Source: a virus
DNA: 27,563 nucleotides
Direction: 5' to 3' (one strand)
IMG/VR virus record: IMGVR_UViG_3300028571_002513
Coordinates: 1 to 27,563 of that record
Below are positions 1 through 27,563 of this stretch, one piece after another. The translations under genes and the position numbers were made by a program. Every line of letters begins with the position of its first letter. The first letter of the stretch is position 1. The notes below the pieces were generated by a model, which was given only the letters and a program-made list of their open reading frames with translations, searched no databases and was not told the DNA's origin.

Positions 1-423
1 TTATTTAAACGCCATGGCTCCGGCAATCCCGGCTATCAAAACGGCCAGCACCCCGGCACCAAACCACCGCAGTCTTGACGGCGCATCATTCACCGCCTCA
101 ATCCGCGCTTTGTCTGCTGTTACGTACAACTCTTGAAACTTGTCCGATTCTTTCCGGTAAGCTTCTTTATCCAACGTCAGTCCGCCAATCTTTTGTTCGA
201 GCAGCATTGTCTGCGATTCCATCAATGTTCTATCTTTATCGCATAGCGTCAGCCAGTTGCTTTTGTCTGCTGCATCCTTCTTTACGAATGCCAGGTCGAT
301 AAGCAGCCGGTTTCCGGTGCTGTAGTTGAAAAATATCTCAGCGCACTGAGCAGGAATAACCTGCAAGCACAAACAGGTGAGCAAGATTGCGGATATCGCC
401 TTGAGTCTTGTTGTTGATTTCAT
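1..423 (-). CDS. Secreted/membrane-anchored protein, possible spanin-like lysis protein
   Basis: A 140-residue protein. I chose the ATG at 423 because AAAGGA lies about 8 bases upstream; the frame stays open to 492. The N-terminus is a hydrophobic signal-like segment (about residues 6-27, several cysteines, ending near PAQCAE). A polar, charged, helix-prone middle follows, and then a C-terminal membrane helix (WFGAGVLAVLIAGIAGA). The gene closes the lysis-like block and overlaps the upstream gene by 86 bases in another frame, an arrangement reminiscent of Rz/Rz1 pairs. No clean lipobox is visible, so an outer-membrane spanin is not proven. An N-terminal export signal plus a C-terminal membrane helix would also suit a single-protein (u-type) spanin. 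The function is inference from topology and position. Confidence 0.5.
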   Translation of the reverse strand: MKSTTRLKAISAILLTCLCLQVIPAQCAEIFFNYSTGNRLLIDLAFVKKDAADKSNWLTLCDKDRTLMESQTMLLEQKIGGLTLDKEAYRKESDKFQELYVTADKARIEAVNDAPSRLRWFGAGVLAVLIAGIAGAMAFK

Positions 424-703
424 TCTCGGTGTCCTTTCTGCTGGGGCTCGGTTTTCGTTCCTCGGCTTTGATTTTTGCTCTCTGTGCCTCAATGTCAGCG
501 ATGCCCTTGTCTATCTCTGGATATAGGTTTGCTTCCCTGTCTCTGACGGCACCACGGCCAGCCTGTGCGGAGCTGATCTGTTGTTGCCTGACGTGGTCAG
601 CACTGGTTGTGGTCAGCTTGTTTTTATTTCGGTCGCATTGATATGTTGCAAGGCAGAGTGCCGCGATCAATACTGCAATTATTATTTCTCTGGCATATAT
701 CAT
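338..703 (-). CDS. Small single-pass membrane protein, Rz-like (inner-membrane spanin) candidate
   Basis: 121 residues with an N-terminal membrane helix (IIIAVLIAALCLATY). A strongly charged, Gln/Glu/Lys-rich region follows that should be helical (residues 30-95). This topology, N-terminus in the cytoplasm and a periplasmic helical domain, is that of inner-membrane spanins. Spanins link to an outer-membrane partner to disrupt the outer membrane at the end of lysis. Its ATG at 703 lies just past the stop of the endolysin-like gene (705), and its 3' end overlaps the next gene by 86 bases. There is no family-specific sequence motif I can name, so the assignment rests on size, topology and place in the lysis block. 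Confidence 0.5.
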   Translation of the reverse strand: MIYAREIIIAVLIAALCLATYQCDRNKNKLTTTSADHVRQQQISSAQAGRGAVRDREANLYPEIDKGIADIEAQRAKIKAEERKPSPSRKDTENEINNKTQGDIRNLAHLFVLAGYSCSVR

Positions 704-704
704 T

Positions 705-1319
705 TTATCTCACCCGAATGAATCCAACGACGGCGAAGCTGCTGCCGAGGCCGAGCGTTCTGGTACGGTCAAAAACACCGCCCTGGTTCTTGTCGCCTTT
801 AGCTTGCTCCCGTTGACCGCCTGCGCTGCCTGCCACGGTGTTACCTTCCCTGGCTGTGAATGTCTTTTTATCGATCTGTGTCAACACAATACCGGTATGC
901 CCGTTGAAATTCTGTGTTGCTGTGCTGCCGTGTCGCCAGCACGGTATATCTGCCGGTTGCAGCTTCTGGATACCCATATTCACGTCTTCTGCGGAAAATG
1001 TTTTGAAGGTCAGTTCACGGGCTTTGCACGTTTGCCAAAGTAGCGATACCCGCCCGATTTTAGGAATCGGTTGCTTGATGCCTATCGCTTCTGCTCCGTC
1101 GCGATAGCAGGTCAGCATGTAGGCTGCGCACCACGACAGGCCTTTGGGCAAGCCGATATATTTCAGCATGGCGTCGATTTCGGGGGAGTCATTGCTATTC
1201 GTGCGCTCTCTCACGTTCAGATACTTAGCGGACTGCTCGACGGTCGCGTCCTGCAAGGTTTTGGCGCATACGGTTGTTGTCACCGTCAGCAATAGCAGCA
1301 TGATTATTATTTTAAACAT
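705..1319 (-). CDS. Exported CHAP/NlpC-like Cys-His hydrolase, probable endolysin
   Basis: 204 residues. It starts with a hydrophobic export signal (MFKIIIMLLLLTVTTTVCA), so it can reach the periplasm through Sec. Catalytic-type motifs follow in the order of papain-like peptidoglycan hydrolases: GLSWCAAY (nucleophile Cys64), NGHTGIVL (His141) and EGNT near residue 158, a usual third polar position in CHAP domains. The expected role is cutting peptide bonds in peptidoglycan at lysis. The start at 1319 follows GAGGTG about 6 bases upstream, and the gene overlaps the previous one by 13 bases. Neighbours are a holin-like membrane protein and spanin-like proteins, which supports lysis. CHAP versus NlpC/P60 cannot be settled by eye. 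Confidence 0.7.
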   Translation of the reverse strand: MFKIIIMLLLLTVTTTVCAKTLQDATVEQSAKYLNVRERTNSNDSPEIDAMLKYIGLPKGLSWCAAYMLTCYRDGAEAIGIKQPIPKIGRVSLLWQTCKARELTFKTFSAEDVNMGIQKLQPADIPCWRHGSTATQNFNGHTGIVLTQIDKKTFTAREGNTVAGSAGGQREQAKGDKNQGGVFDRTRTLGLGSSFAVVGFIRVR

Positions 1320-1708
1320 ATCAGCACCTCATACAGTTGTTGTGGAGATATGGGGCGTTTCCAGATACCCAGAGCGGCAGCGCAAAATTCAGAGCAGTAC
1401 CAGCGATTTGAATTTTGCAGTTTTACTGGCAGAAAAAACCCCAATATTCCGAGCCAGTCATATTTTTTGCCAAGTTGCGACGATACAAAGGTGGTTGCTT
1501 TTGTTGCGTCGCTTGCCACCGATATTCTCTCCCAGTTGGCGGGATTAAATCCGGATGCCGGAATGGCTCTTACGCAGTTTGTCCATGCGTCGGCACTACT
1601 GGCCATGCCGTCTATCACGATCTCACAGTGGGAGAATTTACTTTTCGTGTACCAACGAATCAGGCGGTCGAAAAGTCTTCCCTTGCCGATATAGAACCAG
1701 ACTTCCAT
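1307..1708 (-). CDS. Permuted papain-fold (YiiX/NlpC-P60-like) hydrolase
   Basis: 133 residues without an obvious signal peptide. Two blocks mark circularly permuted NlpC/P60-like enzymes (the YiiX/LRAT-like group): an early histidine block KFSHCEIVID (His27) and a late cysteine block NRWYCSEFCA (Cys105). The early His and late Cys reverse the order seen in the neighbouring endolysin. Known members act on amide or ester bonds of lipids or peptides; here the substrate is unknown. The start at 1708 has GGGAAG upstream, and the previous gene stops at 1711. Its place between the holin-like gene and the endolysin suggests a role in lysis or envelope modification, which is inference. Similar proteins occur in phage genomes next to lysis genes. 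Confidence 0.6.
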   Translation of the reverse strand: MEVWFYIGKGRLFDRLIRWYTKSKFSHCEIVIDGMASSADAWTNCVRAIPASGFNPANWERISVASDATKATTFVSSQLGKKYDWLGILGFFLPVKLQNSNRWYCSEFCAAALGIWKRPISPQQLYEVLICLK

Positions 1709-1710
1709 GG

Positions 1711-2004
1711 CTACTTCCCGACGACCGATGCAATGGCAATCAACAGGGCTCCGGTAACTATTGCGGCTGCGACGTTATGCTCATCAAAGATTTCTTCATA
1801 AATGTCGTATTTAGTGCCTCGAAAGAAAAACAGCATGCCGATGGCTACAAACAGCAGTGTCGAAACATAGATCATCTTGAGTACGATAATCTCTGCTACT
1901 GCCATGCTGCTGCCTGGTGCAAAAAAGTAAATCGCAGCGATGGTGCCTATCAGAAATAATCCTGCAAATACCTTTTCATCAATCTTTTCCCAAAATGTTT
2001 TCAT
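1711..2004 (-). CDS. Multi-pass small membrane protein, holin candidate
   Basis: 97 residues with three likely membrane helices: about residues 12-30 (VFAGLFLIGTIAAIYFFAPG), 35-61 (AVAEIIVLKMIYVSTLLFVAIGM) and 77-95 (NVAAAIVTGALLIAIASVVG). The N-terminus is charged (MKTFWEKIDEK). Size, three-helix topology and position directly before two hydrolases fit a class I holin, which would open the inner membrane at the lysis time. The start at 2004 has a strong AAGGAGG about 7 bases upstream. There is no signature sequence, so the holin call is by topology and context only; a generic membrane protein remains possible. Confidence 0.5.
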   Translation of the reverse strand: MKTFWEKIDEKVFAGLFLIGTIAAIYFFAPGSSMAVAEIIVLKMIYVSTLLFVAIGMLFFFRGTKYDIYEEIFDEHNVAAAIVTGALLIAIASVVGK

Positions 2005-2023
2005 TGTCTGGCCTCCTTGTTTA

Positions 2024-2269
2024 TTATGTTATCTCCAGATTGAACCGTTCTCTCATCTCACTCATTATGCATTCGCCGCATAACACCACTGGATCTCTGC
2101 AATCCTCGCAGCAGGGGCTTATCATTTTTCGCCTTACTATCGTTACGCATTCTGTAGCTGTCTGCTTCACGGCCTCTTGCAGTTGTGATCGCAACTCATC
2201 AATAGTGCATTGCAAGCACTCGGTGGTGCTGCCGTGTTTGGTGCAGTAGCCAAGTCGCATATCCGTCAT
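2024..2269 (-). CDS. Small cysteine-rich, probably zinc-binding protein
   Basis: 81 residues with many cysteines in metal-binding spacing: C-T-K-H near the start, CLQC, a helical central stretch (ELRSQLQEAVKQT), then CCEDC and CGEC. Paired CxxC knuckles of this type usually bind zinc. I do not recognise the family. Its ATG at 2269 overlaps the stop of the 30-residue upstream gene by four bases (ATGA), and GGAGG sits 8 bases upstream of it. It is therefore part of the same transcript as the sensor-like genes upstream and the holin-like gene downstream. No function is assigned. Confidence 0.6.
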   Translation of the reverse strand: MTDMRLGYCTKHGSTTECLQCTIDELRSQLQEAVKQTATECVTIVRRKMISPCCEDCRDPVVLCGECIMSEMRERFNLEIT

Positions 2270-2358
2270 TTAAATATCCTCCAGAGTATAAAAGTCAGCG
2301 TTGGCAACGCAATCCAGGCTACGCATTGTGAAATATAATACATCGCCTCAGCACTCAT
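2266..2358 (-). CDS. 30-residue membrane peptide nested between two genes
   Basis: A very short frame, MSAEAMYYISQCVAWIALPT continuing LTFILWRIFK, that reads as one membrane helix with a basic end. The evidence that it is real is the setting. Its ATG overlaps the upstream stop as ATGA (2355-2358), its TGA overlaps the next ATG the same way (2266-2269), and GGAGAG lies just upstream of its start. It fills the only gap between the two neighbouring genes exactly. No function is known; the membrane character matches the surrounding membrane and lysis genes. Translation is likely coupled on both sides. Confidence 0.55.
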   Translation of the reverse strand: MSAEAMYYISQCVAWIALPTLTFILWRIFK

Positions 2359-2945
2359 TTAACTCTCCAGAACATATAGACGACGATTGCAAACGAAAAG
2401 ACCAGCAACAAAATCGATAGTTGCCGCGTATCTGCAAATATCTCTGTTTCCCGCTCTTTTGAGAGAGCCAACAGCGTGTCCACCCGCTGGACATATCGAT
2501 CCATCAGAGTCTGATAGTAGTGCAGAGCAGACCACGCTTCAGGCTTTTGCTGTTTCTTGATAAAGTCCACTACTTTCAGTTGAGCTTCCCGGTATTCTGG
2601 TCGCTCTTTTTTCATTTCGTTGACAAGCGTTCGCTCGCGATGGGACAATTTAGCGGCTGTAAGAAAATCAAGAACCTGGTTAGCGGAAGATCGTGTCACA
2701 AGCATTTTGTCCAGTTCTTTGCTTGCGTCATAGGCAGTCACTGCTATGCCTGCATTACGGAGCGCGATGTTGGCATTGAGGATATCGGATTTGAGTTGAT
2801 ACAGGTTTGCTCGTATTTCCTGTCTGTCTCTGATCCCTGACATCCCTATTTTTGTTGTAAGGCTCGAAATAGCCAGCAGCATCAAGATTATCAGCGGCGT
2901 ATACCGTATGGGGTTCAGAATGCTTTTTAATTTTGTCAAGTCCAC
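2355..2945 (-). CDS. Membrane-anchored four-helix-bundle sensor-like domain (chemoreceptor-like, no signalling domain)
   Basis: 196 residues with two membrane helices, about 13-35 (IRYTPLIILMLLAISS) and 174-194 (QLSILLLVFSFAIVVYMFW). About 140 helical residues lie between them and would sit in the periplasm. This is the topology and sequence style of the 4HB_MCP ligand-binding domain of methyl-accepting chemotaxis proteins. The HAMP and cytoplasmic signalling regions are missing; the protein ends right after the second helix. I start at a GTG (2945) with AAGGAGAC close upstream. It lies downstream of a receiver-domain gene and a coiled-coil membrane protein on the same strand. Function is unknown. 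It might interfere with or feed into host signalling, or be a lysis-associated membrane protein that merely looks similar. Confidence 0.55.
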   Translation of the reverse strand: MDLTKLKSILNPIRYTPLIILMLLAISSLTTKIGMSGIRDRQEIRANLYQLKSDILNANIALRNAGIAVTAYDASKELDKMLVTRSSANQVLDFLTAAKLSHRERTLVNEMKKERPEYREAQLKVVDFIKKQQKPEAWSALHYYQTLMDRYVQRVDTLLALSKERETEIFADTRQLSILLLVFSFAIVVYMFWRVK

Positions 2946-2965
2946 TTAGAGTCTCCTTCGTGATT

Positions 2966-3523
2966 TTACTTTATAATCCTCAGCACCCATTCGACATGGT
3001 TCGCGACATCAAAGGCAAAGCCCACCAAAACCATTGCTACCAATACCAGCCAGACCGGAAACTCTTTTATTTTGTAGGAAAAGACAGCAAGGCTTTTGCA
3101 GAGTTCGTCAAGAGTAGTTTTCATTGCTTTCACTTGATCGGCGAGGTCTTTATAGCTCGTAGCAGGGCAGTTTTTGCAGGTATCGCTCAGGCTATCTATG
3201 CGCTTGTGCAGGACGGCGTGCTTATCGTTATTTTCAGTAGCCGCCTTGGATAGGCTCCTGCAAGGACTATGGTCTTTGATTAACCCGTCCAGTCGGTCGC
3301 TATCGTTGTCAATGCGCCTGTAGATTGCGGTGTGCTCTTCGTCGTTGTGATGTAACACCACCTCGATTGCTGCCAGCTTTTTCAGGATTTCAGTGATACA
3401 GTGCATAATCTCTTTGTGGTCATCCCGCATATTTGTAACTGCGAGCCCAAGAGATTCCAGCTTTATACCTGTTTCAGCGTGAGACTTAATTGACTGTATT
3501 GTCAGTTCTTGTAGGGTATCCAT
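2966..3523 (-). CDS. Coiled-coil protein with C-terminal membrane helix
   Basis: 185 residues. The first 145 are heptad-rich and charged, with repeated patterns HNDEEHTAIYRRIDND and NNDKHAVLHKRIDSLSD about 45 residues apart, which suggests an internal duplication and a long coiled coil. Two cysteine sites (SPCRS and DTCKNCP) punctuate it. A C-terminal membrane helix follows (FPVWLVLVAMVLVGFAFDV). The shape recalls XhlA-like phage membrane proteins (helical cytoplasmic part plus C-terminal anchor), but I cannot assign the family. Its start overlaps the end of the receiver gene by 38 bases. The Shine-Dalgarno site is weak (GGAG about 14 bases upstream), so translation may depend on coupling to the upstream gene. 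Confidence 0.55.
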   Translation of the reverse strand: MDTLQELTIQSIKSHAETGIKLESLGLAVTNMRDDHKEIMHCITEILKKLAAIEVVLHHNDEEHTAIYRRIDNDSDRLDGLIKDHSPCRSLSKAATENNDKHAVLHKRIDSLSDTCKNCPATSYKDLADQVKAMKTTLDELCKSLAVFSYKIKEFPVWLVLVAMVLVGFAFDVANHVEWVLRIIK

Positions 3524-3845
3524 ATTTATTCACGAGCTCCTTGAGTTGACCATATTCACATTTTGACCAGAATTCACACTGTCTAAACTGAGCCAGTGCT
3601 TTTTGTTCATCACCTGTGCTTGCCGTGGCTATGATGATCGGCAAATCCGGGTACAGCGCCTGTACGGCATAGACGACTGTCCAGCCATCACATTCCGGCA
3701 TCACTAAATCGCATATAAACAAATCTGGACGTTGATCTCTCATGCGATCCATCAATTGTTTATAGTCAGTAAATATCTGGGCTCCGTAGAGCTCTTGATA
3801 AACTTTAAGCTGTATTTTATTGTCATCTAGCGCGTAAATAAGCAT
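3486..3845 (-). CDS. Stand-alone response-regulator receiver (CheY-like) domain
   Basis: 119 residues, the size of a single receiver domain with no output domain. All phosphorylation-site landmarks are present: acidic pair D7-D8 (YALDDNK), phospho-acceptor D46 in FICDLVMPECDGW, T74 in PIIIATAST and K95 in FWSKCEY. Spacings are close to those of CheY. It should accept phosphate from a histidine kinase and signal by protein contact. No kinase is encoded in the window, so any partner is a host protein. The ATG at 3845 has AAGGAAG upstream and lies 48 bases after the reverse transcriptase stop, so it may share the DGR transcript. A receiver domain in a phage late region is unusual. Confidence 0.8.
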   Translation of the reverse strand: MLIYALDDNKIQLKVYQELYGAQIFTDYKQLMDRMRDQRPDLFICDLVMPECDGWTVVYAVQALYPDLPIIIATASTGDEQKALAQFRQCEFWSKCEYGQLKELVNKYGYPTRTDNTVN

Positions 3846-3893
3846 TTAAAACTTCCTTCAAAGCAGCATGGCACTTAACCAAGTAACTGTAAT

Positions 3894-4919
3894 TTATACA
3901 GTACATCTCCAAGCTGGCTGCCATTTCTGCATTAACGCTGCTGGGTTCTTTTCGGATGCAATAGGCCAGTTTTGTTCTAAGAAGGTTATCATCCCTCGCA
4001 GCGAGTTAGTGGTTTTGGCATGACCAAGCAAAGAAATTACGCTTTGACTTTTGCCTCTATGCACTGCTCTGCGAAATTTATGCAGGCTATACTTCCTGAT
4101 AAATCTGGCCGTTCTCCATGTTCGATAGCCCACAAAGTTGACGCCGTTTTTTGTTTTCTGAATCGTCCACTTCGACAACTCCAAATTAAGGTTTGCCTTT
4201 AGATAGGCAATGGTCATATCTCGGTACCGCACGCATTCTTCTCTGGTTAGATCGAACAATATGAAATCATCGACATAACGGCAGTATTTGCGAATTTTGA
4301 GAGTTCTTTTTATAAAGTGATCCATTGAATTCAGATAAATAAGCGCATATGTCTGGGACAGTAGGTTGCCAATCGGTATTCCTATTAGGTTCTGGCGGTC
4401 GTCTGCAAACATCATCATAATGTTCACCAGCCTCTTGTCCTTGATTTTTCTTTCCACCATTTGGCGCAAAATGTCTCGATCAATGCGATAGAAGAATTTG
4501 CGAATGTCCATTTTCAGCGTGTACTTTTCTGGATCGCTTGATTGCAAAGCCTTCTGCGTATAGTCGCTAGCCTTATGTGTGCCTTTTCCGGAGCGGCAGG
4601 CGAAAGACGTTGCGATATAGCATTTTTCAAAAATAGGCTTCACTATCCTGTAAATCGCATGCTGCACTACGATATCTCCAAACCAAGGCGCACTAATTTC
4701 TCTCTTTTTGGGTTCATGGACGAAAAAGTGATGATATCGTCTGACCTTATATGTTCCGGAATGAATTCTATCGTGCAAGTCAGTGAGAAATGCTCCTGCT
4801 GCTATATCGAATTCATGGCAGGCATTTTTCATTCGCTTGCCTTTCCGTGCGTCCAAATATGCCTGGTACATATTTTCTGGACTGAAAACTTCATCAAAAA
4901 GATTTCCGGTTCTCTTCAA
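3894..4919 (-). CDS. DGR-type reverse transcriptase
   Basis: 341 residues, the normal length for DGR reverse transcriptases. Motifs run in order: RSGKGTHKA (about 109-117), KMDIRKFFYRID with catalytic D138, GIPIGNLLSQ (180-189; this -SQ form is a DGR hallmark), CRYVDDF with D217 and D218, and NFVGYRT (261-267). There is no maturase or endonuclease domain, unlike group II intron enzymes. It should copy the TR transcript at 5044-5161 into cDNA with errors at adenines, which then replaces the VR. The start is a TTG at 4919 with GAGG about 6 bases upstream; no better ATG is near. The TR lies 125 bases upstream, giving the classic order variable protein, avd, TR, RT. Confidence 0.95.
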   Translation of the reverse strand: MKRTGNLFDEVFSPENMYQAYLDARKGKRMKNACHEFDIAAGAFLTDLHDRIHSGTYKVRRYHHFFVHEPKKREISAPWFGDIVVQHAIYRIVKPIFEKCYIATSFACRSGKGTHKASDYTQKALQSSDPEKYTLKMDIRKFFYRIDRDILRQMVERKIKDKRLVNIMMMFADDRQNLIGIPIGNLLSQTYALIYLNSMDHFIKRTLKIRKYCRYVDDFILFDLTREECVRYRDMTIAYLKANLNLELSKWTIQKTKNGVNFVGYRTWRTARFIRKYSLHKFRRAVHRGKSQSVISLLGHAKTTNSLRGMITFLEQNWPIASEKNPAALMQKWQPAWRCTV

Positions 4920-5043
4920 TTAAAACCTCGTTGCTGGTCTTCGGTTTCCCTACCAAAAAGCAATGATTAAAACCAGTTCGCCATCAGGCAGGATAGTCTA
5001 TCCCTATGATTCCACTATACTCATACGAGCTTTGAGGGGGAAT

Positions 5044-5161
5044 CGTAGTCGGGCCGAGAGCCGATATTGTTGTTCACATTAGAACGCGGATTGTTGAGAT
5101 TGAGCTCAAACACGCCAGCATCACTGGCATTATTCCAGTTGCCACTCACGATAGGCACACG
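5044..5161 (-). repeat. DGR template repeat (TR)
   Basis: A non-coding 118-bp copy of the variable repeat at 5667-5784, lying between avd and the reverse transcriptase. Aligned at a constant offset of 623 bases, the two differ at 16 positions. Every one is a T on the plus strand of the TR, meaning A on the coding strand. Of 28 such adenines 16 are changed; the other 90 bases are identical. Beyond 5161 identity stops at once. At 5043 there is one more A-type difference, then unrelated sequence. In the VR frame the TR encodes mostly AAY asparagine codons at the variable sites, the usual design for wide substitution without stop codons. Confidence 0.95.
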
Positions 5162-5190
5162 TATTGACATATAAATCGCATATATGTAGG

Positions 5191-5601
5191 CTACCCTTTT
5201 TGTTTAAAGTTTTTGTCGGCCTCATTTCTTATCCAGCCGCCAATTAATTTTCCTAATTCGTCTACCAGCCTACTGATTGCTACCCATCGGGTTTTTTCTA
5301 TCGCTTCGCCGTCCACACCCTCGACAAATTTGCCGTCTTTAAAATGGAAGTAGCCCAGCTCCTGCGCTAAATATAGCTGCATTCGCAACTGCTCGTGGGC
5401 TATGTCCAATGACGTGAGTGTTGTTTTCTTGATGTATCTTTTTTGCCCTTCCACGATCAAATCGTACACTTCATACGCGGTATTGCGTATTCTGTTCGCC
5501 AGCGCAAATTTCTCGTGCTTCGGGAAGTGGTTCAGATAAACGTTCAGCAACTTCATCATTTCATGAAATTTCCTATACATAATTACGTCGCTGTTTTTCA
5601 T
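5191..5601 (-). CDS. avd: DGR accessory variability determinant (Avd-like four-helix protein)
   Basis: 136 residues, nearly all predicted helix and basic overall, with the pattern of Avd/S23-like four-helix bundles (for example NRIRNTAYEVYDLIVEGQKR and LDIAHEQLRMQLYLAQELGY). Avd proteins form a pentameric barrel that binds the reverse transcriptase and TR RNA and is needed for mutagenic retrohoming. The gene lies exactly where avd is found in the Bordetella phage DGR, between the variable gene and the TR. The ATG at 5601 has GGGAG about 9 bases upstream. The stop at 5191 is 30 bases before the TR begins, so avd and TR RNA are probably on one transcript. Confidence 0.9.
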   Translation of the reverse strand: MKNSDVIMYRKFHEMMKLLNVYLNHFPKHEKFALANRIRNTAYEVYDLIVEGQKRYIKKTTLTSLDIAHEQLRMQLYLAQELGYFHFKDGKFVEGVDGEAIEKTRWVAISRLVDELGKLIGGWIRNEADKNFKQKG

Positions 5602-5633
5602 CTGAACCGCTCCCTCAAAACAAAGTCAAAGGC

Positions 5634-5654
5634 ATGACGCGCTATCGCGGTCAT
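5634..5654 (-). other. Hairpin just downstream of the VR stop codon
   Basis: On the coding strand ATGAC-C-GCG, loop ATAG, then CGCGTCAT form an 8-bp stem with one bulged C and a 4-base loop. It starts 4 bases after the variable protein stop codon and 12 bases past the VR end. Short GC-containing hairpins or cruciforms at this place are known to aid target recognition in DGR retrohoming. A simple chance hairpin cannot be excluded. Confidence 0.6.
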
Positions 5655-5658
5655 TAAA

Positions 5659-6714
5659 TCATAGTACGTAGGCGGGCCGAGAGCCGAAATCGTAGTGCAC
5701 ATTAGAACGCGGATTGGCGAGATAGAGCCCAAACACGCCAGCACCACTGGCAACAGCCCAGTGGCCACCCACGATAGGCACACGCTCGCCGGTTATATCC
5801 AGCCAGAAACCGTCGCCGCCTAAACCAGTGCCTGCAACTGGGTACAGTCCCAGAGATTTGCAGAGTGCCAGTGCAGTTGCGCCAACCGGTGTACTTCCTG
5901 GATTAGTCATGCCCTCAAAAGAAGAGCCAGAAGCACGAACGAGCGTATAGTTGGCTGTGCCGCTTGCTGCATATTTCACGGTATTTGCTGAACCTGGTGT
6001 GACCAGGTTGCCGTTGCTGCCGTCGATCGCCTTCCATTGTGCTGATCCGGCTGAAACGTCTTTGGTATTATCCGCAGCGTTGTTGGATGCGAGTACTTGA
6101 ATTTCGCCTTCGTTGATACGCAATCCTGTATTCCACTCCCAGATATTGCCGTTAAGGTCGGCGATGCCGAATGGTGTCCCGTCATGCCGCCATGAGGCAG
6201 GGCCCGAACCTGTCAGGGTAACTCCGTCTCCTGCTGCTACGCCCGGTGCGTTTCCATCTGTTCGGCGTCCGGTTTCCCATGTGTTTGCGTCGTTGCGGCC
6301 CCAGTTGGTATTACCGCGTGGCTGAGTGCCGTTTTTCCAGCACCAGAGTGCTATTGCAGCACGCTCTGCGTTTGTCATCAGATGCCAGCCTGCTCCGTTG
6401 GCTGCTGCTTGCGCCAGAAAAGTATCAAAGTTCTGGCTTACGGTGGGATGTACGTTTGGCAATGAAAGCAGATTACCGTCTTTCACTATGCCCTGGTAAG
6501 TCCCTATGAAAATTTCTGATTTGTTCACTCCGTTAACCGTGAATGCAGGGTGCAGTCCGGTTCCGAGGCCAGCGTCGATGTCTTCTTTGTTGAACGCAGG
6601 GATAATGTTCATTACGCTGGGGTGTCCGGCTGCTGTGTACAAAACGGTCTGTTTGCCACCGGATGCGGCTTCCACTGATGCACGAAAATCGTCTTTTACA
6701 AATATAGTTGGCAT
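5659..6714 (-). CDS. DGR variable protein, C-type lectin/FGE-like fold, probable receptor-binding tip
   Basis: 351 residues. The C-terminal two thirds carry marks of the formylglycine-generating-enzyme-like C-type lectin fold used by DGR targets: WHLMTNAERAAIALWCW (110-126), NWGRND, GIADLNGNIWEW (183-194) and the end FGSRPAYVL. The VR covers residues 311-349 of 351, on the ligand-binding face in known structures. About the first 100 residues are unlike the lectin part and may join the protein to the tail fibre. The gene follows a tail-fibre gene and a DUF4376-like gene, so it most likely sits at the fibre tip and binds the host surface. The start at 6714 has AAAGGAGAG upstream. Confidence 0.9.
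   Translation of the reverse strand: MPTIFVKDDFRASVEAASGGKQTVLYTAAGHPSVMNIIPAFNKEDIDAGLGTGLHPAFTVNGVNKSEIFIGTYQGIVKDGNLLSLPNVHPTVSQNFDTFLAQAAANGAGWHLMTNAERAAIALWCWKNGTQPRGNTNWGRNDANTWETGRRTDGNAPGVAAGDGVTLTGSGPASWRHDGTPFGIADLNGNIWEWNTGLRINEGEIQVLASNNAADNTKDVSAGSAQWKAIDGSNGNLVTPGSANTVKYAASGTANYTLVRASGSSFEGMTNPGSTPVGATALALCKSLGLYPVAGTGLGGDGFWLDITGERVPIVGGHWAVASGAGVFGLYLANPRSNVHYDFGSRPAYVL
5667..5784 (-). repeat. DGR variable repeat (VR)
   Basis: The diversified copy of the TR inside the last 40 codons of the variable protein. Thirteen codons differ from the TR, all non-synonymous. From N to C terminus they read TR to VR: S to G, N to H, N to A, N to V, D to G, E to G, N to Y, N to A, N to H, N to Y, N to D, I to F, D to A. 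No base other than coding-strand adenine has changed. Two Asn codons remain as in the TR. The GC-rich end beside the stop codon is where an initiation-of-mutagenic-homing site would be expected. Confidence 0.95.
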
Positions 6715-6745
6715 TTTCTTTCTCTCCTTTTATGTTTTAAGTGAA

Positions 6746-7135
6746 TTACCAGTTGATGGTGTTGACCGCGTCAACGGTCTCTGCTGCCTCTATTGCCTGT
6801 TCCAGTTGCCATTTTTTAGCGTACAGCCCCAGGCCAAAATCGATCAACTCCCCGATGATCTCAGTTAATTCCGCCACCGTCACATTATGGAACTGGTTTG
6901 ATTTATCGCGGATAGTGGCTACAGTTGATGTTGATCCGGTCTCAAGCAGCCTGTCTCTGAGTCGGCTCAGGTTATCGATATCCTCACGCGCTGAGTCCAT
7001 CATGTAACCTGCTGACACCTCAAAGCCGTATTCAGGGGCACGCTCAAATGCGTGCTTGATCCGTCCCTTTTGGATTGTTTTTGCTGTTACCAGCGGGTCA
7101 GGTGCTGGCATTGTGCTGTTGATTTGTTCATCCAT
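6746..7135 (-). CDS. DUF4376-like tail fibre-associated protein
   Basis: 129 residues. The C-terminal half has the pattern of the DUF4376 domain: IRDKSNQFHNVTVAELTEII, then a helix ending LYAKKWQLEQAIEAAETVD. This domain is common in small phage proteins or tail-fibre assembly proteins encoded beside fibres. Here it lies between the fibre (7151-8047) and the DGR variable protein (5659-6714), which fits a fibre chaperone or linker. The start at 7135 has AGAGGAG upstream; the preceding gene stops at 7151. The biochemical role of the domain is not known. Confidence 0.65.
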   Translation of the reverse strand: MDEQINSTMPAPDPLVTAKTIQKGRIKHAFERAPEYGFEVSAGYMMDSAREDIDNLSRLRDRLLETGSTSTVATIRDKSNQFHNVTVAELTEIIGELIDFGLGLYAKKWQLEQAIEAAETVDAVNTINW

Positions 7136-7150
7136 TTTTTGACTCCTCTC

Positions 7151-8047
7151 TTAAAGATTAAGTTTTCTGGCAGTCCAGTTTACGATTACGCTGTCTGCGC
7201 TGCCGTTAAACTGTATGTCGAATCCTGTAGTGGTTTTATTTACCGCTTTCACGCTACCGCACTGCGTTTCTGCTCCGGTATACCCGGTAACTTCAAGAGC
7301 GACATGATAGTCGGCTGTATCCATATTGTAGGGGAATACTACCGATGCTGTAGGGAGTGCAGAGACAAACTGCGGGAATCCGCTTTGCAAATTTGCTACT
7401 TTGGTCAGCGTACATCCGCTCAGGTTTTCTGCTGTGTTGCCTGCCGGAACGGTCACTCGGTACAACAGCATTGTTCCAGCCGGATATGTTTCATTCAGGT
7501 TTGTGGCCTTCAGGTCTCCAGTGCTATCGATGTAAAGGTCAACATGCCCAGCACTGCCACCTGTATTCTGTGCGATACTGGCTGTGCTGGTTTGCCCTTC
7601 TACGCCATTAAAAACACCATTCAGGAAGACAACTCCTGCCGAGATATTCACCAGCCGCCCTGTCCCGCCTGCTGTTACATCGCAACCACTGATAACTCCA
7701 GTATTGCGGATAGTAACTGTGCCCTGCTGAAACCGCTGTTTCAGGGTTTTGGTGATCTCGCGATTCGCAAGCCCTGCCTGTGCCAGCGCCTCCATAGTGG
7801 CTGCGGTAAGCGCGTTGATGGCGTCGGGATTTGTATCGGCGACATCGGTTTCGATCTGGTCAAGTCTTTCGTCCAGTGAGGCGTGACCTGTGCGAGCGGC
7901 TGCAAGTTCGTTTTCACTTGCGGCAACCCGCCCTTCGTGGTTGCTGAAATTGTCATCAATTTCAGAATAGCGGGTGTTCCAGAGCGCGGGTACGGCATCC
8001 GGCTCGTTGTTCGGGATCTGCGTAATGTTTACATGTGGTAAAGCCAT
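7151..8047 (-). CDS. Tail fibre protein
   Basis: 298 residues in three parts. The N-terminal end (about 1-35) is a likely attachment segment (WNTRYSEIDDNFSNHE). A heptad-rich coiled coil follows (about 35-75, ENELAAARTGHASLDERLDQ), and then Gly/Thr/Ser-rich beta sequence. The last 70 residues look like a compact C-terminal fibre domain (FVSALPTASVVFPYN onward, ending NWTARKLNL). Such trimeric fibres carry host-binding tips. It is encoded directly upstream of the DUF4376-like gene and the DGR target, so it is probably the shaft that displays the variable protein. The start at 8047 has AAAGGAGAG upstream. No specific family name can be given from sequence alone. Confidence 0.65.
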   Translation of the reverse strand: MALPHVNITQIPNNEPDAVPALWNTRYSEIDDNFSNHEGRVAASENELAAARTGHASLDERLDQIETDVADTNPDAINALTAATMEALAQAGLANREITKTLKQRFQQGTVTIRNTGVISGCDVTAGGTGRLVNISAGVVFLNGVFNGVEGQTSTASIAQNTGGSAGHVDLYIDSTGDLKATNLNETYPAGTMLLYRVTVPAGNTAENLSGCTLTKVANLQSGFPQFVSALPTASVVFPYNMDTADYHVALEVTGYTGAETQCGSVKAVNKTTTGFDIQFNGSADSVIVNWTARKLNL

Positions 8048-8071
8048 AACTTTCTCTCCTTTCTGTTATCA

Positions 8072-8092
8072 AACGCCGCTTAAAACGGGGTT
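8072..8092 (-). terminator. Weak hairpin between prohead protease and tail fibre genes
   Basis: AACCCCG and CGGCGTT (coding strand) form a 7-bp stem with one mismatch around the loop TTTTAAG. There is no good T-run after it. It lies in the 58-base gap between two genes, so it may act as a weak attenuator or mark a module boundary. Confidence 0.3.
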
Positions 8093-8105
8093 ATTTCCAT
8101 TGCAA

Positions 8106-9107
8106 CTAAAATTCAACAGCGGCAAGAACCGATCCATACTCTGGTTTTTCTCTTCGCCTGCTATGGGTTGGTACGTTTTTCCTACTATGGGTATTGCCTA
8201 TGGGGAGACCAGACATATTCATCCTGCCAGCCGCTTCAAAAAAGGCCGTTAGCTTGTAGAAATCATCCTCGTTTGCAAGGGCAAGCATTGATTCAAGGAT
8301 ATGAGCAGGCACAGCTACAACGGACTTTTGAGCTGTTTCTGTTATCATCCTGCATCGTTTCTTTTCTGTCTCTTCTGTTATTTTCAGCTTATTAGTAAGT
8401 TGCTCGATCTGCTTGCTCTGTTGTTCAGCCTGATCTCGAAGAGCATCTTCTAAAATTGCTTGTTCAGTAAGCCGATCCTGCAATATGGCATTTTCCATAA
8501 TTGCTGTTGCTGTCCAGTGCTTCAGCCATTTTTCAGCCTCTATTTCAGATATTCCGCCGATTTTAACTATGCTTTCCAATACAAAAGAAGAATTGGCTGC
8601 GCTCGCACTTTCGAGAATATAGCCGCGATTTTTAGCAAAGCCGGGATTCATAACATAATCAAAGCCGTGGAAATCGGTAAGATTGGTTTTGCCCCCCACT
8701 CCGCCGTCAAAGCCGCCACAAGCCCAAGAAAAACCGCCGACCCGAGATTCGTTCAAGCCTGATACGATCTTGCCTGGATCTGTCTCAAGGATATCCTGTG
8801 TGTGCTCAACAGCTCCGTCTTTATGCACTTCAAAAGCTGTGGTTACGTTTGACGGCACGTTTTCGGTAATAACAAAGCTACCGTCTGGCAGCTTTACGGC
8901 CCCAACCTCCGCCAGAGTTAACTTCTTGGCCAGTTCACGCCTTCCGTGCCCCAAATACCCAAGTGCCTCACGTAATCTGATTTTTTCCCGTGTTTCGGGC
9001 GCATAGCAAACCTTAATAGCATTTTCAAGAATGTACTGCCGATGATGCCCGGTATAGGTTCGACCCTCTTGAAACAAATTGAATGTGCATTTTATTGGTT
9101 GTGGCAT
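8106..9107 (-). CDS. Prohead protease, possibly fused to a scaffold region
   Basis: 333 residues. The N-terminal half resembles T4 gp21-type (S77/U9) prohead proteases: REALGYLGHGRRELA with likely catalytic His54, then SRVGGFSWACGG with likely nucleophile Ser127, and a typical end of the protease domain near residue 160. The second half holds a long charged helix (about 205-255, DRLTEQAILEDALRDQAEQQ) and a basic C-terminus, as seen in scaffold or core proteins. A protease-scaffold fusion would direct capsid assembly and then cut itself and other head proteins. The gene directly follows the portal gene, the usual neighbour. The ATG at 9107 has AAAGGAG upstream. The call rests on motif resemblance and context. 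Confidence 0.6.
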   Translation of the reverse strand: MPQPIKCTFNLFQEGRTYTGHHRQYILENAIKVCYAPETREKIRLREALGYLGHGRRELAKKLTLAEVGAVKLPDGSFVITENVPSNVTTAFEVHKDGAVEHTQDILETDPGKIVSGLNESRVGGFSWACGGFDGGVGGKTNLTDFHGFDYVMNPGFAKNRGYILESASAANSSFVLESIVKIGGISEIEAEKWLKHWTATAIMENAILQDRLTEQAILEDALRDQAEQQSKQIEQLTNKLKITEETEKKRCRMITETAQKSVVAVPAHILESMLALANEDDFYKLTAFFEAAGRMNMSGLPIGNTHSRKNVPTHSRRREKPEYGSVLAAVEF

Positions 9108-9118
9108 AAAGAACTCCT

Positions 9119-10792
9119 TTACTTGTACAGCTTGTCGATATACGACTTGATTGCGCTCTCTGTTACCACAGTGGGGCTGTCTACGCCTGGGACTCCCCCT
9201 GTTGCCTGCGCCAGCATCGCGTCATTCATTGCCGCTGCGTTTTCTTCAGCCTTCACGGCTTTGTCAGCCGGGAACATGAGCGTGAATTTTTCTTCGGGGA
9301 CTTTCAGAATGTCAGTCCACAAATAGTTTGAGAGTGCCTGTTTATCCACGGTTGCAAATTCAGCATCCATCAGTTGCACCATCTGAACAAGCCCAGTAGC
9401 AAACCCGGCGCGGCCTTCCATATTTTCCCGTTCTTCCCGTTCGAGTGCTGTTGACACGGAGTTGAATATAACTCTCCATGGTTTCTCGGTTGGCAAAAAA
9501 ACTTTACCCATTTTGCTGGCAATGTGAATTTCACACATACGCTCAACACCGGTTAAAATAGCTTGCCGGAGCATATTGGCTTTGGTTGCGGCAAGCACCG
9601 ACACCCGAAAGAAGCCGCCGTCCCCAAGACCGCCCGCAAGCATTTCGCCAAATCCCAGCAATGCCGGATCAATACCAAGTGCTGAGCCTAGTCGTTTAAT
9701 GTGAAAATCAATATCAGAAAGCCCGTCAATATTTGGAGAACCTTCTAGGGTCGAAATGTCAAGCCGTCCCCTTCCGTCCCCAAAAATAGGAAGAATGTGG
9801 TTTATAACGGTCTGAATAAAGCCTTTTTTGAGGGATTTTTCAGCATTAGATTGGTCGGTTTTTTGTAACTGACTGGCCACAATATTGAGGTATTGCGCCG
9901 CTTTTTGAGGGTTGAGCTTGCCGGTGTTTACGCCGACCATTCGTTCAAGTCGCGCTGCATTCTTCCGACTCATATTCATCGAGGTAATGGCGTCAAGTAA
10001 TTCCATCCATGGAACAAAAGCCGTTTCAACAAGCGATTGTCCATAGTTTTGTGATTCAGTGATTGTGTCCAGACTATAATCTTCTTCGGAAATATCAAAC
10101 GGTTTTGCGTCGATTCGTTGCGGTTCTGTATTGGTCTGCTTGTAAACAGGGATCTTGAATCCGACAAACTTCCATGGCTCCATCATCTCCATACCCGCCT
10201 TGCCGGATTGCTGCCAAGTTGAAGAAAAGCCTGCCAACTGCCCCGCCTGCTGATATTCATTCACAAAGCGTGGGTGTGTATAATAATCAGAGCGGATCGA
10301 TTCGATGCCTGCCTTATCCTTGACATAGAGCCGAGCGTACCAGCAGCCATAAAGAGCGGCATTATATGCCCATGAGTGGCAATCCCTGTTTATGATATGA
10401 ACAAGGCTGTCGTTAAGTTCCTTGACAATAGCGTTAGTTCCGTCATTGACGGATTCTATCTTGATTATTTCTCCTGAATCGGATCGCGCTGATAGCGCAT
10501 GCGCAATGTGCATCTTTAATGCACTGTCAATGGTAGGATCGCTTGCCATTGTGTCGTAAATGGCATAGCGAGCATGGCGGGACTTAGGCAATGCGTAGAA
10601 CTGTTGACCATCCTCGGCAGTTGCACTAAAAACGCCCTGCATTGCAGCGGTAGCATCTCCAATGAAATCCTCATAAATCCCACCCGAAGGCAGAGCGATT
10701 GCCCGGCTGTCATTGTCTGAGAAAAAACTTGGAAACAGTTTCTGCCAGATATTCTTTTTAGTTGTAGTTTGTGTGTCTACCATAGTTGCCAT
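9119..10792 (-). CDS. Portal protein (gp20-like)
   Basis: 557 residues, typical portal length. Features include ALPKSRHARYAIYDTMASDP (cf. portal segments in which the monomer packs against the ring), a clip/stem region rich in Asn, Ser and aromatics, LGIDPALLGFGEM, and a C-terminal helical crown. The dodecameric portal forms the DNA entry vertex and binds terminase and neck proteins. I chose ATG at 10792; an ATG at 10783 and a TTG at 10828 are also possible, and none has a clear Shine-Dalgarno site. It is immediately followed by the prohead protease-like gene, as in T4-like phages. The upstream region is shared divergently with the MmeI-like gene. Confidence 0.75.
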   Translation of the reverse strand: MATMVDTQTTTKKNIWQKLFPSFFSDNDSRAIALPSGGIYEDFIGDATAAMQGVFSATAEDGQQFYALPKSRHARYAIYDTMASDPTIDSALKMHIAHALSARSDSGEIIKIESVNDGTNAIVKELNDSLVHIINRDCHSWAYNAALYGCWYARLYVKDKAGIESIRSDYYTHPRFVNEYQQAGQLAGFSSTWQQSGKAGMEMMEPWKFVGFKIPVYKQTNTEPQRIDAKPFDISEEDYSLDTITESQNYGQSLVETAFVPWMELLDAITSMNMSRKNAARLERMVGVNTGKLNPQKAAQYLNIVASQLQKTDQSNAEKSLKKGFIQTVINHILPIFGDGRGRLDISTLEGSPNIDGLSDIDFHIKRLGSALGIDPALLGFGEMLAGGLGDGGFFRVSVLAATKANMLRQAILTGVERMCEIHIASKMGKVFLPTEKPWRVIFNSVSTALEREERENMEGRAGFATGLVQMVQLMDAEFATVDKQALSNYLWTDILKVPEEKFTLMFPADKAVKAEENAAAMNDAMLAQATGGVPGVDSPTVVTESAIKSYIDKLYK

Positions 10793-10816
10793 ATTGCATG
10801 ACAAGCGGTTATCTGT

Positions 10817-10839
10817 GGAGGGTATCAAATGTAATAAAA
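10817..10839 (-). promoter_or_regulatory. Candidate promoter-like motif upstream of the portal gene
   Basis: On the plus strand GGAGG, 9 bases, GTAATAAAA; on the coding strand this reads TTTTATTAC followed by an ATnC / CCTCC element. A very similar arrangement lies upstream of the major capsid gene at 20761-20780. It is close to the portal start (about 25 bases) and could be a late-promoter or leader element. No sigma-70 boxes are convincing. Confidence 0.35.
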
Positions 10840-10899
10840 GAGGATATTAGGTGGAGGCTTTGTGATATAAGAGGGAAGTGTTGCTAAATGGAGGGTGGG

Positions 10900-13638
10900 A
10901 TGATGGAGCAGAAAAAACCGAAATGTATTGTCCGAGACTGGAAAGACATTGAAGAGCAAGCGCGCAAGTTGGTCTTTACATTCGGTAAGCATTCACGCGA
11001 ACAGGCGGTTAGCAAGCTATTTGTTGATAAGTTTTTGGCGATGTTTGGATTTAGCGCAATCGAGATCGGAAGCTTTGAGCACCAGGTCGCGAAACTTGGT
11101 AACAAATCAGGGTTTATTGATTGTTTCATTCCGGGCAAGCTCCTGATTGAATTCAAGTCACGCGGCAAAGACCTTGATAAAGCACTGTTGCAGGGGCTTG
11201 ATTATTTGAGCGGCCTTGCCAAAGAAGAAATGCCGCGTTACCTCCTTATCTGTGACTTTGGTCGTTTCCGACTGCATGATCTTCTGGATAGGACAAAGGA
11301 TGTAGACTTCACCCTTGAAGAGCTGCCAAAACAGGTCAAGCTGTTCAAGTTTTTACTTGGTGAGGAATCAGAACAAACGGCACATGAACTGAGTATTGAT
11401 GTAAAAGCCTCAAATCTCATGGGTAAGCTGCATGATAGCATCAGGAAAGATGGTTACGAAGGGAAAGAGTTGGAGGTGTTACTTGTCCGTCTGTTGTTTT
11501 GCCTGTTTGCCGATGATACCGGAATCTTTGAACACAATTCGTTTAAGAAGCTGATTGAACAACGCACCGGTGATGACCCTTCATCAATGTTTTCGCTCTT
11601 TGCACGGCTGTTTGCGATACTTAACACCAAAGAAGAAAAACGCGGCAATAACACCGCTGAATATCTTGCCAACTTCCCCTACATAAACGGTAGGCTCTTT
11701 GAAGAGCAGTTTCCGTTGCCGGACAGCACAAGAGAAATGCGTGACGCTCTTCTGGAGTGTTGCGAAATGGACTGGAGCGAGATTTCACCGGCTATTTTCG
11801 GTTCCATGTTTCAGACGATCATGGAAGAAGGCGAAGGTAACAGACGGCGTGAGCAAGGGGCGCATTATACCTCTGAAACCAATATACTGAAATTGATACG
11901 TCCGCTGTTTCTTGATGATCTGGAAAAAGAGTTCGCCGCTTGTGGAAAGAACAAGGCTAAGCTCGAAACATTCCACGACAAGCTGTCAACACTCAAATTC
12001 CTTGACCCGGCTTGCGGTTGTGGCAATTTTCTTGTCGTGGCGTATCGGGAAATCAGGCGGCTTGAATTGAAAGTTCTTGACCTGCTACATCCTCCGGTAA
12101 ACAAGCTGGGATTCCGGCAAATGGGGCTTGGTCTTGCCGAGATTGTAAGGGTGAACGTAGACCAGTTTTACGGCATTGAGGTTGAAGAGTTCCCCGCGCA
12201 GATCGCCCAGGTTGCCTTATGGCTTGTTGATCATCAGGTAAACATGGAAGTAAGCAAGCTGTTTTGCCAGACGTTCAAGCGGATACCGCTCAACAAGTCA
12301 CCTTCAATAACCTGCGGGAACGCTCTTAAAGCACCGTGGCCTGCCGCTGATTACATCATGGGGAATCCGCCTTTTATCGGGCATCAATGGCGGGATGTTC
12401 ATCAAATGGATGACATGGAAAGGATATGGGGCAAAGACGGCAAATTCGGGAGGCTCGATTATGTGACCTGCTGGCACAGGAAAGCTACTGATTACATGGT
12501 ATTGAATCCAAAGACCAAAACAGCCTTTGTCTCCACCAATAGTATTTGTCAGGGTGAGCAGGTCGGCACACTTTGGGAATGGATGCTGGCGCAAGGGATA
12601 AAGATTCATTTTGCACACCGGACTTTCCAATGGCACAACGAGGCAAGGGGCAAGGCTGCGGTGCATTGCATCATTGTTGGTTTTGGTTTGGGGGATGTGA
12701 AAGATAAGATCATTTTTGAGTATGACAGCATCAAGGGTGAACCACGGGCGGTAAAATCCAACAACATCAATCCTTATCTGGTTGACGCGCCAAGTGTGAT
12801 ATTGCCGTCAAGAACGAAAACACCGGAAGGGTTGCCACAGCTTATCAAGGGGAGTCAGCCTACAGACGGCGGTCACCTGATAATGACCGATGAGCAAAAA
12901 GCGGCACTGTTGGCAAAAGAGCCGAATGCCAAAAAGTGGATCAAGAAATATATCGGCGGCGAAGAGCTGATAAATGGCGGTCAGCGGTGGTGTTTGTGGT
13001 TGAAAGGCATTGAACCGGATGAGCTGAAGAAGCTGCCGGAGGTTATGAAGCGGGTGGCGTTGGTAGCAGAGAACAGAAAGAAAAGTCCAACTTTGAGTGT
13101 ACGGGAATTTGCCGCTTATCCGACGTTGTTTACACAAGACCGGCAACCGGGTAGCAATTATCTGGCGATACCGGAAGTTTCTTCCGAAAGCCGTAAATTT
13201 ATACCAATCGGGTTTTTAACTACATCAACCATTGCCAGCAACAAATTACAAATTATTTCCGGTGCAACAGCCTACCACTTCGGCATTCTCTCCAGTTCCA
13301 TGCACAACGCCTGGATGCGTACCGTAGCCGGAAGATTAAAAAGTGATTATAGCTATTCACCATCTGTCTACAACAACTTCCCCTGGCCGCAATCTGCCAC
13401 AGAAAAACAGCACATGAGCGTGATGGAGAAGGCACAAAAGGTGCTTGATGCCCGTGCCGCTCATCCCAAAAGTACGCTTGCGGATATGTATGCCCCTACT
13501 TCAATGCCGAAGGATTTGATTGATGCGCACAAGGATTTGGACAAGGCCGTTGATGCAGCTTATGGCTATGCAGGCGGCAAGGATGACGCAGCGCGGGTTG
13601 CCTATCTGTTCGGGCTGTATGGGGAGATGGTGAAGTAA
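10900..13638 (+). CDS. MmeI-family single-chain restriction-modification enzyme (type IIG/IIL)
   Basis: 912 residues from ATG 10900 (ATGs at 10888 and 10903 are alternatives; GGAGG at 10890-10894 favours 10900 or 10903). Counting from 10888, D78-x9-E88-x-K90 (FIDCFIPGKLLIEFKS) is the nuclease site, with the exact spacing reported for MmeI. A helical spacer follows, then methyltransferase motif I DPACGCGNF (373-381) and motif IV NPPF (493-496) for N6-adenine methylation. A target-recognition region and C-terminal helices (DKAVDAAYGYAGG) close the protein. One protein would therefore methylate one strand of its site and cut at a distance. It is the only clear plus-strand gene, placed between two structural gene blocks, which suggests acquired cargo for excluding other phages. 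The recognition sequence is unknown. Confidence 0.9.
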   Translation: MMEQKKPKCIVRDWKDIEEQARKLVFTFGKHSREQAVSKLFVDKFLAMFGFSAIEIGSFEHQVAKLGNKSGFIDCFIPGKLLIEFKSRGKDLDKALLQGLDYLSGLAKEEMPRYLLICDFGRFRLHDLLDRTKDVDFTLEELPKQVKLFKFLLGEESEQTAHELSIDVKASNLMGKLHDSIRKDGYEGKELEVLLVRLLFCLFADDTGIFEHNSFKKLIEQRTGDDPSSMFSLFARLFAILNTKEEKRGNNTAEYLANFPYINGRLFEEQFPLPDSTREMRDALLECCEMDWSEISPAIFGSMFQTIMEEGEGNRRREQGAHYTSETNILKLIRPLFLDDLEKEFAACGKNKAKLETFHDKLSTLKFLDPACGCGNFLVVAYREIRRLELKVLDLLHPPVNKLGFRQMGLGLAEIVRVNVDQFYGIEVEEFPAQIAQVALWLVDHQVNMEVSKLFCQTFKRIPLNKSPSITCGNALKAPWPAADYIMGNPPFIGHQWRDVHQMDDMERIWGKDGKFGRLDYVTCWHRKATDYMVLNPKTKTAFVSTNSICQGEQVGTLWEWMLAQGIKIHFAHRTFQWHNEARGKAAVHCIIVGFGLGDVKDKIIFEYDSIKGEPRAVKSNNINPYLVDAPSVILPSRTKTPEGLPQLIKGSQPTDGGHLIMTDEQKAALLAKEPNAKKWIKKYIGGEELINGGQRWCLWLKGIEPDELKKLPEVMKRVALVAENRKKSPTLSVREFAAYPTLFTQDRQPGSNYLAIPEVSSESRKFIPIGFLTTSTIASNKLQIISGATAYHFGILSSSMHNAWMRTVAGRLKSDYSYSPSVYNNFPWPQSATEKQHMSVMEKAQKVLDARAAHPKSTLADMYAPTSMPKDLIDAHKDLDKAVDAAYGYAGGKDDAARVAYLFGLYGEMVK

Positions 13639-13641
13639 ACT

Positions 13642-14235
13642 CTAAAACGGCTTGACAGCGGTCAGTTTTGAAGGTAGGGTTGAATTATCAAGACTCGCTT
13701 TTAACTCCAGGGAATTTAAGGAGGGTTGGTTTACGCCAACTGTAGTGCTGGGCCCGGCACTACTCCAAAGCGAGTCTTTGTTTTTGAATTGGTCTCCCCT
13801 GCCCGGTGTTGCATTCTTTATATCGTAGAAAGCCCCGCCGTTTTCACTCTCCAGTTGGATTGTCGCGTACTTTAATTTTCCCGATGTCACCACTATTATA
13901 AGACCTCTGCTCGGCTTAGAAGGTAAATATATGGCATCAAAACGTCGCGTAATCGCATATACAAATTCAACAGCACTCTTGTAACCAAGTGCTGCAATAT
14001 CTTTGCTGTGACGCATCTCTATGTGAAGCAACCCTTCAGCCGAGTTTCCTTCTCTTAACCTTATAGGCGCAGATTCCCTACCTATCGCTTTTGAAATTTC
14101 CGCAGTTATATAGCCAAAATCCAAATTGCCTGACGGTGCTTTCATAAAGCCATTGCGGGTTGCCGCCTCAAACACCCGCCCACCGTACCTCACCTCAACA
14201 GGTAAATCGAAATAAGCAAAAGTATCGTCAATCAC
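13642..14235 (-). CDS. BECR-fold (barnase/EndoU/ColicinE5/RelE-like) nuclease candidate
   Basis: 197 residues from GTG 14235, chosen because GGAGAGGA lies 5 bases upstream; the longer frame (TTG 14295) would run through a terminator hairpin. Residues about 60-150 show a pattern I associate with phage PBECR nuclease-like domains. It has GNSAEGLLHIEMRH with a conserved-looking H..RH, then GYKSAVEFVYAITRRFDAIY, a beta stretch YATIQLESENGG, and FYDIKNATPGR. Such domains are found as toxin or nuclease parts of phage polyvalent proteins. Here it stands alone. The C-terminal 45 residues are low in order (LWSSAGPSTT onward). The gene converges on the MmeI-like gene with a 3-base gap and follows a terminator, so it is probably cargo. 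The fold call is by eye and uncertain. Confidence 0.5.
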   Translation of the reverse strand: MIDDTFAYFDLPVEVRYGGRVFEAATRNGFMKAPSGNLDFGYITAEISKAIGRESAPIRLREGNSAEGLLHIEMRHSKDIAALGYKSAVEFVYAITRRFDAIYLPSKPSRGLIIVVTSGKLKYATIQLESENGGAFYDIKNATPGRGDQFKNKDSLWSSAGPSTTVGVNQPSLNSLELKASLDNSTLPSKLTAVKPF

Positions 14236-14258
14236 AAATATCCTCTCCAACTCTAAAC

Positions 14259-14285
14259 AAGCCCCTCTCAGTTCGGGAGGGGCTT
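14259..14285 (-). terminator. Terminator hairpin after the 14292-14831 gene
   Basis: A perfect 9-bp inverted repeat, AAGCCCCTC / GAGGGGCTT, with a 9-base loop. It starts 6 bases past the stop of the upstream gene on the minus strand and is followed by a short T-rich stretch (TTGTTTAG). It likely ends the tail-gene transcript and separates it from the nuclease-like gene. Confidence 0.7.
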
Positions 14286-14291
14286 GCCGTT

Positions 14292-14831
14292 TCAATAAAC
14301 CGTCACCATCGGGATGATAGCGGCGGTTTCGTCCATCGTTTGTTCCAGTAGTGTTTTTCTGCTGTTCAGCTCATTGTCGTCCGGCAACTCCATCTGAATA
14401 CCGGTTATTGTCATCGCCTCTCTTGCCCGCTGCGTGTTTGGTATGGCAAGCAGGACATAGAGGTAATCTGATAACAGCATAATACTGTTGCGAGGGAGAC
14501 TGTCTGTTGCCAAGTCGAACCCTCGCATATCAAGGAAGTAGGTCAAGGAATACGGTGCAACGCTTTTTGAGAAAGTTGTAACCGCAATCGTCGTGTCAGT
14601 AACAACAACATCATGCCACCTGCCTTCAGCATCGACGCATACTGCAACATCTGAAAAACCAGCCGGTAGCGATACCGGCGTGGCGTTTTCCAATTTAAGC
14701 ACGGCTGTTGCTCCTACGATGCTCTGGTAGGTAGACAACGCCTGCTTTAGTATTGAGGTCTGTAGACTTTCAGAAAGATACATAACCTCGAAACGGAGTA
14801 ACACATCGTCAAGAAGTTCTTGCGGAGTCAC
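14292..14831 (-). CDS. Uncharacterised phage structural protein, neck/tail-completion candidate
   Basis: 179 residues. The protein begins with a helical segment (MTPQELLDDVLLRFEVMYLS), then beta-type sequence with a regular pattern (VSLPAGFSDVAVCVDAEGRW, DVVVTDTTIAVTT), and an acidic, helical C-terminus. It directly follows the tail tube gene with a 3-base gap, where head-tail joining or tail-end proteins are often encoded. I do not recognise the family. The terminator right after its stop shows that it ends the tail transcript. Confidence 0.5.
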   Translation of the reverse strand: MTPQELLDDVLLRFEVMYLSESLQTSILKQALSTYQSIVGATAVLKLENATPVSLPAGFSDVAVCVDAEGRWHDVVVTDTTIAVTTFSKSVAPYSLTYFLDMRGFDLATDSLPRNSIMLLSDYLYVLLAIPNTQRAREAMTITGIQMELPDDNELNSRKTLLEQTMDETAAIIPMVTVY

Positions 14832-14834
14832 CCG

Positions 14835-15368
14835 TTATACTCCCCAGCCCATTGATTCTTCGCCCTCATCGTCAAGCCAGCTTACCCAGTTGTAATGGAT
14901 AGTACCGGAAGGCTTTACAAGGGTTGTGCCATCTTCAACAGACAGGTCAAGAGCGTCGATCTCAATCCATGCGTCAGACATTTTACATGTAGTACCCTGA
15001 ACGCTATCCGGCATACTCTCGGATATGAGAGCGAGATTGATTTCAAGGTATTTCTTTTCCTTGACCATCTCGCGCAGTGCTGAGTATGCCACGCCATCAA
15101 TAACCTCTTTGAAGGTAATGGTCATATCGCCAGCATTGATAAATTTCCCTATCTGATTGAATTTGACACCATGAGGGCCATAAGTCTCAATCATCTCTCG
15201 TTTCAGTTCCGGTAATTGCGTTGCCTGAACCAGAAATTCAAGGTCACTGTACCCCTCGATAGTCATCCTGAAGTCATCGCCTTTGGTGCCTTCACCGAGT
15301 GCAAGCAGCTTTTTGTATGAGCCGTTCACGTTGGCAATGTTGTTGTTTACGTTTGAAATGTTTGCCAT
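14835..15368 (-). CDS. Tail tube protein (gp19-like)
   Basis: 177 residues, the size of a contractile-tail tube subunit. The central beta-rich part has the style of tube proteins: LEFLVQATQLPELKREMIE, then GPHGVKFNQIGKFINAGDMT and ITFKEVIDGVAYSALREMV. In such folds a beta-sandwich hexamer stacks into the inner tube that DNA passes through on injection. The gene lies downstream of the sheath gene (16962-18683) with three small genes between. The start at 15368 has AAAGGAG upstream. The assignment is by length, pattern and synteny, not by a single motif. Confidence 0.65.
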   Translation of the reverse strand: MANISNVNNNIANVNGSYKKLLALGEGTKGDDFRMTIEGYSDLEFLVQATQLPELKREMIETYGPHGVKFNQIGKFINAGDMTITFKEVIDGVAYSALREMVKEKKYLEINLALISESMPDSVQGTTCKMSDAWIEIDALDLSVEDGTTLVKPSGTIHYNWVSWLDDEGEESMGWGV

Positions 15369-15386
15369 GATTTGTCTCCTTTTAAT

Positions 15387-15998
15387 TTATTTAAAAATCT
15401 CTTTTTCAAAATGGTCTCTATTCAGCATAGTAAGGGTCTGAATATCCAGCGTTGCGCTTGCACGTATCAGTTGGCCTTTACTTGTTCTTTCCTTGTCAAT
15501 GGGGAATGATACCGACTCAATTACACATTCCGGTATGATCAGTTTGCGGCCAACATTGATGGTTACCCTATCTGGAATTCTGCCCTCTTTTGAAGCGTCA
15601 CCACTAGAAGGGAGGAAAGGTACCGTCCCTTTCAAATTCGAGCTTGCAAACATCATCAGATATTGCAGCGGCTTCATAACCTGTTTGTCAGCGTCATCCC
15701 AAGCAAAAAAATCCAGTACAAGGTTGAATTTTGTAGGGGAGTTGCCCCCCCATATCTGTGTTGATGAAAATGTTGTTATACTGGTCTGTCCGGTTGACGC
15801 TTGCAATACAGCAGAAAGCTTTTCCTTGCCTGGCGCATTACCCGCATTGGAATTTTCAAGGGGTGCGTCCCACTTAGCGGTCAAACTCATACTTGTTCCC
15901 TGACCGATAACGCCGCAAACCATATCAGAGCCTTGCGTTATCCAGGCACACAAGGTTTCTGATATTTTGAACTTAGCGGGATCAACACCGAATGCCAT
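15387..15998 (-). CDS. Tail/baseplate-associated protein
   Basis: 203 residues, mainly beta with some helical parts; no signal peptide or membrane helix. The stretch FFAWDDADKQVMKPLQYLMM and the following region ending LPSSGDASK resemble tail-tube-end or baseplate proteins of contractile phages in which a helix packs beside a beta-sandwich. The C-terminal half (VTINVGRKLIIPECVIESVS) is typical of tail-tube-initiator-like folds. This is structural resemblance seen by eye and no family name is secure. The gene lies directly upstream of the tail tube gene, and the preceding gene stops 4 bases before its ATG. GGGGCT is a poor but possible Shine-Dalgarno site. Confidence 0.5.
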   Translation of the reverse strand: MAFGVDPAKFKISETLCAWITQGSDMVCGVIGQGTSMSLTAKWDAPLENSNAGNAPGKEKLSAVLQASTGQTSITTFSSTQIWGGNSPTKFNLVLDFFAWDDADKQVMKPLQYLMMFASSNLKGTVPFLPSSGDASKEGRIPDRVTINVGRKLIIPECVIESVSFPIDKERTSKGQLIRASATLDIQTLTMLNRDHFEKEIFK

Positions 15999-16001
15999 TG
16001 A

Positions 16002-16658
16002 CTACAGCCCCATCTTTTCGCGCTTATGCATCGATTTTTTACGCCGTGCTTTTGCTGCTCCGCTGAAAGCCTTGCTACGAGCTTTTTTGAGAGCCGCTTT
16101 CTGCAAGGAGTTCATGCGTTTCGGAATCCCGATACGCTTCTTTTTGAGAGTAATCTTGCCGCCACGGATAACCTTAATGGTTGATTCAAGTATCACGTCG
16201 CCACTGGTTGCATAGTTGGCAATAATTTCCTCGTCAGAAAGCGTACTATTTTCAGTTTTGCCTGACAAAAATTCACCGAGGGTTGCACCGGCTTCATCGC
16301 TTTCGCCGTCAAGGAATTCTGTGACGTTTGCAGGGTCAGCACCCATCGAAACAAGAGCATCAGCGCTTGCCTGGAGGATATCGTTCATTTCTGATTCTTC
16401 ATCATCATCAAGCTCTTCATTTTCGTCCAGGTCTGCAATGCCTGCCGCCTGCGCCTCAAACGCTGCATAGCTGTAATCTCCGTTTGCGAGAAAGGTCAGT
16501 ACAAGTGCCATTGCGTATGAGCGGAGTTGTGCTTCTGAAAAGTCTGAGAGCCTTGATTCGTCGGACGAAGCAGCCTCAAAGATGGTCTTGGCCTCTTTGC
16601 GCGTTGCCAGGCGGTCAAACCCTTCAAAAATTTCAGCTTCTTTCTTTGCGGTATACAT
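16002..16658 (-). CDS. Acidic-middle, basic-tail protein of unknown function
   Basis: 218 residues with strong charge segregation. A helical N-terminus (MYTAKKEAEIFEGFDRLATR) is followed by a very acidic centre (DLDENEELDDDEESEMND) and a highly basic C-terminus after residue 165 (ITLKKKRIGIPKRMN to KARRKKSMHKREKMGL). The basic tail could bind nucleic acid or a negatively charged protein surface. The position between two tail genes suggests a tail chaperone or assembly factor, but there is no evidence for a specific role. The start at 16658 has AAAGGAG upstream. Confidence 0.5.
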   Translation of the reverse strand: MYTAKKEAEIFEGFDRLATRKEAKTIFEAASSDESRLSDFSEAQLRSYAMALVLTFLANGDYSYAAFEAQAAGIADLDENEELDDDEESEMNDILQASADALVSMGADPANVTEFLDGESDEAGATLGEFLSGKTENSTLSDEEIIANYATSGDVILESTIKVIRGGKITLKKKRIGIPKRMNSLQKAALKKARSKAFSGAAKARRKKSMHKREKMGL

Positions 16659-16677
16659 ATCGGTTCATCTCCTTTCT

Positions 16678-16905
16678 TTATAATGTGACATCGGCAGCGG
16701 TTATGCTTAAATCTGATGCGCCAGAAGAGGCAGAGCCTGCCGTTACTCCGGTGTGAACGTGGGCATTGAAATCTGTTTTGACCTCTGTAACCAAAGTGAC
16801 AAGAGCTTCAATTGCCGTCTGAAGTTCAACTATTTTCCGTTCAACCAAACGTACATCGTTTGGGTACCGGAGAGAATTTCTGTTAAGTGTTTTATTGAGT
16901 GCCAT
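16678..16905 (-). CDS. Small helical protein with HVHTG-type end, unknown
   Basis: 75 residues. A helix with heptad character (RLVERKIVELQTAIEALVTL) is followed by DFNAHVHTGVTAGSASSG and an Ala/Thr/Ser end. HxH-T-G segments resemble metal-binding tips of phage spike proteins, although this protein is too short to be a spike. It may be a tail-fibre-like or assembly protein. AAAGGAGCG lies upstream of its ATG at 16905. A hairpin terminator separates it from the sheath gene upstream, so it may depend on read-through or on a promoter in the 56-base gap. Confidence 0.45.
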   Translation of the reverse strand: MALNKTLNRNSLRYPNDVRLVERKIVELQTAIEALVTLVTEVKTDFNAHVHTGVTAGSASSGASDLSITAADVTL

Positions 16906-16930
16906 TTTATTTGCGCTCCTTTTTAAAATA

Positions 16931-16951
16931 GCCCCCGCTTATCGCAGGGGC
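16931..16951 (-). terminator. Hairpin terminator after the tail sheath gene
   Basis: Coding-strand hairpin CCCCTGC / GCGGGGG with loop GATAA (7-bp stem including one G-U pair), followed by CTATTTT. It lies about 10 bases past the sheath stop codon. It is probably a partial terminator that lowers expression of the downstream small gene, as is common after highly expressed sheath genes. Confidence 0.65.
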
Positions 16952-16961
16952 AGTAATGCGG

Positions 16962-18683
16962 TTACTTAATCAGGCGTGGTTGGCCGGCAATACGACGAGC
17001 CGCCCCGGTCGGGCAGAAATCCCACGTTACAAGCCAAAGGTCGATTTCAACCTGCTCTACTTTCAGAAGGTACGGCGATGTGCCATCGGCGGGATCGCGA
17101 GGCGTTACCAAAGCACCTGATACAACCAGTTCGTCAAGAATCTGTTTGGTCAGCTTGGTAAGGCCATTTCGGGTCAAACCGTCCGGCTCAAACTTCATAT
17201 AAGCAGCCGCTTCGACAAAGCGGTGATCTATGTAGTTGGCAATCCGGTTTACCCAGATAAAGCGGCTGTAATTCTGCTTGAAATGAACGGACAAGCAGTC
17301 ATCAATAACTGCTCCACCGGTATCGCTGGCAATAACAGGGTTAATGCGATAGGTATAAAAATCATCCCGGTTAATCAGATCGGAGTTCAGTGCTTTCAGG
17401 CCGGTACGTGCCAGTTTGCCACGATAGATTCCGGCAGGCGCATAATGAACGCCCGGAGTCGAGCCACTGAAATTAGCATCGCCCTGGGCACAAGCCGCAG
17501 CAACCGCTCCTGAGACACCCCAGACAGTTTTACCGCCATAAAATGCGTCACTTGCGGCGTAAGGCGAGTAGTAGCAAGCTGCTTGACGGCTTTCGACGCC
17601 CAATTCTTTAACCTTTGCAATAGCAAGGTCAGGCGTTAAAGTCGGGTTGATATCATAAAAAAAGCTGTTGTGGTTTTTGTTGGCAATATCAATGCAGTTG
17701 GCAATAACATCACCATCGTAGTTACCGGCTGCAAACATGAGGTTTGAAAGGTACTGCTCATTCCTGAATAAATCCCATGCTTTCTTGAACTGCGTTACCC
17801 GCTCTGCGTCATCGGTAAATGTACCGTTTGTGCCGCCCACGAAAGCAACTTTAGTTCCGGATACAGCTTTAAGAGCTGCTGCAACGTCTGCGTAGGTGAG
17901 CGATTCATCAAAGTTGCAACGGAAAACATCGCTCTTTTGCTCCAGTACAGTTTCGATATAAGCAGGTGCCCCCATATCGTCCTTGTCTGTTACGTTCACG
18001 CCGACAACGTAGGACTCCAGTTCGTATTCCGTTCCCTCTTCGTCTTTATCAAAGAAGGTAAGCAGGAATCTGTTGTCACCAACTACGCCGTTATACTGTA
18101 CCCATCCATCGGTACCGAGAGCGGCAAGACTAGGGGCTGTTGCGCCGGAAGTGTGGTTGGCTGTGCAAATCAGGCGGCCACCTATCACGGTGATAATATC
18201 ATCAATCTTGTATGGCGTGAGTGTTACCCATGCGCCGTGGTTGACATGGCTGATCTTGAAAGAGCGGTTTACAGACTCATCTCCGTCAACAAGGTAGATT
18301 TGCAGGCAGATTCCGGTACCGAGCGAAAGATCAGTTCCGTATGTATGGGCTGCTGCCGCTGTTACGCCGTCTGTGGTTTTGATGGTAACAGACGGGAATT
18401 TGGCATCTTCGGGGACAACACGAACAACATTGACGTAAGTGCAATCCTTAACAGCATCGGCCAAGTGACGTAAGCCTTCCATATTGTCCGCTTTTTTCTG
18501 GAGCGGCTTGCCAAAAATGTTTTGCCAGTTGCTATCAACAACCTGAATCACCTTGAACGGCAGGCCCTTCGACGCAACCAGGCAGGTAGCACCAACCGAG
18601 ACCGGCCCGCCGCCAGTTTTGAAGGTGTTGTCTATTAACCGCAGTACGGTAATCTCTGCGGCATTAGTGATAATATTTTTCAT
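16962..18683 (-). CDS. Tail sheath protein
   Basis: 573 residues, matching contractile sheath proteins. The C-terminal third carries the usual sheath pattern: INRDDFYTYRINPVIASDTG, then FIWVNRIANYIDHRFVEAA and the ending YLLKVEQVEIDLWLVTWDF, which donates strands to neighbouring subunits. A central region contains an extra domain (GGRLICTANHTSGATAPSLA) that probably faces outward. On contraction the sheath drives the tube through the envelope. It is transcribed between the acidic 111-residue protein and a terminator. This is the strongest evidence that the particle is a myovirus. Confidence 0.9.
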   Translation of the reverse strand: MKNIITNAAEITVLRLIDNTFKTGGGPVSVGATCLVASKGLPFKVIQVVDSNWQNIFGKPLQKKADNMEGLRHLADAVKDCTYVNVVRVVPEDAKFPSVTIKTTDGVTAAAAHTYGTDLSLGTGICLQIYLVDGDESVNRSFKISHVNHGAWVTLTPYKIDDIITVIGGRLICTANHTSGATAPSLAALGTDGWVQYNGVVGDNRFLLTFFDKDEEGTEYELESYVVGVNVTDKDDMGAPAYIETVLEQKSDVFRCNFDESLTYADVAAALKAVSGTKVAFVGGTNGTFTDDAERVTQFKKAWDLFRNEQYLSNLMFAAGNYDGDVIANCIDIANKNHNSFFYDINPTLTPDLAIAKVKELGVESRQAACYYSPYAASDAFYGGKTVWGVSGAVAAACAQGDANFSGSTPGVHYAPAGIYRGKLARTGLKALNSDLINRDDFYTYRINPVIASDTGGAVIDDCLSVHFKQNYSRFIWVNRIANYIDHRFVEAAAYMKFEPDGLTRNGLTKLTKQILDELVVSGALVTPRDPADGTSPYLLKVEQVEIDLWLVTWDFCPTGAARRIAGQPRLIK

Positions 18684-18686
18684 GGC

Positions 18687-19022
18687 TTATCTGCCCCCTT
18701 TATGTTTTTTTTCAAAAGTCTTTGCCACCGGTGCTGTCTCCGCCTCATCAACCGCTGTCTCTGCTTCATCAACAATGGCGTCTTCATCAACAATGGCGTC
18801 TTCAGCCACGACATCCTCGGTAACAGCTTCTTCGCCTAACTTGGTAATAACCATTGCAGGGCATTGGGCTGAAACGAATTTGGTTACATCCACAACCAGA
18901 TCATCTGGCACGGTGACTACTACCGCTTTATTTCCGATAGCATGACCCGGTACGTCGAGAACAAAGCCTGCATATTCTCTGTAAATGCCTGACACGCTGT
19001 TATTTTCAAATTTGATCTGCAT
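18687..19022 (-). CDS. Small protein with an acidic repeat tail, unknown
   Basis: 111 residues. The first 60 look like a compact beta fold (FENNSVSGIYREYAGFVLDV). The next 45 are very acidic (EAVTEDVVAEDAIVDEDAIV and two DEAETA units), and the protein ends with a short basic tail (FEKKHKGGR). An 18-bp tandem duplication (18764-18799) encodes the DEDAIV-type repeat. It lies between the major capsid and sheath genes, which suggests a head-decoration or head-tail protein, without proof. It ends 4 bases before the sheath start. It probably needs read-through of the hairpin behind the capsid gene. Confidence 0.5.
   Translation of the reverse strand: MQIKFENNSVSGIYREYAGFVLDVPGHAIGNKAVVVTVPDDLVVDVTKFVSAQCPAMVITKLGEEAVTEDVVAEDAIVDEDAIVDEAETAVDEAETAPVAKTFEKKHKGGR
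18764..18799 (-). repeat. 18-bp tandem duplication in the acidic tail coding region
   Basis: Two exact copies of CTTCATCAACAATGGCGT (plus strand) adjoin each other and encode a repeated six-residue acidic unit. It is probably a replication-slippage expansion and its length may vary among related phages. Confidence 0.7.
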
Positions 19023-19050
19023 GAATCGGGTACCTCCTTTATAGGAATAC

Positions 19051-19071
19051 GGGACGGCTGTTAACCGTCCC
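19051..19071 (-). terminator. Hairpin after the major capsid gene
   Basis: GGGACGG / CCGTCCC form a perfect 7-bp stem with a 7-base loop (TTAACAG on the coding strand), 12 bases past the capsid stop codon. On the coding strand no T-run follows, so it may reduce rather than end transcription; on the plus strand a T-rich tail follows. Confidence 0.55.
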
Positions 19072-19083
19072 GCCTTATTTTAA

Positions 19084-20673
19084 TTACGCCACAAAAGTCA
19101 GTGTGGTCAGGTATTCACGACCATCAAACGGCTGGAGGTCACGATATGCCAGTTCATACAGAGTGTTGTTGTATTTCAGATCACTCTGCATTGCGTGCTT
19201 GAACTGCATTGCAGGGATAGCATCACCGGCAAGGTATGCCGACTGGCCGATATCGCGGCCTTTTGCATAGCAGAGGCAGGTGTAATCAGTTCCCTGTGGA
19301 TCTTCGTAGATGTCCCACATACCGAACAGACGGCCTACATAATGAGGCTGTGGAATCGACTGATAGCCGGTAGCCGCTACAAATGAACGCATTGAGCGGA
19401 TAATCGAGGATGATTTCGCATCGGCAACGATACCGACAAGGCCGGAAGTGCCGGTCTGTGTCATAAGCAGGGTGTCGATCTGGAGCAGTTTGGTGAGCAG
19501 GGTTTCGTAGTAGTCCTGCGGCGCAATGCCGGTAGCCGGAACCGTGTATGTCCAAGAGGCAGAACCCTTGGCATAGAACAGAAGATCGCGTAGGTGCTTA
19601 CGGTCTTTGTCAGCGGCAAGCAGGTTACGCATTGCCAGCATCGCCATACTGTCAGCATTCAGGTTGTATTCACGGCGGAGCCCCCAGAGTGCCTGAAGGG
19701 TAGTAGAAGCAGCAATAGCGGCCTCATGCGGGTAGAGAGTGCGGCTGTCCATTTCATGGTTGACGGCAGGGATCAGAGACGGGTCTTTTTCGATGTCAAC
19801 GTCGAAGCCAACATGAACCTGAATACCGTTTGCAGGGGCTGTCGAGAAAACAGGGTGAATCGTGCCTGTTGCATAGTTGACGGTACCGGTTACAGTAACG
19901 GAAGTTGCACCAACAAGGAACGTCCCGGCAAGATTGCCTGCGCCGTCGTCTTTTGCTACCACGTTGCGGTCATGAATGATTTTGATGGATTTCTTCTTGA
20001 ACGGGTAAACCTTGCCGAACTTGGTGTTTGAATCAAGGTCGAACTCATTTGAAGAACCGGTTTTTGTGCCATTACCTGCAATGGTAAGGTGCCGCTGATC
20101 CATGCTGCTGTACTGACCACGATAGGTATGATCGAGGCGTTGTCCGGCTGTAATATCGCCGAAAGTGGTTGACGCATTGCGATACACGCGGAAGATTTCT
20201 GACTGGTTGAACGTGCCTGGGATAAACGAAACGATCTGCGAGGTAATAGACTGCAACATTACCGGCAAAATCAACGAAACCATACGGTCTCGCATCAAGA
20301 TACCGTCTGTGGTCTCAAGAGACGCGCTTTCCAGAACCAAACCCCCGAAAGACTTTCGGTCATTGGTTGCGCTCAAAAGGTTTTCTGTTGCAAGATGTGC
20401 TGATGCAAGCAGATCGTCAGAAGGCATAATCCCACGCTGTGCCACGAAAGCGCGAAGGGCGTTTGATGCTGTGCCCTGAACTGTGCCAGCTCCCTTTCCA
20501 GCCATTTCAAAGATAGTGCCTTTTGTGCTTGCCTCTAGGCGTTCAGCCCGTGTTGCTGCCTCTGCGATAAACTTGCCATTGTCATCGACAATCGGATCAT
20601 GCAGAGCTGATTTCATCTCCTCTGCGCGACGGGTAATTCCCGCCAGTTGATTTGAATACGCTTCTGTTGACAT
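19084..20673 (-). CDS. Major capsid protein (gp23-like HK97 fold)
   Basis: 529 residues from ATG 20673, chosen for AAGGAG just upstream (the frame stays open to 20748). The sequence shows the layout of long T4-type capsid proteins. A helical N-terminal part (residues 1-80) is likely removed by the prohead protease. The HK97-type core has SFGGLVLESASLETTDG near residue 110 and VSFIPGTFNQSEIF, with a beta-rich insertion around residues 220-300 (VGATSVTVTGTVNYATGTIH). A C-terminal domain starts with LAGDAIPAMQFKHAM and ends in YLTTLTFVA. Capsid subunits form the icosahedral head. An upstream motif shared with the portal gene may give coordinated late expression. A hairpin follows the stop. Confidence 0.75.
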   Translation of the reverse strand: MSTEAYSNQLAGITRRAEEMKSALHDPIVDDNGKFIAEAATRAERLEASTKGTIFEMAGKGAGTVQGTASNALRAFVAQRGIMPSDDLLASAHLATENLLSATNDRKSFGGLVLESASLETTDGILMRDRMVSLILPVMLQSITSQIVSFIPGTFNQSEIFRVYRNASTTFGDITAGQRLDHTYRGQYSSMDQRHLTIAGNGTKTGSSNEFDLDSNTKFGKVYPFKKKSIKIIHDRNVVAKDDGAGNLAGTFLVGATSVTVTGTVNYATGTIHPVFSTAPANGIQVHVGFDVDIEKDPSLIPAVNHEMDSRTLYPHEAAIAASTTLQALWGLRREYNLNADSMAMLAMRNLLAADKDRKHLRDLLFYAKGSASWTYTVPATGIAPQDYYETLLTKLLQIDTLLMTQTGTSGLVGIVADAKSSSIIRSMRSFVAATGYQSIPQPHYVGRLFGMWDIYEDPQGTDYTCLCYAKGRDIGQSAYLAGDAIPAMQFKHAMQSDLKYNNTLYELAYRDLQPFDGREYLTTLTFVA

Positions 20674-20760
20674 AATGTTGCTCCTTTGATTTTGAAATTG
20701 CCAAAAAATGGCTTTCATAAATAATGGGAACATCATTACACGCCACAAGGTTTGTGTAGA

Positions 20761-20780
20761 GGAGGATAAAAGTAATAAAA
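20761..20780 (-). promoter_or_regulatory. Candidate promoter-like motif upstream of the capsid gene
   Basis: Plus-strand GGAGG, 6 bases, GTAATAAAA, followed by an A-rich run; it resembles the motif at 10817-10839 upstream of the portal gene. It lies about 90 bases before the capsid ATG in a 162-base gap without genes. No clear sigma-70 boxes are seen; it may be recognised by phage or host factors late in infection. Confidence 0.35.
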
Positions 20781-20835
20781 AGAAGATAAAAGAGAGTGTT
20801 TTTTAAGATATATGCAAAAGTATCGCTAATAATTT

Positions 20836-21459
20836 TCAGTGTGAGTGATGGTTTGTATTGGTGCCACCGTCTGTAATGTTACCGCTTGCTACGATATTTC
20901 CGGTTACGTTCAAATTGCCGGTAAGTGTGCAGAGTGGTGCAGTTATGGTCACGTTTCCGGTAACAGTTATAGTGAGGTTTCCGGCTATGTTCAGCGTGCC
21001 GTTGCCGGTTACGGTAAGTGAGTCGTCTTTCTCAACGACTACTGTTCGATTCCCTGTAACGTTCTGGTTCTCATTGCCTGCTACAGTCAGCGTGTCATTC
21101 TTATCTATTGCTACCGTCCGGTTTCCGGCTATGTTCAGCGTGCCGTTGCCGGTTACGGTAAGGTCTGTGTCTGTATCATTGCTCTCAAGATGTAATGTTC
21201 TTTTCAGATCAATATCGTTATTAAATAAACCCCACAAAACGCCACGAATAAACGCCTCTTGGGTCGTGTGTGCCACCTTGTCGAGCGTAGGGTCTTCAAC
21301 CATAAATATTCCGAGTGCTTTTAGCTCTTGGTCTATTCTCACCGCTGCTTCGTGGATACAATACCCCGCGTCTTGATGGACATAGTTGCCGGTTTCGGTT
21401 CCGATTGGTTGACGATCTGGAAATGGTTGCGGTATTTTTGGGATCTGCAATGCTTTCAT
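20836..21459 (-). CDS. Beta-helical baseplate spike tip with HHSH end
   Basis: 207 residues from ATG 21459, which overlaps the upstream stop as ATGA and has AGGTGA upstream. The N-terminal 100 residues are mixed (MKALQIPKIPQPFPDRQPIG). From about residue 98 the sequence is an uninterrupted repeat of short beta strands: LTVTGNGTLNIAGNRTVAI, LTVAGNENQNVTGNRTVVV and so on. This is typical of trimeric beta-helix spikes such as P2 gpV or phi92 gp138. It ends NTNHHSH; in known spikes such histidines hold an iron ion at the pointed tip. It should pierce the outer membrane. It follows the gp5-like spike gene, so this baseplate has two beta-helical proteins. Confidence 0.7.
   Translation of the reverse strand: MKALQIPKIPQPFPDRQPIGTETGNYVHQDAGYCIHEAAVRIDQELKALGIFMVEDPTLDKVAHTTQEAFIRGVLWGLFNNDIDLKRTLHLESNDTDTDLTVTGNGTLNIAGNRTVAIDKNDTLTVAGNENQNVTGNRTVVVEKDDSLTVTGNGTLNIAGNLTITVTGNVTITAPLCTLTGNLNVTGNIVASGNITDGGTNTNHHSH
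20976..21018 (-). repeat. 43-bp direct repeat, copy 1, in spike gene
   Basis: A perfect copy of 21120-21162, exactly 144 bases (48 codons) apart and in frame. It encodes the same beta-helix rungs (TVTGNGTLNIAGN). It probably arose by internal duplication of the spike, keeping the helix register. Confidence 0.85.
21120..21162 (-). repeat. 43-bp direct repeat, copy 2, in spike gene
   Basis: The second exact copy, paired with 20976-21018. Identity of all 43 bases, including third codon positions, indicates a recent duplication or gene conversion. Confidence 0.85.
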
Positions 21460-22310
21460 GGACTCACCTTTATTGTTTGACTCCCTGGATGACACACTTT
21501 AAAAATAGGGCATGGGCTCATCGTATGGACTGGCTTTTGTGTCGGGCCGCTGCCGCCGTCTAAATCAATTTTACCCATGCTCTTCATGACTGTATGCCCT
21601 GTAGTGTTTATATTTGTGTCGCCATCTGTTTTGATCGCAGTATTCCCCGTCGTATTCACAGTAGTGTTACCGGTTGTAGTGATTGTCGTGTTTTCTGCAA
21701 TATCAACAACCATATTACCCCCAACCTTCCCCTCGGTGTCATTAACACTCGAAAAATAAATGTGCTTTTCTCCATGGATAACAAGTGTTCCGTCTGGGTG
21801 TACATACAACTCAGTACCAGTGCCACGCTGGATAATTGCGATTGAAGTATCTTTCCGTAATTCAATCGTTGTGCCGTGCTGAGTGAAAACGACATCTTCA
21901 TGGTATGCGTTTGCCGCCGGGACGTTCTCTTTGCCCGTTCGCTTATGCTCATGCATATCATCGCCTGCCCATGCCTCATGCGGAAAGTTCGGCTTGCCGT
22001 CTGGGGCATAGTGGGCACTGCCAATAATGACCGGTCTACGGGTATCACCGTCATACGGAAACTTTACCCAGACAAGATCATCAACATCGGCAGGAATAAA
22101 AAATCCGTCGTTGAAACGGCTACCAACCGGCAAGCGGTACTCCGCCCAGGGCAGATCATCCTTTGGTACGTCATCAGTAAACACGGAAAAAACCCGGACT
22201 TGCACCCGTAACAACTTTTCTGGGTCTTCGATTGATTCAACCTTGCCGATATATTCACCGTGGAATTTGTTACTATCTCCGCCAAGCGGCTTGCTATTCA
22301 TTTCGGCCAA
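21456..22310 (-). CDS. Baseplate spike/hub OB-fold protein (gp5/VgrG-like), no lysozyme domain
   Basis: 284 residues from TTG 22310 (AAGGAG 7 bases upstream fits it better than the later ATG at 22301). An N-terminal OB-fold domain (about 18-100) has the gp5/phage_base_V pattern: GKVESIEDPEKLLRVQVRVF, then FFIPADVDDLVWVKFPYDGD, then RRPVIIGSAHY. A linker leads to a C-terminal beta-helix of repeated TTGNTT/TTTGNTTVNTTG units (about 205-245) and a short Cys/His-containing end. T4 gp5 has a lysozyme domain between these parts; here there is none. The protein should sit under the hub at the centre of the baseplate. Confidence 0.8.
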   Translation of the reverse strand: MAEMNSKPLGGDSNKFHGEYIGKVESIEDPEKLLRVQVRVFSVFTDDVPKDDLPWAEYRLPVGSRFNDGFFIPADVDDLVWVKFPYDGDTRRPVIIGSAHYAPDGKPNFPHEAWAGDDMHEHKRTGKENVPAANAYHEDVVFTQHGTTIELRKDTSIAIIQRGTGTELYVHPDGTLVIHGEKHIYFSSVNDTEGKVGGNMVVDIAENTTITTTGNTTVNTTGNTAIKTDGDTNINTTGHTVMKSMGKIDLDGGSGPTQKPVHTMSPCPIFKVCHPGSQTIKVSP

Positions 22311-22326
22311 CTCAAAACTCCTTTCT

Positions 22327-24072
22327 CTACCAATTAAGCAGGGCGGCAGCTGCTCTTTTTGCCGATAATGCCGCTTTTTCTGCTGCTGCCACTGCCGATG
22401 CCGCTGATTTTTGGGTAGACGTAACAGAGCCTGTTGCTGACGTAATTTTGTTCTTAATGGTTGCTGCTGCCGATAATGACAATACCTTTGACTCTGCCGA
22501 TTTGGTTATGGACAATGCCGTTGTCAATTTGGCGGCATTACCAGATGCAATTGCGGCTATTGGCGTCTTGGATACCGCTTTGCTCGCTGCCATTGCCGCC
22601 GACTTAGCCGACTTGACAACAGACGTGACTTTTGCAATTGCTATTTTGTCGGCATTTTTAACCTTATCTATCATCTTCATCGCGCTTGACACGGCTGATG
22701 TCGCCTTTGTCGCCACTGATTTCGCTTGTGCAGCTGCATTATTTGCCGCTGCTACTGCTGCCATTGCCCCTGCTTTTGTGGTTGCCGCAAAGGCCGCTAT
22801 CTCAGCCGCAGCCGCCTTTCCTGCCTCCATGGTTGACGTAGTCTCAGCCGCTTTTGCCTCTTGTTCAGCCGCCTTAACTTCTGTCTCAGCCGCTTTCGCC
22901 TCTGTCTCAGCAGCCTTAACTTCTGTCTCAGCCGCTTTCGCTTCTTGTTCAGCCGCCTTTGCCTCCTCTCCGGCAGCTTTTGCAACTTGAGAAACTTTGG
23001 CGGATGGCGCAGGAGAGGCCGGTGCCGCAGGCGTAGCCGGAGATGTCGCAATACCTTTCACTCGGCATAAATACTGATTCCCGCTGTAGTAGTGCGCTAC
23101 TGTCGATATTAATATCTTTTCTGGCAAGCTCTCGTTGATTGGTTTGTCAGTGCTTTGCGTATTGTTCCACACAATTTTCATAACTACACCGGGACGTATT
23201 AAGCCCTGGCCGGAGGTAGTCAGGTCGATGGTGGGGGCTGACACGTCAAGCAGATTATCTAGTACCGTAGCTTCCGGCTGTGACACCCATTCGGCAGGCT
23301 TTTTTGTTGCTTTGGATGTATTTACGATACCGTCTTTAAGGTTCCAACTCATGTAATTACGTTCAACCCTATCTTTTACTACCTCTTGCGAACGAAGCAT
23401 CTCATACCGGAAAACCTCTTCATCACATTGCTCAGTAGCAGGCGGTTCGTGATAAAAAGTGATCTCAGGCTCTTGTTTTTTCAGCTTATCCCATGTCTCA
23501 AAAACAATGCTCTTGCGCCGATGGAAACATGCCGCTTTCATTTCCTGGCACATTTGCCGGATTGTTTTGGCGGGTCTCATGCCTGGCAGTATATGATAAT
23601 CTAGCATAACCGGGAATTTGCCTGCTTCAGGCTTTAAGGCTGGCAGCAGTTTGCCAAGAATCGCCGTTACCGGCTTTTGGGAAAACAGAAGCGATTTCTT
23701 CCACGGCTGTTTGATTGATTCAACCTCTTTTTCCATGCAGTTGAAGGTAATCCTGTTACCCTCGTTCGGCATAGTGAGTATTCTGAAATGCAGCACAAGA
23801 TCAAGATCGTCCCCGTCCCCTTCGTACCAATGTGATGAGAACGTCACCTTTAACACATCCCTGGGCTTTACATTCAGCTCATCGGTTAGATATTTAAGCT
23901 GATCATCCATTATCAGGATCAATCGCGGGCCTGAAATATCAATCGTTTCAATGAAAGTCATTTCTTTCAGCCAACCCAAGTCGAAATCATCGGTCTCTTC
24001 CAGTCCGCCGTCATCCGGCAGTTGTGAAAAGTGCGTTATTTGTGAGATAAAAATATCGTCAATAGCTGCCAT
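22327..24072 (-). CDS. Baseplate hub-like protein with long alanine-rich helical tail
   Basis: 581 residues. The first 340 look like a tail-hub protein of the gp27/gpD type: alternating beta and helix, RPAKTIRQMCQEMKAACFH, RNYMSWNLKDG, and IRPGVVMKIVWNN near the end. Such hubs sit directly upstream of a gp5-like spike gene, as here. After a Pro/Ala linker (residues 341-358) the last 220 residues are Ala/Lys/Ser/Thr-rich. They begin with seven heptads of AKAAExE type (365-411) and continue as a low-complexity helix. That extension is not part of a normal hub. The start at 24072 has AAGGGC upstream. The hub call is medium confidence, from context and pattern. Confidence 0.55.
   Translation of the reverse strand: MAAIDDIFISQITHFSQLPDDGGLEETDDFDLGWLKEMTFIETIDISGPRLILIMDDQLKYLTDELNVKPRDVLKVTFSSHWYEGDGDDLDLVLHFRILTMPNEGNRITFNCMEKEVESIKQPWKKSLLFSQKPVTAILGKLLPALKPEAGKFPVMLDYHILPGMRPAKTIRQMCQEMKAACFHRRKSIVFETWDKLKKQEPEITFYHEPPATEQCDEEVFRYEMLRSQEVVKDRVERNYMSWNLKDGIVNTSKATKKPAEWVSQPEATVLDNLLDVSAPTIDLTTSGQGLIRPGVVMKIVWNNTQSTDKPINESLPEKILISTVAHYYSGNQYLCRVKGIATSPATPAAPASPAPSAKVSQVAKAAGEEAKAAEQEAKAAETEVKAAETEAKAAETEVKAAEQEAKAAETTSTMEAGKAAAAEIAAFAATTKAGAMAAVAAANNAAAQAKSVATKATSAVSSAMKMIDKVKNADKIAIAKVTSVVKSAKSAAMAASKAVSKTPIAAIASGNAAKLTTALSITKSAESKVLSLSAAATIKNKITSATGSVTSTQKSAASAVAAAEKAALSAKRAAAALLNW
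22840..22980 (-). repeat. 21-bp tandem repeats encoding alanine-rich heptads
   Basis: Seven imperfect 21-bp units encode KAAEQEA / KAAETEV / KAAETEA heptads in the tail of the hub-like protein. The units differ mostly at the codons for Thr/Gln and Val/Ala. In-frame repeats of this type readily change copy number. Confidence 0.75.
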
Positions 24073-24081
24073 GATTTGCCC

Positions 24082-25284
24082 TTAACCGTGATGGTGGATG
24101 AACCGCTTGCAAAACGGATCAATAATATCGACATTAGTGTCCATGGCGAACGATACCTGTACGCTTACAGCAGGAGCCGGAGTAATAACCGCCGATATGG
24201 TTTGCGGTGAGAATTCCGGCATGCCGGCAACCGTATAAATGCTACCGGTAACAGCAATCCAGACACCGTTATTCCACGTTGCCGCAAGTACTCCGTCAAT
24301 GAACAGTTCCCCAGTTACAAGATCAAAAACAACAACTACATCAGGTGGTGGTACAGGCGAAATACCAATAGGCGGGTGTGTCATATCAACGGTTACTCTT
24401 GCCGATACGGTGTGCAAAGAACCCACAACCATAACAAGCCGGTTGCCATTCCATTTTGCTATCATAACTCCGTCAAGCAGCACGTCAAAGCCCGTAATGG
24501 TTTGCCCCTGGTACATCCGGATACCGCTTAAACTGTCTGACCATGAAAAGGCGGTTATAATACCATTACCGATACCAGCCTGCCGCTCCTCTTTTTCCGT
24601 CAATCCTGTACCGTACTGAATCCTTATATTTGTGGGCGGCGGCGGTATTTCTGCACCGAACAGGATCATGGTGTGAGCGGTATAATTCGTCGTAGCTGCC
24701 AGCAGCCGACCGTTATCAGTCACCTCGGAAGCGTCCGAGATCGTCAGATTGCAATGGTCTTGCAGTGTAACCGGAACATCAAAAATATCACTGCCAACCC
24801 TGAATTTTGCAACCCCTGAGTCATGCGCCACAATATATGCATACCAGGCCATAGCCATCTTATCCAGTGTAGGCTTATCGGCGGCGACAAACACAAGTGT
24901 GTAATCAAGATCGAGGTGCAACAGCCGTATCTGGTAGGCGGTAAGCAATGCGTCATTCCATAAGTAACGCCCCCGTATTTGTTTTGATCTGTCATTTACA
25001 TTGCTGAATCCGGGCTTGCGATAGTAGTAGACGGCAGGCAAAGGTGGGGAGTTGTCACGCTTTGGAGGTGTGCCGGTTTCGGCTTTTCTTGATGCTTGCA
25101 ATGCTTTGACAAATTCCGAGGGGCTTGCCGCGTCATGTCTATATATCTGTGCCGCCGTGGATCGTCCCAGAAATTCCCGCCACTCTTTGGGGCCGGTGGT
25201 AAGGGATAAACCGTCAAAGGCTTTTGAAATGAAATCGCCTATAGCGAAATCTACCGCCTGAAGTTCTGAAAGTTCATTGCTCAC
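24082..25284 (-). CDS. Phage structural protein with two Ig-like/beta repeat units
   Basis: 400 residues from GTG 25284, which overlaps the upstream TAG by one base. A GGGGAG run lies just upstream. Residues 1-90 are helical; residues 90-210 form a mixed domain (LHLDLDYTLVFVAADKPTLD, GVAKFRVGSDIFDVPVTLQD). The last 180 carry two related segments, 265-294 (FDVLLDGVMIAKWNGNRL) and 323-353 (GELFIDGVLAATWNNGVW), each followed by a proline-rich linker. The repeats look like small beta domains that could bind ligands or decorate the particle. The gene lies between small genes and the hub, so it is probably a tail or baseplate component. The family is not recognised. Confidence 0.55.
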   Translation of the reverse strand: MSNELSELQAVDFAIGDFISKAFDGLSLTTGPKEWREFLGRSTAAQIYRHDAASPSEFVKALQASRKAETGTPPKRDNSPPLPAVYYYRKPGFSNVNDRSKQIRGRYLWNDALLTAYQIRLLHLDLDYTLVFVAADKPTLDKMAMAWYAYIVAHDSGVAKFRVGSDIFDVPVTLQDHCNLTISDASEVTDNGRLLAATTNYTAHTMILFGAEIPPPPTNIRIQYGTGLTEKEERQAGIGNGIITAFSWSDSLSGIRMYQGQTITGFDVLLDGVMIAKWNGNRLVMVVGSLHTVSARVTVDMTHPPIGISPVPPPDVVVVFDLVTGELFIDGVLAATWNNGVWIAVTGSIYTVAGMPEFSPQTISAVITPAPAVSVQVSFAMDTNVDIIDPFCKRFIHHHG

Positions 25285-25433
25285 TACTCCCCCCCCTTTT
25301 TAGACCAGTGATTTTCCCAGCACTGCTTGCACACTCTTCTCCTGATTATAAAAGACCTGCAATCCTTGATGGTATATTTACAGATGGTCAATTTCAGCCG
25401 TTCAAAAGGTTTGCCGCATTCACACTGAGCCAT
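25284..25433 (-). CDS. 49-residue cysteine-rich zinc-ribbon-like protein
   Basis: The short frame encodes MAQCECGKPFERLKLT, ICKYTIKDCRSFIIRRR and VCKQCWENHWSKKGGE. Cys4/Cys6, Cys18, Cys25 and Cys35/Cys38 could form a zinc ribbon, and the protein is basic. Phage Mu Com is a similarly small zinc-finger translational regulator, but the sequences are not clearly related. The start overlaps the upstream gene by 14 bases with GGGG just before the ATG, and its stop overlaps the next GTG start (TAGTG). It is therefore set for coupled translation. A regulatory role is only a suggestion. Confidence 0.6.
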   Translation of the reverse strand: MAQCECGKPFERLKLTICKYTIKDCRSFIIRRRVCKQCWENHWSKKGGE

Positions 25434-25593
25434 GTTTTACCCCAAGTGCCTTATCTGCCAGATGAATAGCGGCAGCCCCGCCCGCTTCATATATTCTGCC
25501 CTCATATTTCATTAATTCCAATATAGCAAAACGTAGTGCCTTGATCTCATCTTCCAACTCAATCACCCTGAATACTAAACTTTTTTCACCCAT
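25420..25593 (-). CDS. 57-residue helical protein, unknown
   Basis: 57 residues from ATG 25593, chosen for a perfect AGGAGG 9 bases upstream; the frame extends to 25671 without such a site. The sequence is a charged helix (FRVIELEDEIKALRFAILEL) followed by an Ala-rich stretch (YEAGGAAAIHLADKALGV). No family is recognised. It lies in the 25-26 kb group of small proteins between the zinc-finger proteins and the structural genes. Confidence 0.55.
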   Translation of the reverse strand: MGEKSLVFRVIELEDEIKALRFAILELMKYEGRIYEAGGAAAIHLADKALGVKHGSV

Positions 25594-25619
25594 TGCCGCT
25601 TGCCTCCTGATATTTTTAC

Positions 25620-26096
25620 TTACATCAAATCGGTAAACGCCTGCATAGGCAGGCAATACAACTTGGCGCATACCCCTGGCGCAACTCCTACCTGCCCACT
25701 GTCAACAACATACATGGCAACTTCCCGTATGTTGGTATCATCCACGTATTCCGACCACTGGATAACCGATTGTTCCGGCACGTTCTCTACAGACACAAGC
25801 AGCACAACCGGTGCGGGTTCAACCCCGCTGACACGGTCGCCATCTGAAGACATCGGGAAAGGATTGAATTCTGGCACTATCATTACTTTACAAGGCACTG
25901 GATCGTCATACTGCAACGATCTCTCGCTGGTATCCAATGCCCCTACTACATCAACGCCCGGTGCTACCGTCTCGGGAGTCGAGCGGTCGGCCTTGTAGTA
26001 CAGTGCCTCAAATGCATCAGGGTGGTTAGCGAGCATCGTCTGCAAATTGGTACTTAATGCCGAATGAGTACTTCTGTAGTCCCTTGGTGTGGTCAT
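25620..26096 (-). CDS. Uncharacterised phage protein, possibly structural
   Basis: 158 residues, mainly beta with proline-rich loops (PVVLLVSVENVPEQSVIQWS, REVAMYVVDSGQVGVAPGVC). There are no membrane helices or catalytic motifs I can name. The start at 26096 overlaps the upstream stop as ATGA, with GAGGG 8 bases before it. The place upstream of the structural protein at 24082-25284 suggests a tail or head-completion role, but nothing in the sequence confirms this. Confidence 0.5.
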   Translation of the reverse strand: MTTPRDYRSTHSALSTNLQTMLANHPDAFEALYYKADRSTPETVAPGVDVVGALDTSERSLQYDDPVPCKVMIVPEFNPFPMSSDGDRVSGVEPAPVVLLVSVENVPEQSVIQWSEYVDDTNIREVAMYVVDSGQVGVAPGVCAKLYCLPMQAFTDLM

Positions 26097-27298
26097 AACA
26101 AACCCTCATCTTTGGCGATTTTCTGTAATGTTTCTGCATCGACACCGGTATTCTCGGACATTGCTTTGAAACCTGCGTCATTTAGCATATTTAACTGTTT
26201 CAACATTTTAAGCCCGTTCACGTACCCCTTATTTCTCTCTTTTTCGGCCAGTAATTCAGCCGCCCGTCTTGCTGCTATCTCTTTCTTGGCAACCATTTCG
26301 GCGGCCTTTTTCTGCATCGACAATTCTTTCATTTTTGCCTCGTTATCCCGCACTAGCTTCGAGATTGCCGCTTTCGCTTTGGGAGTCTTCTTCTTTTTGT
26401 CAAAAGCCTTCATAGCCGCAGTGAACTTCTGGAAGCCGCCCAGCGTATTAAATTCCCCGGCCTTCTCCATTGCTTTCAGATCTTCTGTCGATAATTCCTT
26501 TTCGACCGGATCACCAAAACCGTGCCGCTTCGCCTCTGCCTCCATCTCTTTTGCAATCCTCCCCTGGACAACAGGCGACTGCAAGGCAAGCAAGGCTTTC
26601 AAGGTATGCTTACAGCAGGCTCCGGTCAGCTTTGGGTTACGGATTTTCGGGAAGATATTCTCTTTGGGGGGAGTAAGGGCAAAGCCACCAATACAAGCCA
26701 GGTAGCGATAATAAAATTGATGGCGACCACAACTACAGTCAAACGACACCCTGCCTATCGTAGTTTTCTGAGCGGCTATCAGGTACTTTTTGCCTTCATA
26801 TTTATTGATGTTGGCATCCCACTCATTCAGTTGAACCTTTACCTGATAATGAGACGGAGCCCCTAAAGTATCCCCGCTTGCCGTTACGCTGAAATAGAGA
26901 ACGTCCCCGGCAAATTTGTATAAGGTAGCAGCAGCGACCGCCCGTGCGTTCTCTCGGTCTTTTTTTCTCGAAGCAGATATTAACTCGGCAACAGTGACAC
27001 CTTTCTGTTTGCCGTGGAAAACCTTCTTGGTCTTATTAACCTGCTGCACCATCTTGTTAAGTTCATCGAGGGTAAACTCTATTTTGGTGGCGTTCTTGAT
27101 GCCGTAATCAAGCGCAAGTGCTTGTGTGCCACCCCTTGTCAGTAACTGCCGCTTACGCAACAAATCTTGAGTCAGGTAAGCGCCGTTATTCCCCTTGCCC
27201 TTACCAGCAATACGATTATCAGCTTCACGCCGCCCGGCTGTTCGTGCGTAAGCCTCTTTCCACATTGCTTCCAGTTTTTTGATGTTTGCATCCGCCAT
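26093..27298 (-). CDS. SWIM-type zinc-finger protein
   Basis: 401 residues. In the middle, Cys188-x-Cys190 (FDCSCGRHQF) and Cys229-x-His231 (GACCKHTLKALL) match the SWIM consensus CxCx(n)CxH, with other Cys/His in the long spacer. SWIM domains bind zinc and often DNA or proteins. The N-terminal part is basic and helical (KNATKIEFTLDELNKMVQQV). The C-terminal 130 residues are a charged helical region with Lys/Ala-rich runs (FDKKKKTPKAKAAISKLVRD). The ATG at 27298 is the first gene after the terminator at 27372-27398. The role is unknown; DNA-related or regulatory function early in this transcription unit is plausible. Confidence 0.65.
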   Translation of the reverse strand: MADANIKKLEAMWKEAYARTAGRREADNRIAGKGKGNNGAYLTQDLLRKRQLLTRGGTQALALDYGIKNATKIEFTLDELNKMVQQVNKTKKVFHGKQKGVTVAELISASRKKDRENARAVAAATLYKFAGDVLYFSVTASGDTLGAPSHYQVKVQLNEWDANINKYEGKKYLIAAQKTTIGRVSFDCSCGRHQFYYRYLACIGGFALTPPKENIFPKIRNPKLTGACCKHTLKALLALQSPVVQGRIAKEMEAEAKRHGFGDPVEKELSTEDLKAMEKAGEFNTLGGFQKFTAAMKAFDKKKKTPKAKAAISKLVRDNEAKMKELSMQKKAAEMVAKKEIAARRAAELLAEKERNKGYVNGLKMLKQLNMLNDAGFKAMSENTGVDAETLQKIAKDEGLL

Positions 27299-27371
27299 AA
27301 TGTTGCCATCATACCCCCCCGCTACCGCCTTGTTAATTACACAAAAGCGGTTAAAACAGTACGAAAAGCAA

Positions 27372-27398
27372 AAGCCCCAATCAGTTAGGTAGGGGCTT
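27372..27398 (-). terminator. Rho-independent terminator
   Basis: AAGCCCC / GGGGCTT form a 7-bp stem with a 13-base loop. On the minus strand it is followed by TTGCTTTTCG. It lies 42 bases beyond the stop of the partial gene at the right edge and upstream of the SWIM gene, so it separates two transcription units. The 27299-27371 stretch below it contains no gene; it may hold the promoter of the following unit. Confidence 0.75.
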
Positions 27399-27440
27399 AT
27401 CGTAATAGTTTGACACTCGATTTAAACGGTATTCAGGTAT

Positions 27441-27563
27441 CTATAATTGAGTTTGCAAGATATATCCAGGCAACACTTTTTGTCGCTTATCCCCCAACTG
27501 CCAGACAATATTTCCGAGGTTTAAATCGCCTGTTCCTTCGCCCTTGCTGGGCTTCCCTGCCTT
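27441..27563 (-). CDS. C-terminal end of a gene entering from the right edge (partial)
   Basis: An open frame of 40 codons runs from the edge to TAG at 27441-27443; it reads KAGKPSKGEGTGDLNLGNIV continuing to LPGYILQTQL. It is followed by a terminator at the expected distance. That, the lack of stops and the natural codon mix make it likely to be a real gene end. The product cannot be named from so little sequence. Confidence 0.5.
   Translation of the reverse strand, partial: KAGKPSKGEGTGDLNLGNIVWQLGDKRQKVLPGYILQTQL

Follow-up and report, generated by a model that had tools for sequence, protein, structure and literature searches.

Sequence evidence for a complete diversity-generating retroelement of the BPP-1 type among the tail genes of a contractile relative of phage P1

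A contractile phage related to P1 almost certainly carries, within its cluster of tail genes, a full diversity-generating retroelement (DGR) resembling that of BPP-1. The whole stretch of DNA analysed, referred to here as the window, is a virus record of 27,563 bases with nearly all of its genes on the minus strand. A sequence-only reading had proposed the canonical order of a variable protein (VP) with its variable repeat (VR), Avd, template repeat (TR) and reverse transcriptase (RT), and all of these parts were recovered where it had placed them. The claim of completeness was likewise borne out by adenine-only differences between TR and VR, a DGR-type RT, an Avd, a VR within a coding target, and a probable IMH boundary followed by a hairpin. 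The elements of the cassette are as follows.

3894..4919, minus strand: DGR reverse transcriptase, 341 aa, TTG start, YVDD active site, IGNLLSQ motif.
4920..5043, minus strand: TR-RT spacer, conserved structured RNA with covariation in a 12-sequence alignment.
5044..5161, minus strand: TR, template repeat, the 118-bp repeat partner of VR.
5191..5601, minus strand: Avd, accessory variability determinant, 136 aa, four-helix-bundle family.
5634..5654, minus strand: DNA hairpin 3′ of VR, atgaccgcGATAgcgcgtcat, 8-bp stem, one bulge, GATA loop (GRNA consensus).
5667..5784, minus strand: VR, variable repeat, the 118-bp copy of TR at the 3′ end of the target gene.
5672 (TR partner 5049), minus strand: probable fixed IMH/IMH* difference, C in VR and A in TR; GAC (Asp) in TR, GCC (Ala) in VR.
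5659..6714, minus strand: variable protein, 351 aa, TaqVP-like FGE-type C-type-lectin fold, PHROG phrog_2889.

The repeat search returned a single direct repeat of 118 bp, pairing 5044-5161 with 5667-5784 at 86% identity. Base-by-base comparison placed all 16 differing sites at TR adenines of the minus (coding) strand, exactly as the sequence-only reading had it. The changes from TR to VR comprise seven A>G, five A>C and four A>T, while no non-adenine site differs. Because TR contains 28 adenines in 118 bases, the probability of 16/16 differences falling at adenines is 1.3e-12. VR forms the in-frame 3′ end of the 351-codon gene, and a recount of the altered codons gave the 13 claimed earlier, each of them non-synonymous (13/13). 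The TR codon is AAY at 8 of these 13, which agrees with the earlier description of mainly AAY codons, and no stop codon is reachable by adenine mutation from any adenine-containing codon of TR. A second VR was not found in the 27,563 bases of the record. The small ORF at 5598-5783, which overlaps VR in another frame, was without supporting evidence and was taken as a chance ORF.

The identity of the target protein was approached by profile and structure comparison. VP belongs to phrog_2889 (E 3e-131), and a profile built from 36 VP sequences matched PDB 5vf4 with E 8e-124. This entry is the structure of TaqVP, which is diversified by a DGR in a prophage of Thermus aquaticus (PMC6328139). The AlphaFold2 model of VP (pLDDT 92.4) matched 5vf4 with a Foldseek E of 5e-42 and a Z of 51.8 over 339 residues at 1.6 Å, with TvpA and Mtd as lower-ranked structure matches. 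Profile and predicted structure together place VP with TaqVP, having an FGE-type C-type-lectin fold with a C-terminal VR. The earlier proposition that the phage varies its host receptor binding stands as far as a tail-type target is concerned, on the grounds of homology to TaqVP and Mtd and of location among tail genes; receptor binding itself we infer, with VP predicted to lie at the tail tip and to bind host receptors.

An active DGR whose target is some other surface or virion protein, and not a receptor-binding tail protein, is rather unlikely. It draws on the unknown function of the phrog_2889 family and on the occurrence of the FGE-type fold in enzymes as well. Against it stand the fold matches with Mtd and TaqVP and the location of the VP gene, which in several phage types lies between tail fibre and lysis genes or otherwise amid tail genes. 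Even in Klebsiella Yonseivirus phages, where VP is 46% identical and no RT is nearby, the gene adjoins tail genes. Loci L017, L060, L067 and L074, among which Yonseivirus phages are included, hold members of the VP family but no Avd, TR or RT was found in them, so that their target genes apparently have no DGR.

Not all of the 16 differences should be read as variable sites. The last of them, between VR 5672 and TR 5049, most probably reflects a fixed boundary between IMH* and IMH rather than mutagenesis, because at the equivalent position C in VR faces A in TR for 13/13 VRs of the window's RT clade, while other TR adenines in the same clade end as C in 41/317 cases (13%). The probability of C throughout at this site across the 13 VRs is 2.8e-12. 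Two loci in Geobacter-binned contigs (L062 and L063), whose VRs differ at 16 TR-adenine sites, have the same base at the equivalent of 5672. The simplest reading is that the site lies beyond the point of cDNA replacement in VR, as an IMH*/IMH difference like those described for other DGRs. Alternatively, strong selection for Ala may keep the C constant. Under either a fixed boundary or selection for Ala, VR 5672 is not countable as random mutagenesis; the earlier count of 16 differences therefore holds in that all are at TR adenines, but the mutagenised ones come to 15 sites in 12 codons.

A hairpin follows 12 bases after the end of VR. Such a structure 3′ of VR is required for retrohoming in BPP-1 (PMC3240598), and related phage DGRs have stems of 7-10 bp with 4-nt GRNA loops, 4-34 bp past VR (PMC3240598). 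The DNA fold of the window hairpin has a z of −3.1; the one bulged base of its stem was weighed against the reading of a complete DGR. GRNA-type hairpins were found within 70 bases 3′ of VR in 33 of 43 distinct VRs, as compared with 2/43 TR 3′ ends and 0.3% of shuffles, and BPP-1, the positive control, gave gcggggccGAAAggccccgc with its GAAA loop. A probable IMH/IMH* boundary and the GRNA-loop hairpin after VR are both present as in phage DGRs. Where a hairpin was found in the window's RT lineage, its distance from VR is 12-19 bases; in the other lineage it is mostly about 28-42. Engine and target-site geometry seem, from these comparisons, to change together.

The RT matches RVT_1 (E 1e-15) and phrog_1423 (E 2e-96), and its best solved relative is the RT of 8ub7 (E 2e-48). 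It could be aligned along its length with BPP-1 bRT at 34% identity, including the IPIGxLxSQ and YxDD motifs; comparison with known RTs accordingly supports the assignment proposed from the sequence. The reading frames of RT, Avd and VP are uninterrupted, and the RT, for which disruption was specifically looked for, retains its active-site motifs. Avd was recognized by PF22296 bAvd above the cut-off (E 5e-15) and by phrog_3206 Avd (E 5e-21), while comparison with PDB gave no convincing match. Two further points were weighed against a complete DGR, namely the TTG start of RT and the score of Avd with NF033474 (E 1e-19), whose 70.5 bits are below the NCBIfam curated cut-off of 80.

The spacer between TR and RT, 106-164 nt long, is conserved across the window's RT clade. 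In an alignment of 12 sequences, with 4917-5043 as the window segment, RNAalifold gave 15 pairs with 99.4% of cells paired. Changes on both sides were observed at 6 pairs, in 34 cells, and helix 2 showed covariation at 4/4 pairs. The covariation score was 0.52, compared with 0.16 for shuffled and at most 0.07 for slid alignments, a result biased in favour of the structure as it was derived from the same alignment used to score it. The Rfam scan of the DGR region gave one chance match only, below threshold.

Taken as a BPP-1-type system, the cassette would act in the following way. An RNA of TR and the structured spacer would be copied by RT with Avd, and template adenines would be misread during copying. 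The mutated cDNA would then replace VR upstream of the IMH boundary and the GRNA-loop hairpin, which mark the target. The exposed C-terminal face of the lectin fold in the TaqVP-like tail protein would be altered in consequence, with TR remaining constant.

Evidence for activity comes from relatives. The two Geobacter-binned contigs are prophages with a VP 74% identical to that of the window. Around VR they are 99.8% identical (0.19% of sites differ), while within VR 14.4% differ, that is 17/118 sites, of which 16 are at TR adenines (P 2e-11); their TRs are identical. In three other pairs, every VR difference is at a TR adenine: 11/11 for L042/L043, 18/18 for L064/L066 (Burkholderia, Pseudothauera) and 18/18 for L051/L052. 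Pooling of 58 loci, some of them duplicates, gave VR differences at 836/1520 TR adenines versus 40 changes at all other bases. Between near-identical phages, VR differences are therefore concentrated at TR adenines and not evenly spread, which upholds the expectation of the sequence-only reading. Because of the replicate pairs and the 58-locus pattern, the DGR family is judged to be active. One more pair deserves mention: L010 and L011 are otherwise identical contigs with the same VR, in which the TRs (L010 3572-3688, L011 6538-6654) differ at 8 sites. At all 8 the L010 copy has an adenine and the L011 copy another base, which may stem either from VR-to-TR conversion or from TR and VR reads having been mixed during assembly.

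For the window phage itself, TR and VR record at least one past round of adenine mutagenesis, and its present activity is presumed from that of its relatives. A decayed DGR, in which diversification of VR has ceased and left a frozen variant, is quite improbable. This possibility arises as only one VR sequence of the window phage is known: no near-identical second copy was found, nor any nucleotide relative among phage genomes by megablast. It is opposed by the intact genes and RT motifs, by the lack of non-adenine differences between TR and VR, and by diversification in almost every relative for which a pair was available. Lastly, an ordinary duplication next to a retron, DRT or group II intron RT is hardly credible and was rejected, for the weak matches of RT to these models are expected for the superfamily, the NCBIfam models stay far below their cut-offs with 8ub7 as best solved match, the adenine-only differences and the hairpin would be left unexplained, and the 58-locus adenine pattern refutes it.

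Portal, tail sheath and a 554-aa capsid-type protein of the window have P1-group phages first among the matches listed; identities are 29-34% and the alignments span 78-96% of the respective proteins, as a P1-like assignment requires. PHROG matches in the window include PmgC- and PmgG-like proteins. By these comparisons, the window phage is a distant and contractile relative of P1. P1-type replication genes and the Cin tail-fibre inversion region lie outside the 27.6-kb fragment. Four P1-like contigs are nearer to the window (portal 58-73%), and RT and VP are absent from their known sequence; these contigs may be fragments. The genes around the cassette that enter the discussion are the following.

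2355-2945, minus strand: weak 4HB_MCP sensor match, below the Pfam cut-off, with hydrophobic ends and without a signalling domain.
2966-3523, minus strand: coiled-coil-like protein with a hydrophobic C-terminus.
3486-3845, minus strand: receiver protein, a stand-alone response regulator (PF00072), directly after RT.
6746..7135, minus strand: DUF4376 protein (PF14301, E 5e-10), which travels with the DGR cassette.
7151..8047, minus strand: probable tail fibre/tail-tip protein, which travels with the DGR cassette.
10888-13638, plus strand: Type IIG restriction-modification enzyme (PADLOC, 1111 bits).

A DUF4376 protein with 60% identity is encoded at the equivalent position of the Geobacter loci. 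The probable fibre protein is 60% identical over 265 aa in the Geobacter pair and 33% in Pseudomonas phage Bise, and its gene is upstream of the VP gene in both. The block of fibre, DUF4376, VP, Avd, TR and RT shares 60-74% identity with its counterpart in the Geobacter pair, whose tail genes (tape measure, gpJ/gpI-like) represent a different type as judged from their translations. The fibre-to-RT block therefore seems to have passed between types of phage.

Exchange within the block is suggested by trees, in which the histories of VP and RT disagree. VP of locus L007 falls with the window clade (100/99) while its RT is in the other lineage (100/100), and in accord with this L007 is 67% identical to the window in VP and only 31% in RT. 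Conversely, L011, L042 and L044 pair the window's RT lineage with more distant VPs. We see an even chance that a P1-related branch acquired the whole tail-tip and DGR block from unrelated contractile phages and varies its tail tip by mutagenic retrohoming, with the engine (Avd and RT) and the target also exchanged independently within such blocks. Phage P1 itself switches tail fibres by DNA inversion.

Other neighbours were set apart from the cassette. In the receiver protein the DD, phospho-acceptor Asp, Thr/Ser and Lys are all apparently present. The genes at 2355-2945 and 2966-3523 lie between the DGR and the lysis genes, and their proteins have no match in the Geobacter relatives. The search made of viral contigs found no relatives of the receiver-domain and 4HB-sensor proteins, and these genes are therefore not counted in the cassette. 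The Type IIG gene is the sole large gene on the plus strand and adjoins the portal; a 45% relative of the enzyme is located at the equivalent position in L075.

The order target-Avd-TR-RT is common to the window and BPP-1 (mtd-avd-TR-brt), as are adenine-specific TR/VR differences and a GRNA-loop hairpin 3′ of VR. In contrast to BPP-1, the target sequence resembles TaqVP and not Mtd, the cassette sits in a contractile relative of P1, and a single A/C site is found in place of four non-A IMH*/IMH differences. TaqVP is a whole-length homologue of VP, 44-50% identical in structure alignments, with VR at the C-terminus in both and the same cassette order in Thermus (PMC6328139); nevertheless, it has 381 aa versus 351 aa, other variable residues and another host phage. 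Phage Bise and the Geobacter pair share the lineage of VP (60-74%), Avd (71-72%), TR and RT (63-69%), but by their head and tail genes they belong to other contractile types, whereas the window has a P1-like portal, sheath and capsid. The tail-type target, adenine bias and signs of activity are as in the phage-encoded DGR clades of Roux et al. 2021 (PMC8144416), where more than 30,000 DGRs in six lineages were catalogued. DGRs with tail-type targets in phages are already well known, and the window is a textbook case in a mildly unusual phage.

No paper linking a DGR with a P1-like phage was found in the partial literature library that was searched. The window adds a clean and complete DGR to a phage group for which no description of one was found there, and it ties TaqVP, a target whose structure has been solved, to a lineage with natural replicate pairs. 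These pairs, from two Geobacter MAGs and a Burkholderia/Pigmentiphaga/Pseudothauera set, make mutagenic retrohoming measurable in nature without an isolate, and the probable fixed A/C site offers a mark for where cDNA replacement should stop. For the phage, the cassette probably provides a means to change what it sticks to.
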